Assembly: GCF_000226975.2 (NCBI RefSeq)
Contig: NZ_CP019285.1
Span: 3,162,001-3,226,000 of the forward strand
From: Halobiforma lacisalsi AJ5
Lineage (GTDB): Archaea > Halobacteriota > Halobacteria > Halobacteriales > Natrialbaceae
Length of the DNA: 64,000 nt
Direction: 5' to 3'
The notes under the pieces were generated by a model, which did no database searches, had not been told where the DNA came from, and was given only the letters and a program-made list of their open reading frames with translations. Made by a program: the position numbers and the translations under genes. Below are positions 1 through 64,000 of this stretch, piece by piece (within the stretch, counting starts at the first letter, position 1; every line of letters begins with the position of its first letter).

Positions 1-204
1 GGCAAGATCCCGATCCACCCGGACTTCGGCGCGGACGGGAGCGAGGGACCGATCGTCAAGGACGACGACAGCGAGGTCCAGGAGCCGGTCGAGAACGTGG
101 TCGCCGAGATCGCCGACCGGATCGGCGAGGCCAACCGTCGCACGGTCGCCGAGCACACCTCGGACGAACCGGCGGACGTTCTGCCGACCGAGACCGAGGA
201 CTGA
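1..204 (+). CDS. Partial C-terminus of a probable Mrp/NBP35-like P-loop ATPase
   Basis: An open frame enters from the left edge and ends at TGA 202-204, giving the last 67 residues. The piece begins GKIPIHPDFGADGSEGP and continues into an acidic helix and tail. The 'G-x-IP-x-P-x-x-(8)-G-P-x-V-K' arrangement resembles the end of Mrp/NBP35 (ApbC) iron-sulfur carrier ATPases, where this segment follows the nucleotide-binding core. No Walker motif lies inside the window, so the family call is an inference from the tail only. It is separated by about 110 bp from the cupin gene on the same strand. Confidence 0.45.
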   Translation, partial: GKIPIHPDFGADGSEGPIVKDDDSEVQEPVENVVAEIADRIGEANRRTVAEHTSDEPADVLPTETED

Positions 205-314
205 TCCGCGCCGGTTTTCCTCTCTTTCGCTCCGACCGGTCAGCCTGCCGTTCCGGCTCGCCAGGACTGCGAACGGAGGCGTTTTGCCCCTCGTCGTCGA
301 AGATAGCCACGGCC

Positions 315-680
315 ATGTCATCCGATAGCGATTCCGACGGCGACACGGGACTCGACGAGTACGCCGCCGCGCTTGCCGACCCCGGACTCGAGCCGGGCGA
401 CGGCGAGGTCGAAACCGCGGAACTGGTCGTCACCGACGACGTGCTCGTCAAGGCGTTTGCGCTCGGCCCAGGCGCGGAACTCGAGGCTCACGATCACCCC
501 GACAGCACGAACGTCTTCCACGTGCTCGAGGGGACGGTCACGGTCGTTCGCGGAGAAGACGAGGAGGCGATCGAGGCGCCGGGCGTGGTCCGCCACGATC
601 GGGGCGTCCCCCACGGGGCGCGAAACGAGACCGAGGAGACGGTGATATTCACGGCGAGTCTGTGTCCGTTGCCGTCCTGA
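315..680 (+). CDS. Small single-domain cupin protein
   Basis: The 121-residue soluble protein has an acidic N-terminus (about residues 1-35) followed by one double-stranded beta-helix. The cupin signature is visible: the first motif contains 'GAELEAHDHPDSTNVFHVLEG' type spacing, with paired His residues and the downstream Glu, and the second motif has 'RHDRGVPHGARN' with a further His. These His/Glu residues would form a metal site. The substrate is unknown; stand-alone cupins of this size include isomerases, dioxygenases and sensors. ATG 315 fits the acidic start. It seems to be a single-gene unit. Confidence 0.8.
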   Translation: MSSDSDSDGDTGLDEYAAALADPGLEPGDGEVETAELVVTDDVLVKAFALGPGAELEAHDHPDSTNVFHVLEGTVTVVRGEDEEAIEAPGVVRHDRGVPHGARNETEETVIFTASLCPLPS

Positions 681-826
681 TCGTTCGCTCGCGCTATCCT
701 TTCGCTTCGGGCCTCGCGACCGCTCTTCAGTCTCGTCGAAAGCGGTAACTTTCGACCGAATCCCCGAGCGGAGGCGAGCGTCACCACCTTCAGCGCCGCT
801 TTGACCCGGTGGCGAGAGGAACGGGT

Positions 827-2002
827 ATGGAACGAGAACGATCCGGGCGGGACGATCGGTCACGGTCCCCTCTCGAGCGTGGAGACGGCAACGGCGACGA
901 CGGTACCGGGCTCTCGCGGCGAAGCGTGCTCGAAACCGCCGGCGTGGCGGGCGCGGGCGTCGGCCTCTCGGCCGTCGCCGGCTGTCTGGGCGGCGCCGTC
1001 GGGGGCTCCGAGACGATCACTGTCGACTACCATCCCTACTACAGCGAGGCCTTCTCCGCGCTGGTGATCCGCCACGGCGAACTGTGGGAGAAACACCTCC
1101 CGGACGGGTACGACGTCGAGTGGCACGCCGTGTTGCAGGGTGCCCCGACGGTCAACCGGCTCATCTCCGGCCAGACGGACCTGGGGTACATGGGCGATAA
1201 CCCGGCGATCATCGCCGCGGCGAACGACGACACGCCGATCCGGATCGTCGGGCTGAGCGGCTACTCGATGGGCCAGCAGGGCAACCTCTGTGTCGTCCAC
1301 GAGGACGCCGACCTCGAGTCCGCGGCGGATCTGGACGGCCGCGAGGTCAACGTCACCCAGGGGACGCTCTCGCATCGGTTCCTGCTGACCGTCCTCGAGC
1401 AGGAGGACATCGAGGTGACGATCAGGGACCAGGACATCAACACGATCGTCACGAACTTACGCGAGGGGTCGATCGACGTCGCCTTCGGCTGGGAGCCGTC
1501 GATGGCCCGCGTCGTCGATCAGGCCTCGTCCGGCCGGTACCTGTTCACCGGCGCCGACTACGACGAACCCGACCTCGGGGCGCTCGTCATGCCCGACTCG
1601 CTGATCGAGGACCGACCCGAGGTCGCGAAGGGGTGGCTGAAGGCCGAACTCGAGGCCAAACACCTGCTCGCGACCGAACCCGACCGTGCGCTGGATCTGG
1701 GTATGGAGGAGTCAGAACTGAGCCGCGACCTCGAGCGCGAGACGGTCCGGACGACGCTGTACGAGAACCTCGAGGTCAACCCCGGGGTCGACCGACAGCG
1801 GTTCTACACCGATTTCTCCGCGGTCGGGCCGGCCCAGGACCTGCTCACCGACACCGGCCCCGAGTTCCTGCTCGAGGAGGCCGAGGTGATCGATCGGACG
1901 CCGCCGAGCGATCGGTACGACACGAATCTGCTGTCGGAGGCGGCCGACGACCTCGAGTCCGAGGTCGACTGGAACCCCCGCCGTGCGGGTGACCGATCGT
2001 GA
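827..2002 (+). CDS. ABC transporter substrate-binding lipoprotein (SsuA/TauA/NMT1-like)
   Basis: The 391-residue periplasmic-binding-protein-type receptor is exported by Tat and lipid-anchored: 'LSRRSVLETAG' is followed by a hydrophobic stretch ending in the lipobox AVAGC. The mature part has the NMT1/SsuA fold, with 'YHPYYSEAFSALVIRHGELW' near the start and 'GQTDLGYMGDNPAI' (the ligand-cleft loop of sulfonate, nitrate and taurine receptors). ATG 827 is preferred over an in-frame GTG at 809, because it directly precedes the charged n-region. Its stop overlaps the permease start (GTGA), so the receptor leads a four-gene importer operon. The substrate could be a sulfonate, nitrate, taurine or a pyrimidine precursor; sequence alone does not decide. 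Confidence 0.9.
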   Translation: MERERSGRDDRSRSPLERGDGNGDDGTGLSRRSVLETAGVAGAGVGLSAVAGCLGGAVGGSETITVDYHPYYSEAFSALVIRHGELWEKHLPDGYDVEWHAVLQGAPTVNRLISGQTDLGYMGDNPAIIAAANDDTPIRIVGLSGYSMGQQGNLCVVHEDADLESAADLDGREVNVTQGTLSHRFLLTVLEQEDIEVTIRDQDINTIVTNLREGSIDVAFGWEPSMARVVDQASSGRYLFTGADYDEPDLGALVMPDSLIEDRPEVAKGWLKAELEAKHLLATEPDRALDLGMEESELSRDLERETVRTTLYENLEVNPGVDRQRFYTDFSAVGPAQDLLTDTGPEFLLEEAEVIDRTPPSDRYDTNLLSEAADDLESEVDWNPRRAGDRS

Positions 2003-2865
2003 GCGGGGCTGCGTCCGTCGCCCGCGTTCGACGGACCGCAATGACCGGCGCGACGGCGTTTGCCCGCCGACTCGAGGCGGTCCCGCGGTCGGTGCGCCGC
2101 GGCGCGTCGGTGTTCGCGGTGTTCGCGATCTGGTGGGCACTGGTCCGGTTCGGCGTCGCCGGGTTCGCGTTCTTCGTCTCGCCGGTCGAGACGGCCGCCG
2201 CCGTCGCCGCTCACCTGACAGGCGAGCCGGTCGCCGACGGCGGCACGATCTACCTGCACGCCGCCTACACGACCGGTCGCGTGCTCGCCGGGGTCGGGGT
2301 CGCGGTCACGGCTGCGATCCCGCTGGGGCTGCTGATCGGCACGCGGCCCCGGTGGGAGCGGTTCCTGCTGCCGGCGCTCGAGTTCCTGCGGCCGATTCCG
2401 CCGATCGCGTGGGTGCCGCTGGTGCTCGTGATCTTCCCGACCGTCCGACTCGGCGTCGTGTTCGTGGTGTTCCTCGGGGCATTCTTCCCCGTACTGGTCA
2501 ACACGGTCAACGGCGTCCGATCGGTCGACGACGAGTACCGCCGTGCCGCGGCGAGCCTCGGTGCGGGCGACCGCGAGGTGCTTCGTCACGTCGTGTTGCC
2601 GTCGGCGCTCCCGGCAATCTTCACCGGCGTCACCATCGGCGTCGGCCTGGGCTGGGTGACGGTTATCGCGGCGGAGATGATCACCGGCGAGTACGGGCTC
2701 GGCCACGTCGTCTTCCAGGCCTACCGGCTGATCGACGTCGAATCGGTCGTCGTCGGCATGATCGCCGTCGGGTTCCTCGGCGCTGCCTCGACGGCCCTGC
2801 TGTCGGCCGCCGTCGAGCGGGCGGCTCCCTGGCTCGAGGGCGCGCCGACGGGGGTGACGCGATGA
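1999..2865 (+). CDS. ABC transporter permease (SsuC/TauC family), first of two
   Basis: The 288-residue integral membrane protein has about six transmembrane segments. The binding-protein-dependent permease (EAA) loop is seen around 'EYRRAAASLGAGDREVLRHV', which docks on the ATPase. The helix 'LEFLRPIPPIAWVPLVLV' is characteristic of the SsuC/TauC branch. It starts at GTG 1999 inside the stop of the receptor gene and ends overlapping the ATPase gene by 4 bp, so translation is coupled. With the second permease gene at 3746 it probably forms a heterodimeric channel. Confidence 0.92.
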   Translation: MSGAASVARVRRTAMTGATAFARRLEAVPRSVRRGASVFAVFAIWWALVRFGVAGFAFFVSPVETAAAVAAHLTGEPVADGGTIYLHAAYTTGRVLAGVGVAVTAAIPLGLLIGTRPRWERFLLPALEFLRPIPPIAWVPLVLVIFPTVRLGVVFVVFLGAFFPVLVNTVNGVRSVDDEYRRAAASLGAGDREVLRHVVLPSALPAIFTGVTIGVGLGWVTVIAAEMITGEYGLGHVVFQAYRLIDVESVVVGMIAVGFLGAASTALLSAAVERAAPWLEGAPTGVTR

Positions 2866-3749
2866 GTTCCGATCGCGAGCCCTCGGGCGGTCGGATCGCC
2901 ATCGAGGGGCTGACCAAGACCTACGGCGGCGAGGCCGACGACGAGCGGGTCGTCGCCGTCGACGGCCTCGATCTCGAGATCGAACCAGGCGAGTTCGTGA
3001 CGGTACTCGGCCCCTCGGGCTGTGGGAAAAGCACGCTGCTGGACTGCGTCGCCGGCCACGTCGAACCGACCGAGGGTCGGGTCGCTGTCGACGGCGACCC
3101 CGTGACCGGACCCGATCCGAGCCGCGGGGTCGTCTTCCAGGAGAATCGGCTGTTCCCCTGGAAGACCGTCCGGGAGAACGTCGCGTTCGGACCGTCGGTG
3201 CGGGGTCGCCCGACCGATCGAGTGCCGGACCTGCTCGAGCGGATGGGGCTGTCCTCGTTCGCGGACTCGTACCCGAGCGACCTCTCGGGCGGGATGGCCC
3301 AGCGGGCGGAACTGGCCCGCCTGCTCGCCAACGAGCCGTCGATCATGCTGATGGACGAGCCGTTCAGCGCGCTCGACGCGATGACGAAACAGCGCATGCA
3401 GGTCGAACTGCTGTCGGCCTGGCGGGAGACGGACGCGACGGCGCTTTTCGTCACCCACGACGTCGAGGAGGCGATCCTGCTTGCCGACCGGGTCGTCGTC
3501 ATGACGGCCCGGCCGGGAACCGTCAAGACCGTCGTCGACGTCCCGCTGGACCGGCCTCGAGGCCACGACGCCCGGACGACCGGGGCCTTCACCGACCTGA
3601 AGCGGCGGCTGCTGGCGTCGATCCACGACGAGGCCGGCTCGGAGTTCGCGACGGAGGCTGGGGCGCGGCCTGCGGCCGTGGCCGACGGCGGTGACGACGG
3701 GAACGGGAACGACGTGGCCGACGGCTCCGGCGGAGTTGAAAACCCGTGA
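2862..3749 (+). CDS. ABC transporter ATP-binding protein (SsuB/TauB family)
   Basis: The 295-residue nucleotide-binding subunit has Walker A GPSGCGKST (about residues 53-61), Q-loop 'VVFQENRLFPWK', signature LSGGMAQRAELARLL, Walker B 'IMLMDEPFSALD' and the switch His in 'FVTHDVEEA'. The start ATG 2862 overlaps the upstream stop (ATGA); longer open reading upstream in this frame belongs to the permease's DNA read out of frame. A Gly/Asp-rich tail of about 40 residues follows the ATPase core. It powers the importer formed with the two flanking permeases. Confidence 0.93.
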   Translation: MSSDREPSGGRIAIEGLTKTYGGEADDERVVAVDGLDLEIEPGEFVTVLGPSGCGKSTLLDCVAGHVEPTEGRVAVDGDPVTGPDPSRGVVFQENRLFPWKTVRENVAFGPSVRGRPTDRVPDLLERMGLSSFADSYPSDLSGGMAQRAELARLLANEPSIMLMDEPFSALDAMTKQRMQVELLSAWRETDATALFVTHDVEEAILLADRVVVMTARPGTVKTVVDVPLDRPRGHDARTTGAFTDLKRRLLASIHDEAGSEFATEAGARPAAVADGGDDGNGNDVADGSGGVENP

Positions 3750-4492
3750 CCGGCGACCGGATCGGCTCGACGGCGTCGCTGCTCGGACTCGGGGCGGTCT
3801 GGTGGCTCGTCGGCGCGACCGTCGCGCCCGGCCTGCCGACGCTGCCGGTCGTCGCCGGAGCCGCCGCCGACGTGGCGACGGACCCGTCGTTTCTCTCCTC
3901 GGCCGTCAGGAGCGCCGTCCGGGTGTACGTCCCTTTCCTCCTCGCGGTCGCGCTCGCCGTTCCGGTGGGACTGCTCGCGGGGTGGCACGACCCGTTCGCC
4001 GACCTGACGCTGCCGGCGCTCGAGTTGCTCCGGCCGATCCCGCCGATCGCGTGGATTCCCGCGGTGATCCTGCTGATCCCCGGCACCGAACCCGGGATCA
4101 TGTTCATTACCTTCCTGGGCGCGTTCTTCCCCATCCTGCTGAACTCGCTCGAGGGCGGCCGGAGCGTCGACCGGGAGTACGCGAAGGCGGCCCGGTCGCT
4201 GGGCACCGACCCGGCGTCGACGTTCCGCCACGTCGCCGTACCGGGCGCGCTGCCGTCGATCACGACCGGGCTCTCCGTCGGGATGGGGCTGGCCTGGCTC
4301 AACCTCGTGGCCGCGGAGATGCTCGCGGGCGGGAGCGGCCTGGGCTACCTGACGTGGTCAGCTTACACGGGCGGCTCGTACCCTCACATCGTCGTCGGCA
4401 TGCTCTCCATCGCGGCCCTGGGCGCGGCGTCGACGGCCGCGGTCGGACGGCTCGACCGGTGGCTCGTTCCCTGGGCGAACGGGTCGGCCTGA
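3746..4492 (+). CDS. ABC transporter permease (SsuC/TauC family), second of two
   Basis: The 248-residue membrane protein has about six transmembrane helices and the same hallmark segment as the first permease ('LELLRPIPPIAWIPAVIL') plus an EAA loop 'EYAKAARSLGTDPASTFRHV'. The two permeases are clearly paralogous but differ along their whole length, so the transporter likely uses a heterodimer rather than the usual SsuC homodimer. It starts at GTG 3746, overlapping the ATPase stop by 4 bp, and is the last gene of the operon. It converges with the asparagine-synthase-like gene. Confidence 0.92.
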   Translation: MTGDRIGSTASLLGLGAVWWLVGATVAPGLPTLPVVAGAAADVATDPSFLSSAVRSAVRVYVPFLLAVALAVPVGLLAGWHDPFADLTLPALELLRPIPPIAWIPAVILLIPGTEPGIMFITFLGAFFPILLNSLEGGRSVDREYAKAARSLGTDPASTFRHVAVPGALPSITTGLSVGMGLAWLNLVAAEMLAGGSGLGYLTWSAYTGGSYPHIVVGMLSIAALGAASTAAVGRLDRWLVPWANGSA

Positions 4493-4531
4493 CGGCGTGA
4501 ACCCGCCGAAAATCGCTTTCGTCGCTTTCAG

Positions 4532-5695
4532 TTACGTTTCGCCCGCCGCAGCCGCGCCGTCCGAGTCCTCGAGCAGCGACGCCACGTACTTCGTCACGTG
4601 GTCGTCCATCCGCCGTTTGTATCCCGCCTGGCGTGCGAGCCGATCCAGTTCCCGGGCGACGAGGCTGCCGTACTGGACGGCCTTCTTGTCCCTCTCGGCG
4701 ACCTCGTCGGGCAGGTACCGAGCCGCCACTCGGCGGAAGCCGCGCTTTCGGGTCTCCTCGTCGGCGAGTAACTCGTCCGGCAGTCCCAGTGCAGCGTCGA
4801 CGACCGCGTCGTGCAACAGCGGCGCCACGGGCTCGAGGCCGGTCGCCCGGATCGCGAGCACGTCCCGGGGGAGCTGGTCCGGCAGGCTCCGGATCTGTTC
4901 GCGCACCGCGCCGCGGGTGGTCTCGGCCTCGACGCGGTGGTCCAGTCGGACGACCTTCTCGTAGCCGCCGAACAGTTCGTCCGCGCCCTGGCCGACCGCG
5001 AGCGCGTCGAACCCGTCGGCCGCGACCCGCTCGCCGACCAGGTACAGCGGCAAGGCGATCTGGACGTCCATCGCGTTCGTCCGCCCGGTCGCGCGGGCGA
5101 TCTCGGGGACGGCCCGCTCGAGGGCCGCGGGCTCGAGTTCGACGACCGTCAACTCACGACCCATCGCATCGGCGGCCGTCCGGGCGGCCTCGACGTCGTG
5201 GCTGTCCGGGAAGCCGACGACGTACAGCGGCGCGTCGAGCAGTTCGGCGACCAGCGTCGAGTCGACGCCGCCGGAGAAGGCGACGGCGATCTCGCGGTCG
5301 CTCGCGAGCGCCTCGTCGGCCGCCCGCCGGATGGCGTCCTCGAGCGCCTCGAGGGCGGCCTCGGGATCGTCCGTGTCGGGTTCGGAGCCTGGAAGCGTCC
5401 AGTGGTCGTCGATCCCCTCGACGGGCGTGTTTCCGAGGTCGGCCGTCTCGAGGACGGCGCCCGCCGGGAACGGGACCGGCTCCGCGAGGGCGGCGGGTTC
5501 GAAGGCCCAGTCCGGCCCGTTTTCCGTACCGCCTGCAGCCTCGAGAAACAGCGGTTCCCGCCCGAGGACGTCACGGACGAGTCGGCCGTCGACTTCGCCC
5601 GCGAAGCCGGTCGTCCCCGGCAGCGGATCGCCGGACTCGAGGGCCGCGCGGACGACGTCGGCGTCGGTCCCGCGGAGGGTCTCGCTCGCGGTCAT
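4532..5695 (-). CDS. Asparagine synthase-like protein lacking the N-terminal glutaminase
   Basis: The 387-residue protein has an ATP-pyrophosphatase domain beginning at the PP-loop 'VAFSGGVDSTLVAELL' and contains the asparagine-synthetase signature 'GQGADELFGGYEK'. A normal AsnB begins with Met-Cys of a class II glutamine amidotransferase; here the first 100 residues contain only a remnant ('LVRDVLGREPLF') and no N-terminal catalytic Cys. The enzyme would therefore need free ammonia or a separate amine donor, or has another amidation role. The start at 5695 overlaps the stop of the upstream PHP gene by 4 bp, so the two are translationally coupled. Confidence 0.85.
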   Translation of the reverse strand: MTASETLRGTDADVVRAALESGDPLPGTTGFAGEVDGRLVRDVLGREPLFLEAAGGTENGPDWAFEPAALAEPVPFPAGAVLETADLGNTPVEGIDDHWTLPGSEPDTDDPEAALEALEDAIRRAADEALASDREIAVAFSGGVDSTLVAELLDAPLYVVGFPDSHDVEAARTAADAMGRELTVVELEPAALERAVPEIARATGRTNAMDVQIALPLYLVGERVAADGFDALAVGQGADELFGGYEKVVRLDHRVEAETTRGAVREQIRSLPDQLPRDVLAIRATGLEPVAPLLHDAVVDAALGLPDELLADEETRKRGFRRVAARYLPDEVAERDKKAVQYGSLVARELDRLARQAGYKRRMDDHVTKYVASLLEDSDGAAAAGET

Positions 5696-6378
5696 CGCAT
5701 CAACCCCATGACGCTGTTCCTGACCCGGCGCGTGACCCCGCCGGCGAACTGCCGAAAGCTGATGTGCCAGGGCGTCCGCTTGCCCTCCACCGAGGTCTTC
5801 CCTTGGCTGATCGCCTCGAGGATCGCGTCGGCCGATCGCTCGTCGGCGTCGACGCGGGTGACCGCCTGACCGACCATCTCTCCGATGTGAGCGTCGCTGC
5901 CGGCCGTCATCGGCAGATTTCGGGACTTGGCGAACCGCTCGGCCTGGCGGTTGGCCCGGCCGGTCAGCAGCCGCGAGTTGTAGACCTCGATCGCGTCGCC
6001 CTTTGCGAGTTCTTCCCGCGAGATGCGGGCCATTACGCCGTGTCGCGACTCCTGGAACGGATGGGGGATCACCGCCAGTCCGCCCTGTTCGCGGATCTTC
6101 TCGAGGGTCGTCTCGTAGGAGAGCCCCGGCGGGATCGCCTCCTCGACGCCCAGTCCGAGGACGTGGCCCGCCTTGCTCGAAATCTCGATGCCCGGAATCC
6201 CGACGAGGCCGTACTCGGCGGCGCGCTCGGCGGCCTCGAGGCTGGCGTCGATCTCGTCGTGATCGGTCACCGCGATGGCGTCGAGATCGACGGCCTCGGC
6301 CTGCTCGAGGAGGAGTTCGACCGAGTCCCGGCCGTCGTAAGATAGCGACGAGTGGACGTGGAGTTCGACCGACAGCAC
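5692..6378 (-). CDS. PHP-domain metal-dependent phosphoesterase
   Basis: The 228-residue protein consists of a PHP domain: 'ELHVHSSLSYDG' at the extreme N-terminus, 'AVTDHDEI', 'GIEISS', 'VIPHPF' and the closing 'GSDAH' supply the metal-binding His/Asp/Glu residues. Relatives (YciV/RNase AM-type) hydrolyse nucleotide phosphoesters. The start GTG at 6378 puts the first metal motif at residues 4-8, as usual for the family; further upstream reading in frame is rich in Arg/Ser and unlikely. It is cotranscribed with the asparagine-synthase-like gene, with a 4-bp overlap. Confidence 0.85.
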   Translation of the reverse strand: MLSVELHVHSSLSYDGRDSVELLLEQAEAVDLDAIAVTDHDEIDASLEAAERAAEYGLVGIPGIEISSKAGHVLGLGVEEAIPPGLSYETTLEKIREQGGLAVIPHPFQESRHGVMARISREELAKGDAIEVYNSRLLTGRANRQAERFAKSRNLPMTAGSDAHIGEMVGQAVTRVDADERSADAILEAISQGKTSVEGKRTPWHISFRQFAGGVTRRVRNSVMGLMR

Positions 6379-6509
6379 GTGTGTACGTTTCTTTCGACTG
6401 ATCAAAAGCGCCTCGGTCCGCCTGCGGACCGTGAAACACCCGGACACTGACTCACTCGTTCCGTCCGATAGCCCTCGCCACCGGTAGCCGACCCCTCGCT
6501 CGAGAATAC

Positions 6510-6516
6510 TTTTATT
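6510..6516 (+). promoter_or_regulatory. TATA-like box upstream of the subtilase gene
   Basis: TTTATTA is centred about 27 nt before a GTG at 6540 that is in frame with the protease. This geometry would suit a leaderless start at 6540. However, the 31 codons between 6540 and ATG 6633 have relaxed third positions and encode a basic peptide, so I read it as a promoter with a leader of about 90 nt. Confidence 0.45.
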
Positions 6517-6632
6517 ACGCTTGATATTGGTCATAGCCAGTGGCAACGGAATCTGGGGCAGCTCGAGGTCGGACGCGACCGGAGGGTCGCGGGCCGGTGA
6601 CGCGGAGCCCCGACGAGTCACTACACCGAACC

Positions 6633-7973
6633 ATGAACCGGAGAATCTTCCTGGCGCGAACCGGCGTATCGATCGGAACACTCACCCTCGGCTCCACGGC
6701 CGCGAGCGCGGCGACGGAGGGCGACGAAGCGAGACGGTTCGTCGTCGACCGGCGCGGCCTCGGCTCCGAGGCGGACCTCGAGGTCGTCCACGAGATGGAC
6801 CCGGTGGATCTCCTCGTCGTGAGAGCCACCGAGGAACGGCTCGAGGACGCGGGCGCACCGTTCGCACCGGACGTTCGACTTCCCGCCGAACCCCACGCCC
6901 CGGTCGACCGGGAACCGGCGGGAGACGAGGTGGGGACGGGAGACGGCTTCCGCTACCAGTGGGACAAGCAGGACCAGCGCATTCCCGAGGCCCACGAGGT
7001 GACCCGTGGAGAGGGGACCCGCGTCGCGATCATCGACTCCGGGATCGCCGCCGGCCATCCCGACCTCGAGGGACAGGTGAACCTCGCCCTCTCGCGGAGT
7101 TTCGCCGAGGACGGCTACGGTGTCGGGGCGCCGTACGGCGGGACCCACGGGACCCACGTCGCGGGCATCGTCGCCGCGAGCGACGAGACTGACGGCGGGG
7201 TGATCGGCTCGGCCCCCGGCGCGGAACTGGTCGACCTGCGCGTGTTCGGAGCCAATCTCGAGAGCAGGGGCGGCGACGTCCCCCCGGGGTACTGGGCGGA
7301 TACGTACATGGGAACCGTGATGGCCGCGCTGGTCTACGCCGCCGAGATCGGCTGCGACGCGGCCAACCTCAGCCTCGGCTGGACGTGGCGGATGCGCCAG
7401 GAGGGCTGGGGTCGGTTCTGGGGCAAGGTCCACCAGCGAGTCGGGAACTACGCCCGAGGGCAGGGCACCCTCCACACCCACGCGTCCGGAAACTGGGGTG
7501 AGAGTCTGCAGTTCAACCGGGACGAGACTGACTCCTCGCAGACGGCGGGCGGCATCACGACGAGCGCGACCGGCCCGGTCGGGTTCGATCCGGAGACGGA
7601 AGAGTACGACGAACCCCCGTATTCGCCGTCGACGTACACGACCCACGGCGTCGGCGCGATCGACCTCGCCGCGCCGGGCGGGAAGGGCGGCGAGTCCCAG
7701 TACGACGACGTGTACAACGCCATCGCGCTACCGCAGTTCGACGAGGACGGGGAGTACCTGGGTGCCGAGTACGGGTACGCCTTCTACGCCGGCACCTCGA
7801 TGGCCGCCCCGCAGGTGGCGGGCGCCGCCGCGCTCGTCAAGAGCGCCCATTCCGAGTATAACGCGAACCAAGTTCGAATCGCCCTGACCCGTACTGCCGA
7901 ACGTCCCGACGAGTACGAGAACAAGTACTACGGATCGGGGTATCTCGACACCTGCGCGGCCGTCACTGGGTAA
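6633..7973 (+). CDS. Tat-exported subtilisin-like serine protease (family S8)
   Basis: The 446-residue secreted endopeptidase has a Tat-type n-region (NRRIFLART), hydrophobic core and Ala-rich cleavage region, then a propeptide (about residues 30-105) and a catalytic domain. The triad is visible: Asp135 in 'AIIDSGI', His172 in 'GTHGTHVAGIV' and Ser389 in 'AGTSMAAPQVAG'; the oxyanion Asn is in 'ASGNWG' (287). There is no C-terminal beta-sandwich extension such as some halolysins carry. An in-frame GTG at 6540 would add 31 residues. It seems monocistronic. Confidence 0.9.
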   Translation: MNRRIFLARTGVSIGTLTLGSTAASAATEGDEARRFVVDRRGLGSEADLEVVHEMDPVDLLVVRATEERLEDAGAPFAPDVRLPAEPHAPVDREPAGDEVGTGDGFRYQWDKQDQRIPEAHEVTRGEGTRVAIIDSGIAAGHPDLEGQVNLALSRSFAEDGYGVGAPYGGTHGTHVAGIVAASDETDGGVIGSAPGAELVDLRVFGANLESRGGDVPPGYWADTYMGTVMAALVYAAEIGCDAANLSLGWTWRMRQEGWGRFWGKVHQRVGNYARGQGTLHTHASGNWGESLQFNRDETDSSQTAGGITTSATGPVGFDPETEEYDEPPYSPSTYTTHGVGAIDLAAPGGKGGESQYDDVYNAIALPQFDEDGEYLGAEYGYAFYAGTSMAAPQVAGAAALVKSAHSEYNANQVRIALTRTAERPDEYENKYYGSGYLDTCAAVTG

Positions 7974-8071
7974 TTCTCCCCGCTCGCTTCTCCCGCAGAC
8001 TCGAGCGGCCTGGAATACACGAACGTGCATATAGAAACCCCTTTACCGGCCGACTTTCATCACCTAGATGA

Positions 8072-10228
8072 ATGAGTCTTGCCGATTCGGACCGCGAACT
8101 CGTCGTCGAGGAGCTGGGCCGGGAGCCGACTCCGGCGGAGGCGGCGCTGTTCGAGAACCTCTGGAGCGAACACTGTGCGTACCGCTCCTCGAGGCCCCTG
8201 TTGTCCGCGTTCGAGAGCGAGGGCGAGAACGTCGTAATCGGGCCGGGTGACGACGCGGCGGTCGTCTCGTTGCCCGGGGACGACGGGACGTACGTGACGA
8301 TGGGGATCGAGAGCCACAACCACCCCTCCTACGTCGATCCGTTCGACGGCGCGGCAACGGGCGTCGGCGGCATCGTCCGGGACACGCTCTCGATGGGCGC
8401 GTACCCGATCGCCCTGGCGGACTCGCTGTACTTCGGCGAGTTCGACCGCGAACACTCGAAGTACCTCTTCGAGGGCGTCGTCGAGGGGATCAGCCACTAC
8501 GGCAACTGTATCGGCGTCCCCACCGTCGCGGGCAGCGTCGACTTCCACCCCGACTACGAGGGGAACCCGCTGGTGAACGTCGCCTGCGTCGGGCTGACCA
8601 GCGAGGAGCGGCTCGTCACTGCCGAGGCCCAGGAGCCCGGCAACAAGCTCGTGCTCGTGGGCAACGCCACCGGCCGGGACGGCCTCGGCGGTGCCTCCTT
8701 TGCCAGCGAGGACCTCTCGGAGGACGCCGAGACCGAAGACCGGCCCGCGGTCCAGGTCGGCGACCCCTACGCGGAGAAACTGCTGATCGAGGCCAACGAG
8801 CGACTGATCGAGGAGGGCCTGATCGAGTCCGCGCGCGACCTCGGCGCGGCCGGCCTGGGCGGTGCCTCGAGCGAACTGGTCGCCAAGGGCGGGCTCGGGG
8901 CCGAGATCGAACTCGAGCGCGTCCACCAGCGCGAGCCCAACATGAACGCCCTCGAGATCCTGCTCGCCGAGTCACAGGAGCGGATGTGCTACGAGGTCGC
9001 TCCCGAGAACGTCGAGCGCGTCCGCGAGATCGCCGAGCGGTTCGACCTCGGCTGCTCCGTGATCGGCGAGGTGACGGCGGGCAACTACGTCGCGACCTTC
9101 GGGGACGAGACGGTCGTCGACGTCGACGCCGAGTTCCTTGGCGAGGGTGCGCCGATGAACAATCTCGAAAGCGTCGAACCCGAGCAGCCCGAGACGGATC
9201 TCCCCGAGGTCAACCTCGAGGAGGCCTTCGAGACCGTCGTTTCGAGTCCGAACACGTCCTCGAAGCGGTGGGTCTACCGCCAGTACGATCACGAGGTCGG
9301 CGTCCGCACGAGCGTGGGGCCGGGCGACGACGCAGCAATCATTGCGGTCAGAGAAGCCGAGCAGGGACTCGCGATTTCGTCCGGTGCCGCCCCCAACTGG
9401 ACCGACACGGCGCCCTACGAGGGTGCCCGCGCCGTCGCACTCGAGAACGCGACCAACGTGGCGGCCAAGGGCGCGACGCCGCTGGCCGCGGTCGACTGTC
9501 TCAACGGCGGCAACCCCGAGAAGCCCGAGGTCTACGGCGCGTTCGAGGGCATCGTCGACGGCCTCGCCGATATGTGTGCCACCCTCGAGACGCCGGTCGT
9601 CGGGGGCAACGTCTCGCTGTACAACGACTCCACGGCGGGCCCGATCCCGCCGACGCCGACGCTCGCGCTGGTCGGCGCGAAGGACGGCTACGACGCGCCG
9701 CCGCTGTCGCTCGCGCCCGAGGCCGACGCGGAACTGCTGCTCGTCGGCGACTACGGCCTCGAGTCCGGGGCGTTCGACCTGGGCGGCTCGGAGTACCTCG
9801 CCCGCTTCGACGGGAGCGACGCCTTCCCCGAACTGCCGGCGGAGCCGGCCGCCCTCGTCGAGACGATCGCCGAGGTCGCGGACGACGACGCGACCCACGC
9901 CACCCACGACGTCAGTCACGGCGGGCTCGCGGTCTCGCTCGCCGAGATGGTCACCGAGGAGGCCGGTCTCGAGGCGACACTCCCGGTTTCCCACGGCGAG
10001 GTCGCCGGTGCCTTGTTCCACGAACAGCCCGGCCGCGTGCTGATCCAGACCGCGGAGCCGGCAGCCGTCCGCGAGGCGTTCGACGGCGTCGCTCCCGTCG
10101 TCTCACTCGGCACCGCCACCGACGACGGGTCGCTCGTGCTCGAGGCAGACGTCGGAACGGAACTGCTCGAGACGGATGCCGGGACGATCGACGAGTTGCG
10201 GTCGACGATCGGGGACGAACTCGCGTAG
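8072..10228 (+). CDS. purL: Phosphoribosylformylglycinamidine synthase subunit PurL
   Basis: The 718-residue small-type PurL converts FGAR to FGAM in purine biosynthesis, receiving ammonia from PurQ with help from PurS (both outside this window). It has two AIRS-type ATP-binding halves: '[12 protein letters not shown]' near residue 30, '[20 protein letters not shown]' around residue 80, and the second-half 'GPGDDAAII'. The length matches stand-alone archaeal/Bacillus-type PurL, not the 1300-residue fused form. ATG 8072 lies about 28 nt after CCCTTTACC, compatible with a leaderless message. Confidence 0.95.
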
Positions 10229-10294
10229 CCGTCCGGACTCGGCGGGCACTCGTTTCCAGGGCATGCTGCCCTGACGACGATTCCGGTGCCGGTA

Positions 10295-10304
10295 TTTTGA
10301 TATA
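10295..10304 (+). promoter_or_regulatory. TATA box for the HalX response regulator
   Basis: TTTGATATAG lies 52-61 nt before the start codon. Transcription about 27 nt downstream would give a leader of roughly 30 nt carrying the Shine-Dalgarno sequence at 10341-10346. Confidence 0.5.
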
Positions 10305-10340
10305 GCCCGCCTGCGAGTGCTTCGACCGGACGACAGATCC

Positions 10341-10346
10341 GGAGGA
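10341..10346 (+). promoter_or_regulatory. Shine-Dalgarno sequence (GGAGGA) before the response regulator
   Basis: GGAGGA ends 9 nt before ATG 10356 and complements the conserved 3' end of archaeal 16S rRNA. It fixes the start at 10356 and is notable because most genes here look leaderless. Confidence 0.7.
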
Positions 10347-10355
10347 TTCCGCTCG

Positions 10356-10943
10356 ATGGCCACAGACACCCCGTCCGTACTGATCGTCGAAGACGAGCCC
10401 GACCTCGCTAATCTCTATGCCGCGTGGCTCGAGAGCGAGTACGACGTCCGGACGGCCTACGACGGCGACGACGCGCTCGCGGCGATCGACGAGTCGATCG
10501 ACGTGGTTCTTTTAGACCGCCGGATGCCGGGGCTGTCGGGGGATACCGTACTCGAGACGATCCGCGAGCACGATCTCGATTGCTACGTCGCGATGGTGAC
10601 CGCGATCGAACCCGACTTCGACATCGTCGGCATGGGGTTCGACGACTATCTCGTCAAACCCGTCTCGAAAGAAGAGCTGTTGCGGATCGTCGATCAGCTA
10701 CTGCTGCGCTCGTCCTACGACGACCAACTTCGGGAGTTCTTCGCGCTCGCGTCGAAGAAGGCCCTGCTCGACGCCCAGAAGTCCGAGGCCGAACTCGAGT
10801 CGAGCCGGGAGTACGCCGAACTCGAGGACCGGCTCGCGGCGCTTCGGGCCCACGTCACGGAGACGACCTCGGAACTGCTCGAGGAGGGGAAGTACCGTCA
10901 GCTCTGTCGCGACATCGCCGCCGATCCGGTTCCCGAGGAGTAA
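10356..10943 (+). CDS. HalX-domain response regulator
   Basis: The 195-residue protein has an N-terminal receiver domain (about 1-120) with acidic pocket residues in 'IVEDEPD', phospho-acceptor Asp54 in 'VVLLDRRMPG' and the conserved Lys in 'YLVKPVS'. A coiled, charged C-terminal domain (about 125-190, 'SKKALLDAQKSEAELESS...') of the HalX type follows. No DNA-binding domain is present. HalX regulators are typical of haloarchaea and thought to signal through protein contacts. The convergent neighbour is a histidine-kinase-like protein that has lost its acceptor His, so partnership between the two is doubtful. Confidence 0.88.
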   Translation: MATDTPSVLIVEDEPDLANLYAAWLESEYDVRTAYDGDDALAAIDESIDVVLLDRRMPGLSGDTVLETIREHDLDCYVAMVTAIEPDFDIVGMGFDDYLVKPVSKEELLRIVDQLLLRSSYDDQLREFFALASKKALLDAQKSEAELESSREYAELEDRLAALRAHVTETTSELLEEGKYRQLCRDIAADPVPEE

Positions 10944-10999
10944 GGAGTTCTCGAACTCGAAACACCGGCGCGATAGCTTCTGGATAGAGTACAGGGCAG

Positions 11000-13147
11000 T
11001 CAGGGACCGCCCGGACCCGCTCCGGGCCGTGGAAGACCGTCTTGGTGCCGCTTTCCGTCTTCGTCCCCGTTGTGACGATCGTTGCCCTCGAGTTCGAGGG
11101 TGGTTACGTCCCGAATTTCGATCCGGGTTCCGTTCGCAGGTTCGTCCGAGTCGTGGTCGGAGTCGGGGTCGTGGTCGAGGACAACGCCCTCCCTCGTCCC
11201 GTCGCCTTCGACGGTCTCGACCGTCAGTTCCCAGCCGTGGGCTTCGGCGATCGCGCGGACGAGCGCGAGCCCGAGACCGTCGATCGCGCCGGTTCCGGTG
11301 TCGGAGTTCCCGTCAGCGGCCCCCGCCCCGCTTCCCGTCCCGTCCGGGGACGCCAGGAGCCGATCTCGAGCGGTCTCGGGCGAGGCATCCGCGTCGTCGA
11401 GGAGGTAAAAGCCGCGGGACCGGCCGGGATCGTCGAACCCGAGGAGACCCACCCGGACCGTTACGTCCGCCGTCTCGTCTCCGGGGTCGCCAGGGGAAAC
11501 GCCGTCGCGAGCCGCTGCATCGTCGAACGCCGTCTCCAGCAGGTTCACGAGGCGGTCGGCGTCGGCCCGGACGGTGGCGCGGCGTTCGACGGTCACGTTC
11601 GTCTCGTCGAGCCGGGAGGTCCTGGCAGCCGCTTCGACGGCCCGGTCGAGCCTGACGCGGCTCCGGGTGCCGACCGCCGAGGCGTTGCGAGCGAACTCGC
11701 GGACGTCGTCGACCAGTCGCTCGGCGCGGTCGAGCGTCGTCTCGACGGAGTCCTCTGCGAGCGGGAACTCCCAGCCCAGTTCGTCCGCGTCGGCGTCGTC
11801 ATCCTCGAGTCGCTCGGCGACCGTCTCGAGTTGCTGTTTCAGGTCGTTCGAGAGGACGTTGGCGACCCCCTCGAGCCGCTCGGTCTGGCGCTCGAGAGCT
11901 TCGGTGCGCTCCCGCAGGATCCGCTCGCGGTCGGCCCGGTCGAGTGCGGCACGGATGTTCTCCGCCAGCGTCGAGAGCAGTTCGACGTCGGTCTCGTCGA
12001 ACCGGTCGGGCTCGAGCGAGCCGGTCATGAGCACGCCGTGAGTTCCGATCGGCGCGATGATCTCCGAGCGAAGGGGCGTCTCGGGGTTGTAGGTTTCCTC
12101 GTTGGACTCGAGGTCGTCGAACCGCTCGACCTCACCGCCCTCGAAGACGTTCCAGACGAGCCCCTCACCGGGATTGAACCGGGGGAGGCCGCCGAACTCC
12201 TCGTACGCCCCCGCCGTGCCAGCGACGGGCTCGAGGTAGCCGTGTTCGTCCTCGAGCAGCCAGATCCCGCTGATCGGTAGATCGAGCAGGTCGCTGCCCG
12301 AGTGGACGGCGATCGCACAGATCTCCTCGGGGTCGTCGGACTCGAGCAGCCAGCGGGTGATCTCGTGCAGCGAGGCGGCCACCCGTTCGTACTCGTGCTG
12401 GTCGGTGATATCGCGGAGGACGCCGGCGATCGTCGCCGCGTCGTCCTCGATCGGAACGAATCTGATCTCGACCATCCGGTCGACGCCGTCGGCGTCGGTG
12501 ATCGTCGCCTCGAGTTGCCGTTTTTCGGCGTTGCCAACGTCCACGTCGGCGATAGCCCGCCCCATCTCGACGGCGTCCTCGTCGGTGATCCCGGCGAGTT
12601 CGGGGACGACCTCGACGTGTTCGCCGACCAGGGCCTCGCGGTCGCGGCCGAACAGTCGCTCCATCGCGCCGTTGACCGAAACGATCTCCCGGTTCCGGTC
12701 GAGCGTGACGACGCCATCGTTGATCGCTTCGATGACGGCTGCGTGCTGGGCGATGGTGGTCTCCTGTTGTTTGCGCTCGGTGACGTCGCGCATGTATACC
12801 GACAGCCCCGTCTCGGAGGGGTAGGCCCGGGCCTCGAACCAGGTCTCCAGGCGCGCATGGTAGATCTCGAACGAGACCGGCACCTGTTCGTCCATCGCCC
12901 GATGGAACCCGTCCGGGAACTGCGTCTCGACCGTCTGGGGGAACTCGTCCCACATAACGCGGCCGATGAGGTCCTCTCGAGACCGTTTCAGGAGGGTCTC
13001 GGCCCGCTCGTTGAGGTACGTAAACCGGAAGTCGGTGTCGAGCGCGAAGAACGCGTCCGTGACGCGGTCGATGATCGGAACGGTGCGGGACGTCACGATC
13101 GCTCTCCCCCCGATGCGCTGTTCGAGCGCTCGCTCGCGCGCCAGCAT
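11000..13147 (-). CDS. PAS-PAS-GAF histidine-kinase-like protein with degenerate kinase core
   Basis: The 715-residue sensor protein has no membrane segments. Domains: PAS 1 (about 22-125, 'ALDTDFRFTYLNERAETLLKRS'), PAS 2 (132-250), GAF (255-405), dimerisation helices (425-500) and an ATPase-like domain (505-660). In place of the H-box (normally SHDLRNPL) the sequence is 'VLSNDLKQQL', so the phospho-accepting His is Asn434. The N-box is 'NLLETAFDDA' and the G1 region 'LLDDADASP', both eroded, while 'GLGLALVRAIAEAHGW' of the G2 box is kept. It may sense a cytoplasmic signal without phosphotransfer. The tail is very acidic and repetitive. Confidence 0.85.
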   Translation of the reverse strand: MLARERALEQRIGGRAIVTSRTVPIIDRVTDAFFALDTDFRFTYLNERAETLLKRSREDLIGRVMWDEFPQTVETQFPDGFHRAMDEQVPVSFEIYHARLETWFEARAYPSETGLSVYMRDVTERKQQETTIAQHAAVIEAINDGVVTLDRNREIVSVNGAMERLFGRDREALVGEHVEVVPELAGITDEDAVEMGRAIADVDVGNAEKRQLEATITDADGVDRMVEIRFVPIEDDAATIAGVLRDITDQHEYERVAASLHEITRWLLESDDPEEICAIAVHSGSDLLDLPISGIWLLEDEHGYLEPVAGTAGAYEEFGGLPRFNPGEGLVWNVFEGGEVERFDDLESNEETYNPETPLRSEIIAPIGTHGVLMTGSLEPDRFDETDVELLSTLAENIRAALDRADRERILRERTEALERQTERLEGVANVLSNDLKQQLETVAERLEDDDADADELGWEFPLAEDSVETTLDRAERLVDDVREFARNASAVGTRSRVRLDRAVEAAARTSRLDETNVTVERRATVRADADRLVNLLETAFDDAAARDGVSPGDPGDETADVTVRVGLLGFDDPGRSRGFYLLDDADASPETARDRLLASPDGTGSGAGAADGNSDTGTGAIDGLGLALVRAIAEAHGWELTVETVEGDGTREGVVLDHDPDSDHDSDEPANGTRIEIRDVTTLELEGNDRHNGDEDGKRHQDGLPRPGAGPGGP

Positions 13148-13311
13148 CTTCGCCTGCGGTCCAGTCGCGCGTCGCGAACGCGATCGGTGTTCATCGTCTC
13201 CATATACAGACAGCCGGTTTGAAAGATCTACTGACGGTTCGTCGCACCTGGCCGACAGATTACGTTAGTGTCGTGGCCGGTTCGACGCTCGAGGCTCGCG
13301 TCTCGGGCGAC

Positions 13312-13343
13312 GGTCGTCGGTCGTCGGTCGTCGGTCGTCGGTC
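13312..13343. repeat. 7-bp tandem repeat, 4.6 copies of GGTCGTC
   Basis: Four exact copies of GGTCGTC start at 13312, 13319, 13326 and 13333 and are followed by GGTC. The array runs directly into the complement of the stop codon (13342-13344) of the ornithine cyclodeaminase-like gene. Confidence 0.9.
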
Positions 13344-14364
13344 AAAGCGGGACCGTCGTCCCGACACCGCGCTCGGCCGCGCGATCGAAGACGAAAGCCG
13401 CAGCCGCGGCGTCTAGCACCGCGGAGCCGACGCTTTCCACGACGACGATCCCGCTCCCTCGCTGCTGGTGTCGGGGCGAGTCGTCCGAGAGGGCGGCCCC
13501 GAGCGACTCGATTTCGTCCTCGAGGGCCGGGAAGCCCCGCAAGTCGCCGGTCTCGAGGGCCTCCGAGGGGACGTCCGCGACGACCCGCTCGGCGCGCTCG
13601 ACGGTCGTCGCGTCCAGTTCTCGCATCTCCGGCGTGTACGCGCCGACGGCGATCACGAGCGCGTTCGGCTCCAGGGCGTCGCCCGGGAACACCGGCTCCG
13701 TACTCGTCGTCGCGGTAACGACGATCGACGCGTCCTCGACGGCGGCGGCGGGCGACGAGACGGCCTCCACGGACGCGTCGAGTTCGGCCTCGAGGTCCGC
13801 GGCGCAGTCGAACCGTGAGTCGCTCGGGGAGTAGACCCGGACCGACTCGAGGTCGGCGTCGGTCGCTGTGGCGATCGCACGGGTCTGCCAGCGGGCCTGC
13901 GTGCCCGCACCGATCACGGCGACGTCGAGCGTGTCCTGCTCGTCGGGTTCGGGCGCGAGTTCACGGGCCGCCAGTCCGCCGATACAGCCGGTCCGTGCGC
14001 CCGTGATCCGGTTACCCGCGAGGTAGCCGACCGGCTGGCCCGTTTCGGCGTCGGCCAGCGCGATCTGTGCGGTGACGGTCGGCAGGCCCCGCTCCGGGTT
14101 GTCATCGACGACCGTCACGAGCTTCGTCGCGGCGTAGTCGGCCCCGTGGACGTACGCGGGCATACAGAGTCCGGTGCCGGTCGGCTCCGCGGTCTCGCCC
14201 GTGCTCGAGTCGGACTCGAGTCCGGCCCCGATCGGGTAGTGGGGGCGTTCCGGTCGTTCGACCTCGCCGGCCTCCGCTTTCCGGAAGGCGTCTGCGACGA
14301 CGGGAAGCAGGTCCTCGAGGTCGAGGACCGAAGCGACGTCCTCGTCGGAGAGTACGCGTACCAT
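13342..14364 (-). CDS. Ornithine cyclodeaminase / mu-crystallin family protein
   Basis: The 340-residue cytosolic enzyme has the OCD/mu-crystallin Rossmann domain: the dinucleotide loop is 'VAVIGAGTQARWQ' near residue 140, preceded by 'AGNRITGARTGCIGGLAA', the ligand-binding loop of the family. Members include ornithine cyclodeaminase, alanine dehydrogenase and imine reductases; the substrate cannot be assigned from motifs. ATG 14364 is chosen because 'MVRVLSDEDVASVLDLEDLL' is the usual family start; upstream in-frame reading is Arg/Ser-rich. The stop codon sits at the edge of a 7-bp tandem repeat array. Confidence 0.87.
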   Translation of the reverse strand: MVRVLSDEDVASVLDLEDLLPVVADAFRKAEAGEVERPERPHYPIGAGLESDSSTGETAEPTGTGLCMPAYVHGADYAATKLVTVVDDNPERGLPTVTAQIALADAETGQPVGYLAGNRITGARTGCIGGLAARELAPEPDEQDTLDVAVIGAGTQARWQTRAIATATDADLESVRVYSPSDSRFDCAADLEAELDASVEAVSSPAAAVEDASIVVTATTSTEPVFPGDALEPNALVIAVGAYTPEMRELDATTVERAERVVADVPSEALETGDLRGFPALEDEIESLGAALSDDSPRHQQRGSGIVVVESVGSAVLDAAAAAFVFDRAAERGVGTTVPL

Positions 14365-14449
14365 GGCTATGGGCGAGTATCGTCGCTCGAGTACTTGTAG
14401 TTCGACGTCTCCGGCGTGCCGCTCGAGAGGGGAATGCGATCGGACGCCG

Positions 14450-14821
14450 TCAGAACTCGCGCTGGATCTCCGACCAGATGCCGACCGAGCAGTCCTTCGA
14501 ACGCTCGAGGTCGACGTCGAAATCACCGTCGTCGCCGAATCCGATCGAGACCCGCTCGAAGTCGGCGACGTAGCGTGACTTGTGGTGGCTGCCCGACCGC
14601 ACCCCGACCGTTTCGGTGACCAGTCCCGCCTCCGTCAGCCGGTCGAGTTTCCGGTAGGTCGTCGACAGCGGGCGGTCGATCCGGCCGGACAGCTCCTGGG
14701 CCGTCAGCGGCTCCTCGAGGACGGTGACGATTTCGCGGCAGCCGTCGTCGTCCAGGGCGCTGACTATCGCCGCGAGGTCTGGCGCCGACCTATCGTCTGA
14801 CGACGGAACGCCGAATGACAT
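14450..14821 (-). CDS. Winged helix-turn-helix transcriptional regulator
   Basis: The 123-residue DNA-binding protein has an ArsR/HTH_20-like winged helix at about residues 20-85: 'GCREIVTVLEEPLTAQELSGRI' (helices 1-2) and 'STTYRKLDRLTEAGLV' (recognition helix and wing). The C-terminal 30 residues may form a small effector or dimer part. The start ATG 14821 immediately precedes the acidic N-terminus. It is transcribed away from cobA, from which it is separated by about 117 bp, so it could regulate the cobalamin cluster or the upstream reductase; neither is shown. Confidence 0.85.
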   Translation of the reverse strand: MSFGVPSSDDRSAPDLAAIVSALDDDGCREIVTVLEEPLTAQELSGRIDRPLSTTYRKLDRLTEAGLVTETVGVRSGSHHKSRYVADFERVSIGFGDDGDFDVDLERSKDCSVGIWSEIQREF

Positions 14822-14938
14822 TGCGGACGGGTTAGGAGCGGAGCCTAATGACGTGCGTGGTCGAACCGACGGCCGCTGCGTTCGGGAGGGGTCCAGTCGG
14901 TCGGTGTCTACATGTAGCGCCGGCACGAGGGGCCCGAT

Positions 14939-15625
14939 ATGAGCGACGATATGCCATCTGCGGGAGTCGAGGACACGCCCGGCGAGGGACGAACGCCGGA
15001 GGCGGAGCGCATCGAGCCGTCGGCGCCCGAGGAGTTCGGCCTCGTCCAGGTCTGGTGGGGCGACGGCAAGGGAAAGACCACCGCTACGCTCGGCATGGGC
15101 ATGCGTGCGGCCGGCCACGGCTTCCGTGTCCACATGCTCCAGTTCATGAAAGGCGGCGCCTCGAGCGTCGACGCCGTCCGCGGCGAGTACAACGCCATCG
15201 CCGCCCTGCCGGGGTTCAGCTACGAGAACCTCGGCCACTACGGCTGGCACGGGATGCCCGACGGCAGCGACGAGGAGAAACACGAGGCCCAGGCCCAGGC
15301 GGGCCTCGAGCGCGCCCGCGAGTTGCTCGCGGGAGCCGCCGAAGCGGCCCTCGACGAACCGATCGCCCTCGACGGTGACCCCGACGACGGTGTCCACATG
15401 CTCATCCTCGACGAGGTGCTGTACGCCGCGGATCGAGGGCTACTCGCCGAGGACGACGTGCTCGCGCTGATCGACGACAAGCCCGCGGACCTCGAACTCG
15501 TGCTCTCGGGGAGCCACACGGAGCCGACGTACCTCGAGGACCGTGCGGACCTGATCACGAACGTCCGCAAGCAGGCCCATCCGATCGAGAACGGCCAGCG
15601 GGCCCGTCGTGGGACGGAGTTCTGA
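14939..15625 (+). CDS. cobA: Cob(I)yrinic acid a,c-diamide adenosyltransferase (CobA/BtuR type)
   Basis: The 228-residue enzyme transfers the adenosyl group of ATP to cob(I)alamin precursors. The diagnostic P-loop variant 'GDGKGKTTATLGMGMRA' starts near residue 41, followed by 'VHMLQFMKG' and the metal/ATP region 'VHMLILDEVLYA'. A 35-residue acidic N-terminal extension precedes the core; an alternative ATG at 14951 would shorten it by four residues. It lies upstream of cbiP on the same strand, with a two-gene ABC transporter in between, consistent with a cobalamin gene cluster. Confidence 0.92.
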   Translation: MSDDMPSAGVEDTPGEGRTPEAERIEPSAPEEFGLVQVWWGDGKGKTTATLGMGMRAAGHGFRVHMLQFMKGGASSVDAVRGEYNAIAALPGFSYENLGHYGWHGMPDGSDEEKHEAQAQAGLERARELLAGAAEAALDEPIALDGDPDDGVHMLILDEVLYAADRGLLAEDDVLALIDDKPADLELVLSGSHTEPTYLEDRADLITNVRKQAHPIENGQRARRGTEF

Positions 15626-15717
15626 CTGTCAGAACGAAGTCGGCCGAACTGGTTCGGCTTCCCCGTTCGCCGGTGTCGTCATCGATATAACCGATCCCTG
15701 TGAACCGACGCGATTGA

Positions 15718-16560
15718 ATGGCTGCTATTCGGGTCGACGGGTTGTGCAAGTCGTACGGGTCCGTCCGCGCCGTGGACGGGATGGACTTCCGCGTCGAGCG
15801 CGGCGAGCTGTTCGGCTTTCTCGGCCCGAACGGGGCCGGCAAGACGACCACGATCCGGGCGCTGACGGGGCAAATAGCGCCCGACAGCGGCGACGTTCGG
15901 GTTCTCGGCTGTGATCCGACGGCCGAACCGATCGAGACACGGCGACGCGTCGGCATCCTTCCGGAACAGGGCTCGCCGCCGAGTTTCCTCACCCCACGGG
16001 AGTACCTCGAGTTCGTCGGCAGCGTCCGCGACCTCGAGCCGGAATACGTCGCCGAGCGGATCGACCGCTGGACGGACCGGCTCGGCTTCGGCGGGAAACT
16101 CGACACGTTGCACACCGACCTCTCGCGCGGCCAGCAACAGAAGGTGATGATCGCGCAGGCGTTCCTCCACGAGCCGGAGGCAGTCCTGATCGACGAGCCG
16201 CTGGCGAACCTCGACCCGCTCGTCCAGGAGCAGGTCAAGCGGTTCCTCGTCGCGTACGCGGCCGACGATAACGCCGTCTTCGTCTCGACGCACAACATCG
16301 ACGTGGCCGAGTCGATCTGTACGCGCGTCGGGATCGTCGCCGACGGGCGGATGGTGACCGAACGCTCGCTCGCAGCGGAGACCGACGGCGCGAACGGGGA
16401 CGCAGACGCCGATGCGGACCCGCTGCTCGACGTGTTCCTCGAGGAAGTGACGGATGCAGCGGCCCGCGACCTGCCCTCGTCGGCCCGCGAACGGATCGAG
16501 GGCGAAGGCGAAGCGGGCGATTCCGAACGCGATCCGCGACTCGAGGCGACGGGCCGATGA
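15718..16560 (+). CDS. ABC-2 type transporter ATP-binding protein
   Basis: The 280-residue ATPase has Walker A GPNGAGKTT (about residues 38-46), signature LSRGQQQKV, Walker B 'AVLIDEPLANLD' and switch His in 'VSTHNIDVA'. This pattern is typical of exporter-type (ABC-2/CcmA-like) ATPases. A C-terminal acidic extension of about 60 residues follows the core. The stop overlaps the start of the membrane partner by 4 bp. The cargo is unknown; position between cobA and cbiP does not prove a cobalamin role. Confidence 0.9.
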   Translation: MAAIRVDGLCKSYGSVRAVDGMDFRVERGELFGFLGPNGAGKTTTIRALTGQIAPDSGDVRVLGCDPTAEPIETRRRVGILPEQGSPPSFLTPREYLEFVGSVRDLEPEYVAERIDRWTDRLGFGGKLDTLHTDLSRGQQQKVMIAQAFLHEPEAVLIDEPLANLDPLVQEQVKRFLVAYAADDNAVFVSTHNIDVAESICTRVGIVADGRMVTERSLAAETDGANGDADADADPLLDVFLEEVTDAAARDLPSSARERIEGEGEAGDSERDPRLEATGR

Positions 16561-18059
16561 GCGCGGACGCACTCGGAAACGGGAACGGGGACGACGGCCC
16601 GTCGTCGAACGCTCGCCTCCTGTTCGTCGCCCTGCTGCGCGAGGAGTGGCGGCTGCATACGCGACTGTTCGGCGGCTGGCGGTTCGCGTTCTTCCCGCTC
16701 GTCGTCGCCGCCGTCGCGGTCGCGGGAACGGTCGCCCTGCTCGAGAGCGGGCTTGGCGACGGCACGATCCTGCTCGGGGTCCACGTCCTCGCCGCCGGTT
16801 TCGGCCTCTACAGCGGGACGGCGGCCTTCGCCGGCTCGGACATGCTCGAGAACGTGTTCGGAGACCTGTCGTTGTTGCTCGGTTCGGCCGAGACGCTCCC
16901 GCTCTCCCGGCGACGGCTGCTCGGCCTCTTCCTGCTGAAAGACGGGCTTTTCTACGCCGTCGTCTTCGTGTTGCCGATGGCTGCGGCGGCGGTCGTCCTC
17001 GTGCCTGCTACGACTCCGGGCGCGATCCTGGTGGCGGTCGTCGGCCTGTGGCTCTCGCTGTCGCTTGCTTTCGCGGTCGGGATGACCGCGACGGTCGGAT
17101 CGATCGCGGTCCGGACCCGCGGCGTTCCGACGTGGGCGATCGCAGCCGTCATCGCGCTCGTCGCCGTCGTCGTTGGGGTAAGCGGCGGAAGCGGGACGGC
17201 CGTCCCGTACGTTCGCGCCGTCGTCGTTCCACTCGAGGCCGGCCCGCTCGCCGCGGTCGGGATCGCTGCCGGGACAGTCCTCCTCGCGGCCGGTGCTCTC
17301 GTCGCGTACGACCCGACGTACGGCCGGCCGACGCGAACGGTCGGCGACCGGTTCGCCGCCCTCACCGACCGGCTTCCGCTCGAGTCGGGGTCCGGAACCG
17401 ACGCGCTCGTCGCGAAGACGCTGCTCGACCTCTCGCGGTCCTCCGGCGGCGTCTGGAAGCCGCTTGTCTCGGCGACGATCCTGTTCGCCCTCGTCGCGGC
17501 GCTGGTCGGTATCGTGGACGCGATTACGGGAATCGAACCCGCGCCGGGGATCTTCTTCGGCGGCGTGCTCGGCCTGTCGGCGTTTACGACCTACAACTGG
17601 CTGACCCAGTTCGACGCCCTCGAGTCGTATCTGGTCTACCCGATCGGGGTCGAGGACGTGTTCCGCGCGAAGCGAACGGCGTTCGTCCTCGTCGGCGCGC
17701 CGACCGTCCTCGTCCCGTACCTCGCGGCGGTCGCCTGGTTCGACGCGACGGCGCTTGACGCCGCCGTCGGCGCGGTCCTGCTCGCGGGCTACGGCCTCTA
17801 CTACTACGGGCTCACCGTCTACGTCGCCGGCTTCGATCCGAACGAGTTCCTCTTCGACGCCGTCCGCTTCGGCGCGTTCACCGTCGGCGTCGCCGTCGCG
17901 CTCGTGCCCGCACTGGTGGTGGGCTTCGTCGTCGTGCCGCCCTCGCTCGCGTCCGGGGCCGCGCTCGCCGCCGCCGGCCTCGCGTTCGGGCTCGTCGGGT
18001 TCGCTCTCTCGAGTCGCGCCGGCCCGCGCTGGGAGCGCCGCTATCGGATCGACCGGTAG
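16557..18059 (+). CDS. ABC-2 type transporter permease, multi-spanning
   Basis: The 500-residue polytopic protein has roughly twelve predicted membrane helices in two blocks, with a cytoplasmic loop around residues 255-300. It has no enzymatic motifs. The N-terminal 35 residues are cytoplasmic and acidic, followed by '[15 protein letters not shown]', the amphipathic helix that precedes the first membrane span in ABC-2 permeases. It is coupled to the ATPase by ATGA overlap. Likely an exporter or membrane-remodelling complex; substrate not deducible. Confidence 0.82.
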
Positions 18060-18105
18060 AACCGACAGGACGATAGTGTCCGCGCCGGCAGACGAGTACA
18101 CGCGG

Positions 18106-19737
18106 ATGACTCGAACCCTGCTGGTCGCCGGCACCGCCAGCCACGTCGGCAAGTCGACCGTCGCGGCCGGACTCTGTCGCCTGCTGGCCGACCGGGGCGT
18201 CTCGGTCGCCCCGTTCAAGGCCCAGAACATGAGTAACAACGCTCGAGTGGTCGTTCGCTCCACGGGGGCGGAGATGGGGGTGGACGGCCACCGCGAAGAA
18301 GCCGACCGCTGGGGCGAGATCGGCGTCTCCCAGTTCGTCCAGGCCCGGGCGGCGCGGACGACGCCGACGACCGACTGCAACCCCGTCCTGCTCAAGCCCC
18401 GGGGCGACGGCGAGAGCCAACTGGTGATCCAGGGGCGGGCGCGAGAGCACGTTCCCGCGGGTTCCTACTACGAGGACTACTGGGAACGGGCCCGCACCGC
18501 GGCCGAAGAGTCCTACCGCCGACTCGCGGACGACCACGACGTACTCGTCGCCGAGGGAGCCGGCAGCATCGCCGAGATCAACCTCCACGACCGCGACCTG
18601 GCGAACCTCGAGACCGCGCGGTTCGCCGACGCCGAGATCCTCCTGCTGGTGGACATCGAGCGCGGCGGCGCGTTCGCCAGTCTCTACGGCACGCTCGAGT
18701 TGCTCCCCGACGACGTCCGCGAACGGGTCGCTGGCGCGGTCATCACCAAGTTCCGCGGGGATCCGTCGCTGCTCGAGCCCGGTATCGCGGAGATCGAGTC
18801 CCGGACCGGCGTTCCGATCCTGGGGGTCGTCCCCTACGACGATCCCGGACTCCCCGAGGAGGACAGCGTCGGCCTCCCCGCGACCGACGAGCGGGGGACG
18901 CTCGGCGACGACGACGGCGTTCCGGCGGAGCGACGCGTTCGAATCGCCGTTCCACGGTTGCCGCGGATCTCGAACGCCACGGACCTCGAGGCGCTGGCCG
19001 ACGAGCCGGGTGTTTCGGTGGAGTTCGTGCCGGTCGATTCGGCCGCCGGCGCCGGGGAACACGCGGCCGGAGCGACGCCGGCCGCCGCGCAGATCGACGC
19101 AGTGGACCCCGACGCCGTCGTCCTCCCCGGGAGCAAAAACACCGTCGACGACCTGCTCGCGCTCCGGAACGCGGGATTCGATCGCGCGCTCGCCGCGTTC
19201 GACGGGCCGATCGTGGGTGTCTGCGGCGGCTACCAGCAACTCGGCGAGCGGATCACCGACGCCTCGCTCGAGGGTACCGGCTCGGCGGACGTCGTCGAGG
19301 GGCTGGGACTGCTCCCGGTCGAAACCCGGTTCGACCCGGAGAAGCGACTCGAGCGAACGACCGTCGCCGTCGACGGGTCGGCGACGCCGCTGCTCGAGGG
19401 GGCGACCGGGACGGCCTCCGGCTACGAGATCCACGCCGGCCGTACCCGGGCCCTCGAGGACGTGGCGCGGCCGCTCGAGGACTCGAGTGCGGCGCGAGGA
19501 ACGGTGCTGGGGACCTACCTCCACGGCCTGTTCGACAACGAGAACGTCCGTCGGGCCTTTCTCGAGGCGGTCGCGCGGTCGGCGGGTGTCGACCTGCCCG
19601 CTGTGGACAGGACCGACAGGTCGGCGCAGGCGAGTGCGGGCCCGGGTTCGTCGCCGTACGACCGGGCGGCCGCGCTCGTCGAGGAACACGTGGATCTCGA
19701 GCCGCTCGGCGAGCCGTACTCGTCGCGGTCGCAATAA
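18106..19737 (+). CDS. cobQ: Cobyric acid synthase CbiP/CobQ
   Basis: The 543-residue enzyme amidates four carboxylates of adenosyl-cobyrinic acid a,c-diamide using glutamine. The N-terminal DTBS-like ATPase has '[19 protein letters not shown]' and '[14 protein letters not shown]', diagnostic for CobQ; the C-terminal class I amidotransferase has nucleophile Cys in '[11 protein letters not shown]' and His in '[11 protein letters not shown]'. ATG 18106 is preferred; an in-frame GTG at 18076 would add ten residues. A low-complexity acidic insert lies near residues 310-330. It probably works in sequence with the CobA adenosyltransferase upstream. Confidence 0.94.
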
Positions 19738-19752
19738 CGAAACGAGGGCCGA

Positions 19753-20139
19753 TCAGGCGCTGCCGCGGTAGGTCCCCAGCAACTCCTCGAGGATGATACA
19801 CTCCTGATCGGTCGAGTCGTAGTGGGTGTCGATGAACCGCTCTGCGGCCTCGTAATCGCCGCGAAGGCCGTGTTTCCGGACCGTAATGACCGCGTCGAGG
19901 AAGAACGTACCACCGTCGGCACCCAGCGCCTTCGCGTGATCCTCCTCGGAGATGTCGATCTCGGCTTTGATCTCGTCGAAGTTGAACGTCTCGACCTCGT
20001 GGTCGGGGTTGATGAGGGTCAGCACGTACTCCGCGGAGAACCGATAGAACTCGGATTTGCTCTCGAACATACCGTCTTCGACGAGCGTGTCGATCTCCTC
20101 GACGACCTCGTCGGGGTACCTGACGGTATCTTTCGCCAT
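19753..20139 (-). CDS. Ribbon-helix-helix domain protein (CdrL-like?)
   Basis: The 128-residue protein begins with a ribbon-helix-helix (CopG/NikR-type) DNA-binding fold: beta strand 'DTVRYPDEVVEEID' and helices ending 'FESKSEFYRFSAEYVLTLI' (residues 3-42). The acidic C-terminal 85 residues have no motif I recognise. The layout resembles the haloarchaeal cell-division regulators of the CdrS/CdrL group, but ftsZ2 is not in this window, so this is a suggestion only. GGAG lies about 9 nt before ATG 20139. It is divergent from the MTH865-type gene and convergent with cbiP. Confidence 0.82.
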   Translation of the reverse strand: MAKDTVRYPDEVVEEIDTLVEDGMFESKSEFYRFSAEYVLTLINPDHEVETFNFDEIKAEIDISEEDHAKALGADGGTFFLDAVITVRKHGLRGDYEAAERFIDTHYDSTDQECIILEELLGTYRGSA

Positions 20140-20312
20140 ACTCGCTATCTCCACGTTGCTCGTTCATTACTGTTTCGGCGAATTATCGGTACGCATAGGT
20201 TTCTCCCGGAGAACGGCGTCGTTTTCCGGTTCGAAGTCCGCGTTGAACCGGAGGGGCAATTTGCTCGTCGACGGGTACTCGATCCGGTCGGCCACTCGCA
20301 ACTACCTACAAA

Positions 20313-20324
20313 TTTATTATTTAT
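20313..20324 (+). promoter_or_regulatory. TATA box of the MTH865-type gene
   Basis: TTTATTATTTAT is centred about 28 nt before ATG 20346, the spacing of a leaderless archaeal transcript. Confidence 0.6.
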
Positions 20325-20345
20325 CGCCCTCAACTGTGGGGTGCA

Positions 20346-20597
20346 ATGGCAGACGAAGCCGAAATCCGCGAGCAGATGATCGACGCGTTCGAAGGAGCCG
20401 ACTACCCGATCTCGAGTCCGATGGACCTCGTTCCGGCGCTGCCGAACGGTCCCGGGACGAAGTTCGAGTCCGGCGACTTCTCGATGACAGCAATGGAACT
20501 GAACACGAAAGCCTCCGGTGGCGACTTCCCGTACGACGACGTGGAAACGCTCGTCGACGACATCATCGAGCAACTCAAAGAACAGGACGAACTGTAA
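20346..20597 (+). CDS. MTH865-family small acidic protein
   Basis: The 83-residue helical protein matches the MTH865 family in length and pattern: 'IREQMIDAFEGADYPISSPMDLVPALPNG' type start, then 'FSMTAMELN' and a C-terminal helix 'VETLVDDIIEQLKEQ'. The family is EF-hand-like in fold and of unknown role, and is common in methanogens and haloarchaea. It is preceded by a strong TATA box and probably translated from a leaderless or near-leaderless message. It stands alone. Confidence 0.85.
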   Translation: MADEAEIREQMIDAFEGADYPISSPMDLVPALPNGPGTKFESGDFSMTAMELNTKASGGDFPYDDVETLVDDIIEQLKEQDEL

Positions 20598-20917
20598 CCG
20601 GAACGCCCTCGCGACGACACCGAACGGGGGACCGGTCCGCGACCCGCAGCAGCGTCGCCGCACGAGCGCCGGGTCGACGGAAACCGACAACCGACAACCG
20701 ACACTCGAGCGAGTAACGGAGACGGAACCGGGAAGCCGGGACGGATCCACCGTCAGCGATTTCGCTCAGACGTCCCCGACTTTTTCAGTGTTGGGCCGCT
20801 AGACGACCACTACCCTGTGTGTCGACCCATCGGCGCGGAGCGGTCCCCGGACCACCACATTCTTAATCTACGACGTGATCGAAAATAGAAAGGGAGCCGA
20901 CTGAGGGTAGGTTGCGA

Positions 20918-22987
20918 ATGACACGGGAGCAAAACGAGTCTCGAGGCGAGATGATCGTCGTTATCACGACCGCATCGCGGGGGGAGAGTCGTCTCCGTGA
21001 GCGACTGGGCGGCAAGGCTAACGTCGTCGTCCAGCCGGTCGATCCGGATCTCGAGGAAAACGGCGACGACCACGATCCGGACCTGGGGTCGATGCCGGTC
21101 CCCGACGGGAGTTCGACGGGGACAGGGACGGGGACCGCGACCGTACCGGACGGGCTGGTGATCGAACTCCGCGACCCCCGACCGGAGGTCCTCGAGGCGC
21201 TGCTCACCCGAATGGACGACGAGTTCGGCGACGGGGTACCGACGATCGTCTCATCCTGGAGTGGCAGCGAGGAACTCGCGGCGACCGCGGTTCGGGCCGA
21301 CGCCGACGACTACGTCCCGATCGAGGGCAAGGATTCCGCCGACCGTATCCTTGAGACGGTCTCGTCCGGGTTGGAGCGCTCCGACCCGAGTGTGAAGTTC
21401 CACCGGATTATCGCCGAGGAGCTCCCGGACGAGGCGTTCGTCATCAGCGAAGACGGAACGTACCTCGAGAGCAAGATGAGTTCCGACTCCGTGGCACTGT
21501 ATACGATATCGCCCAGCGAGCTGACCGGGAACCACCTCACGGACGCGTTTCCCGAAGAAGAGGCGGAGCGTCTCATGGCGTGTATCGAGCGGGCGATAGC
21601 GACGGAAGAGATCCAGACGATCGAGTACGACGCGCCGACGGTCGAGGGGCCGCGCCGGTTCGAAGGCCGTGTCGTGCCGGTCGACGAACGGATCGACGGC
21701 AAACGGGCCGTCGTCTGGCTGGCTCGAGACATCACCGAGCGGGTCGAGCGGGAACGGCAGTTACGTTCCCAGCGGGCCGAACTCGAGACGCTGAATCGGA
21801 TCAACGCGGTCGTCCGCCAGGTGATCGAGACGCTCGTCGAGGCCCCCACCCGCGAGGCCATCGAGTGTGACGTCTGCGAACAGCTGGTCGCCTCGGAGCT
21901 GTACTCGGGGTCGTGGATCGTCGGCCGGACCGGCGAGGGCTCCCTCTCCTACCGGACGGGTGCGGGCGACGCGGAGACGTACCTCGAGCGGGTCCAGGAG
22001 ATCGACATCGAGCACGAGCGGCCGGTCGAACGCGTCGGCCGGACGGGTGAGGTCGAGGCGGTCAACCACGTGTTAGAGAGCAACTCCCTGCCAGACGAAC
22101 TCGAGGAGGCGGCCCGGGAGGACGAGGTACACGCAGCCATCTCCGTGCCGATCATCTACGAGGACGTCACCTACGGCGTGCTCTCCGTCCTCGCGAGCCG
22201 GGAAGACGCCTTTAGCGAGAGCGAGCAGGCCGGGTTCGAACTCCTCGGAGAGACGATGGGGTTCGCGATCATGGCGGTCCGGAACCGCCAGCTCCTGTTT
22301 GCCGACTCCGTCGTCGAACTCGAGTTCCGTATCGACGGTGGCGACTCGCTTTCGTTCGATCTCTCCGAGGAGTACGGCTGTACCTGCTCGCTCGAGTGGG
22401 CCGGTACCGGTACAAACGGCCGCACCTACCAGTTCGTGAACATCGACGGCCTCGGCGGGGAAACGGTCCTCGAGGAGGCGCGAAACCACGAGTCAATCGA
22501 GGAGTGCCGACTCATCTACGACGGGAACGAACAGTGCACCCTCGAGTTGCGGCTGTCGGAGTCGGGCGTCCGGACGCTCGCGAACCACGGCGCGACGATC
22601 AGGGACGTCACCGTCAGCGACGGCGTCGGAACCTGTCTCGTCGAGGTTCCGCAGAACGCGGACGTCAGGGAGATCGCCGACGCGCTCTCGCTCGTTTACG
22701 AGAACACGGAACTCGTGGCCCGCCGGGAGGTCGACCGACCCGTCAGGACCGCCTCGGAGCGGCGGGATCGCATCCTCGACGAACTGACCGACCGCCAGCT
22801 CACGACGCTCAGGCTCGCATACTACGGCGGCTTCTTCGACTGGCCCCGCGAGAGCACCGGCGAGGAGATCGCCGAAATGATGGACGTCTCGCCGCCGACG
22901 ATGCACCAGCACCTCCGGAAAGGCCTCAAGACCGTTCTCGGCGAGTTCTTCGAGGAACACGGCCCCGCGCCGGACGAGGGCGAGTGA
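20918..22987 (+). CDS. Bat-like regulator: receiver-like, PAS, GAF and HTH-10 domains
   Basis: The 689-residue soluble protein has a degenerate receiver-like N-terminus (about 1-150; phospho-Asp not obvious), a PAS domain (about 155-275, ending in 'WLARDITERVERERQL'), a GAF domain (about 290-455), a Bat-type sensor segment (about 460-620) and a C-terminal HTH-10 (about 630-680, 'LTDRQLTTLRLAYYGGFFDWPRES'). This is the architecture of bacterio-opsin activator relatives, which sense redox or light cues and activate transcription. ATG 20918 is preferred to TTG 20912. No obvious target is adjacent. Confidence 0.88.
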   Translation: MTREQNESRGEMIVVITTASRGESRLRERLGGKANVVVQPVDPDLEENGDDHDPDLGSMPVPDGSSTGTGTGTATVPDGLVIELRDPRPEVLEALLTRMDDEFGDGVPTIVSSWSGSEELAATAVRADADDYVPIEGKDSADRILETVSSGLERSDPSVKFHRIIAEELPDEAFVISEDGTYLESKMSSDSVALYTISPSELTGNHLTDAFPEEEAERLMACIERAIATEEIQTIEYDAPTVEGPRRFEGRVVPVDERIDGKRAVVWLARDITERVERERQLRSQRAELETLNRINAVVRQVIETLVEAPTREAIECDVCEQLVASELYSGSWIVGRTGEGSLSYRTGAGDAETYLERVQEIDIEHERPVERVGRTGEVEAVNHVLESNSLPDELEEAAREDEVHAAISVPIIYEDVTYGVLSVLASREDAFSESEQAGFELLGETMGFAIMAVRNRQLLFADSVVELEFRIDGGDSLSFDLSEEYGCTCSLEWAGTGTNGRTYQFVNIDGLGGETVLEEARNHESIEECRLIYDGNEQCTLELRLSESGVRTLANHGATIRDVTVSDGVGTCLVEVPQNADVREIADALSLVYENTELVARREVDRPVRTASERRDRILDELTDRQLTTLRLAYYGGFFDWPRESTGEEIAEMMDVSPPTMHQHLRKGLKTVLGEFFEEHGPAPDEGE

Positions 22988-23301
22988 GCGCCCGCTCGAG
23001 GACCCGTTCCGTGTGCCCCCTGGCTGCCTAACTCTTTAGGAGCTACACTTGTCACATCGGGTGCGTAATCATTCACTGCTGTATAGGAGTGGTAGGTCGG
23101 GTTGCGAGGACGGTAGGTGGTGGGGATTCGAATGGATTTCCTCGCACCCGTTGCCTCCGGATATCCGAAGGCAGCGGCGGCTACGGTCTGGAGACTCATA
23201 ACCTTGTCCGATAGACACGTGTGAACCGGATCGTCCGTCACGGCGATCGCACCCGGAGAAGTCGCCGGGCGCCCTGCTGCGAAGAACGAGAGAAAGAGAA
23301 C
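22988..23301. other. 314-bp convergent intergenic region with overlapping inverted repeats
   Basis: There is no credible gene. Three inverted repeats occur: CGGGTGCG 23058-23065 with CGCACCCG 23143-23150; TGCGAGGA 23103-23110 with TCCTCGCA 23139-23146; and a 22-bp palindrome with one mismatched pair at 23152-23173. The first two share bases 23143-23146, so they cannot form together. The region separates the convergent Bat-like gene and hutH and may hold terminators or a structured RNA. Confidence 0.6.
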
Positions 23302-24954
23302 CTACGACTCGAGTGCGTCATCGACCGCCGCGTCGACGAGTCCGTCCTCGAGCAGCGCGACGACGCTCTCGACGTCGGCATGCACCGGGCGATCACCCGT
23401 CTCGGTAAGGGGTGGGACGACCTCCCGCACGAGGTGCCGGACGGCGGCGGTTCCGTCGCCGAGCGAGAGTCCAGATCCGTTCCTGTCCCTTTCGTCACCC
23501 TCGCTCGAACCGCTCGCAGCCGTCGCGGCGTCGAAGGCATCGTCGACGTACTCGGCGGCTTCGGTTCCACAGATCAGTTCGGCCGCGACGATCCACGTCG
23601 CGTTCTCCAGGGCCGTCCGCACGCCGAGCGCGGACTGGGAACTCATGCTGACGTGGTCCTCCTGACCGCCGCTGACGGGCGTGTTGTCGCTCGAGGCCGC
23701 GTCGATCGCCCGGATCTCGTTGAGTAAGGCGGCGGCGGTGTACTGGGCGATCATGAATCCCGACTCGACGCCGCTGTCGGCCGCCAGGAACGGCGGGAGG
23801 TGGGGTTCTTGCAGGTTCGGGTTCAGCAGCCGATCGATCCGGCGCTCCGAGATGGCGGCCAGGTCCGTCAGCGCGAGGCGGACGTACTCGAGGCGCAGTG
23901 CCAAGGGCGCGCCGTGGAAGTTCCCGCCCGACAGCACCGACGCGCGGTCGGTCCCCGACGCACGGCCGGGGTCGGCGACGCGCTCGGCGGGGAACACGAG
24001 CGGGTTGTCCGTCGCGCTGTTGAGTTCGACGGCGACGGCCTCCCGGAGGTGCTCGAGGGCGTCCCGGACCGCGCCGTGGACCTGCGGGAGACACCGCAGC
24101 GAGTAGGCGTCCTGAACGCGGTCGCAGTTCCGGTGGGCCTCGACGATCTCGCTGCCCGCGGTGAGCCGTCGGATCGCCGCGGCGCTCTCCCCCTGTCCCG
24201 TGTGCGGTCGTACCTCGTGAATCGCCGGGTCGGACGTCGCCGTCGTGCCGAGACTCGTTTCGGTCGTCAGCGCGCCCGCGGCGTCGGCCGCACGGACGAG
24301 CCGTTCGCCGTCGACGACCGCGAGCGCGGCCAGCCCGACCGTCAGCTGGGTGCCGTTGATGAGCGCGAGCCCCTCCTTCGGGGCCAACGACAGCGGCTCG
24401 AGGCCGATCTCCGAAAGCGCCTCGTCGCCGGGGAGTCGCACGTCGTCTCCGTCTCGCTCGACGACGGCCTCGCCCTCGCCGACCAGCACCAGTGCCATGT
24501 GAGCCAGTGGCGCGAGGTCGCCGCTCGCGCCGAGGCTACCGCGGGACTTGACGACCGGGTGGACCCCCTCGTTACAGCACGCGACCAGGTGGTCGATCAC
24601 GTCCTCGCGGATCCCGGAGTAGCCCTTCACGAGGGCGTTGATCCGGGCGACCATCATCGCGCGGACCTCCTCCCGCTCGAGTTCGCGGCCAGCCCCCGCG
24701 GCGTGGCTGCGAAGCAGGTTGTGCTGGAGCGCCTCGAGATCCTCGGTCGGGATCCGCTCGTCGACGAGTTCGCCGAAGCCGGTGTTGAGCCCGTAGACGG
24801 CCTCCTCGCCGTCGACGACGTCTTCGACGCGCTGACGCGACGCTCGCACTCGCTCGCGGGCCGGTTCGGGCACGACGACCGTCGCGTCCTCCCGGGCGAC
24901 CGCGACGACGTCCTCGGGCGTCAGCGTCTCGCCGTCGAGTTCGACCGCGCTCAC
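23302..24954 (-). CDS. hutH: Histidine ammonia-lyase HutH
   Basis: The 550-residue enzyme deaminates L-histidine to urocanate, the first step of the Hut pathway. The MIO-forming triad Ala-Ser-Gly is in 'GASGDLAPLAHMAL', with catalytic Tyr in 'VYGLNTGFGELVDERI' and 'QEDHVSM' near the C-terminal active-site region. It is slightly longer than bacterial HutH (about 510) because of an acidic insert near residue 490. It is the last gene of hutUGIH; its start overlaps the hutI stop by 4 bp. Confidence 0.96.
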   Translation of the reverse strand: MSAVELDGETLTPEDVVAVAREDATVVVPEPARERVRASRQRVEDVVDGEEAVYGLNTGFGELVDERIPTEDLEALQHNLLRSHAAGAGRELEREEVRAMMVARINALVKGYSGIREDVIDHLVACCNEGVHPVVKSRGSLGASGDLAPLAHMALVLVGEGEAVVERDGDDVRLPGDEALSEIGLEPLSLAPKEGLALINGTQLTVGLAALAVVDGERLVRAADAAGALTTETSLGTTATSDPAIHEVRPHTGQGESAAAIRRLTAGSEIVEAHRNCDRVQDAYSLRCLPQVHGAVRDALEHLREAVAVELNSATDNPLVFPAERVADPGRASGTDRASVLSGGNFHGAPLALRLEYVRLALTDLAAISERRIDRLLNPNLQEPHLPPFLAADSGVESGFMIAQYTAAALLNEIRAIDAASSDNTPVSGGQEDHVSMSSQSALGVRTALENATWIVAAELICGTEAAEYVDDAFDAATAASGSSEGDERDRNGSGLSLGDGTAAVRHLVREVVPPLTETGDRPVHADVESVVALLEDGLVDAAVDDALES

Positions 24955-26186
24955 GATCGAACCACCTCGCCGCCCTTCAGGACCGTGTCCACTGCGGGCG
25001 TGTCGAACCGGTAGGCGATGTGGGCGTACGACGGCGCCTCGAGGACGACGGCGTCGGCCGGCGCACCGACTCCCAGCGTCCCGGTCCCGTCGTCGCGGTC
25101 GAGCGCCCGGGCGGCCGCGCTGGTCGACGCTCGCAGCGCCTCCGCGGGGGTCATCCCCATCTCGACGCAGGACAGCGTCTGGACGAACCCCATGCTCCGG
25201 GAGTGGCAGTTCGGGTTGAAGTCCGTCGCGACCGCGACCGGCCAGCCGGCCTCGAGGAACGCCCGCGCGTCGGCATAGTCGGCCCCGAGGCCGAACGCCG
25301 TCCCGGGCAGCAAGACGGGAACCACGTCCGCCGCGCGCATCGCCTCGACGTCCTCGTCGGTCGCGTGCAGGAGGTGGTCGGCGCTCGCGGCCGCGAGGTC
25401 GGCCGCCAGTTCCGCCCCGCCCAGCCGCGTGAACTCCTCGGCGTGGACCTTCGGCGTCAGTCCGGCCTCGAGTCCGGCCTCGAGGACCCGCCGGGACTGC
25501 TCGACGTCGAAGACGCCCTCCTCGCAGAAGACGTCGCAGAACTCGGCGATCCCCTGGGATTCGACCGCCGGGAGCTGGTCGTCGACGACGCGGTCGACGT
25601 AGTCGTCGGTCGACTCCCCTTCCGGAACGGCGTGGGCACCCAGGAACGTCGGAACGAGGTCGACGGGGTGGGCCTCGTCGGCCCGGTCGATCGCCTCGAG
25701 CAGGCGCAGTTCGGTCTCGGTGTCGAGACCGTAACCGGACTTGACCTCGACGGTCGTCGTTCCCCGCGCGAGCATGGCGTCGAGGTGGCCGAGCAGGTTC
25801 TCGAGGAGGGTTTCGTCGCTCGCCTCGCGGGTGGCCCGGACGGTCCGCAGGATCCCGCCGCCGTCCTCGAGGATCTCCTGGTAGCTCTTCCCGCGGAGTT
25901 TGGCCTCGAACTCGTCGGAGCGGTCGCCGGCGAAGACGGCGTGGGTGTGGGGGTCGACGAAGCCGGGGACGACGGCGTTCCCGTCGGCGTCGACCGCGAC
26001 GTCGGCGTTCTCGGGCGGGTACTCGCGGACGATTTCGTCGGTCGTGCCGACGGCGACGACTTCGTCACCGACCGCGGCGAAGGCGCCGTTCTCGATGGTC
26101 TCGAGAGGGCCTTCGTCCTCGTCGTCGTTCGCTGGCCCGACGACCAGTTCGCTCGCGCCGTAGACGACGCACGTCCGCTCCGTCAT
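24951..26186 (-). CDS. hutI: Imidazolonepropionase HutI
   Basis: The 411-residue amidohydrolase opens imidazolone-5-propionate to formiminoglutamate (third Hut step). Metal and substrate residues lie in '[23 protein letters not shown]', '[12 protein letters not shown]', 'VHAEEF', 'HLLHATD' equivalents and 'VATDFNPN'. The start ATG 26186 follows the hutG stop by overlap (4 bp), which excludes the longer in-frame reading upstream. Third gene in the operon. Confidence 0.95.
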
Positions 26187-27181
26187 CGTCTCCCCTCCAG
26201 ATAGCCGGCCAGGAAGTGTGCGACGGCCCGCGCGGCCGCGTCGACGGTGAGGTCCCGGCGGTCGAGTGCCGGTGCACACTCGACGACCTCGAACCCGGCG
26301 ATCCGGTCGTCGCCGGCGAGTACCCGCAGGACCCGGTACAGCTCCCGGGTCGACAGCCCGCCCGGCGTCGGCGCGCTCACGCCGGGTGCGGCCGCCGCGT
26401 CGAGGACGTCGCAGTCGACGCTGACGTAGACGCGGTCGACATCGTCCATCGCCTCGAGCGCGCGTCCCGTCGCCGCGACCGGATCCTCGCCGACCTCCTC
26501 GGCGGTGACGACCTCGCCGCGGTGCTCGCGGACGTAGTCGTGGTAGGCCGTCGAGGTCTCGAAGTGGCGCGCCCCGAGACAGGCGTAGCGGTCGAGTCCG
26601 TCTTCGAGCAGTTGCCGGTACGGCGTGCCGCTGGTCGGGCCGTCGACGGGTTCGCGGACGTCGAGGTGCGCGTCGAGGTTGACGACGCCGACGGCGGCGT
26701 CCTCGAGCAACGGCGCGACGTTCGGGTACGTAAGCGAGTTGTCTCCGCCGAAGAAGACCGGGAGGGCCTCGCGGTCGTGGACGAGCGCCGTCGTCTCCGC
26801 GAGGGTCGACTGGACGTCGGCGACGGCTTCCTCGTTCTCCGGGCCGTCGACGAGCCGTCGGACGTCACCGAGGTCGGCCACCGAACGGACGGGACCGCCG
26901 TCGAAGTGGTGGGTCTTCACCCGCGCGAGCGACCGCCGGATCGCCGTCGGCCCCTCGCGTGCGCCGTCGCGTCCGATGACCGCGCCGTCGTAGGGTTCGC
27001 CGACGAGGACGGCTTGGGCGTCCGGCGCTTCGGAGCCGTCACCGTCACCCGGCGTCTCGACCACGTGGCCGAACAGTTCGTCGTTGGGGTCGCTCGCCTC
27101 GGCGACCGTCCGCCAGCCGCCGGCCGCATCCCAGTCGGGGTGGACGGTCAGTCGGTCGGCGAGGTCGTCGTCTCCGCTCAT
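26183..27181 (-). CDS. hutG: Formimidoylglutamase HutG (arginase fold)
   Basis: The 332-residue ureohydrolase converts formiminoglutamate to glutamate and formamide, finishing the pathway. Mn-ligand motifs are present: '[11 protein letters not shown]' (residues 143-153), '[12 protein letters not shown]' (Asp170, His172, Asp174) and '[15 protein letters not shown]'. The first motif has Asn148 where arginases and agmatinases have His, a substitution known from other formiminoglutamases, which supports this assignment over agmatinase. It overlaps both neighbours by 4 bp. Confidence 0.92.
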
Positions 27182-28968
27182 CGCTCGAGATCGGCCTCCG
27201 TTGCCATCGGTACCTCGACGTTCGATTCGCGGGCTTCTGAAAGTGCCTCCTCGTAGCCCGCGTCGGCGTGGCGGATCACGCCCATCCCAGGGTCGGTGGT
27301 GAACACCCGGCGGGCCTTCTCGGCGGCCAGGTCGCTCCCGTCGAGGACGACGTGGTTGTTCGCGTGGAGGGCGTTGCCGATGCCGACGCCGCCGCCGTCG
27401 TGGACGCTGACGATGTCCGCGCCGGCCGCGCAGTTCAGCAGGGCGTTCAGGATCGGCCAGTCCGCGACCGCGTCGGTGCCGTCCTTCATGGCCTCGGTCT
27501 CTCGGTTGGGGCTCGCGACCGAGCCCGCATCGAGGTGGTCCCGCGTGACCACGACCGGGGCCGAAATCTCGCCCTCGGCGACCAGTTCGTTGATCCGCAG
27601 GGCGAAGCGCGCGCGCTCGGTCAGTTCCTCGTCGCCCTCCGTGCTGTAGCCGAGCCAGCAGACCCGGCTGGGGAGTCCTTGAAATTGAATCTCGTCCTGT
27701 GCGAGTTCGATCCACCGCCGGAGATGGTCCTTCTCGGGGAACAACTCGAGGACGGCCTCGTCGGTCCGGTGGATGTCCGCCGGATCACCCGAGAGCGCGA
27801 CCCAGCGGAACGGCCCCTTGCCGCGACAGAACTGCGGGCGGATGTAGGCGGGGACGAACCCGGGGAAGTCGAACGGCTGGCGTTCATCGGGCTCGCTGCC
27901 AGACACGGGCCACGGGCGCTCCTCGCGGTGGTCCTCGACCTGGCCGCGGATGTTGTTCCCGTACTCGAAGGCGACCGCACCCCGATCCTGTAACTCGAGG
28001 ATACCGTCGACGTGGCGCTCCATCGTCTCGAGGCTCTCCTCGCGGTACGTTTCGGGATCGCTCTCGCGGAGTTCGTCGGCCTCCTCGACAGTGTAGCCCG
28101 CGGGGTAGTACCCCTCGAGCGCGTCGTGAGCGCTGGTCTGGTCGGTGACCACGTCCGGGACGAACCCGCGCTCGAGGAACCGTTCGTGTAACTCGGCGGC
28201 GTTGACGTGGACGCCGACGCTATAGGCTTCGCCTGCTTCGGCGGCCTCCTCGGCCCGCTCGATCGCCTCGTCGACGTCGTCGACCTTCTCCATGCAGTAG
28301 CCCGTCTCGATGCGCCGGTCGATCCGCTCCTCGTCGACCTCGGCCGCGATGCAGACGCCGCCGTTCATCGTGACCGCGAGCGGCTGTGCGCCGCCCATCC
28401 CGCCCAGGCCGGCGGTCGCGACGATCTTACCGCTCAAATCGCCCTCGAAGTGTTGCCGTGCCAACTCGGCGAGCGTCTCGAAGGTCCCCTGGATGATCCC
28501 CTGGGTACCGATGTAGGCCCACGACCCCGCGGTCATCTGGCCGTACATGATCTTCCCCTCGGCCTCGAGTTCGTGGAAGTGCTCCCAGTCGTCCCACCTG
28601 CCGACGAGGTTCGAGTTCGCGATCAGCACCCGGGGCGCGCGCTCGTGAGTTTCGAACCGACCCACGGGCTTGCCCGACTGTACCAGGAGGGTCTCGTCGT
28701 CCGGGAGCGTCCGGAGTTCCTCGAGGATGGCGTCGTAGGCGTCCCACGACCGGGCCGCCCGGCCGGTGCCGCCGTAGACGACCAGCTCTTCCGGCTTTTC
28801 GGCGACCTCCGGATCGAGGTTGTTGTTGAGCATCCGGAGTGCGGCCTCCTGTCGCCAGCCCTCACACTCGAGATCGGTCCCGGTCGGCGCACCCTGGTAC
28901 TCGCGCCACTGGTTGCTCGGCTCGCCGAGTCGATCCCGTGCCTGCGTCGACGATTGCTGTTCTGTCAT
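27178..28968 (-). CDS. hutU: Urocanate hydratase HutU
   Basis: The 596-residue NAD-dependent urocanase (second Hut step) is longer than the bacterial enzymes of about 555 because of extra acidic residues at the N-terminus and in loops. The NAD-binding segment '[21 protein letters not shown]' and the C-terminal '[25 protein letters not shown]' type region are clear. It is the promoter-proximal gene of hutUGIH. Start ATG 28968 lies about 29 nt from a TATA-like ATATTGG on the minus strand, so the operon message is probably leaderless. Confidence 0.95.
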
Positions 28969-29055
28969 GTTCAGTACTAGCACGTGACGGACCAATATCG
29001 ATCACGTTCCCTTCGGAAGTGCCTTTATACGTTAAGGCGTGCTTGTTGGTACCAC
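28969..29055. promoter_or_regulatory. Divergent hut operon / regulator promoter region
   Basis: The 87-bp spacer has a plus-strand TATA TTTATA at 29024-29029, about 29 nt before GTG 29056, and a minus-strand TATA-like element at about 28994-29000, about 29 nt before hutU. CACGTG occurs at 28981-28986 and again at 29053-29058 (overlapping the regulator start), and AGTACT at 28974-28979. These short palindromes flank both predicted transcription starts and are operator candidates. Confidence 0.55.
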
Positions 29056-29706
29056 GTGTACGAAGCGACCTTTGCCATCGCGGACTCGACCGTCTACACG
29101 GAACCGACCGAAGGGAGCGACTGCAGGATCGAACTCTGGTGTAACGAGCACTCGGACCTGCTCTACGCCGCTGGCTCCCGGATCGAGCCGCTGCTCTCGC
29201 GGATCCGCGACACCGTCGGGGTCGAAGAGCAGGTCCGACACGACGACGAAGCCGTCGTCATCACGAGTTCGTGTTTCAAGGGGTACGACGAGACCCACAT
29301 CGACCGCTACCTCGCAGCGCACAACTGTCTGCTCGTGCCACCGCTGCGGTACGAGGACGGCACCAAACACTGCCGGATCCTCGCGCTCGAGGCCGACAGC
29401 CTCACCGACCTGTACGTCGACCTGCTCGAGGACGGGTTCCACATCGACGTCCGCAGCAAACGCGAGATAACCGTTCCCTCTCACTCCTCGCCGCTGTTGA
29501 CCCTGGACGACGCCCTGCCGGAACTGACGGGCCGCCAGCGCGAGGTGCTGTCGCTGGCCGTCGAGCGGGGGTACTACGAGTTGCCGCGGGAGACGACGAC
29601 CGAGGCGTTGGCCGGGGAACTCGAGGTCAGTCGGCGGACGGTGGAGGATCACCTCCGGCGCGCCGAGCAGAAACTGTTGACGACGCTGGTGTCGTACCTG
29701 TACTAG
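29056..29706 (+). CDS. HTH-10 (Bat-type) regulator, probable hut operon regulator
   Basis: The 216-residue protein starts 'VYEATFAIADSTVY', the usual beginning of stand-alone Bat-type regulators; GTG 29056 lies 29 nt after a TATA box. The middle part is the Bat sensory domain; the HTH-10 domain covers about residues 155-212 ('LTGRQREVLSLAVERGYYELPRET'). Divergent placement from hutUGIH with a short shared promoter makes it the best candidate for controlling histidine use. Whether it activates or represses, and its effector, cannot be read from sequence. Confidence 0.88.
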   Translation: MYEATFAIADSTVYTEPTEGSDCRIELWCNEHSDLLYAAGSRIEPLLSRIRDTVGVEEQVRHDDEAVVITSSCFKGYDETHIDRYLAAHNCLLVPPLRYEDGTKHCRILALEADSLTDLYVDLLEDGFHIDVRSKREITVPSHSSPLLTLDDALPELTGRQREVLSLAVERGYYELPRETTTEALAGELEVSRRTVEDHLRRAEQKLLTTLVSYLY

Positions 29707-29718
29707 GGTACTAAGGTA

Positions 29719-30903
29719 CTAGGGTTCGACGAGTTCCGCCGCCCTCGCCGCCTCCTCGGCCCGCTCGAGCAGGTCGTCGGGCTCGCTCTCGAGGAGCCGT
29801 TTCTGGCGTGCGTTCGTCTCCGTGCGGTCGGGCGCGACGCGGTTACAGCCCGCGTCGATCGTCGAGTCAGTGAACGTCCCGATCTCGCGGGCGCGGTCGA
29901 CGATGTCGTGTTTGTCCCAGGTCAGTAGCGGTCGGTGGATCGGCAGCGACGTCGCCCGGCTGGTGACCCCGAGGTTCTGGACGGTCTGGCTCGACTTCTG
30001 GCCGACCGCCTCCCCCGTGACGATCCCGTGGGCGTCGACGCGCTCGGCCAGCACCTCCGCGGCCCGGTAGAAGAAGCGCCGCAGGGAGAGCATCCGGCCG
30101 ACCTCCATCTCGTCGACCAGCAGATCGACCGTCTCGCCGCCGGGGACCTTGTAGGCCTGCATGTCGAAGTTCGGAGCGTACTCGGCGAGCGTCCGGACCG
30201 TCTCCATCGCTCGAGCCTCGTGGTCGATCCCCCCGTACTGTCCGAGGTCCACGTAGACCGGGACGATCGGGCTGCCGCGTCTCATCATCTCGTAGGCAGC
30301 CACCGGCGAATCGATCCCGCCACTGACGAGCGCGATCGTCTTCTCCTGGGCCCCGAGCGGGAGCCCGCCCGGTCCGGAGACCGACTCGAGGTAGACGAAG
30401 GCGAGGTCCTCCCGGACCTCAACGCCGAACGTGACGTCCGGGTCGTCGAGGTCGACCGCTGGTTCGAACTCACACTCGTCCTCGACGACGTCCCAGATGG
30501 CCGCCCCGCCCTCTCGAGCGAGGTCCTCGCTGTCGTAGGGGAGGGTCTTGTCGGCCCGGCGGGCGTCGACGGCGAACGTCCCGCCGTCGTAACACTCGCG
30601 GGCGGTCTCCTCGAGGACCTCGAGGATTCGCGCTTTCTCCGTGCTGACGGTCACCGCGGGACTCGCGGAGACGACGCCGAAGGTGTCCGTGGCGGCCGCG
30701 GTCGCGGCGTCGACCGCGTCCTCGTCCGTGTGGATCAGGGGGCGATTCCAGCGGCGCTCGACCTCGCCGGGGATGGACCGATCCTCGAGCAAGGCCTCGA
30801 GGTTCGCCGCGAGGAGGTCTTCCATGTAGCGTTTGACCGTGTTACTCTTCGTATTGAGGTCGCCGTGGCGGACGAGGACCGTGTCGGCTCCAGGGGGGCG
30901 CAT
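29719..30903 (-). CDS. thiI: tRNA 4-thiouridine sulfurtransferase ThiI
   Basis: The 394-residue enzyme has an N-terminal ferredoxin-like region, a THUMP RNA-binding domain (about 60-165) and an ATP-pyrophosphatase core with PP-loop 'IALVSGGIDSPVAAYEMM'. Active-site 'GEAVGQKSSQTVQNL' is typical of ThiI. There is no C-terminal rhodanese domain, so persulfide transfer must use the Cys in 'DAGCNRVAPDRTET'. Some archaeal ThiI proteins work with free sulfide. It converges with the HTH-10 gene (12 bp apart). Confidence 0.92.
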   Translation of the reverse strand: MRPPGADTVLVRHGDLNTKSNTVKRYMEDLLAANLEALLEDRSIPGEVERRWNRPLIHTDEDAVDAATAAATDTFGVVSASPAVTVSTEKARILEVLEETARECYDGGTFAVDARRADKTLPYDSEDLAREGGAAIWDVVEDECEFEPAVDLDDPDVTFGVEVREDLAFVYLESVSGPGGLPLGAQEKTIALVSGGIDSPVAAYEMMRRGSPIVPVYVDLGQYGGIDHEARAMETVRTLAEYAPNFDMQAYKVPGGETVDLLVDEMEVGRMLSLRRFFYRAAEVLAERVDAHGIVTGEAVGQKSSQTVQNLGVTSRATSLPIHRPLLTWDKHDIVDRAREIGTFTDSTIDAGCNRVAPDRTETNARQKRLLESEPDDLLERAEEAARAAELVEP

Positions 30904-30957
30904 GGGCGTGGATAGATGACCGGGGCTATAAGGGGGTTACGAGCGTGGCCCGTCGAA

Positions 30958-32187
30958 TTACCCGGCCGACTCGCCGATCGAGGGGTTCATCCGGCCCGTA
31001 TGGGCGTAGATACCGCCGACGAGGACGACTCCCGCGAGCAGCGGCAGGGCGGCGCTGACTCCGTAAACGAACTCGAAACTGACGGCCTCGACGAGCGGGA
31101 GCGAGACGAGCGGTCCGAGTCCGCCCCCGACGTCGCCGAGGACGTTGTTGGTCCCCATCGCGCGACCGACCCTGTCCTCGGGGGTGAGATCGGCCAGCAA
31201 CGCCGTCAGCGGGCCGCCGACGCCGCCCTGCCCCGCACCGATCAGCACGCAGGCGAGTACCAGCACCTCGAAACTCCGACCGACCGACAGCGCGACGAAC
31301 CCGACGAACGAGGTAAGCAGAAAGCCCAGCAGGACGGGGACGCGAGCGCCGACCGAATCGCTCAGGACGCCGCCACCGAGCGTAAACACCGACCCGGTGA
31401 GCACCGTTACGGCCATCAGCATGCCCGACGACCCCTGCGCGTCGAGGCCGAAGATCGAGACGGCACGCGCATCGAGCAGGAGCACGAGCGTCGAGAACAG
31501 CACGCCGATGTACGCGAAGTAGAGCCCGAAGTTCACGAGGCCGACGGTGACGGCCGGCACCGAAATCTCGAGGTCCCAGGGCTTGACCGACTCCTGTTCT
31601 CCCTCGACGTGCGTTTCGGGGACGATCAGGTACGCGATGACGCTCGCAAGCCCTGCGAACGAGGCCGCGAGGACGAACGCCGCGCCGTTGCTCCAGACGT
31701 CGCTGACGATCCCGCCCAGCACCAGGCCGGCAGGGAAGCCGAACGTGATCCCCGCCCGCACGATGCCCATGCTCGTCCCTCTCGAGTCGGCCTCGCTGAC
31801 GTCGGCCGTGATGGTGTAGGCCGTCGCGAAGACGAGGGCACTACCCAGGCCCCACAGTACCCGTGCAACGATGAACCAGAACTCCGGGAGCGGAGCAACC
31901 AGCGCGACGACGTACATCGAGGTCGCGACCCCCTCGATCGCCAACCCGGCGATAAACGGCGTGCGGGTGCCGATCCGGTCAACCAGCGCGCCGGCCGGCG
32001 CGTTCGCCACCAGCCGGGTGAACCGGTTCGCGCTCAGGATGAAGCCGACCATGAACGCGGAGATCCCCAGGTACTCGCCGAGGTTCGGCAGGATCGGGAA
32101 GATGACCCCGCCGCCGAATCCGACGAAGAAGGTGCTGGCGACGACCGCGAGCACGACCCGGTTGGACTCGAGGGAGGGGAACTTCAC
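30958..32187 (-). CDS. Major facilitator superfamily transporter
   Basis: The 409-residue membrane protein has twelve predicted helices in two six-helix halves, with the inter-helix 2-3 motif in 'APAGALVDRIGTRTPF' and the duplicated equivalent in 'GGVLSDSVGARVPV' in the second half. It resembles the drug/proton antiporter-like (DHA1) group. The substrate is unknown. Start ATG 32187 gives a short cytosolic tail ('MKFPSLESNR') before helix 1. It sits between thiI and the SAM synthetase gene on the same strand, but with gaps of 54 and 210 bp, so it may be separate. Confidence 0.88.
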   Translation of the reverse strand: MKFPSLESNRVVLAVVASTFFVGFGGGVIFPILPNLGEYLGISAFMVGFILSANRFTRLVANAPAGALVDRIGTRTPFIAGLAIEGVATSMYVVALVAPLPEFWFIVARVLWGLGSALVFATAYTITADVSEADSRGTSMGIVRAGITFGFPAGLVLGGIVSDVWSNGAAFVLAASFAGLASVIAYLIVPETHVEGEQESVKPWDLEISVPAVTVGLVNFGLYFAYIGVLFSTLVLLLDARAVSIFGLDAQGSSGMLMAVTVLTGSVFTLGGGVLSDSVGARVPVLLGFLLTSFVGFVALSVGRSFEVLVLACVLIGAGQGGVGGPLTALLADLTPEDRVGRAMGTNNVLGDVGGGLGPLVSLPLVEAVSFEFVYGVSAALPLLAGVVLVGGIYAHTGRMNPSIGESAG

Positions 32188-32397
32188 TGGTGATCGCTCC
32201 GTACTATTTCGAAACGTAACTCGTCTCGACGAACGAGACCCCAGCTAATCGTTCTGTCGGATCCGGTCCGCACTGTCGCTACCGGGCCGGGACTGATCCG
32301 GTGGGACGTGACGCTCGAGTGCGATATCGGACGGCAGTGGCTACTGGAGCGGAACCAGGAGGAAAACGGGACTCCAGATTCGGACCGACTGGACCGC

Positions 32398-33603
32398 TCA
32401 GAACGTCGAGAGTTCGCCGTCGATTACGCGGCGGGTGATCTCCGTGACGTCTCCGAGTTCGCGGTCGACGATCGCTTCGATCTCGGCGTCGACGTCGTCG
32501 ATCGTGACGCCGTCCTCGGTGACGACGTGGACGTCGGCGACGTGGGGCTGGTCGATCGGCCGGCCGATCTGGGAGAGCAGTCGGACACGAAGATCGCGGA
32601 TGCCGTCGACCTCGGTGACGACGGATTCGGCGATCTCGGTCGAGAGGAGGTTGTAGATCTTCCCGATGTGGTTGACGGGGTTCTTGCCGCTGGTCGCCTC
32701 CATCGACATCGAGCGGTTCGGCGTGATGAGTCCGTTAGCGCGGTTACCGCGGCCGACAGAGCCGTCGTCGCCCTGTTCGGCGGACGTACCGGTGACGGTG
32801 AGGTAGATCGACCCCTCGTCGTAGTCGTCGGCCGTGTTGACGTGGACGTCGACCTCGCGGTTCGTGTGTTCGGCTGCGACCTCGGCGACGAACTCGCGGA
32901 CCGACTCGACGGCCCGGTCGTACTCGTCCAGATCCGCGATGTACTCGTCGATCATCGCCGCCGCGACGGTGACGTCGATCTTGTCGCCCTCGCGTTTCCC
33001 CATGAGCTTCACGTCCGGGCCGAGGTAGGGGTTCTCCTCGGCGAACTCGCCGTTCAGCCGGCGTTCGGCCTCGGAGACGATCTGTTCCGTCTCCGTCAGC
33101 GGCGCGTGGCCGACGCCGAAACTCGTGTCGTTGGCCATCGGGACGCTCACTTCGTCCTCGCCGAAGACCTCCTGCAGGTCCCCGCTTCCCTCGCCGAGTT
33201 TGACGTCGACGATGATGTCCTCGCCGTACTCGAGCTGGGGGATCGTCTCCTCCAAGTACTCGCGAGCGGCCGTCAGCGCGATCCGCTCGGTCGGGATCGT
33301 CTGGCCCTCGTAGCGTTTGGTCGCACGGCCGACGATCAGGAGATAGATGGGATCGACGACTTCGCCGCCGCCGAACGCGGGCGCGGCTTCGCCTGCGACG
33401 AGTTGGGTCTCGTCGGTGTTGAAGTGCAATACCTTGCCGACCCGGTCCAGGTACTCCTGGGCCAGGGCGCTGGCGACACTCTCGGCGACGCCGTCACAGA
33501 TCGAATCGGGATGGCCGATCCCCTTTCGCTCGACGATCTCGACCTCCTGGTCTTCTACTGCCTGCCGGTCGATCGGCTCGACTCGAATATTCCGCTCGCT
33601 CAT
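32398..33603 (-). CDS. mat: S-adenosylmethionine synthetase, archaeal type
   Basis: The 401-residue enzyme of the archaeal MAT family forms SAM from methionine and ATP. Diagnostic segments are '[18 protein letters not shown]' near the N-terminus, '[11 protein letters not shown]' near the C-terminus and the glycine-rich '[14 protein letters not shown]' active-site loop. It has no detectable similarity to the bacterial MetK motifs. Length matches the family. It stands in a separate unit before the CYTH gene. Confidence 0.95.
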
Positions 33604-33696
33604 TGCCGGGTCTTCGAACAGCGTGGTTCTATAACTTGCGGAAAGGGATTTCGTCGATCCGATACCCGTGGGTTATACGCTCGCGGGCCGAGAGCG

Positions 33697-34335
33697 TCAG
33701 GACCGCTCGAGCAATAGGCCGAGATACGAGGTCCGAACCCCGTCGTCGGGATCGAGTCCCAGCCGCTCGAGGAGAGCATAGGCAGCCTCCCGTGCGGCCT
33801 CGAGGTCCCCCTCGTCGTCGATCTCGGTTTCGACTTCGACGTACTCGCCGACGCCGTCGACCTCGTCGAGGGTGACCAGCAACGTCTCGGCAGCCGTGTC
33901 CTCGAACTCGAGGTCCGCGACCGACACGGCGTACCGATCACGGGACTTCCGGACCGTCGCCGCCGGATCGAAGCCCAGGTTCGTCAAGAGCGCGTCCATC
34001 GCCGTCCGGTCGCCGACCAGGGTCTCGACTTCCTCCCGGGTTTTCGACTCGTCGTCGACGAGCGGGCCCTTGTACGTGAGCTTCGTTCGATCGTCGTCCC
34101 TCTCGCTTTCTTCTGCCTGGGAGGGTTCGGTCTCCACCACGTCGGCCTCGCTCACCGTTCGTTCCGACCGGATCCGAAGCGCCTCGTCAGTCTCGGGAAA
34201 CGAGCGATGGGGCGCATCGTAGTAGGTATCGACCTGAACCACGCTCTCCAGCGGTCGTGCGCCAGCCTCCAGGCTCTCGAGCTGTTCCCGGACTCGCTGT
34301 AAGTCCGCCGGGACCTTGACTTCGACCTCGTACAT
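33697..34335 (-). CDS. CYTH-domain protein (class IV adenylate cyclase / thiamine triphosphatase fold)
   Basis: The 212-residue protein starts with 'MYEVEVKVP', the E-x-E-x-K motif that defines CYTH enzymes, followed by alternating basic and acidic strands ('EALRIRSER', 'LTYKGP') lining a triphosphate tunnel. Archaeal members are annotated CyaB but most likely hydrolyse triphosphates; cyclase activity is unproven. The two TATA-side neighbours are divergent: the FKBP gene starts 89 bp away. Confidence 0.85.
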   Translation of the reverse strand: MYEVEVKVPADLQRVREQLESLEAGARPLESVVQVDTYYDAPHRSFPETDEALRIRSERTVSEADVVETEPSQAEESERDDDRTKLTYKGPLVDDESKTREEVETLVGDRTAMDALLTNLGFDPAATVRKSRDRYAVSVADLEFEDTAAETLLVTLDEVDGVGEYVEVETEIDDEGDLEAAREAAYALLERLGLDPDDGVRTSYLGLLLERS

Positions 34336-34393
34336 ACTCGCTGCGACGCCGAGCGGTCGTAAGTATCGGTCGCTCTCGCGGGAAAACGTCGTA

Positions 34394-34400
34394 CTTAAAT
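34394..34400 (+). promoter_or_regulatory. TATA box of the FKBP-type isomerase gene
   Basis: CTTAAAT is centred about 27 nt before ATG 34424, matching a leaderless transcript and fixing this start against an in-frame upstream codon at 34316. Confidence 0.6.
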
Positions 34401-34423
34401 GTAGACGGGCGGACGTACAAGGT

Positions 34424-35392
34424 ATGACCGAGGATCAAGAGGCCGAGCTAGACGAGCAGGCCGATGACGTCGACGAAGCCGCAGTCGAAGACGAAACCGA
34501 GACCGAAGCCGAAGGGCTTCAGGAAGGCGATTTCGTCAAGCTCGCCTACACCGCCTACACCGTCGAAGAGGAACAGCTGGTCGACACGACCGACCCCGAC
34601 GTCGCCGAAGAAGAGGGCGTCGACGACCAGGGCCAGGAGTTCAAGCCCCGCACGATCGTGCTGGGCGAGGGTCACATCTTCGAGGACGTCGAAGAAGCTG
34701 TCATCGGCTCCGAGCCCGGTGACGAGGGCACCGTGACGGTCCCCGCCGCGGACGCCTTCGGCGAGTACGACCCCGACAACGTCGAGACCGTCAGCGCCGA
34801 GAAAATCGACGAGGACGACCGCTACCCCGGCGCGAACGTCCAGGTCGACGGTCGCCAGGGCTACATCAGCACGATCATCGGCGGTCGTGCCCGCGTCGAC
34901 TTCAACCACCCGCTGGCCGGCGAGGACGTCGAGTACGAGTACGAAGTCGTCGACGTCGTCGACGACCGCGAGCAGCAGGCCGCCGGTCTCTTCGAGATGA
35001 TGCTCGGCATGGAACCCGAGCTCTGGATCGAGACCGACGAAGTCGAGGAAGAGGTCCCCGTCGAACCCGACGAGGACGATGAAGACGCCGAGCCCGAGTT
35101 CGAGACCGAAGTCGTCGAGAAGGAGACCCTCTACCTCGAGGCGACGCCCCAGATGACGATGAACCAGCAGTGGATGATGGGCAAACAGCAGATCGGTCAG
35201 CAGATCATCGACCAGATCGGCGTCGACCGACTCATCGTCCAGGAAGTCATCGACGGCATGGGCGGCATGGGCATGCCCGGTATGATGGGCGGCATGGGCG
35301 GTGCCGGCGGCGGCGACATCGAGGAGGCCCTCGAGGACGCCGACGTCGACGCCGACGAGATCGTCGAAGAGCTCGAAGGCGCCGAAGAGTAA
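34424..35392 (+). CDS. SlyD-like FKBP-type peptidyl-prolyl isomerase with Met/Gly-rich tail
   Basis: The 322-residue acidic protein has an FKBP fold (about 30-190) with an inserted-in-flap chaperone domain, as in archaeal long-type FKBPs ('GDFVKLAYTAYTVEEEQLVDTT', 'VLGEGHIFEDVEEAVIGSEPGDE', 'DFNHPLAG'). A linker and a C-terminal domain (about 235-320) follow; the segment at about 281-297 is almost pure Gly/Met ('GMGGMGMPGMMGGMGG'), then an acidic helix. It probably acts as a cytosolic proline isomerase and holdase. The GGM segment resembles the flexible tails of group I chaperonins and some thermosomes. Confidence 0.88.
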   Translation: MTEDQEAELDEQADDVDEAAVEDETETEAEGLQEGDFVKLAYTAYTVEEEQLVDTTDPDVAEEEGVDDQGQEFKPRTIVLGEGHIFEDVEEAVIGSEPGDEGTVTVPAADAFGEYDPDNVETVSAEKIDEDDRYPGANVQVDGRQGYISTIIGGRARVDFNHPLAGEDVEYEYEVVDVVDDREQQAAGLFEMMLGMEPELWIETDEVEEEVPVEPDEDDEDAEPEFETEVVEKETLYLEATPQMTMNQQWMMGKQQIGQQIIDQIGVDRLIVQEVIDGMGGMGMPGMMGGMGGAGGGDIEEALEDADVDADEIVEELEGAEE

Positions 35393-35689
35393 CGTAGCCG
35401 TTTTCTTCTGCCGGTTCTCCCGGCTCGTTTTCGTTTCCGGACTCGAGCGGCCGGACTCGGACGATCCCGACGGGCCGTTTCTGCCCCTCTATCCTTCCTT
35501 GTTCGTCGTCGACGGTCGTTTGTCCGTTCGGTCGGGTTCGAACTTTCTCGCGGATTGCTCGAGGCGATACAGGAGCGTGTATCACTGCAGAACAGTCGTG
35601 CGAGCGAAACGGATAGTGGGCGGGTCGGACGGGGAACGGGTATCAGTTACAAACGCCGGGAGAAACGACCGCAGACCTGTTCGGAACCG

Positions 35690-35956
35690 TTACTGGATGG
35701 AGTAGCCCGCCGCGACGGCAAGCAGGAAGACCATGAACACGGCGACACCCATCATGTACGTGATCGAACGCGGTTCTTCGACGAGGTGCTGGTAGAAGCC
35801 AGCGATCAGCAATGACTTCGTAACCGCCAGCAGGATCGTTCCCCCCATTGCCATCGTATACGTGAAGTACTGATCGAACTCGAAGAACACGAACTTGCCC
35901 GTACCCAGGAGCAACAGTGCCACGTAGATCAGGGCGTACGTTCGAATCTCAGCCAT
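35690..35956 (-). CDS. Cytochrome c oxidase subunit IV-type small membrane protein
   Basis: The 88-residue protein has three predicted membrane helices ('YALIYVALLLLGTGKFVFFEF', a middle span, and 'YMMGVAVFMVFLLAVAAG'), matching prokaryotic COX4-type subunits that lack cofactors and stabilise the complex. It lies downstream of the subunit I/III gene but with a 190-bp gap and its own TATA box. Start ATG 35956 is fixed by the TATA spacing. Confidence 0.8.
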   Translation of the reverse strand: MAEIRTYALIYVALLLLGTGKFVFFEFDQYFTYTMAMGGTILLAVTKSLLIAGFYQHLVEEPRSITYMMGVAVFMVFLLAVAAGYSIQ

Positions 35957-35981
35957 TGCCCCCAATTGCGGGTGGCGACCA

Positions 35982-35989
35982 CTTATACC
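35982..35989 (-). promoter_or_regulatory. TATA box of the oxidase subunit IV gene
   Basis: On the minus strand the bases read GGTATAAG, centred about 29 nt before the start codon at 35956, so the small subunit probably has its own leaderless transcript. Confidence 0.6.
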
Positions 35990-36146
35990 TTCCTCATATG
36001 AACGGAGAGGACCGTCACCGATCCACACGAGTCTCGATACCGTTCGCTCGAGACGTCTCCACTCCTACGAGTCTCGGGCGAACGGTGAGAGAAGATCGAA
36101 GAACGAAAGCGAGACGAAAACCGGGCGGGCGTCCGTTATCGCCGTC

Positions 36147-38657
36147 CTACATCAGGTAGAACAGCGGGAACAGGAACACCCACACGATGTCGACGAAGTG
36201 CCAGTAGAGCCCGAAGTACTCGACCGGACGATGGTCCTCGAGGTACGCGTCGACGCTCACGATCCGGTAGACCATGAACAGCGCGATCAGGACCCCGAGG
36301 ATCACGTGCAGGGCGTGCAGCCCCGTCGTGACGAAGTAGACCGAGTACTCGATGCTGGTCCACCAGTACTCGCCGTGGGAGAACTTGTAGCCGTACTCGT
36401 AGGCCTTGACGCCCATGAACGTGAACGCGAGCAGGAGCGTCGCGAGCATCGAACCGAGCAGGCCCTTCTTGTTCTTGCGCTCGGCGAACACCAGCGCCAG
36501 GATGACCGTGAAACTCGAGGTCAACAGGACGTAGGTGTTCAGCAGGCCGGGCCAGGAGGCGAACGGCACCTTCTCCCACTGGCCCCAGCCCATGTGGAGC
36601 CGCAGGAAGATGTAGCCGCCGATGATGGCGCCGAAGACCATGACGTCCGAGGCGAGGAACACCCAGACGCCGAACTTCGTGTTGTCGACGCCCTCGAACG
36701 GCCACCGTTCGGCGACCGCGGGCTCGGGCACGTTGAACTCCTCGACGCCGAACTTGAACAGCGAGACGCCCATGATCGCGATCCCGAGCAGCGTCAGCAC
36801 CGGGTAGATTATGTTCGGCTCGGCGGCGACGCCGACGAGTCCGGACAGCGCTTCTCGCGTCGGTTCGTACTCGACGGTTTCGGCGACACCTTCCGCGAAC
36901 TGGACGACGTAGGGCGTGATACCGGCCAGCCCAAGGAAGAACACGAACGTCCCGAATCCGATCCCGAGCGGCCAGATGCTGGCATGATCGGCGTGTTCCT
37001 CCTCGTGTGCAACGGTCGCCTCGGCTGCTTTCCCTTCGCCCTGAGCGACGCCACCGTCGGTCGTGGCCGCGGAGTCGTCGACGAACTCGAGTCGGCCGCT
37101 GGCGTAGCTCGGCCGGCCGGTCCAGTTCTCGAGCGGCGGCGGCGACGGGACCGCCCACTCGGCCGTACGGGAGTACTCCCATGGGTTGTCCGGCGCGTCG
37201 GGGCCGGAGACCCAGCTCTTGGCGAACGTGTAGAACATGATCAGGAACGACGCGCCGAAGACGAAGGCCCCGACGGTCGAGAGCTGGTGGTAGAACTGCG
37301 CGCCCTCGGCGTAGTTGAAGACGCGTCGTGGCGTCTCCCACGCGAGGAACTGCGGGAAGTAAAGCAGGTTGAAGCCGATGAAGTAGACGGCGAAGTTGAG
37401 CTTCCCGAGTGTCTCGGAGTACATCTTTCCGGTCATCTTGGGCCACCAGTAGTAGAGCCCGCCGACCAATGCCGTAACGCCCGAGACCATCACGTAGTGG
37501 AAGTGAGCGACGACCCAGTAGGTGCCACGGAACTCGTAGTCGAGCACGACGGCACCCAGGAAGACCCCGGTGATCCCGCCCAGAATGAACAGGACGAGCG
37601 CGCCGAGACTAAACAGGAACGGAGTCGTGAATCGGACCCGTCCCTTGACCATCGTGTAAATCAGGGCGAAGACCATCAGGTCGAACGGTAGCGAGATCCC
37701 GATGGTCGTCGCCATGAACAGGGTCTTGATCTCGAGGTTGATCGTCGTCAGGAACATGTGATGCATCCAGACGAGGAACGACTGAACGGCCACGAGGACC
37801 ATCGCGATGATGACCCACTTCCGGCCGACGAGTCGTCGACCACAGAAGGTCTGGAACGTCTCGAACATGATCCCCAACGCGGGGAAGAAGACGATGTACA
37901 CCTCCGGATGGCCGAAGAACCAGAAGAGGTGTCCCCACAACAGCCCCGACCCCTGGTCCGTCGCGAAGTACTGGGTCAGGAACAGGCGGTCGGACAGCAA
38001 CAGCAGCCCCGCGGCGAACAGTGCCGCGAACGCGAACAGCATCATCCAGGCGGTCAACAGCCACGACCACGTGAAGATCGGCATGTTCCAGAGGCCGAGG
38101 CCTTCCGCGCGCTGGCGGTGAATCGTCACGAGGAAGTTCACCGTCCCGACCGTCACCGAGATGAGGAACAGCGCCAATCCGAGGATCGTCGCCGTCCCAC
38201 CGGTTGTCGCCTGCATTGCCGGCGTGTAGGTGGGGACGTTCAGCGGAGCGTACATCGTCCAGCCGCCCGCGTAGGCGCTCCCCTGGAAGAAGGAGAGGGC
38301 GACTATGATCCCCGAGAACAGGTAGAACCAGTAGCTCAGGGCGTTCAGTCGGGGGAACGCGAGGTCGTCCGCACCGATCTGGAGCGGCACGAAGTAGTTC
38401 GCGAATCCGGTCGCGATCGGCGACAGGAACCAGAAGACCATCAAGAGACCGTGCATCGAGACGGCCTGGTTGAACTCGCGGTCCGCCAGTAGCCCAGTTC
38501 CGCCGGTTTCCCAGAGATGGGCTCGGAACGCCAGCGCGAGCACCCCGCCAAACAGCAGGAAGAACAGTGCCGTCGTTATGTAAAGGATGCCGACGTCCTT
38601 GTGATTGGTCGTAACGAGCCAGCGCTTGACCGACGTTCTCGGTGGAAGCTCACTCAT
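36147..38657 (-). CDS. Haem-copper oxidase, fused subunits I and III
   Basis: The 836-residue protein joins the catalytic subunit I (about 1-510; twelve helices) through an acidic linker (515-570) to subunit III (575-836; seven helices). Redox ligands are intact: His69 and His387 (low-spin haem), His385 (high-spin haem), and Cu-B His250, His299, His300, with Tyr254 in 'FGHPEVY' for the His-Tyr cross-link. Glu252 and Asp98/Asn105 mark a D-type proton path. At the K-path position the sequence is 'LPFDLMVF' (Met328) rather than P-T-G-x-K-V-F. Its start overlaps the subunit II stop by 4 bp. Confidence 0.95.
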   Translation of the reverse strand: MSELPPRTSVKRWLVTTNHKDVGILYITTALFFLLFGGVLALAFRAHLWETGGTGLLADREFNQAVSMHGLLMVFWFLSPIATGFANYFVPLQIGADDLAFPRLNALSYWFYLFSGIIVALSFFQGSAYAGGWTMYAPLNVPTYTPAMQATTGGTATILGLALFLISVTVGTVNFLVTIHRQRAEGLGLWNMPIFTWSWLLTAWMMLFAFAALFAAGLLLLSDRLFLTQYFATDQGSGLLWGHLFWFFGHPEVYIVFFPALGIMFETFQTFCGRRLVGRKWVIIAMVLVAVQSFLVWMHHMFLTTINLEIKTLFMATTIGISLPFDLMVFALIYTMVKGRVRFTTPFLFSLGALVLFILGGITGVFLGAVVLDYEFRGTYWVVAHFHYVMVSGVTALVGGLYYWWPKMTGKMYSETLGKLNFAVYFIGFNLLYFPQFLAWETPRRVFNYAEGAQFYHQLSTVGAFVFGASFLIMFYTFAKSWVSGPDAPDNPWEYSRTAEWAVPSPPPLENWTGRPSYASGRLEFVDDSAATTDGGVAQGEGKAAEATVAHEEEHADHASIWPLGIGFGTFVFFLGLAGITPYVVQFAEGVAETVEYEPTREALSGLVGVAAEPNIIYPVLTLLGIAIMGVSLFKFGVEEFNVPEPAVAERWPFEGVDNTKFGVWVFLASDVMVFGAIIGGYIFLRLHMGWGQWEKVPFASWPGLLNTYVLLTSSFTVILALVFAERKNKKGLLGSMLATLLLAFTFMGVKAYEYGYKFSHGEYWWTSIEYSVYFVTTGLHALHVILGVLIALFMVYRIVSVDAYLEDHRPVEYFGLYWHFVDIVWVFLFPLFYLM

Positions 38658-39754
38658 TCGCCGTCACCTCCGTCGTCGGTCGTTTCTTCGTCGGTGTTTT
38701 CATCGTCGGTTTGGTTCTCTTCTCCGTTTTCGTCACCCTCGTCACCGCTTTCACCGTCTTCGCCGCCGTTCTCGTCGTCTCCGCCGGGAGTCTCGAGGGT
38801 GTAGGTCTCGTCGACGGGTCCGGTGAAATCGATCGTATCCTCGATGTCGTCGAACTCGTCGCCCTCGAACGTGATTTCCACGTCGTAGGGGCCGCCCTGT
38901 TCGATGTCCTCGATGGTAATCGACCCGTTCTCGAACTCGTCGTCCTCGAAGGTGAAGCTAAGGTCGTCTTCGAACTCGTCGTTGTTCTGGTGCTCGAGCG
39001 AGAGTTCGAAGCCGTCGGTCACCCGTTCTTCGTCTTCGTCCTCGAGGGTGATCGTCATGGTCAGTTGTTCGTCCATCCATTCGTCGAACCGATCTTGCTC
39101 GTAGACGGTGACGTCGGACGTCATCCCGCTGTGACCGGGTCCGCAGAGTTCGAAACACTCCACGGTGTGCTCGCCGGGTTCGTCGGCGACGAACCAGGTC
39201 TGGTCGTATTCGCCGGGAATGGCGTCAGCTTTCACCCGGAGATCGGATATGCCGAACGTGTGCCAGACGTCCGTCGACGTCACCTCTATCCAGATCGGTT
39301 TATCAGCCGGGAGTACCAGTCCATCGTCGAGCGACGACGTCTCCACGCCGTTCTCGTAGTAGAAGTCCCACTCGAAGGCCCAGCCTTCGACGTCGATTTC
39401 CATCGCGTCTTCGCCCGGATTTTCCATTCCAGGGTCTTCGACGTACAGCAACATCCCGTAGGTCCAGATGACCAGCGAGATGACGATGATGGCACTCAGC
39501 CCGAACGACAGGAACAGTTTTTTTCCGCCCTTTCCACCGGTCGGTAGTTCTCCGACGGAAGGGAGGTCCTCGTCGTCGGATCGATCCTCGGTGTCGCGGT
39601 ACTTGTACGCGTTGTACAGCGTGTACGCGATGACCACGATACCGACGAGCGTACCCAGCCCGAGGAATACGAGGAAGATATCCTCGAACACGTCGACACG
39701 CGTCCTCGGGACCACCTCCATCGGAAGTTGTAGTGCGCTGAAGATTGTATTCAC
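38654..39754 (-). CDS. Cytochrome c oxidase subunit II with long acidic extension
   Basis: The 366-residue membrane-anchored subunit has two N-terminal helices (about 25-48 and 82-104) and a Cu-A cupredoxin domain (115-230). Ligands are His165, Cys200, Glu202, Cys204, His208 and Met211 ('ECFELCGPGHSGM'). After the normal end of the family (about 230) come 135 extra residues: a beta-rich repeat-like part with 'DLSFTFEDDEFENGSITIED' and 'VEITFEGDEFDDIED' type strands, then a Glu/Asp/Gly tail. It accepts electrons from a small carrier and passes them to subunit I. Start is GTG 39754; ATG 39721 is possible. Confidence 0.93.
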   Translation of the reverse strand: MNTIFSALQLPMEVVPRTRVDVFEDIFLVFLGLGTLVGIVVIAYTLYNAYKYRDTEDRSDDEDLPSVGELPTGGKGGKKLFLSFGLSAIIVISLVIWTYGMLLYVEDPGMENPGEDAMEIDVEGWAFEWDFYYENGVETSSLDDGLVLPADKPIWIEVTSTDVWHTFGISDLRVKADAIPGEYDQTWFVADEPGEHTVECFELCGPGHSGMTSDVTVYEQDRFDEWMDEQLTMTITLEDEDEERVTDGFELSLEHQNNDEFEDDLSFTFEDDEFENGSITIEDIEQGGPYDVEITFEGDEFDDIEDTIDFTGPVDETYTLETPGGDDENGGEDGESGDEGDENGEENQTDDENTDEETTDDGGDGE

Positions 39755-40122
39755 CTCTTTTGAAGACCGTCTATATGTCGGTCGATGGTGTCCCGTGCCA
39801 CTTATCTATTTGGAAACCGCCCGCGTTCCACTCCCGTTCGACCATTGTTGGGACGTACCATGATACACGATGACTTTCTATTAGTCTTCACGGGTTCGTA
39901 GGGTCGCGTGTACTTTTTTCTATCGACCTTTCGCCCCGGTCCTGTATGTATGAAAACTGCTTTCGGGTCGAGAATCCACTCTCCCGAACCAGTTCGGGCA
40001 CGGAATGCCGAGCACGACCCGAATCGAGGGTCGCCTCGCGGTCGCTGGTGCAGTCAGCGCTTGCGCGCAATTTCGGAACTGCCGAGGCGCGATTCTGCTC
40101 AGTCTCCGCCGAGACGCTCGAT
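39755..40122. other. 368-bp intergenic region between oxidase and adenylate kinase loci
   Basis: It contains TATA-like elements on the minus strand near 39771-39777 and 39802-39810 that could serve the oxidase operon, a T-rich run near 39914-39921, and a tight hairpin at 39983-39998. I see no credible gene. Confidence 0.5.
39983..39998. terminator. Short hairpin, possible terminator
   Basis: CCCGAAC and GTTCGGG pair perfectly across a two-base loop. It lies downstream of the minus-strand hypothetical gene that ends at 40123. Confidence 0.3.
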
Positions 40123-40551
40123 TCAGATCTCGACGACCCACACACGGAACGTCTCGGGCAGTTCGTACACCTCCAGAAACACCGCGTCGATGAACTGGGC
40201 GATCCGATTCCCGTCGGCTTTCGCGCTGATCCGTACGTTGGTCCCGGCCGCTTCTTCAGGTCGGTTGACCTCGTCGATCTTGAACGCCGGGAAACCACCG
40301 ATCGTCGACTTGAGCGTCTCGAGTTCGGCGTCGGTGCAGTCGAGGTTGATCGTCCCGTCCGCGAACTGGAGCCAGGGTGCTCCGAGGTCAGGGTCGGGCC
40401 CTTCCTCGCTCGAGTCGCCCCCGTCGTCGGTCAGGACGTCATCGTCGACCTCAAGGGTCAGAAACCCGTGACTCCGCTTCCGGTGAGCCGAGATCGCATC
40501 GACGTACAGTTTTCGTCGTTCCGTCGGGTCGGACGCGTCGAATCGAGTCAT
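40123..40551 (-). CDS. Conserved haloarchaeal protein of unknown function
   Basis: The 142-residue acidic soluble protein is not recognised as a known enzyme. It starts 'MTRFDASDPTERRKLYVDAI' with a basic patch 'HRKRSHGFLTLEV', contains an Asp/Ser-rich loop near residues 40-55 and ends with a beta-rich part 'FRVWVVEI'. It is divergent from adk over about 70 bp. The codon use is typical of the chromosome, so it is likely a real gene. Confidence 0.7.
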   Translation of the reverse strand: MTRFDASDPTERRKLYVDAISAHRKRSHGFLTLEVDDDVLTDDGGDSSEEGPDPDLGAPWLQFADGTINLDCTDAELETLKSTIGGFPAFKIDEVNRPEEAAGTNVRISAKADGNRIAQFIDAVFLEVYELPETFRVWVVEI

Positions 40552-40623
40552 GATGGTTCGTCGTACGCGTACGGACGTGCCCGTTTCTTTAAGCCTTTAT
40601 GCGCCGGCGCTGAACGGTGATGT

Positions 40624-41259
40624 ATGGCAGGGCCACGCATCCTGATCCTCGGCGCGCCCGGGGCAGGAAAGGGTACCCAGAGCGCAAAGATCACCGAAGA
40701 GTTCGACGTCGAGCACATTACCACCGGCGACGCGCTCCGTGCAAACAAAGACATGGACATCTCGGACATGGATACGGAGTACGACACGCCGCGGGAGTAC
40801 ATGGACCGGGGCGAACTCGTCCCCGACGAGGTCGTCAACGCCATCGTCGATGAGGCCCTCTCCCAGGCCGACGGGTTCGTCCTCGACGGCTACCCGCGAA
40901 ACCTCGAGCAGGCCGAGGAACTCGAGGATATGACCGACCTCGACGTCGTCCTCTATCTGGACGTTAGCGAGGACGAACTCGTCCACCGACTGACCGGTCG
41001 CCGACTCGACCCCGAAACGGACGAAATCTACCACGTGGAGTACAACCCGCCGGAGGATCCCGAAGTCGAGGAGCGACTCGTCCAGCGCGACGACGACACC
41101 GAAGAGACGGTCAAAGAGCGACTCCGCGTCTTCCGCGAGAACACCGAGCCCGTGATCGAGTACTACGACGAGAAGGGAACGCTCGAGCGGGTCGAGGGGG
41201 AACAGTCGCCGGACGAAGTCTGGGAGGACGTCAGGGCGACGATCGAAGACGCGGCGTAA
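40624..41259 (+). CDS. adk: Adenylate kinase
   Basis: The 211-residue long-form adenylate kinase interconverts ATP+AMP and two ADP. The P-loop 'GAPGAGKGT' is at residues 9-17, AMP-binding 'GDALRAN' and 'DGYPRN' follow, and the LID domain is '[19 protein letters not shown]'. Unlike some Gram-positive enzymes there are no zinc Cys in the LID. A possible TATA 'TTTAAG/TTTATG' lies about 30-38 nt upstream. It converges with the pilin-signal surface protein (5 bp apart). Confidence 0.95.
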
Positions 41260-41263
41260 CCGG

Positions 41264-42760
41264 TCAGTTCTGGTCGATTTCGATTTCGTGTTTTGCGACG
41301 TTGAGGTAGGTCAGTTGCGGCGGAAGAGTATAGTCTCCCGGGTAGGCGTTGAATTCGCCACCTTCGAGGGAGTCGTCGTATTCGAATTCCGCCGCACTGG
41401 CATGAATGTTGGCCGAGTGTACCACGAGTCCTCCGTTAAATTCGGGGTTGGAGTGGAAGTCGACCTGGTACTCGCTGCCGGTCAACTCGTTCGGTCCCTC
41501 CCAATCGTTGCTCGCAGCGTAGAACGTGCCGGTAAAGTTCCCGTCCCAGAACCGACCGTCCAGGTCAGAGGTTCCGTACACCTGCAACTGTTCGGATTTC
41601 GTTTCACCGATGGACGAATCGGGAGCGACCTTTCCCTTATCCATATTAAAATTCCCGGTTAGATAAATTCGCAACGCGTTATCTTCACCTTCCGTGTCTA
41701 CGGTTACCTCGGCGTGGGGATCAGAGATCGTAACATCCCCATCGACCAATATCGTGACGTTACCGGAAGAGGCATCCGCGGAGATCGTGTTCGAGTCCTG
41801 CAGATCGATCTCGTCGGCGTAGTATAGCCCGTCGTCTAGGCTCACGTCACCGGTGATCGTTCCAAGATCATGGGCCGGGTTTTCGTTGGCTTCTTCGATT
41901 GCGTCTTCTCGCATCTCCTCTATGACTGGGTCCATCTCGGGCATATTTCCGACGCGAGCATCGTCTCCGAACTCGTCTTTGAAGTCGTCCACTTCCTCCG
42001 AGTAGGTCACGCCCGAATCGTAGGCGCTTTCCAGGTCGATGTACCCCACTTCGACTTCGATAGTTCGGTTCTCGTGGTCGACTCGCTGGACCGACGTATC
42101 GCCGGCCTGATTCCGGAAGAACGACTCCCAGCCGCGGTAGTAATCGCTCTCGATCGTGATCGTCACGCTATCGTTTTCGACCACGGTCGCTTCCCTGAAC
42201 GCCTCCGTCTCCGCGTGCTCGAGACGCACGTCGCCGGTCCCGAGCTCTTGCTCGCCGGTGATCGTCGTGACCGGCATCGTGAGAGTATCTGTCTCCGTCT
42301 CGTAGTGGATAGGCGGTGCGGAAACGACGCGAGTTTCGTTCCCTGTCTCGCGGAAGACCGCGCCCGCTTCGTACGCGATCGTCGTTCCACCGTCTCCTTC
42401 GTACTCGACGGTTCCGATCGTGAGATCCTCCAACGCAGTGGTCTCGAGGGCTTCCGAGGAGACGTTGATCGTCCCGCTGTCCTCTCGTACGACCGCACCG
42501 TCCTGACCGACGTCGATGTCGATCGAGCGAGCGACGTCGCTTTCGGTCGACGTAGTCATCAGCTGCTGTCCCAGTTCCACGAACGCGCTCTCGACCCGCT
42601 CGTCTTCGGAGTCCTGTTGAATGTCGGCCGTTGTCGTCCCCGCGACGAGCAGCATGCTCGTGCTGATGGCCGCGGCCATTCCAATTAGGAGGACGAGGCC
42701 GATCAGCGTCGACTGCCCGCGGCGGGTCCGATCTGGACCCTCGGGACTGCGGAAAGGCAT
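41264..42760 (-). CDS. Surface protein with pilin-type (class III) signal, DUF7289-like
   Basis: The 498-residue protein has an N-terminal class III signal: 'TRRGQSTLIGLVLLIGMAAAIS', with Gly before the predicted prepilin-peptidase cut and a hydrophobic helix after it. The body is a beta-rich ectodomain (about 50-240) followed by a polymer-forming-like repeat region (about 300-430). It shares order and motifs with the larger neighbour at 43015 ('IGTVEYEGDGG', 'GLYYADEIDL') but has no von Willebrand domain. It may be a minor pilin-like or membrane-anchored exoprotein. Confidence 0.8.
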   Translation of the reverse strand: MPFRSPEGPDRTRRGQSTLIGLVLLIGMAAAISTSMLLVAGTTTADIQQDSEDERVESAFVELGQQLMTTSTESDVARSIDIDVGQDGAVVREDSGTINVSSEALETTALEDLTIGTVEYEGDGGTTIAYEAGAVFRETGNETRVVSAPPIHYETETDTLTMPVTTITGEQELGTGDVRLEHAETEAFREATVVENDSVTITIESDYYRGWESFFRNQAGDTSVQRVDHENRTIEVEVGYIDLESAYDSGVTYSEEVDDFKDEFGDDARVGNMPEMDPVIEEMREDAIEEANENPAHDLGTITGDVSLDDGLYYADEIDLQDSNTISADASSGNVTILVDGDVTISDPHAEVTVDTEGEDNALRIYLTGNFNMDKGKVAPDSSIGETKSEQLQVYGTSDLDGRFWDGNFTGTFYAASNDWEGPNELTGSEYQVDFHSNPEFNGGLVVHSANIHASAAEFEYDDSLEGGEFNAYPGDYTLPPQLTYLNVAKHEIEIDQN

Positions 42761-42781
42761 ACGCTAATCGGACAGTCACTG

Positions 42782-42790
42782 ATAGAATAA
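42782..42790 (-). promoter_or_regulatory. TATA box of the DUF7289-like gene
   Basis: TTATTCTAT on the minus strand is centred about 26 nt before the start at 42760, consistent with a leaderless transcript and its own promoter separate from the neighbouring gene. Confidence 0.5.
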
Positions 42791-43014
42791 TGGCCACCTT
42801 CGGTCAGACACTTCAGGACCGTTTACGTCCGTTTGTGGCCCCATATCACGGTCGTCGTTGGTTGACCGACACCGATAGTAAGAACCGCTCGAGGCCAACG
42901 AGCGGCAATAAACTATTTGAACGGTCGGTTGCTACCGGATCGATCCCGCGACTCGAGTCCGAAACCGACCGGTGGGGCCCGTCGGGGCCGCTTCGAGAAC
43001 TCTGCTCGCTCGGT

Positions 43015-45681
43015 TCAGTCCTCGATCAACACGCTGTGTTCGTCGATGTCGATCACGTACTCGCTCGAACCGCTGGCGGAGTCGGGGACCGAGTCGATGT
43101 CGAAGGTGAAGTCCGACTCGGCCGTGACGTCTTCGCCGATCTCGCCGAAGACGTCCTCGAGTTCCTCGGCGTCGTCGACGTTGACGTTTTCACCGCCGGT
43201 CTCTTCGGCGATGTCCTCGAGGAGATCTTCGTTGAGATCGTCGAACCCGAGCCCGATGGTGTAAATCGTCACGTCGAGGTCGTTCGCATCTTCCTCCGCT
43301 AGCTCACGGGCAACTTCGTCGTCGTTTGAATCGCTGTTTTCACCGTCGCTCAGGAGGATCATCACCCGTTCGTTCCCATTCGCCGGAGTCGTCCGATAGT
43401 CGTCGAGAGCGCGGTCCATCCCGGCAGCGATATTGGTACCGCCGTACTCGTTACCGACGACGCTTTCCTCGACCTTGGTGAGGTCATCAGTGAGTTCCTG
43501 TAGTGCCTGCGTATCCGATACAGTGGCGAATTCGTAGATTCCGGCCCGGTCTTCCGTCTGGTTCAACATTCCGATGAAGTCTCGAGTCGCATCGACCCGC
43601 AACTTGTCCGGGTCGTTCCCGGCATTGGGATACGTGCCGATATACGTGTCGCAGCTAAAGTATCCACAATCGTCTGGGTAGACACGGATCTCCTCCCACT
43701 GTTCTGTCCGCCCGCCCTGTCGCGGATCGAGAACGCTCGTGTTCCCGTTTTCGTCTTTTACCTCGATTCGATTATTGCTCCCGGAATAACGCCAATAATT
43801 TCGGAACGGATCGTCAACCGGCATCGGTTGCCACTCGTCACCATCAATTTTCTCCAAAGTGCTCGGTGAGTAATACGAAGAGAACGGATTCCCTGGACCC
43901 ATTGATCCGGAACGATCCAACACGAACGTCACGTCGAGCGGGTCTCGAGTCCCGACTTCGACCACCTCGATCTCCCGGTTTTCTTCGGGAATCGGTACGT
44001 CGGTTCGGAGCGAGCGGTCGAAGTTGATCGTAGCGTGCGGACCGAGTTTTACGTCCCCTGCGACGACGGCACCCGTGATCTCGACGTTGTTTTTGATCTC
44101 GACCTCGCTACCGGGGGCGTAGACGACCCCCTCGAAGTCCGCCTCGATCGTAATCTTGTCGTTGCTGTTTCCGTACACCCAGAGGGCGTGTGCCCGATCG
44201 TCGTCCTCTATCGTGACCTCGTCTTTGATCGTCACCGGGCCGTCTGCGTACAGATACGTGCTGTTGCCCCCCTCGATCTCGAGGTCGGAGAGCGTCACGG
44301 AGCCGTCCGTCCCGACGTGGACGTCCCCGTCACGGGTGTCGATCGAACTCGGGTCGAGACTCGAGCCGTAATAGAGTCCGGCCTCGAGGTCGTCTTCCGC
44401 GACCGCATCGCCCGCTTGATCGGTGCTCTCGAGGTACTCGAGGTCCTCGACGGCCGTTTCGAGTTCGTCGTCGATCGGTTCGACCGGGTCGAACGGGGAC
44501 GACATGTTTGCGACTAAGTTGTCCGACGTATCCCCGTCGAGCCAGTAAACCTCGGTATTCCCGTCCCCGGTCGTATTGATAAATTCGTAGTCGGCCGGCG
44601 GACCCGATCCGTCGATTCCACCAGCATAGGTGATCTGGGAGACGGTCGGTTTCCCTCCCGTTTTGTCGAGAATGCCGTCTAAGACGGGGACGGCTTCGAC
44701 CGTAGAGCTACCGGTAAGCGTGAGGTCGTCATTGATAACCAACAGGTCGTCGGAGCTGTTCGTGCCGACCTCGTGATCGTCGTACCCGCGCACGTTGAGT
44801 TCGTTGTAGTTCCCCTCGCTCTCCTCGGCGTATAACCCGCCGTACACCGTTGGCTCGAGGCCGACATGATCGGCGAAGGGGTTGTCGGCGTCGATCGTCG
44901 CAACGACGCTGACTTCCTGGTTGTCGGGGTCGTGACAGACCGCGTTCGTATCCGACGGGGCCGCGTCGCAGTCATCCACCTCGACGGCGTCGAACTCGTC
45001 TTTCAGGAACTCCGCCCAGGCGTCGTGGTACGGCGTGTCCGAGATGGTGAGCGTAATATCGTCGACGAAGCCGACCTCGTCAATCGCGTCGTCGACCGAC
45101 GACGGTTCGCCCCGCTCGAGCGGCTCGACCGTGTGTTCGCCGTTCCCGACCTCGCCCTGTAGGCTCGTCACGGAGAGGTCGAGTCGGCCCACTTCGTCCC
45201 CATCCTCGTTTTCTTCGCGGTAGTATCGGATGTCCGGTTCCGAGACGACCGTGGATGTGTCCCCCTCTATTCGCCAGACACCGCCAGCCTGGTGACCGAT
45301 CCGGTTACCCTCGCCGTCGTCGTACTCGAGCGTTCCGATTTCGATGTCGTCGATCGTTTCCGGTTCGCTGTAGCCGTTCGATACGCTGACCGAGAGCGTG
45401 CTGTTCGACAGTTCGTAGGTCCCCTCTTCCGCGAGATAGACCGATTCGCTCGCGTCGCCGTCGATCAACGCCGTGTGAAGGTCGGCGTCGAACTGGCTCA
45501 TCACCTGTTCGCCCCGCTCTTGTGAGATATCGGATTCGACGGTGTCGACCGCCGTGAACCCCGTGAGCAGGATGAGGACCGCAGCCATGGCCACGAGACC
45601 CAGCAGCAGGATCAATCCTATCACTGGACTTAGTCCACGGTCCGTTCGGCCGCGAATGTCCTTTTTTTGCGACTCGTTCAT
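43015..45681 (-). CDS. Large surface protein with pilin-type signal and C-terminal vWA domain
   Basis: The 888-residue protein begins with a class III signal 'RTDRGLSPVIGLILLLG' (residues about 12-28). Residues 40-560 match the plan of the 41264 gene: beta-rich ectodomain and polymer-forming-like repeats. A von Willebrand factor A domain follows from residue 583, with MIDAS 'DRSGSM' (589-594), Thr in 'GGTNIAAGMDRAL' and Asp in 'ILLSDGEN'. About 100 residues with a Cys pair are inserted between the MIDAS strand and the first helix. It is a candidate metal-dependent adhesin displayed by the pilus machinery. Confidence 0.82.
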   Translation of the reverse strand: MNESQKKDIRGRTDRGLSPVIGLILLLGLVAMAAVLILLTGFTAVDTVESDISQERGEQVMSQFDADLHTALIDGDASESVYLAEEGTYELSNSTLSVSVSNGYSEPETIDDIEIGTLEYDDGEGNRIGHQAGGVWRIEGDTSTVVSEPDIRYYREENEDGDEVGRLDLSVTSLQGEVGNGEHTVEPLERGEPSSVDDAIDEVGFVDDITLTISDTPYHDAWAEFLKDEFDAVEVDDCDAAPSDTNAVCHDPDNQEVSVVATIDADNPFADHVGLEPTVYGGLYAEESEGNYNELNVRGYDDHEVGTNSSDDLLVINDDLTLTGSSTVEAVPVLDGILDKTGGKPTVSQITYAGGIDGSGPPADYEFINTTGDGNTEVYWLDGDTSDNLVANMSSPFDPVEPIDDELETAVEDLEYLESTDQAGDAVAEDDLEAGLYYGSSLDPSSIDTRDGDVHVGTDGSVTLSDLEIEGGNSTYLYADGPVTIKDEVTIEDDDRAHALWVYGNSNDKITIEADFEGVVYAPGSEVEIKNNVEITGAVVAGDVKLGPHATINFDRSLRTDVPIPEENREIEVVEVGTRDPLDVTFVLDRSGSMGPGNPFSSYYSPSTLEKIDGDEWQPMPVDDPFRNYWRYSGSNNRIEVKDENGNTSVLDPRQGGRTEQWEEIRVYPDDCGYFSCDTYIGTYPNAGNDPDKLRVDATRDFIGMLNQTEDRAGIYEFATVSDTQALQELTDDLTKVEESVVGNEYGGTNIAAGMDRALDDYRTTPANGNERVMILLSDGENSDSNDDEVARELAEEDANDLDVTIYTIGLGFDDLNEDLLEDIAEETGGENVNVDDAEELEDVFGEIGEDVTAESDFTFDIDSVPDSASGSSEYVIDIDEHSVLIED

Positions 45682-45820
45682 TCCTTAGTCACGTATCGAT
45701 ACTCAAATTACTAAAATATATTGTTGGAATCAAAGGGTGTGTCGGGTCGCCGACCGACGGTTGTGAGGCCCCGGTCGGTTCGCGAACAGCGAACCGGGGC
45801 GATCACCGAAGATAAACACT

Positions 45821-45828
45821 TGTATACC
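45821..45828 (+). promoter_or_regulatory. TATA box of the EMC3/YidC-like gene
   Basis: TGTATACC is centred about 26 nt before ATG 45851 and defines a leaderless transcript start. Confidence 0.6.
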
Positions 45829-45850
45829 GCACGTGTACTAGCTCAACCAG

Positions 45851-46795
45851 ATGACGCGTACAGCCGAGAAGGTCAACGCCCTCGTCCGCGAGGATGCCTC
45901 CATGTCAGACGCTCTCGAGGCGGTCCGCGAGGCGGCCGACGAGAACGGCGGCGAGATTCAGTGGGGGGACGTTAACGACGAGCTCACGAGCGGGCAGTGG
46001 GGCCGGTTGATCGAGAAAGGATTGTTGGTCGACGGCGACGAGGGGTTCGAGATCGCCGATCGGAACGCCTACGACGAGGCTCTCGACGGCGACGCCGAGG
46101 AGATCGACGTCCCCGACGTCGACGTCGACGCTGAGGAGTCGCAGTGGTCACAGTGGGACAAGATGGCCGGCGTCGGCTCGCTCCTGTTGATGATCGGGTA
46201 CTGGTTCGACTCCGTCCGAAACACGGTCGGCGGCGCGATCGACACGGTCCTCGGACCGCTAGACGCTGCCCTGCCGTTCTACGCAGTTATTCTCGCGGTC
46301 GCGATGTTGACGGGACTGTACTCGACGCTCCTGCAGGCGAACCTGATGAATCCCGAGATCATCGGCAAGTATCAGGAACGGATGAAGGCCATGCAGGACA
46401 AGCAAAAAGACGTCCGCGAGCGAAAGCAGGAGGCCGAAGAACGCGGTGCGAGCGACGCCGAGATCGAACGCCTCGAGAACGAACTCGAGGAGGTTCGCGA
46501 GGAGCAGATGGAGGCGATGGCCGACAACCTCGGGATGTTCAAAGAGCAGTTCCGCCCGATGGTCTGGATCATGCTGTTTACCATCCCGCTGTTCCTGTGG
46601 ATGTACTGGAACATCCTCACTGGGGAGGTTCCCGACGCGGAGATGCGGATGATCATGCCCATCGCTGGCGAAGTTTCGCTGGACGAGCGCCTGCTCGGGC
46701 CGATGTGGGCGTGGATCGTCTGGTACTTCCTGTGCTCGATGGGCTTCACGCAGTTGCTTCGGAAGTCGCTGAACATCGATATGACGCCGACCTGA
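45851..46795 (+). CDS. EMC3/TMCO1 (DUF106)-family membrane insertase-like protein
   Basis: The 314-residue protein has a soluble N-terminal 80 residues with winged-helix character ('QWGDVNDELTSGQWGRLIEKGLLVD'), then a membrane domain of about three to four helices. The coiled-coil hairpin 'NPEIIGKYQERMKAMQDKQK...' between the first and second helices is diagnostic of archaeal DUF106, related to EMC3, TMCO1, GET1 and YidC. It is expected to help insert membrane proteins. Gene order DUF106-cmk-cbf5 is conserved in archaea. Confidence 0.9.
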   Translation: MTRTAEKVNALVREDASMSDALEAVREAADENGGEIQWGDVNDELTSGQWGRLIEKGLLVDGDEGFEIADRNAYDEALDGDAEEIDVPDVDVDAEESQWSQWDKMAGVGSLLLMIGYWFDSVRNTVGGAIDTVLGPLDAALPFYAVILAVAMLTGLYSTLLQANLMNPEIIGKYQERMKAMQDKQKDVRERKQEAEERGASDAEIERLENELEEVREEQMEAMADNLGMFKEQFRPMVWIMLFTIPLFLWMYWNILTGEVPDAEMRMIMPIAGEVSLDERLLGPMWAWIVWYFLCSMGFTQLLRKSLNIDMTPT

Positions 46796-46946
46796 TCGGT
46801 CCAGCACCGCCACCGCCACCGGCACCGGACTGGTACCGGCACCGGTACCGTGTCCCCCTCACGACGACGGCGTGACCCGACGCCCGGAGGGTGTGACCTG
46901 CCGCCCGTTTCAAAACCCCTTTTAGCCGCCACGTCGCAGATCGGAT
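46796..46946. other. Spacer with GC-rich repeats between the insertase and cmk genes
   Basis: Bases 46803-46850 consist of overlapping CACCGCC / CACCGGC / GGTACCGG units, including the near-palindrome GGTACCGGCACCGGTACC at 46831-46848. A possible TATA (TTTTAG, 46919-46925) precedes cmk ATG 46947 by about 25 nt. The repeat block may be a terminator for the upstream gene. Confidence 0.45.
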
Positions 46947-47522
46947 ATGTTACTGACCGTCTCCGGTCCGCCAGGAAGCGGGAAGAGCACGACAGCGGAA
47001 CTGCTCGCCGACGCGTTCGACCTGGACCACGTCAGCGGCGGCGACATCTTCCGCGAACTGGCCGACGAACGGGGCTACACGCCCCTCGAGTTCAACAAAC
47101 TCGCCGAGGAGAACGACGAGATCGATCGCGATCTCGACCGTCGGCTCCGCGAGATCGCCCTCGAGGAGGACGACCTCGTCCTCGAGTCACGACTCGCCGG
47201 CTGGCTGGCCGGCGACCAGGCGGATTTCCGGTTCTGGCTCGACGCGCCGGCACGGGTTCGCGGCGAGCGGATCGCCGAGCGCGAGGAGAAGGATCCGGTC
47301 CGGGCGACCGAAGAGACCAAGGCCCGCGAGGCCAGCGAGGCCCAGCGCTACGAGGAGTACTACGGAATCGATATTCGCGACCTGACGATCTACGATCTCT
47401 CCGTGAACACGGCGCGCTGGGAACCCGACGCAGTGCTCGATATGCTCGTCACGGCGGTCGAGGAGTACGATCCCGACGGCGACGAAGGGAAGGCCCGGAT
47501 CGACCTCGAGTACGAGTTCTGA
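46947..47522 (+). CDS. cmk: Cytidylate kinase
   Basis: The 191-residue kinase phosphorylates CMP/dCMP. P-loop '[15 protein letters not shown]' is at residues 7-21, followed by '[12 protein letters not shown]' and the short NMP-binding insert typical of archaeal Cmk (shorter than bacterial forms of about 225). The closing LID-like '[15 protein letters not shown]' is present. The next gene begins 5 bp after the stop, so cmk and cbf5 are probably cotranscribed. Confidence 0.92.
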
Positions 47523-47527
47523 TTCCG

Positions 47528-48442
47528 ATGACGCGCGACCTCCGCGACCCACCCGACGAGCGCTCGCCCGCGGACCTGCTGACGTTCGGCGTCGTCAACC
47601 TCGACAAACCCCCGGGGCCGTCCTCCCACCAGGTGAGCGGCTGGCTGCGGGACGCCGTCGACGAGACGCTCGCGGATCGCGGGCTCGAGGCGTCGATCGA
47701 TCGGGCCGCCCACGCCGGGACGCTCGATCCCAAGGTCACGGGCTGTCTGCCGGTCATGCTCGGCGACGCGACCCGTCTCGCACAGGTCTTCCTCGAGGGC
47801 CCAAAGGAGTACGTCGCCGTCCTCGAGTGTCACGGGTCGGTGCCGGCCGACACCGAGTCGATCGTCGCGGAGTTCGAGGGACCGATCTACCAGAAGCCGC
47901 CGCGCAAGAGCGCAGTCGCCCGCCGTCTGCGCGTACGCGAACTGTACAAGCTCGAGGTGCTCGAGGCCGAGGACCGCCGGCTCCTGCTCCGAATCGAGTG
48001 CGAGAGCGGGACCTACATCCGCAAACTCTGTCACGACCTGGGGCTGGCGCTGGGAACGGGGGCTCACATGGGAGATCTGCGGCGGACGGCAACGTCGCCG
48101 TTCGACGATCGCGACCTCCACTCGGCCCAGGAGTTCCTCGACGCGCTGGCGTTCTGGGTCGAGGACGACGACCCCGAACCCTTGTACGAAATCGTCGACC
48201 CAGCCGAGCGCATCCTCGAGGGGATTCCCGGGGTTTCGATCGCGCCGAGCGCGGCCCGCGAGGTCGCCGAGGGTGCGCCGGTCTACGCGCCCGGTGTCAT
48301 CGAAGTCGACGACGGCATCGAGTCCGGCGAACTGGTCGCCTGTTACACGCCCGACGGCGCGGCGGTCTGTCTCGGCGAGTTCGTCGGCCCGGCAGACGCG
48401 GGGTCGGGCGTCGTCGTCGACCTCGAGCGGGTTCTGGTCTGA
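47528..48442 (+). CDS. cbf5: H/ACA RNA-guided tRNA/rRNA pseudouridine synthase Cbf5 (TruB family)
   Basis: The 304-residue protein is the catalytic subunit of archaeal H/ACA ribonucleoproteins. The catalytic Asp is in 'AGTLDPKVTGCLPV' (around residue 65), with 'RLAQVFLEGPKEYVA' and 'CESGTYIRKLCHDLG' as further TruB motifs, and a C-terminal PUA domain (about 230-304). ATG 47528 is 5 bp after the cmk stop. The N-terminal extension is acidic. Confidence 0.93.
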   Translation: MTRDLRDPPDERSPADLLTFGVVNLDKPPGPSSHQVSGWLRDAVDETLADRGLEASIDRAAHAGTLDPKVTGCLPVMLGDATRLAQVFLEGPKEYVAVLECHGSVPADTESIVAEFEGPIYQKPPRKSAVARRLRVRELYKLEVLEAEDRRLLLRIECESGTYIRKLCHDLGLALGTGAHMGDLRRTATSPFDDRDLHSAQEFLDALAFWVEDDDPEPLYEIVDPAERILEGIPGVSIAPSAAREVAEGAPVYAPGVIEVDDGIESGELVACYTPDGAAVCLGEFVGPADAGSGVVVDLERVLV

Positions 48443-48603
48443 GACGGTTTACTGCAGTCAGTTCCGGCGCAACTGCCGCCCGGATCGCCGTTGTGCCGGT
48501 ATGTCGGTACAGGGATCCGTATGAACGGTTTTCGCCTCGCGGTTCCGTCGGGGTTGATACTCGAACGCCGTAATACTTTGAACGTCCTTGCACAGTATAA
48601 GGT

Positions 48604-49428
48604 ATGCCAACAGCTAACAGGGACGGAACCTCGATCGCCTACGAGGTCGACGGCCCTGCCGACGGCGAGCCGGTGGTCTTCGTCGAAGGCCTCGGTTACG
48701 GGCGATGGATGTGGCGCTGGCAGCGACGCGGGCTCTCCGAGGAGTACCGGACGATCCTGCCCGACAACCGGGGAACCGGCGAGTCCGACGCGCCGTCGGG
48801 CCCGTACACGATCGAGGGGATGGCGGCCGACCTCGAGGCCGTCCTCGCCGACGTCGGCGTCGAGGAAGCTCACGTCGTCGGCGCGAGCATGGGCGGAATG
48901 ATCGCCCAGACGTACGCGCTCGAGTACGATCGGGCAGCGACGATCTCCCTGCTCTGTACGAGTCCCGGCGGGCCGGAGGCCGAGCCGGTCCCCGAGAGGA
49001 CCCAGCAACGCCTGCTCGACGTTCCCGAGGGGGCAGACGAGCGCGAGACGATCCGTTACCGGATGGAACCGGCCGTTTCCGACGGATTCTACGACGAGAA
49101 CCCGGATCTGGTCGACCGGATCGTCGACTGGCGGCTCGAGAGCGACGCCGACGAGGAGCCCCGTGCCGCCCAGGCCGCGGCGGTGGAGGCGTTCGACGAG
49201 AGCGACCGCGTTTCCGACCTCGAGGTGCCGGCCCTGGTCCTCCACGGGACCGAGGATCGGGTCGTCCCCGTCGAGAACGCGGAACTGCTGGCCGAGCGGC
49301 TCCCCGACGCCTCGCTCGCGCTATGTGAGGGCGGTCCCCACCTCTTTTTCATCGAGGAGTCGGCGTGGGTCAACGAGCGGCTCCGCGAGTTCCTGTCGCG
49401 ACACCCCCTCGAGGAGGGTCGCGCATGA
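48604..49428 (+). CDS. Alpha/beta-fold hydrolase
   Basis: The 274-residue enzyme has the nucleophile elbow 'GASMGGM' (Ser near 96), an acid Asp in 'LHGTEDRVVP' and a His in 'CEGGPHLFF'. The oxyanion segment is 'VEGLGYGRWMW'. A TATA-like CGTAATAC lies about 30 nt before ATG 48604. The stop overlaps the next gene's start (ATGA), linking it to an acyl-CoA ligase. It may release the carboxylic acid that the ligase then activates; ester, lactone or thioester substrates cannot be distinguished. Confidence 0.88.
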   Translation: MPTANRDGTSIAYEVDGPADGEPVVFVEGLGYGRWMWRWQRRGLSEEYRTILPDNRGTGESDAPSGPYTIEGMAADLEAVLADVGVEEAHVVGASMGGMIAQTYALEYDRAATISLLCTSPGGPEAEPVPERTQQRLLDVPEGADERETIRYRMEPAVSDGFYDENPDLVDRIVDWRLESDADEEPRAAQAAAVEAFDESDRVSDLEVPALVLHGTEDRVVPVENAELLAERLPDASLALCEGGPHLFFIEESAWVNERLREFLSRHPLEEGRA

Positions 49429-50999
49429 ACTGGGGGTCCGATCCCTACGAGTGGGTCGGCGACTGGAGCGGGCGCCGAGCGTCGCTGTCGCCGGACCGGA
49501 CCGCAGTGATCGACGAGACCGAGGGCGAAGCGTACACCTACGCCGACCTCGACGACCGGGCCAACGCGACGGCGCGGCTGCTCGAGTCGGTCGGCGTCGA
49601 CGAGGGCGAACGGGTCGCCGTCGTCTCCCGGAACCGGGTCGAGGCGTTCGACCTGTTCTTCGCGACCGGAAAGCTGGGTGCGATCCTCGCGCCGCTGTCC
49701 TATCGGCTCGCGCCGCCGGAACTGGCCGAGTTGCTGGATCTCGTCGAGCCGCGGCTGCTGGTCATCGAGTCGCCGTTCGTCGAGCGGATCGAGCACGCGC
49801 TGGCCCGGGCCGACGTCGATCCGATCGTCTTCGAACTGGCGGCGGACGAGATCGCGGGCGGCTGGGACCTGTACGCCGACCGCGTGCCGGACGACGGGAG
49901 CCCGGTCGAAACCGCCGAGCGGTCGCTCTCGGATCCCCACCTCCTGTTGCACACCGGCGGCTCGACGGGGACGCCCAAGGAGACGACGATCACCCACGGC
50001 TCGATCTACTGGAACTCGTTCAACACGATCACGGCCTGGGGACTGCGGCCCGACGACGTCGCCCCGATGGTGTTCCCGATCTTCCACACGGGCGGCTGGA
50101 ACGTCCTCACGCTCCCGTTTTTCAACATGGGCGGCACGCTGATCATCGACCGCGAGGTCGAACCCGACCGCGTCCTGGAACAGATCGATCGCCACGGTGC
50201 GACGGTGCTCGTCGCGGTGCCGGCCGTGTTGCGGACGATGGCCCGCCACGACGGCTGGGAGCGGGCGGATCTCTCGACGCTTCGCTTCGTCAAGAGCGGC
50301 GGCGGCCCCTGTCGCGACGCGATCGTCCGCGCGTGGCGAAACCGTGGCGTCGAGTTCTCGCAGGGGTACGGGCTGACCGAGTGCGGGCCGAACAATTTCG
50401 CGATGCCCGACGAGTGGGCAAACGAGAAGGTCGCGAGCGTCGGCAAGCCCGTGATGCACACGGACGTCCGCGTGGTCGACGACGACGGGCGAGTGCTCGA
50501 GACCGGCGAGATCGGCGAACTCGAACTCGCCGGGCCCCACGCCGCGGCGGGCTACTGGGGCGATTCGGGCGAGGGCGAGGAGACCTTCGCCGACGGCTGG
50601 GTCTCGACGGGCGACCTGGCCCGGCGGGACGAGGACGGCTTCTACCACATCGAGGGTCGGAAGAAGAACATGTTCATCAGCGGCGGGGAGAACGTCTACC
50701 CACCCGAAGTCGAGGACGAGATCGCGGACCACCCCGCCGTTGCCGAAGTTCTCGTCATCGGCGTCCCAGACGACCAGTGGGGGACTGTCGGGAAGGCCGT
50801 CGTCGAACCAGCCGAGGACGCCGAGACCGAAGACGGGACACCGCTGACCCTGCGGGAACTCGAGGCCTACCTCGACGGCCGCCTCGCCCGATTCAAGATC
50901 CCCAAGTACCTCGAGTTCGTCGACGAGATGCCGACGAGCGGTCCCTCGAAGCTCGACCGGGCGGCCGTCAAGGATCGGTTCGGGGGTGAGCCGGAGTGA
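49425..50999 (+). CDS. Acyl-CoA synthetase (AMP-forming ligase)
   Basis: The 524-residue adenylate-forming enzyme carries 'LLLHTGGSTGTPKETTITH' (P-loop-like A3), 'QGYGLTECGP' (A5), 'GWVSTGDLA' (A7), 'GRKKNMFISGGENVYP' (A8) and catalytic Lys in 'PTSGPSKLDR' (A10). It links a carboxylate to CoA via an acyl-AMP. Chain length or aromatic preference cannot be told from motifs. ATG 49425 overlaps the hydrolase stop; a longer in-frame reading from 49365 would lie inside that gene. Confidence 0.92.
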   Translation: MNWGSDPYEWVGDWSGRRASLSPDRTAVIDETEGEAYTYADLDDRANATARLLESVGVDEGERVAVVSRNRVEAFDLFFATGKLGAILAPLSYRLAPPELAELLDLVEPRLLVIESPFVERIEHALARADVDPIVFELAADEIAGGWDLYADRVPDDGSPVETAERSLSDPHLLLHTGGSTGTPKETTITHGSIYWNSFNTITAWGLRPDDVAPMVFPIFHTGGWNVLTLPFFNMGGTLIIDREVEPDRVLEQIDRHGATVLVAVPAVLRTMARHDGWERADLSTLRFVKSGGGPCRDAIVRAWRNRGVEFSQGYGLTECGPNNFAMPDEWANEKVASVGKPVMHTDVRVVDDDGRVLETGEIGELELAGPHAAAGYWGDSGEGEETFADGWVSTGDLARRDEDGFYHIEGRKKNMFISGGENVYPPEVEDEIADHPAVAEVLVIGVPDDQWGTVGKAVVEPAEDAETEDGTPLTLRELEAYLDGRLARFKIPKYLEFVDEMPTSGPSKLDRAAVKDRFGGEPE

Positions 51000-51066
51000 C
51001 GCCGTCTACCCACCGACAGAGGCAAGTGGTAACATATCAAAGTCGGGACGAACGACAGGATCGTTC

Positions 51067-51768
51067 ATGATCGACCTTACGCTGGACATGGAGCAGTACG
51101 ACTGCCCGTTCATCGATACGACGGACGACCACGCCGTGTCGTTCTCGACGCTCCAGTGGGAGTTCGACCGTCACAGTCGTGAACTCGAGACCCGGATGAT
51201 CGTCGAGGGAGAGAACCGGTCCGTCCTCGAGTCGGGGCTCTCGGCAGTCCAGGAGCACCCGAACATGCGAACCTGTGACCTGTTCAAGAAACGGGAGGAG
51301 CGAGCGGTCATCAGGACGGTGATCGACGAGACGGACGCGATGGCGACGATCAGGGCCAACGGCGGCTACATCACGGGGCCGTTCCACATCCAGGACGGAA
51401 GCGAACGCTGGGATATCGGCTTCGACGAGGAGGCGGACGCCGACGCTGCGCTCGCGGAACTCGAGCGGAACAACGAGTACTCGCTCGAAAGCCGCCAGGT
51501 CATGGCGTTCGACGCTGGTGGCGACGTTCTGGAACACGCCGAGGCCGCGCGCGAACTGCTCGAGGGGTGTCGGGAGCTCTCGACCGTCGAACGCGAAACG
51601 CTTCGGGTCGCAGCGGAGAAGGGCTATTTCGATCAGCCCCGGGGTGCCACGCTGCAGATGCTCGCCAACGAGTTCGACATTTCCGATACCGCCGTCTCGA
51701 AGAACGTCCGCCGGGCCGAACGGAAGATCCTGCGGCGAGTCGTCGACGCGCTCGAGTCCGTCGAGTAG
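51067..51768 (+). CDS. HTH-10 (Bat-type) transcription regulator
   Basis: The 233-residue protein has an N-terminal Bat sensory domain (about 1-150) and a C-terminal HTH-10 (about 170-230, 'LSTVERETLRVAAEKGYFDQPRGA', recognition helix 'DTAVSKNVRRAERKIL'). A TATA-like ACATATC lies about 33 nt before ATG 51067; upstream in-frame reading was rejected for that reason. Its location between the ligase gene and the liv-type operon makes it the natural candidate regulator of both. Confidence 0.87.
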   Translation: MIDLTLDMEQYDCPFIDTTDDHAVSFSTLQWEFDRHSRELETRMIVEGENRSVLESGLSAVQEHPNMRTCDLFKKREERAVIRTVIDETDAMATIRANGGYITGPFHIQDGSERWDIGFDEEADADAALAELERNNEYSLESRQVMAFDAGGDVLEHAEAARELLEGCRELSTVERETLRVAAEKGYFDQPRGATLQMLANEFDISDTAVSKNVRRAERKILRRVVDALESVE

Positions 51769-51855
51769 ATCGAATCGGACCGAGAGCTATCTTTCGGCCT
51801 ATTTTCCCGCGTTTGACTCGTTCGCCCAGGCGTAGGTCCGGTCCCCATTGACCCC

Positions 51856-51873
51856 GGGTTGGTATACCAACCC
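51856..51873. promoter_or_regulatory. 18-bp perfect palindrome, operator candidate
   Basis: GGGTTGGTATACCAACCC is a perfect palindrome. The half-site TTGGTATA recurs at 51885-51892, 26 bp downstream of the copy at 51859. The central GGTATACC may itself be the TATA box: its centre is about 27 nt before a start at about 51892, giving a short leader to ATG 51903. Confidence 0.6.
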
Positions 51874-51902
51874 ATCCAGTATTGTTGGTATAAACACATC
51901 CT

Positions 51903-53279
51903 ATGCTTAGTATGGGATATAATACCACTCGACGTGGGGCGCTGAAGCGAACGGGTGCACTGACCGCGGTCGGCCTCGGTGGGCTCGCAGGGTGTCTCGA
52001 CGAGCAAGGGGGACAGGCGGGCGGCGACCCGGAAGACGAAACGATAACGATCGGCGCGTTGCAGCCGGTGTCGGGCGAACTCGAGTACTACGGACAGATC
52101 AGCCTGATGGGGTTCTACTCCGGCCTGGCGTACAAGTACGGGGTCGATCCCATCGAGGACATGACGACGGGGTCGTACGAGCTCGACCCCGACGACGGGC
52201 CGACGTTCGAGATCATCGTCGAGGACACGGAGTTCAACCCGGAGACGGCCCAGAACGTCGCGGAGAGCCTCGTCGTGGACGAAGACGTCGACCTCCTCTT
52301 CGGCGGATCGTCGTCTGACTCAGCCCGGCGGATCATCCCGAACGTCGTCGACGAGGCGGACGTTCCCTACATCATCGGGCCGGCCGCCGACGGCGACATC
52401 ACCGTCTCGAGCGAGCACTGTCACGACCTCGCGTTCCGCGCGAGCGAACACACGGCGATGGACGCTCGCGCCGGCGGGCGATACGTTGCCGAACAGGGAG
52501 ACGTCTCGACGGTCGCGATCTTCGCCGCGGAGGGCGCGTTCGGCGAAGGCGTCGCGAACAACTACCAGGAGGTCCTCGAGAACCAGGGGGTCGAGGTACT
52601 CGAGCCGCGGTTCGTCGAGGCCGGCTACAGCGAGTTCGAGGGCATGTTCGACGAGGCCGTCGAGCAGGGCGCCGACGGCGTCGTCGGCGGGTTCACGTTC
52701 ATCACCCTCCCCGAGTTCCTCCCGACGGCGATGTCCTACGACGAGATTCAGGCCTTCGGCGGGTTCGCCGCGCTCGTCACGACCCAGATCACGGGGCAGA
52801 CGGTCGAGGCGGTCCTCGGCGAGGACTTCACCGCCGAAGACATTCAGGATGCAGGGCTCGGCCCCTTCACGACCCGATACCACTGGAACCAGTACGACAA
52901 CCCGATCAACGACGAGTTCGTCGATCTGCACATCGACGCCTACGACCAGGTGCCGGACCTGTTCAGCGCCGGGACCTTCGTCGGCGCGTCGGCGCTCGTC
53001 CAGGCAATCGAGGAAAGCGGGTCGACCGAGGGCGAGGACATCGCCGACGCCATGCACGGGATGACCGTCACGGACACGCCGAAAGGCGAGAACGCGTACA
53101 CGTTCCAGGAACACAACAACCAGGCGGCCTCCGCGATGACGGTCGCCTGGCCGGTCCCGACCAGCGAGGAGTACGAGGACACCTGGGACGCGGCCGTGAT
53201 GCCGGGCGAACCGGTCGAGACCTACGCAGCCGAGGAGGTCGTGGTGCCGGCCGAGGAAGCGTCCTGCGACCTGGGGTGA
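51903..53279 (+). CDS. ABC substrate-binding lipoprotein, LivJ/urea/amide type
   Basis: The 458-residue receptor has a Tat signal 'TTRRGALKRTGALTAVG' with lipobox LAGC, so it is lipid-anchored outside. The mature part has the two-lobed type I fold of leucine-type receptors: 'ITIGALQPVSGELEYYG', 'LFGGSSSDSARRIIP', 'FGEGVANNYQEVL'. The ligand is not certain; this family also binds urea, amides and aromatic acids. ATG 51912 is an alternative start, nine bases on. It is the first gene of a coupled five-subunit importer operon. Confidence 0.9.
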   Translation: MLSMGYNTTRRGALKRTGALTAVGLGGLAGCLDEQGGQAGGDPEDETITIGALQPVSGELEYYGQISLMGFYSGLAYKYGVDPIEDMTTGSYELDPDDGPTFEIIVEDTEFNPETAQNVAESLVVDEDVDLLFGGSSSDSARRIIPNVVDEADVPYIIGPAADGDITVSSEHCHDLAFRASEHTAMDARAGGRYVAEQGDVSTVAIFAAEGAFGEGVANNYQEVLENQGVEVLEPRFVEAGYSEFEGMFDEAVEQGADGVVGGFTFITLPEFLPTAMSYDEIQAFGGFAALVTTQITGQTVEAVLGEDFTAEDIQDAGLGPFTTRYHWNQYDNPINDEFVDLHIDAYDQVPDLFSAGTFVGASALVQAIEESGSTEGEDIADAMHGMTVTDTPKGENAYTFQEHNNQAASAMTVAWPVPTSEEYEDTWDAAVMPGEPVETYAAEEVVVPAEEASCDLG

Positions 53280-53288
53280 GGTGATCGA

Positions 53289-54172
<884 letters not shown>

Positions 54173-54176
<4 letters not shown>

Positions 54177-54904
54177 GCGATCCCAGCGACTCCGCAGACG
54201 GCTCCCGACCGCTGCTCGAACTCGAGGGCGTCCACACCTACTACGGCGAGAGCCACGTCCTCCAGGGGGTCGACCTCTCCGTCGACGAGGGGGAGATCGT
54301 CGCCCTGATCGGGCGCAACGGCGTCGGGAAGACGACAACGCTGCGCTCGATCCTGCAACTGACCCCGCCACGCGAGGGGACGGTTCGGTTCCGCGGCGAG
54401 GACGTCACCGGCGAGAGCACCCACGACGTCACCGGGCGCGGCATCGGCTGGGTGCCCGAGGAGCGACGGATGTTCGGCTACCTCACGGTCGAGGAGAACG
54501 TCCGCGTCTCCGTCGGTCCCGACCGCGACTACGAGGCCCTGCGGGAGTACGTCTTCGACCTGTTCCCTGACCTGGAGCAGTTCCGCGAAAAGGAGGCCCG
54601 GAACCTCAGCGGCGGCCAACAACAGATGCTCGCGATCGCCCGAGCGCTGGTCGGCGACAACGACCTGCTGCTGGTCGACGAGCCGAGCGAGGGGCTCGCG
54701 CCGATGATCGTCGACCAGGTCGTCGAGGCGCTGCGGGAAGCGTCCGCGGACACGACCATGATCCTCGTCGAACAGAACTTCCCGCTGGCGATGGACCTCG
54801 CGGATCGGTTCTACCTGCTCGATCACGGGACCGTCGTCGAGTCGGGCGAGACCGAGGGCGTCACCGCCGAGGACGAACGCATCCGGAGGTATCTGTCGGC
54901 ATGA
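54173..54904 (+). CDS. livF: Branched-chain-amino-acid-type ABC transporter ATPase LivF
   Basis: The 243-residue ATPase carries Walker A GRNGVGKTT, 'GWVPEERRMFGYLTVEEN' (Q-loop region typical of LivF), signature LSGGQQQMLAIARAL, Walker B 'LLLVDEPSEGLAP' and switch residues 'LVEQNF'. It pairs with LivG as a heterodimeric motor. Overlaps at both ends (4 bp each) tie it to livG and livH. Confidence 0.92.
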
Positions 54905-55953
54905 CGGGAATGGAATCCGCACTCGCGGTCGCGGCGTCCGGGGTCGTCTCCGACACCCCGCTCGTCGTCGACGCCGTCTCGCGGCTGTTCCGTCCCGATA
55001 CGGTGTCGCGCATCCTCATCGAAGGGCTCGGGAAGGCGTCGATCTACTTCATCATCGCGGTCGGACTGACGCTGGTGTTCGGGCTCATGGGCGTGCTCAA
55101 CTTCGCACACGGCGCCTTCGCGATGCTCGGCGCGTACGTCGGCGGCCTCCTGATGGTGCTCGCGGTCTCGAGCGGCACTGGTCCGTACGCCCGCGTCGCC
55201 TTCTTCGTGGTCGTCGCCGCGGTCGTCTTCGGGCTCATGACGGCCGCCGGAAGCGTCCTCGAGATCGGGCTCGTTCGGCCGATATACGACCGGACGCCGA
55301 TGTACCAGATACTACTGACGTTCGGGGTCGGCCTCATCCTCGAGGAGGGGGCCCGGATCGTCACCTCCGCGCGGGGAATCCAGCCAGAGCCGACCTGGAC
55401 CGGCGCGGCGGCGACGATCCCGAACGCCCTCGAGACGTTCTACTCGATCCTGGGGGCGAGCATCCGCGGGTTCTACATGTTCGCGATCGTCGCCGGGGTT
55501 GCCGTCGCGGCGGCGGTCTGGGCGTTCCTGAACCGGACGCTGTACGGCCTCTACATCCGGGCCGGCAGCGAGGACCCGGAGATGGTCGAGGCGCTCGGTA
55601 TCGACGTCCGGAAGGCGTTTACCGTCGTCTTCGGGCTCGGTACCGGGCTCGCGGCCGTCGGCGGCGTCTTCCTGATGTGGGACCCCACGTGGGGGCCGAG
55701 CGTCCTGTTGAACATCGACGCGTTACTCTATGCGTTCGTCGTGGTCGTCATCGGCGGCCTCGGCTCGTTCAAGGGGACGCTGGCCGCGGCGGTGATCGTC
55801 GGGATCGCCGACTCCTTCACGACCTGGCTGTTCAACACGGGGATCGTCGCCTTCCCCGGCCTCCCCGAAGTGACGATCTTCGCCCTGCTGGTGACCGTAT
55901 TGATCGTCCGCCCACAGGGGCTGTACGGCGTCGAGGAGGTGGGTGGCCATTAG
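54901..55953 (+). CDS. livH: Branched-chain-amino-acid-type ABC transporter permease LivH
   Basis: The 350-residue membrane protein has about eight helices. Family landmarks are 'VFGLMGVLNFAHGAFAMLGAY' in the N-terminal half, 'EALGIDVRKAFTVVFGLGTGLAAVGG' and 'VVVVIGGLGSFKGTLAAAVIVG' in the C-terminal half. The first 35 residues are an extra hydrophilic lead. It forms the channel with LivM. Confidence 0.9.
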   Translation: MTGMESALAVAASGVVSDTPLVVDAVSRLFRPDTVSRILIEGLGKASIYFIIAVGLTLVFGLMGVLNFAHGAFAMLGAYVGGLLMVLAVSSGTGPYARVAFFVVVAAVVFGLMTAAGSVLEIGLVRPIYDRTPMYQILLTFGVGLILEEGARIVTSARGIQPEPTWTGAAATIPNALETFYSILGASIRGFYMFAIVAGVAVAAAVWAFLNRTLYGLYIRAGSEDPEMVEALGIDVRKAFTVVFGLGTGLAAVGGVFLMWDPTWGPSVLLNIDALLYAFVVVVIGGLGSFKGTLAAAVIVGIADSFTTWLFNTGIVAFPGLPEVTIFALLVTVLIVRPQGLYGVEEVGGH

Positions 55954-57391
55954 CCCGACTCGCGACGGTGACCGGGGCCACGATCCGGACGCTGCCGACT
56001 CCACATCGAGCGGAACGGCCACCGACGGCGGCACCGAATCCGCCTCGAGCGCGGGTCCGGACGCGACCGCTGACGACGGGGACCTCGGCGACGGCGCGAC
56101 CGCGACGGCCGAGAGCCCGCTCGCCGAGAACGGGTGGGTTCGCCGGTACTTGCGGGAACACACGGCTCACGCGCTCGTGATCGCGGTCTTCGCGATCTAC
56201 CCGCCGCTGTACGGCGTTCTGTTGCGCCTGCCCGGAATCGACCTGGGGGTCGTGTCGTTCGCCCCGGCGGCGTTCTTCGACGCGTTCCTCCCCGGGACGA
56301 CGTTCGTGATCTCGATGCTGTTCCTGGGGCTGTTCGCGATGAGTTTCGACTTCATCAGCGGCTACACCGGCTACCTCTCGTTCGGCCACGCCGCGTTCTA
56401 CGGCATCGGGGCGTACTTCATCGTCCTCGTGGCTAACGGGGACGTGCCCTTCCTGTCCGAGGGAACGCCGTTCGTGATCACGATGCTCCTCGGAGCCATC
56501 CTCGCCTTCCTCGCCGCGCTGGCGATCGGAGCCGTCTCCTTCCGGCTCACGGGCGTCTACTTCGCGATGATCACGCTCGGGTTCGCCCAGGTGCTGTACG
56601 AACTCATCCGCAACTGGGGCTACGTCGCCGCGAACCCCCAGGAGGGGCCCACTCTCGAGGGGCCGACGCCCGAGATCGGCGTCCCGTACGTCGACTCCCT
56701 GTCGGTCGCGCTCGGCCGCCTCGCCGGGGACAGCTTCGAGAACGTCCTCGGGCTCGGGATCGACGTGTCGGCGACGCTGACCTCCTACTACGCGATCGGG
56801 CTGGTGGTCGTCTGCTGTTACTTCGCGATGCAGCGGATCATCCACTCCCCGTTCGGCCGCGTGATGATCGCCATCCGCGAGAACGAGGAGCGCGCCCGCG
56901 CGGTGGGCTACAACGTGTTCTGGTACAAGATGGCCGCGTTCGGCTTCAGCGGCTTCTTCGCCGCGATCGCCGGCGCGCTGTTCGCCGCCTACTCGGGGGC
57001 CGCGTCGCCGGACACCACGTTCTACTTCCTCGTGACCGCGGACGCTCTGATCGTCGCGATCATCGGGGGACTGGGGACCCTCGCCGGCCCGTTCTTCGGC
57101 TCGGCGTTCTTCGAGTGGCTCGAGGACGTCCTCTCCTCGGAGCAGGGCGGGCTCGCCCCCTACCTCCGGGAGGGGCTGCCCGAGAGCGTGCTGGGGGCCG
57201 ACGTCGGCGGCGTTTCCTTCCTCGAGGTGATCAACGCAGCGGTCGACGGGCGGAGTCAGCTGTACCTGGGTATTGTCTTCGTGCTGTTCGTGTTGTTCGT
57301 CCCCAACGGACTGCTCGGCTCGGTCCGCGATCGGATCGGCGGTCCCGTTGCGAAACGACTGCCCGACTATCTCGATCGATATCGACGATGA
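55943..57391 (+). CDS. livM: Branched-chain-amino-acid-type ABC transporter permease LivM
   Basis: The 482-residue permease has a 60-residue acidic cytosolic N-terminus and about ten membrane helices. Landmarks are 'GYTGYLSFGHAAFYGIGAYF' and 'RAVGYNVFWYKMAAFGFSGFFAAIAGAL', then 'IIGGLGTLAGPFFGSAFFEWL'. The start GTG 55943 overlaps livH by 11 bp. A cytoplasmic-side insert sits near residues 395-435. It is the last transporter gene; the stop overlaps a micro-ORF start. Confidence 0.9.
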   Translation: MAISPTRDGDRGHDPDAADSTSSGTATDGGTESASSAGPDATADDGDLGDGATATAESPLAENGWVRRYLREHTAHALVIAVFAIYPPLYGVLLRLPGIDLGVVSFAPAAFFDAFLPGTTFVISMLFLGLFAMSFDFISGYTGYLSFGHAAFYGIGAYFIVLVANGDVPFLSEGTPFVITMLLGAILAFLAALAIGAVSFRLTGVYFAMITLGFAQVLYELIRNWGYVAANPQEGPTLEGPTPEIGVPYVDSLSVALGRLAGDSFENVLGLGIDVSATLTSYYAIGLVVVCCYFAMQRIIHSPFGRVMIAIRENEERARAVGYNVFWYKMAAFGFSGFFAAIAGALFAAYSGAASPDTTFYFLVTADALIVAIIGGLGTLAGPFFGSAFFEWLEDVLSSEQGGLAPYLREGLPESVLGADVGGVSFLEVINAAVDGRSQLYLGIVFVLFVLFVPNGLLGSVRDRIGGPVAKRLPDYLDRYRR

Positions 57392-57519
57392 CGCTCTCGA
57401 TTCTCCCACCGGATACCGACCACACCCGACGGCCCCTCGACCACGGAGTCGGCTCCGAGAAGATCGATCGAGCGACGCTCGAGGCGGAACCCGGGGAGCG
57501 GGCGGGTGATCCGACGTGA
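57388..57519 (+). CDS. Coupled micro-ORF, 43 aa, unknown
   Basis: ATG 57388 overlaps the livM stop (ATGA), and its own stop overlaps the next GTG (GTGA). The peptide starts 'MTLSILPPDTDHTRRPLDHG' and is acidic at the end. No domain is recognised. The overlap chain on both sides suggests translation in the operon; a spacer without function is the alternative. Confidence 0.5.
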   Translation: MTLSILPPDTDHTRRPLDHGVGSEKIDRATLEAEPGERAGDPT

Positions 57520-57608
57520 CGCTCCGGTCACGGACCCGCTCGAGCCTCGAGGATGCGACGGTCGCGACGCCTTCGGGTCTCGCTGGAAGCCCGGGGTGGT
57601 CCCGATGA
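57516..57608 (+). CDS. Coupled micro-ORF, 30 aa, unknown
   Basis: GTG 57516 overlaps the previous stop, and TGA 57606-57608 overlaps ATG 57605 of the KAS III-like gene. The peptide starts 'MTLRSRTRSSLEDATVATPS', Ser/Arg/Thr-rich. There is no known domain. It continues the overlapping reading chain from livM to the thiolase-fold gene. Confidence 0.4.
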   Translation: MTLRSRTRSSLEDATVATPSGLAGSPGWSR

Positions 57609-58627
57609 CGACGGTCGGGCTCACCGGCTACGGCCGATATTTCCCCGAAGAGACCGTCTCCGCCGAGGAGATCGCCGCCGAGAGCGACGTCCCCGAATCC
57701 GTCGTCCGTGAGAAGATGGGCCTGCGCGAGAAGCGGGTCTGTCCCCCCGACGGGGACCACGCCACCGACATGTGCGTCGCGGCTGCCGAGGGAGCGCTCT
57801 CCGACGCCGACCTCGAGCCCGCGGACGTCGATCTGGTGGTGTACCACGGCAGCGAGTACAAGGACCACGTCGTCTGGTCGGCTGCCGCGAACGTCGCCGA
57901 ACGGCTCGGGGCGGAGAACGCCTACGCCACGGAGAGCTACACCCTCTGTGCGGGCGCGCCGATCGCCGTCCGCCAGACGCGGGCGCAGTTGCGCGCGGAC
58001 CACGTCGACACGGCCCTGCTCGTCGCCGCGAGCCGCGAGGAGGACCTGATCGACTACGAAAACGACCGCTCCTCGTTCATGTTCAACTTCGGCTCGGGAG
58101 CCAGCGCGATGGTGCTCGAGTCCGATCCGGGCGAGCGAAGCCGGGCCATCGTCCACGAGAGCGCCGCCGTCACCGACGGCTCGTTCTCGAAGGACGTGAT
58201 CATGCCCGCCGGCGGGTCGCTCGAGCCGCCCAGCGAGGAGACGGTCTCGACGGGGCTGCACCGACTCGACGTACCCGACCCCGACGGGATGAAAGAGCGG
58301 CTCGCCCCCGTCTCGCTACCGAACTACCTCGAGGTCGCCGACACGGCCCTCGAGCGTTCGGGCCTTTGCCGCGGGGACCTGGACTTCGTCGCGGTCACGC
58401 ACATGAAGCGGTCGTTCCACGAACGGCTGTTCGAGGAACTGGGGCTCGATCCGGTGACTGACGGCTACTACCTGGACGAGTACGGTCACGTCCAGAGCGC
58501 CGACCAGATCATCGCGCTCGAGGAGGGACGGCGGGAGGGCCTGCTCGAACCCGGCGATGTGGTCTGTTTCCTGGCCGCCGGCACAGGCTACACGTGGTCG
58601 GCGACGGCGTTGACCTGGCAGGGCTGA
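57605..58627 (+). CDS. KAS III / HMG-CoA-synthase-like thiolase-fold enzyme
   Basis: The 340-residue protein has the 3-oxoacyl-ACP synthase III fold: 'TTVGLTGYGRYFPEETVSAEEIA' at the N-terminus, active-site Cys115 in 'SYTLCAGAPIAVRQ', His266 in 'AVTHMKRSF' and 'DEYGHVQSADQI' where KAS III has the Gly-Asn-x-Ser motif. The third catalytic position is thus His295 in place of Asn. It ends the liv-type operon and could condense or cleave a CoA ester formed by the ligase upstream. The natural reaction is not known. ATG 57605 overlaps the micro-ORF stop. Confidence 0.85.
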   Translation: MTTVGLTGYGRYFPEETVSAEEIAAESDVPESVVREKMGLREKRVCPPDGDHATDMCVAAAEGALSDADLEPADVDLVVYHGSEYKDHVVWSAAANVAERLGAENAYATESYTLCAGAPIAVRQTRAQLRADHVDTALLVAASREEDLIDYENDRSSFMFNFGSGASAMVLESDPGERSRAIVHESAAVTDGSFSKDVIMPAGGSLEPPSEETVSTGLHRLDVPDPDGMKERLAPVSLPNYLEVADTALERSGLCRGDLDFVAVTHMKRSFHERLFEELGLDPVTDGYYLDEYGHVQSADQIIALEEGRREGLLEPGDVVCFLAAGTGYTWSATALTWQG

Positions 58628-58662
58628 CTCGCGTTCCCCTCCACGGGCCCCCGATCGACATC

Positions 58663-58962
58663 TCAAGCCTGGCGTTCTTCGAAGTGTTCCTCGCAGAGGG
58701 TCTGGAAAACGGTCCCGTCCGTTTCGACGCCCCCTCGAGGCGTCTTCTTCACGATTGCGATGCCGTACTCCGCGGGGTCGTCGCAGTCGATGCAGTCGCC
58801 CGGCTGGCCGACGGTCCCTTTCGTCTTCGCCCCCTCGGAACGTATCTCGGCGCAGTCCCGACAGAGCCACCACTTGTTCCCGGGGTCGTCCAGTTCGAAG
58901 ATCCGGTGGGCCATCTTCGCCTGGCTGAATTCGACCGGCGTCGTACAAAAGGCACAGTCCAT
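58663..58962 (-). CDS. Small zinc-binding protein, unknown function
   Basis: The 99-residue protein has four Cys/His pairs: 'CAFC' (3-6), 'CRDC' (about 34-37), 'CIDCDD' (about 57) and 'CEEH' (about 91-94), enough for two zinc sites. The charged middle resembles haloarchaeal orphan zinc-ribbon proteins. ATG 58962 was chosen because the first Cys motif then starts at residue 3; the in-frame reading from 59046 is Arg/Pro-rich. It converges with the KAS III-like gene. Confidence 0.75.
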   Translation of the reverse strand: MDCAFCTTPVEFSQAKMAHRIFELDDPGNKWWLCRDCAEIRSEGAKTKGTVGQPGDCIDCDDPAEYGIAIVKKTPRGGVETDGTVFQTLCEEHFEERQA

Positions 58963-59046
58963 ACTGGACCCCTGCACCACTGGCGTCCTAATGGGGTGCC
59001 ACGAACTGTCATGGGTGGTGGGCTCGAGTCGGAACCGAAACGACAC

Positions 59047-59054
59047 GCTTAAAC
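59047..59054 (+). promoter_or_regulatory. TATA box of tRNA-Pro
   Basis: GCTTAAAC is centred about 29 nt before the first base of the tRNA, the usual distance for archaeal tRNA promoters. Confidence 0.6.
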
Positions 59055-59079
59055 GGCAGACTACCCTCGGTCAAAACGC

Positions 59080-59150
59080 GGGACCGTGGGGTAGTGGTAT
59101 CCTCTGCGGATGGGGTCCGTAGGACCCGAGTTCAATTCTCGGCGGTCCCA
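59080..59150 (+). tRNA. tRNA-Pro (anticodon GGG)
   Basis: The 71-nt cloverleaf has acceptor stem GGGACCG/CGGTCCC with A as discriminator, a D-arm 59089-59103, anticodon stem TGCGG/CCGTA with loop ATGGGGT (anticodon GGG, 59112-59114), a four-base variable region and T-arm CCGAG-TTCAATT-CTCGG. There is no intron and no encoded CCA. The region after it differs in composition from the flanking chromosome, so it may be an integration site, although I found no second copy of its 3' end. Confidence 0.95.
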
Positions 59151-59259
59151 CTCGAAATTCTTCGAAACGTCAAATCTTAGCCGTTCATACCCTCGAGCGT
59201 ACTGAAAATCTAATTCTCGGTTTCGGTACAATTCAGGTTAGTCGACAGGCTGTCGTGGG

Positions 59260-59763
59260 GTGGTCTGCGTGACTGTCGCTCAGTGGCCGTCGGCCGGCAC
59301 CGACTCGAGGTGCCAGCACTGCGGAAGTCACGTTACCGACCGATTCGCGCGGGTCTTCGGTGACGATCGCGATCGCGCTCATCGCTGTCCCGAGTGCGAT
59401 AGCTACCGACGATCGAGCCGCGGGTCCGCAGCCGGAAAAGACGTCGACGTTCCCGATCCCGAGACGTCGCCCGGCCGTCACGGTGGAGGCCGATGTGTGA
59501 CGAGTTCGTCCCCGCGAGTCGGCTCTATCACGTCGAAAGCCGGACGCCCATCGCCCATCCGGCCCATCAAGCGAGCGACGAAGAGGGACAGGAAGCCCTC
59601 GAGGATCAGGAGATTCGGGCCGACGGTGGCCCGTCCTCGAGGGCGAGCGGTCAGTCGTCAAAAGCTTCGTCGAAATCCGCTTCATTCACCGGTGAGAACG
59701 ATTTTCCACCGCATCTGCAACCAGGCCGGGCCCCGAGCGGGAGAATCTCCCCATCTTCGGTGA
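59260..59763 (+). CDS. Zinc-ribbon protein (DUF7563-like), possibly frame-damaged
   Basis: GTG 59260 opens a frame whose first 60 residues include 'CQHCGSHVTDRFARVFGDD' and 'CPECDSY', the two-Cys-pair pattern of small haloarchaeal zinc-finger proteins common near integrated elements. After about residue 78 the peptide becomes Arg-rich and overlaps a likely minus-strand gene, so the true product probably ended earlier. Another frame starts at ATG 59493 just after GGTGGAGG and could be a second coupled small gene. I am confident of the zinc ribbon, not of the end. Confidence 0.45.
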   Translation: MVCVTVAQWPSAGTDSRCQHCGSHVTDRFARVFGDDRDRAHRCPECDSYRRSSRGSAAGKDVDVPDPETSPGRHGGGRCVTSSSPRVGSITSKAGRPSPIRPIKRATKRDRKPSRIRRFGPTVARPRGRAVSRQKLRRNPLHSPVRTIFHRICNQAGPRAGESPHLR

Positions 59764-59836
59764 GCGTGGCAGCATATGCTCTTCCGCATTCGTCGCAGGT
59801 GGCGAGAAAATCGTGCTCCTCTGTCTCGTTCCCCAT
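59651..59836 (-). CDS. Small acidic zinc-ribbon protein
   Basis: The 61-residue protein starts 'MGNETEEHDFLATCDECGRAY' and has 'CDECG' (about 14-18) and 'CRCGG' pairs plus a very acidic C-terminus ('NEADFDEAFDD'). This composition is typical of expressed haloarchaeal proteins. A TATA-like ATTCAAATAG at about 59866-59875 fits a start at 59836. Function unknown. Confidence 0.65.
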   Translation of the reverse strand: MGNETEEHDFLATCDECGRAYAATLTEDGEILPLGARPGCRCGGKSFSPVNEADFDEAFDD

Positions 59837-59929
59837 CTGCTTGTGTCCAGGGACCACGTTCAACTATTTGAATCTAACAGGGCTGCGATGGATTAGCGAG
59901 AACACGGGCCATGAAGGCGGTGGTCGGCG

Positions 59930-60049
59930 ATGAGCCGCGTCGTCGATTCCGACGAGTGCGAGCGGTGTGAAGAGTCGATCCTCGCGACGCGACGACTCTG
60001 TCCCGACCGTGCTCGAGAGGTGCGGCGAGCGCGAGGTGGTCCGCTGTGA
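59930..60049 (+). CDS. 39-aa Cys-pair protein coupled to the next gene
   Basis: ATG 59930 reads 'MSRVVDSDECERCEESILAT' and ends 'LCPDRAREVRRARGGPL'; it contains C-x-x-C and a single later Cys. Its TGA 60047-60049 overlaps GTG 60046 of the downstream gene. Small Cys-rich leader proteins of this kind are common in haloarchaeal mobile regions. No function can be given. Confidence 0.45.
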   Translation: MSRVVDSDECERCEESILATRRLCPDRAREVRRARGGPL

Positions 60050-60363
60050 GCCCGACGTCGGAACTCGAGAGTCCGAAAGCCAGCGGTGACTTCCTCGAGG
60101 GCGAGATCGTCCAGCGGATCGACGCCTTGGAGTTTGTCGACGATCCGACGGCCGACTGGCACGACGCGAAAACGACGACCGTCCTCGAGTCGGAGCAGTC
60201 GCTTCCGTTCTACGGGGTGGTCGTCCTGGAGCCGGAGATCCCGATCGAGATCAAGGGCTGTCAGTACGAGACGAGCAACGGCGCGTATCCCACGCACGGC
60301 CGGTACTACGTCAAACGCCGAGCGCACGACCGGCTCCTCGAGGTGGGCGGGATGTACCAATAA
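60046..60363 (+). CDS. Probable nuclease-like protein (PD-(D/E)XK-type fragment?)
   Basis: The 105-residue protein starts 'SPTSELESPKASGDFLEGEI' and contains 'VVVLEPEIPIEIKGCQYETSNG' followed by 'GRYYVKRRAHDRLLE'. The E-P-E-I-x-I-E-I-K-G run has the E-x-K spacing of PD-(D/E)XK nucleases, after which such proteins usually continue for another strand and helix; here TAA comes right after 'VGGMYQ'. I infer a truncated or minimal form. The stop is 20 bp from the pilin gene on the other strand, so truncation by rearrangement is plausible. Confidence 0.45.
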   Translation: MSPTSELESPKASGDFLEGEIVQRIDALEFVDDPTADWHDAKTTTVLESEQSLPFYGVVVLEPEIPIEIKGCQYETSNGAYPTHGRYYVKRRAHDRLLEVGGMYQ

Positions 60364-60383
60364 AAGTAGAAGTGTACTAGTAG

Positions 60384-60869
60384 TTAATCCCAAGTTGTAA
60401 TGACTTGCTGTTCACCTTCGACTTCGCCATAAACTATGATTTCATCAACTGTGTCACTGCTCTGAAGCTCGTGACTGCCGAGATTACTGATTTCGCCTTC
60501 GTCTTCCCCGAGTCCATCGCTGTTGATTTGGACTGAATCACCGACTTCCCAATCTTCAGTGGTATCAGATGTATCTCCATTAACAGCGATATAATCTGCA
60601 CCGCCACTTCCGTTCACGACTTCAACATAGATTGCATCAGTGTTCCCTTCATCAATCACTTGGGGGGTTACATATTCACCAGATTCGTCAAACTCAATAC
60701 CCGCATTGGCGGACTCGCTCATATCACCAAGATCCAGCACGAAAGCTGCAATAACTGCAGCCAGGATCACAGTGATTGCGACCATTAGGATTACTCCTAT
60801 AACAGGAGAGACTCCTCGCTCCTCTTCGCTGCCGACCAATTTGTCGCGAATGATTTTTCCGTCCATCAT
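60384..60869 (-). CDS. Type IV pilin (archaeal class III signal), intact copy
   Basis: The 161-residue protein has the archaeal pilin start: basic n-region, '[20 protein letters not shown]' with cleavage expected after the Gly, then a membrane/filament helix to about residue 47 and an acidic beta-rich body ('VTPQVIDEGNTDAIYVEVVN', 'VDEIIVYGEVEGEQQVITTWD'). Two adjacent ATGs (60869, 60866) may start it. It lies four to seven bases after the stop of a paralogous pilin gene that is interrupted by an insertion element, so both were probably one transcript. Codons are richer in A/T than in neighbouring genes. Confidence 0.85.
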   Translation of the reverse strand: MMDGKIIRDKLVGSEEERGVSPVIGVILMVAITVILAAVIAAFVLDLGDMSESANAGIEFDESGEYVTPQVIDEGNTDAIYVEVVNGSGGADYIAVNGDTSDTTEDWEVGDSVQINSDGLGEDEGEISNLGSHELQSSDTVDEIIVYGEVEGEQQVITTWD

Positions 60870-61101
60870 ATTTTAGGGTTCCCAAGTTTGGATAACTTGC
60901 TTCTCTCCATCAACTTCACCGTAAATAATTATCTCATCGATACTACTGCTGATATCACCGCCGATTGATGGGCTATCTGAGTCCAACGTCGCTGAGTCAC
61001 CCACAGTCCAGGCAGTTTCATCACTAGACTGACTACCACTTGTGTCCACCCATTCCGAATCAGACCCCTCATGGGCTTCTACGTAGATCGAATCTGTATT
61101 G

Positions 61102-61109
61102 CCTTCATC
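61102..61109. repeat. Left target-site duplication of the IS66-type element
   Basis: CCTTCATC, identical to the copy at 62715-62722 on the other side; an 8-bp duplication is typical of IS66 insertions. Confidence 0.9.
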
Positions 61110-61125
61110 GTATGTGTTTAGCCCG
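61110..61125. repeat. Left terminal inverted repeat of the IS66-type element
   Basis: GTATGTGTTTAGCCCG. Compared with the reverse complement of the right end, 14 of 16 bases agree. Confidence 0.85.
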
Positions 61126-61205
61126 GGCTGATTTCGGTACTCTCTCGTAGGAAGCGTTCAACGGACGCGATATGAACAGGCAGCAGACCTCGGATACGAT
61201 TCTCA

Positions 61206-61234
61206 GGGATGGGCTCCGCACCGGAGCCCATCCC
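61206..61234. repeat. 13-bp perfect hairpin upstream of the transposase start
   Basis: GGGATGGGCTCCG (61206-61218) pairs perfectly with CGGAGCCCATCCC (61222-61234) across three bases, ending about 26 bp before the transposase start. Confidence 0.9.
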
Positions 61235-61260
61235 GTTACTTCTGCTGTCACTACTGGTTG

Positions 61261-62706
61261 GTGGAGTCTGTGAACGCAGACGATTTCACCAAAGAAGAGC
61301 TCCTTTCTCGGCTTCTCCAACTTGAGCAACGAGTCGAAGAACTCGAACGGGAGAACAAGCGAAAGGACAAGAAAATCGATCAGAAGGACGAGCGGATAGA
61401 AGAACTCGAAACACGCCTTCGCAAATACGAAAATCCGCATACACCGCCCAGTAAGCGACGGTCGGGGACTGACGAGTCCCCGACCTCGCAGGACGACGAA
61501 GACGAGAATGTTCGAACCGATGGCGGTACTCCCGGACGGAAGGACGGTCACGACCCTGAGTGGCGTGCAACAGCAGATCCCGACAAAGAGATCGATGTCA
61601 CCTGTGACTGTTGTCCCGAGTGTGGCGAACACTTCGACGAGTCGGTGGGCGTCAGCCCCCGACTCGTCGAGGAGGTTCCCGATCCACAGCCACCAGAAAT
61701 CACCCGGTACAACCGTCACTACTACCAGTGCAGCTCTTGTGGAACAGAAACCGTTGCTACACACCCCGACTGCCCCGATGAGGGGCAGTTCGGGGTGAAC
61801 GTCATCTCTCAAGCAGCACTTTCTCGGTACGATCACCGCCTCCCCTACCGGAAAATCGCTGACCGGTTCGAGCAACTGCATGGATTAGAACTCTCGGGCG
61901 CGTCCGCGTGGCACGCGACCGAGCGCGCTGCGCGCGCCGGTCGCTGCGAATACGAACAGATTCGAAGACAGATTCAGCAAGCAGAGATCGTTCACGTTGA
62001 CGAAACCGGTATCAAACGCGAGGGTGAGCAGGCGTGGATTTGGACGTTTCGGACGAGCGAGCACACGCTATACGCCGTAAGGGAGAGTCGTGGAAGTGAT
62101 GTTCCCGCGGAAGTCCTCGGCGAGGACTTCCCGGGAACGGTCATCTGCGATGGGTGGACGGCGTATCCAGCGTTCAGCAGTAACCTTCAGCGGTGCTGGG
62201 CACATCTTCTCCGAGAAGCTGAAGACGCTGCTAGTGACCACGAGGAGGCAGAACCCGTTTACCGGTATCTCAAGCAGATGTTCGTCGGTCTCCAGTCGTG
62301 GCTGGAGACCGACCCGAGTCTTCGTGAGAGAGCACAGATGCACCGCTCATGCCAGAACGGGCTTAGATCGCTCGTGGGGCGGTCAGTAACCGACGAACCA
62401 GTGGCAACACTACTCGGGAAAATCGAAGGAGGGATCGACCACTGGCTCACCTTCGTCGGTGAGCCAGCGGTCTCCCCGACGAACAACGCAGCTGAGAACG
62501 CACTTCGTGAACCAGTCGTTCTCCGGAAAATCATCGGGACACTCCGTAACGATCGAGGTATGTTCGTTCACGAGACGATCTTGTCCCTGCTGGCGACATG
62601 GCGCCAGCAGGGACGCAATCCCTACGAAGAACTTCGCCGAGTCGTCAACAACAATGAGATGATATCACGGGCTCACACTGAACCGGCTGTTGAGACTTCG
62701 GGGTAA
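61261..62706 (+). CDS. IS66-family transposase
   Basis: The 481-residue transposase has an N-terminal coiled coil (about 9-57), a Cys-rich zinc domain (115-171; C115, C117, C118, C121, C157, C160), and an RNase-H-fold DDE core: Asp247 in '[10 protein letters not shown]', Asp297 in 'VICDGWTAY', Glu412 in '[10 protein letters not shown]'. GTG 61261 is chosen; TTG 61258 and GTG 61270 are alternatives. The gene contains a regular series of long inverted repeats, reported separately. It reads against the interrupted pilin gene. Confidence 0.93.
61460..62614. repeat. Array of long inverted repeats inside the transposase gene
   Basis: Hairpins by position (stem length): 61460-61485 (11 bp, loop 4); 61634-61670 (16 bp, one bulge, loop 4); 61762-61797 (15 bp, one bulge, loop 5); 61915-61944 (13 bp, one bulge, loop 3); 62101-62138 (17 bp, one bulge, loop 3); 62284-62313 (12 bp, loop 6); 62442-62467 (10 bp, loop 6); 62494-62523 (7 bp, loop 16); 62583-62614 (13 bp, loop 6). 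Centres of the strong ones are about 130-190 nt apart. They lie wholly within codons. Confidence 0.9.
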
Positions 62707-62714
62707 ACACGTAC
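62699..62714. repeat. Right terminal inverted repeat of the IS66-type element
   Basis: Reverse complement GTACGTGTTTACCCCG; contains the transposase stop codon (62704-62706). Confidence 0.85.
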
Positions 62715-62722
62715 CCTTCATC
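62715..62722. repeat. Right target-site duplication of the IS66-type element
   Basis: CCTTCATC, identical to 61102-61109; the gene resumes reading in frame after it. Confidence 0.9.
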
Positions 62723-62938
62723 AATTATCCGTACGGTCACTTCAGATCCAGATTCATCGAATTCAACCCCGGCATTGGCAGATTCGCTCAAATCGCCGAG
62801 GTCGAGTACGAACGCGGCGATCACGGCAGCCAGAATCACTGTGATAGCTACCATCAGAATAACTCCAATCACCGGACTCACGGCCCGTTCTTCGTCCGAT
62901 CCAACCAGTTTATCGCGGATTTTGCTTCCGTCGAACAT

Positions 62939-63691
62939 TGTTTTCACAGCACCACAGCCAGGGTCGCCGGAAGGCCTATGTCCCCGCACGTGGACATCGA
63001 ACCTGTGCGGGGATTGGGGGTCCAGGCATGACCACCCCGCCACACCTTCCCGCCACCCGTCGATTTTGGTGCTGGTAACAACCAGTTGACTACGAGTACA
63101 TATATTTACCTCATAGTGTATCTCATCGGTGAAAACGACTGTCCACGACGGTTTCAAATGTGAGAATTAGCCGGGTGTAGAACCACTACAGCACCGCCTT
63201 GAAGCTTCGCCGTCCAGTGGTTTTGCTCTCTCGACGAACTCGTGATCTCGTGCGGACTTCGCGCTGCGAGAACGCCCTTCGACCGGGCGCGAACCGCCGG
63301 TCACCACGTCGGAACCACACCGATCGAGGACGTCGAAGCTACCCTCGAGACGGGAGCCGATCGATCGATACTGTCGCGTGGCTACCACCTTCCCCGGCGA
63401 CGTTTCCGATCGGACGAAATTCATTTATCAGTAAGATTCAAGAATGGGCGAACGAATACCGGTACTAGGTTTGCCACGATCGATAGCTGTGCTCGGCTCC
63501 GCTTTACCGACTCGAGGACGGGACCGGCACGGTCTCCCCCCCACGGTACTCGAGCCCGTCGGCGTCGACCGGAGCCACAGCGATCGAATCGTGGAACGCT
63601 CGAGTTCGACGGGGAACCGGACTCGAGGCCGCGTATTTACAGCCGCGACGGAGGCCCGGTACCGACCGCGTAACGCGGGTGATCGGTCGGG
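62939..63691. other. 753-bp region upstream of the interrupted pilin gene
   Basis: No convincing gene. It has a hairpin with CCCCGCAC (62982-62989) and GTGCGGGG (63005-63012) and an A/T-rich TATA-like block (ACATATATTTACC, about 63095-63107) that on the minus strand could start the pilin transcript with a leader of about 130-140 nt containing that hairpin. The rest (63160-63690) shows only Arg-rich shadow reading frames. Confidence 0.5.
63678..63684 (+). promoter_or_regulatory. Shine-Dalgarno sequence of the small membrane protein gene
   Basis: GGTGATC matches seven bases of the complement of the 16S rRNA 3' end and ends 7 nt before ATG 63692. Confidence 0.55.
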
Positions 63692-63952
63692 ATGATCCAG
63701 TCGCTCGACGACTATTTTCCGACGCCGGTGACGAAGACGACGGTCTATCACGCGTTTCGGCTGGGACTCCAGTTGTACATCGGTGCCTTGCTGGTTGCCG
63801 GTGCCTACAGTCTCTTCTGGCTCGCCGAAGTCGCGGGGATCATTCCGGAGACGCTCCTTTCGACGATCTGGATCGCGATCGCCGTTATGGGGATGCTGTT
63901 GCTCGTGCTGTTGATTCCGCTGTTGTATACCTCGCGCTCGAACGAGCGCTGA
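63692..63952 (+). CDS. Small membrane protein, two helices, unknown
   Basis: The 86-residue protein has a short cytosolic N-terminus ('MIQSLDDYFPTPVTKTTVYH') and two membrane helices (about 27-48 and 55-80), then 'YTSRSNER'. No catalytic motif is seen and the family is not recognised. A Shine-Dalgarno match precedes ATG 63692. It marks the return to normal chromosomal composition after the accessory patch. Confidence 0.7.
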   Translation: MIQSLDDYFPTPVTKTTVYHAFRLGLQLYIGALLVAGAYSLFWLAEVAGIIPETLLSTIWIAIAVMGMLLLVLLIPLLYTSRSNER

Positions 63953-63965
63953 GCGAGCTGGCCAA

Positions 63966-64000
63966 CTACGCGTCGTCGACTCGAGACTCGGAGACCAGCT
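63966..64000 (-). CDS. Possible C-terminal end of a minus-strand gene
   Basis: Reading in from the right edge on the minus strand gives 'LVSESRVDDA' and a TAG stop. The acidic tail looks coding, but only ten residues are visible. Confidence 0.25.
   Translation of the reverse strand, partial: LVSESRVDDA

What the first reader, a model, noticed from the sequence alone, without database searches (positions are those of the whole stretch)
48604..58627. Uptake-and-activation cluster: hydrolase, CoA ligase, Liv-type importer, KAS III-like enzyme
Overlapping genes join a hydrolase to a CoA ligase, and a complete LivJGFHM importer to a thiolase-fold enzyme, with an HTH-10 regulator between the two sets. 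Such a set suggests import of a small carboxylate, amide or amino-acid derivative, release or activation to a CoA ester and condensation or cleavage. I do not know a described pathway with exactly this content, and no standard branched-chain degradation genes (BCKDH, acyl-CoA dehydrogenase) are present.
Basis: inference. Interest (0 to 1): 0.6.

Follow-up and report, generated by a model that had tools for sequence, protein, structure and literature searches.

The report
Co-regulated archaeal acid-uptake and CoA-activation cluster
A salt-loving archaeon carries a set of importer and enzyme genes, also found in many other archaea and in some bacteria, that look built to take up and break down a small organic acid; an unusual ketoacyl-synthase-like enzyme sits where a thiolase normally would, and one shared DNA switch site appears to turn on both halves of the set.

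Summary
The nine genes are real. Two operons, hydrolase–CoA ligase and binding protein–LivGFHM–KASIII-like, flank an HTH_10 regulator gene.

The set is not a chance neighbourhood. All 28 relatives with the KASIII-like gene (of 119) also hold the ligase and binding-protein orthologs. Importer genes lie within 10 kb in 33 of 40 named haloarchaeal loci, and KASIII–ligase–hydrolase–importer groups recur in Chloroflexota.

New here: a palindrome (GTT-N8-AAC) lies about 51-54 bp upstream of both operons. It passes threshold at 50/52 binding-protein and 21/26 hydrolase promoters, against 1% of unrelated genes. In this genome the specific form occurs only at these two sites. A related palindrome precedes 3-hydroxybutyrate-dehydrogenase-like genes beside paralogs of the regulator. 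Other versions of the cluster contain that dehydrogenase, a MaoC hydratase, or a thiolase plus DUF35.

Best reading: import, optional ester hydrolysis and CoA activation of a short 3-hydroxy or 3-oxo acid, then thiolase-like cleavage by the KASIII-fold enzyme, which has an invariant His where FabH has its catalytic Asn. Shown: genes, conservation, linkage, motif. Inferred: substrate, reaction direction, regulator–motif pairing.

The parts
48552..48567 (+). GGTTGATACTCGAACG: shared operator-like palindrome, 51 bp upstream of the hydrolase start
   Evidence: Exact match of G000:C1:3210552-3210567; PWM 12.4 bits; 21/26 hydrolase upstreams of relatives pass 12 bits, nearly all at about -51, against 1.1% of 556 unrelated ORF upstreams
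48604..49428 (+). alpha/beta hydrolase (PcaD-like branch), catalytic Ser95-Asp218-His246 intact
   Evidence: Pfam PF00561 4e-28; NCBIfam 3-oxoadipate enol-lactonase models best, far below cut-off; triad conservation
49425..50999 (+). acyl-CoA ligase (AMP-forming), FadD/MenE-like; ATGA overlap with the hydrolase
   Evidence: PF00501/PF13193; NCBIfam PRK06187 and PRK06839 best, below cut-offs; nearest solved structures fatty-acyl-CoA synthase and feruloyl-CoA synthetase
51026..51043 (+). weak palindrome-like site upstream of the regulator (possible autoregulation)
   Evidence: PWM 12.3 bits in window; only 4/46 relatives have one upstream of the regulator
51067..51768 (+). HTH_10 regulator with HVO_2525_N domain; candidate activator of both operons
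   Evidence: PF24279 + PF04967; conserved in the cluster; paralogs beside BDH-like SDR genes
51857..51872 (+). GGTTGGTATACCAACC: perfect palindrome, core about 54 bp upstream of the binding-protein start
   Evidence: Only other genomic match of GGTTGRTAYWCSAACS with up to 1 mismatch; 50/52 SBP upstreams carry the motif
51912..53279 (+). lipoprotein-type substrate-binding protein of a Liv/HAAT importer
   Evidence: PF13458; AF2 model pLDDT 91.0; Foldseek best hits RPA4397 and aromatic-acid-binding SBPs ahead of Leu-binding LivK
53289..54176 (+). LivG-type ATPase
   Evidence: PF00005 + PF12399
54173..54904 (+). LivF-type ATPase
   Evidence: PF00005
54901..55953 (+). LivH-type permease
   Evidence: PF02653
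55943..57391 (+). LivM-type permease
   Evidence: PF02653
57605..58627 (+). KASIII-fold enzyme of NF005308/PRK06840; codons for Cys 57947-57949, His 58400-58402, His 58487-58489 (C116/H267/H296 counted from 57602)
   Evidence: NF005308 411 bits (cut-off 315); AF2 pLDDT 94.2; Foldseek FabH family, TM 0.8-0.9; Cys 58/59, both His 59/59 across archaea and bacteria

Best explanation
The cluster is one regulated unit of two operons for scavenging a small organic acid, most likely a short-chain 3-hydroxy or 3-oxo acid (3-hydroxybutyrate/3-hydroxyvalerate type) or its ester or dimer. Proposed steps: (1) the lipoprotein SBP and LivGFHM import it; (2) the alpha/beta hydrolase releases the free acid if it arrives as an ester; (3) a 3-hydroxybutyrate-dehydrogenase-like SDR, inside the cluster in many relatives and elsewhere in this genome, oxidises 3-hydroxy to 3-oxo acid; (4) the AMP-forming ligase makes the CoA ester; (5) the KASIII-fold enzyme takes the thiolase position, using its Cys for acyl transfer and splitting the 3-oxoacyl-CoA into shorter acyl-CoAs. 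The HTH_10 regulator switches on both operons through the shared GTT-N8-AAC palindrome just upstream of the promoters. Shown: genes, conservation, linkage, motif, replacement of the FabH Asn by an invariant His. Inferred: substrate, reaction direction, regulator-motif pairing.
For: Linkage and co-occurrence across haloarchaea and the KAS-ligase-hydrolase-MaoC/BDH-Liv set in Chloroflexota. A BDH-family SDR is a recurrent partner: TIGR01963 349 bits, cut-off 307, in a Chloroflexota cluster; best family but below cut-off in haloarchaea; the residues I recall as contacting hydroxybutyrate (Gln, His, Lys, Tyr, Gln) align in all three proteins compared. In two KAS-less genomes the set holds an SCP-x thiolase (DUF35 called in one) instead. 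Regulator paralogs sit beside BDH-like SDR + AMP-forming CoA synthetase, often with another Liv importer, and one locus of this genome has regulator + CoA-transferase-like pair + thiolase + SSS symporter + BDH-like SDR. Shared palindrome at both operons, with related palindromes before the paralog-linked SDR genes, including the copy near G000:C1:169824. SBP model nearest carboxylate-binding SBPs.
Against: The window cluster has no SDR, MaoC or thiolase of its own. BDH-like SDR genes also occur in 75/119 relatives, so they are not specific to the KAS module. No ligase-substrate evidence. KASIII enzymes normally condense rather than cleave, so step 5 is the weakest. Five haloarchaeal loci have KAS without the importer. 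No biochemical or expression data.
Confidence: 0.45

Rival explanations
1. Uptake and side-chain shortening of an aromatic or longer carboxylic acid (phenylpropanoid or fatty acid type): importer, CoA ligase, MaoC hydratase, SDR, KASIII-like thiolysis, hydrolase as thioesterase.
For: SBP structural neighbours are 4-hydroxybenzoate/vanillate/phenylpyruvate binders; nearest solved ligases include feruloyl-CoA synthetase; MaoC and SDR partners fit a beta-oxidation-like loop.
Against: No ring-cleavage or acyl-CoA dehydrogenase genes named in the clusters; the SDR belongs to the free-acid 3-hydroxybutyrate dehydrogenase family, not an acyl-CoA dehydrogenase; SBP identity to those binders is only 16-23%.
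Confidence: 0.22
2. A condensing, biosynthetic role: the KASIII-like enzyme joins two acyl-CoAs (compare OleABCD: KASIII-like, alpha/beta hydrolase, AMP-ligase, SDR) or works in a complex like archaeal thiolase/HMG-CoA synthase/DUF35 or PhlACB.
For: Enzyme classes match; thiolase orthologs occur in 11/28 KAS+ genomes, in several of them inside the cluster, some with DUF35, and that trio is known from PhlACB and the archaeal thiolase/HMGCS complex (PMC6392133); haloarchaeal members all carry a GSE motif resembling the HMGCS Glu (by eye).
Against: The importer in the same operon argues for catabolism; OleA is a remote match (E ~1e-4); the SDR is BDH-type; most KAS+ genomes, this one included, lack the thiolase partner.
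Confidence: 0.2
3. An ordinary branched-chain amino-acid importer with loosely associated enzymes.
For: Importer architecture is LivKHMGF; SBP fold shared with Leu/Ile/Val binders.
Against: Conserved co-occurrence, shared operon with KAS and shared operator with hydrolase/ligase; SBP model ranks aromatic/carboxylate binders first; no branched-chain degradation genes in the cluster.
Confidence: 0.07

Closest known systems
NCBIfam NF005308 / PRK06840 '3-oxoacyl-ACP synthase' (KASIII-like)
   Same: Full-length match far over cut-off; FabH fold; nucleophile Cys conserved
   Different: Family has no tested function that I found; His replaces the FabH Asn; embedded in an uptake cluster
Ketone-body type 3-hydroxybutyrate utilisation (BDH, acetoacetate activation, thiolase)
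   Same: BDH-family SDR, CoA activation, thiolase-fold enzyme and a transporter recur across cluster versions and regulator-paralog loci
   Different: FadD-like ligase instead of CoA transferase or AacS; KASIII-fold enzyme in the thiolase place; Liv-type importer; archaeal HTH_10 control
Liv/HAAT ABC importers for aromatic acids of Rhodopseudomonas palustris
   Same: SBP fold and importer architecture; carboxylate ligands
   Different: Only about 18-23% SBP identity; no aromatic catabolism genes nearby
Archaeal thiolase/HMGCS/DUF35 complex and PhlACB acylase
   Same: KASIII-fold + SCP-x thiolase + DUF35 combination in a subset of relatives
   Different: Most KAS+ genomes, including this one, lack the thiolase partner

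Membership tests
NF005308/PRK06840 KASIII-like family | Score over the curated cut-off (315 bits), full length | tested here: met
   410.9 bits, residues 5-341 against 4-336 of 339
FabH (beta-ketoacyl-ACP synthase III) | Cys-His-Asn catalytic triad | tested here: not met
   Cys 58/59 and His 59/59 kept; Asn position is His in 59/59; triad geometry not measured
FabH (beta-ketoacyl-ACP synthase III) | KASIII fold | tested here: met
   AF2 pLDDT 94.2; Foldseek TM about 0.81-0.92 to FabH structures
Thiolase (activity) | Thiolytic cleavage of 3-oxoacyl-CoA | not testable with these tools
   Position argument only: thiolase in KAS-less clusters
Liv/HAAT importer | SBP + two BPD_transp_2 permeases + two ATPases in one operon | tested here: met
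Liv/HAAT importer | Branched-chain amino-acid specificity | not testable with these tools
   SBP model nearest carboxylate/aromatic binders
3-hydroxybutyrate utilisation cluster | BDH-family dehydrogenase in the cluster | tested here: inconclusive
   Absent in the window; present in 12 of the 47 fetched loci and several Chloroflexota loci; a copy elsewhere in this genome carries a related palindrome
OleABCD olefin cluster | OleA-type condensing enzyme | tested here: not met
   OleA structures match only the C-terminal part at E ~1e-4, FabH at 1e-23
HTH_10 regulator with HVO_2525_N domain | Both Pfam domains over cut-off | tested here: met
   PF24279 67.0 and PF04967 60.7 bits

The most novel reading that the evidence does not exclude
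A KASIII-fold enzyme family with an invariant Cys and two His in place of FabH's Cys-His-Asn works catabolically, as a thiolase substitute, in a conserved archaeal and bacterial acid-scavenging module; in haloarchaea an HTH_10 regulator family ties it, through one palindromic operator, to 3-hydroxybutyrate-dehydrogenase regulons.
Probability: 0.3. Interest if true: 0.72.

Novelty: new variant of a known kind. Interest (0 to 1): 0.58.

Why it matters
It gives testable context to a widespread enzyme family annotated only as '3-oxoacyl-ACP synthase', in archaea that are not known to use ACP-dependent fatty-acid synthesis (general knowledge). If the enzyme cleaves, it would be a KASIII-fold thiolase substitute. 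The shared palindrome gives a concrete candidate target for an HTH_10 regulator, a large haloarchaeal family for which, to my knowledge, few targets besides that of Bat are worked out, and it links import to 3-hydroxy-acid metabolism in organisms known for PHA storage.

Tried and rejected
The DUF106/EMC3-like, cytidylate kinase and TruB genes upstream recur beside the cluster in related genomes but look like the insertion neighbourhood, not pathway parts. Literature searches for PRK06840, HVO_2525, 3N0X/3NND and 3-hydroxybutyrate uptake by Liv-type systems gave nothing useful. A first palindrome guess (TTGGTATACCAA, up to 2 mismatches) found only 11/60 SBP upstreams; widening to GTT-N8-AAC found 50/60. 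No motif was found before KAS where it lacks an adjacent importer, except L053. The plasmid search added Halobaculum, Halomicrococcus and Salarchaeum members at 66-70% identity; weaker hits were other KASIII annotations. Thiolase co-occurrence with KAS is weak (p = 0.02), so an obligate complex was rejected.
Full report
Observation. Nine genes were read on the plus strand and identified by Pfam and NCBIfam. The hydrolase (48604-49428) and ligase (start ATG 49425) overlap by ATGA. The regulator starts at 51067. Binding protein, livG, livF, livH and livM follow; the last four overlap. The KASIII-like gene (conserved start 57605) lies about 210 bp after livM, a correction to the finding's wording. 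The hydrolase keeps its Ser-Asp-His triad.

Conservation. A family search of 119 related genomes found the KASIII-like family over cut-off in 27, plus one contig-truncated copy counted here (28). All 28 hold the ligase and SBP orthologs, against 5/91 and 10/91 without it (Fisher 2e-22 and 3e-19, no correction for shared ancestry). A collection scan gave 47 named loci. Importer genes lie within 10 kb in 33 of 40 haloarchaeal ones; L053 and L062 are cut by contig ends, and L034, L043, L047, L065 and L067 lack the importer nearby. In Chloroflexota, KAS, ligase, hydrolase, MaoC, BDH-family SDR and Liv genes recur together in many loci.

Partners. The SDR is a 3-hydroxybutyrate dehydrogenase over cut-off in a Chloroflexota cluster, and the same family is best but below cut-off in haloarchaea; catalytic and, from memory, substrate-contact residues align. 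MaoC hydratase and SCP-x thiolase + DUF35 occur in subsets. Two KAS-less genomes (G019, G043) keep ligase, regulator, thiolase, SBP and importer, with DUF35 called in G043, which suggests the thiolase can fill the KAS place. Eleven of 28 KAS+ genomes hold that thiolase, so KAS does not strictly need it. KASIII + thiolase + DUF35 is the make-up of PhlACB and the archaeal thiolase/HMGCS complex (PMC6392133).

KASIII-like enzyme. AlphaFold2 on 40 homologs gave pLDDT 94.2; Foldseek places it with FabH. Counting from 57602, Cys116 (58/59), His267 and His296 (59/59 each) are conserved in archaea and bacteria. His296 aligns with the FabH Asn. I call this a putative Cys-His-His triad; distances were not measured because no coordinates were available.

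Binding protein. The model (pLDDT 91.0) is nearest to RPA4397 and to SBPs solved with hydroxybenzoate or vanillate, ahead of Leu-binding LivK, at 18-23% identity. This favours a carboxylate ligand weakly.

Shared operator. Upstream sequences side by side showed a palindrome, GTT-N8-AAC, typically GTTnACATGTnAAC. A PWM built from SBP-upstream sites scores 50/52 SBP and 21/26 hydrolase upstreams above 12 bits, against 1.1% of 556 upstreams of unrelated ORFs, 0/37 ligase and 4/46 regulator upstreams. The SBP set trained the PWM, so its figure is partly circular; the hydrolase set did not, so it is the independent test. In relatives the hydrolase site sits at about -51. In this genome GGTTGRTAYWCSAACS with up to one mismatch occurs only at the two cluster sites, control zero; that pattern was itself drawn from the two sites.

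Regulator paralogs. Homologs of the regulator occur in 69/119 genomes. Many stand beside a BDH-like SDR and an AMP-forming CoA synthetase, some with another Liv importer; the synthetase is closest to acetate-CoA ligase models but below their cut-offs. In this genome one paralog locus (L152) holds two proteins that I read as CoA-transferase subunits, a thiolase over cut-off, an SSS symporter and a BDH-like SDR. NCBIfam named neither subunit, so that label is my reading. The palindrome precedes most of the paralog-linked SDR genes, and the SDR at G000:C1:169824 has a variant, GTTGCTATGTTAAC; L152 does not.

Mechanism. I infer uptake, optional ester hydrolysis, oxidation, CoA activation and thiolase-like cleavage of a short 3-hydroxy or 3-oxo acid, with both operons switched by the HTH_10 protein. 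Haloarchaea make PHA, and a haloarchaeal depolymerase releases 3-hydroxybutyrate (PMC4823750), so such acids are plausible in their habitat. Substrate, direction and regulator-motif pairing are inference.

Limits. Gene calls in fetched loci came from a simple ORF scorer and may miss or misplace genes. Co-occurrence statistics ignore phylogeny. Several loci are near-duplicates of one genome seen through two collections. Paper searches cover open-licence PMC only.

Noticed in passing
window 59080-59151: tRNA-Pro (GGG) just downstream of the cluster.
   Followed up: no
window 61258-62706: IS66-family transposase in a stretch of lower GC.
   Followed up: no
window 60384-60869: Archaeal type IV pilin-like protein on the minus strand.
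   Followed up: no
window 58663-59046: Small minus-strand ORF of 127 aa with several Cys pairs and no Pfam or NCBIfam match.
   Followed up: no
L034, L043, L047, L067: KASIII-like gene without the importer nearby but next to a protein resembling a class I glutamine amidotransferase; the first three have a hydrolase homolog (39-44%) just upstream.
   Followed up: partly
L140-L144: SBP-Liv importer orthologs standing without ligase, KAS or adjacent regulator, yet with the palindrome upstream.
   Followed up: partly
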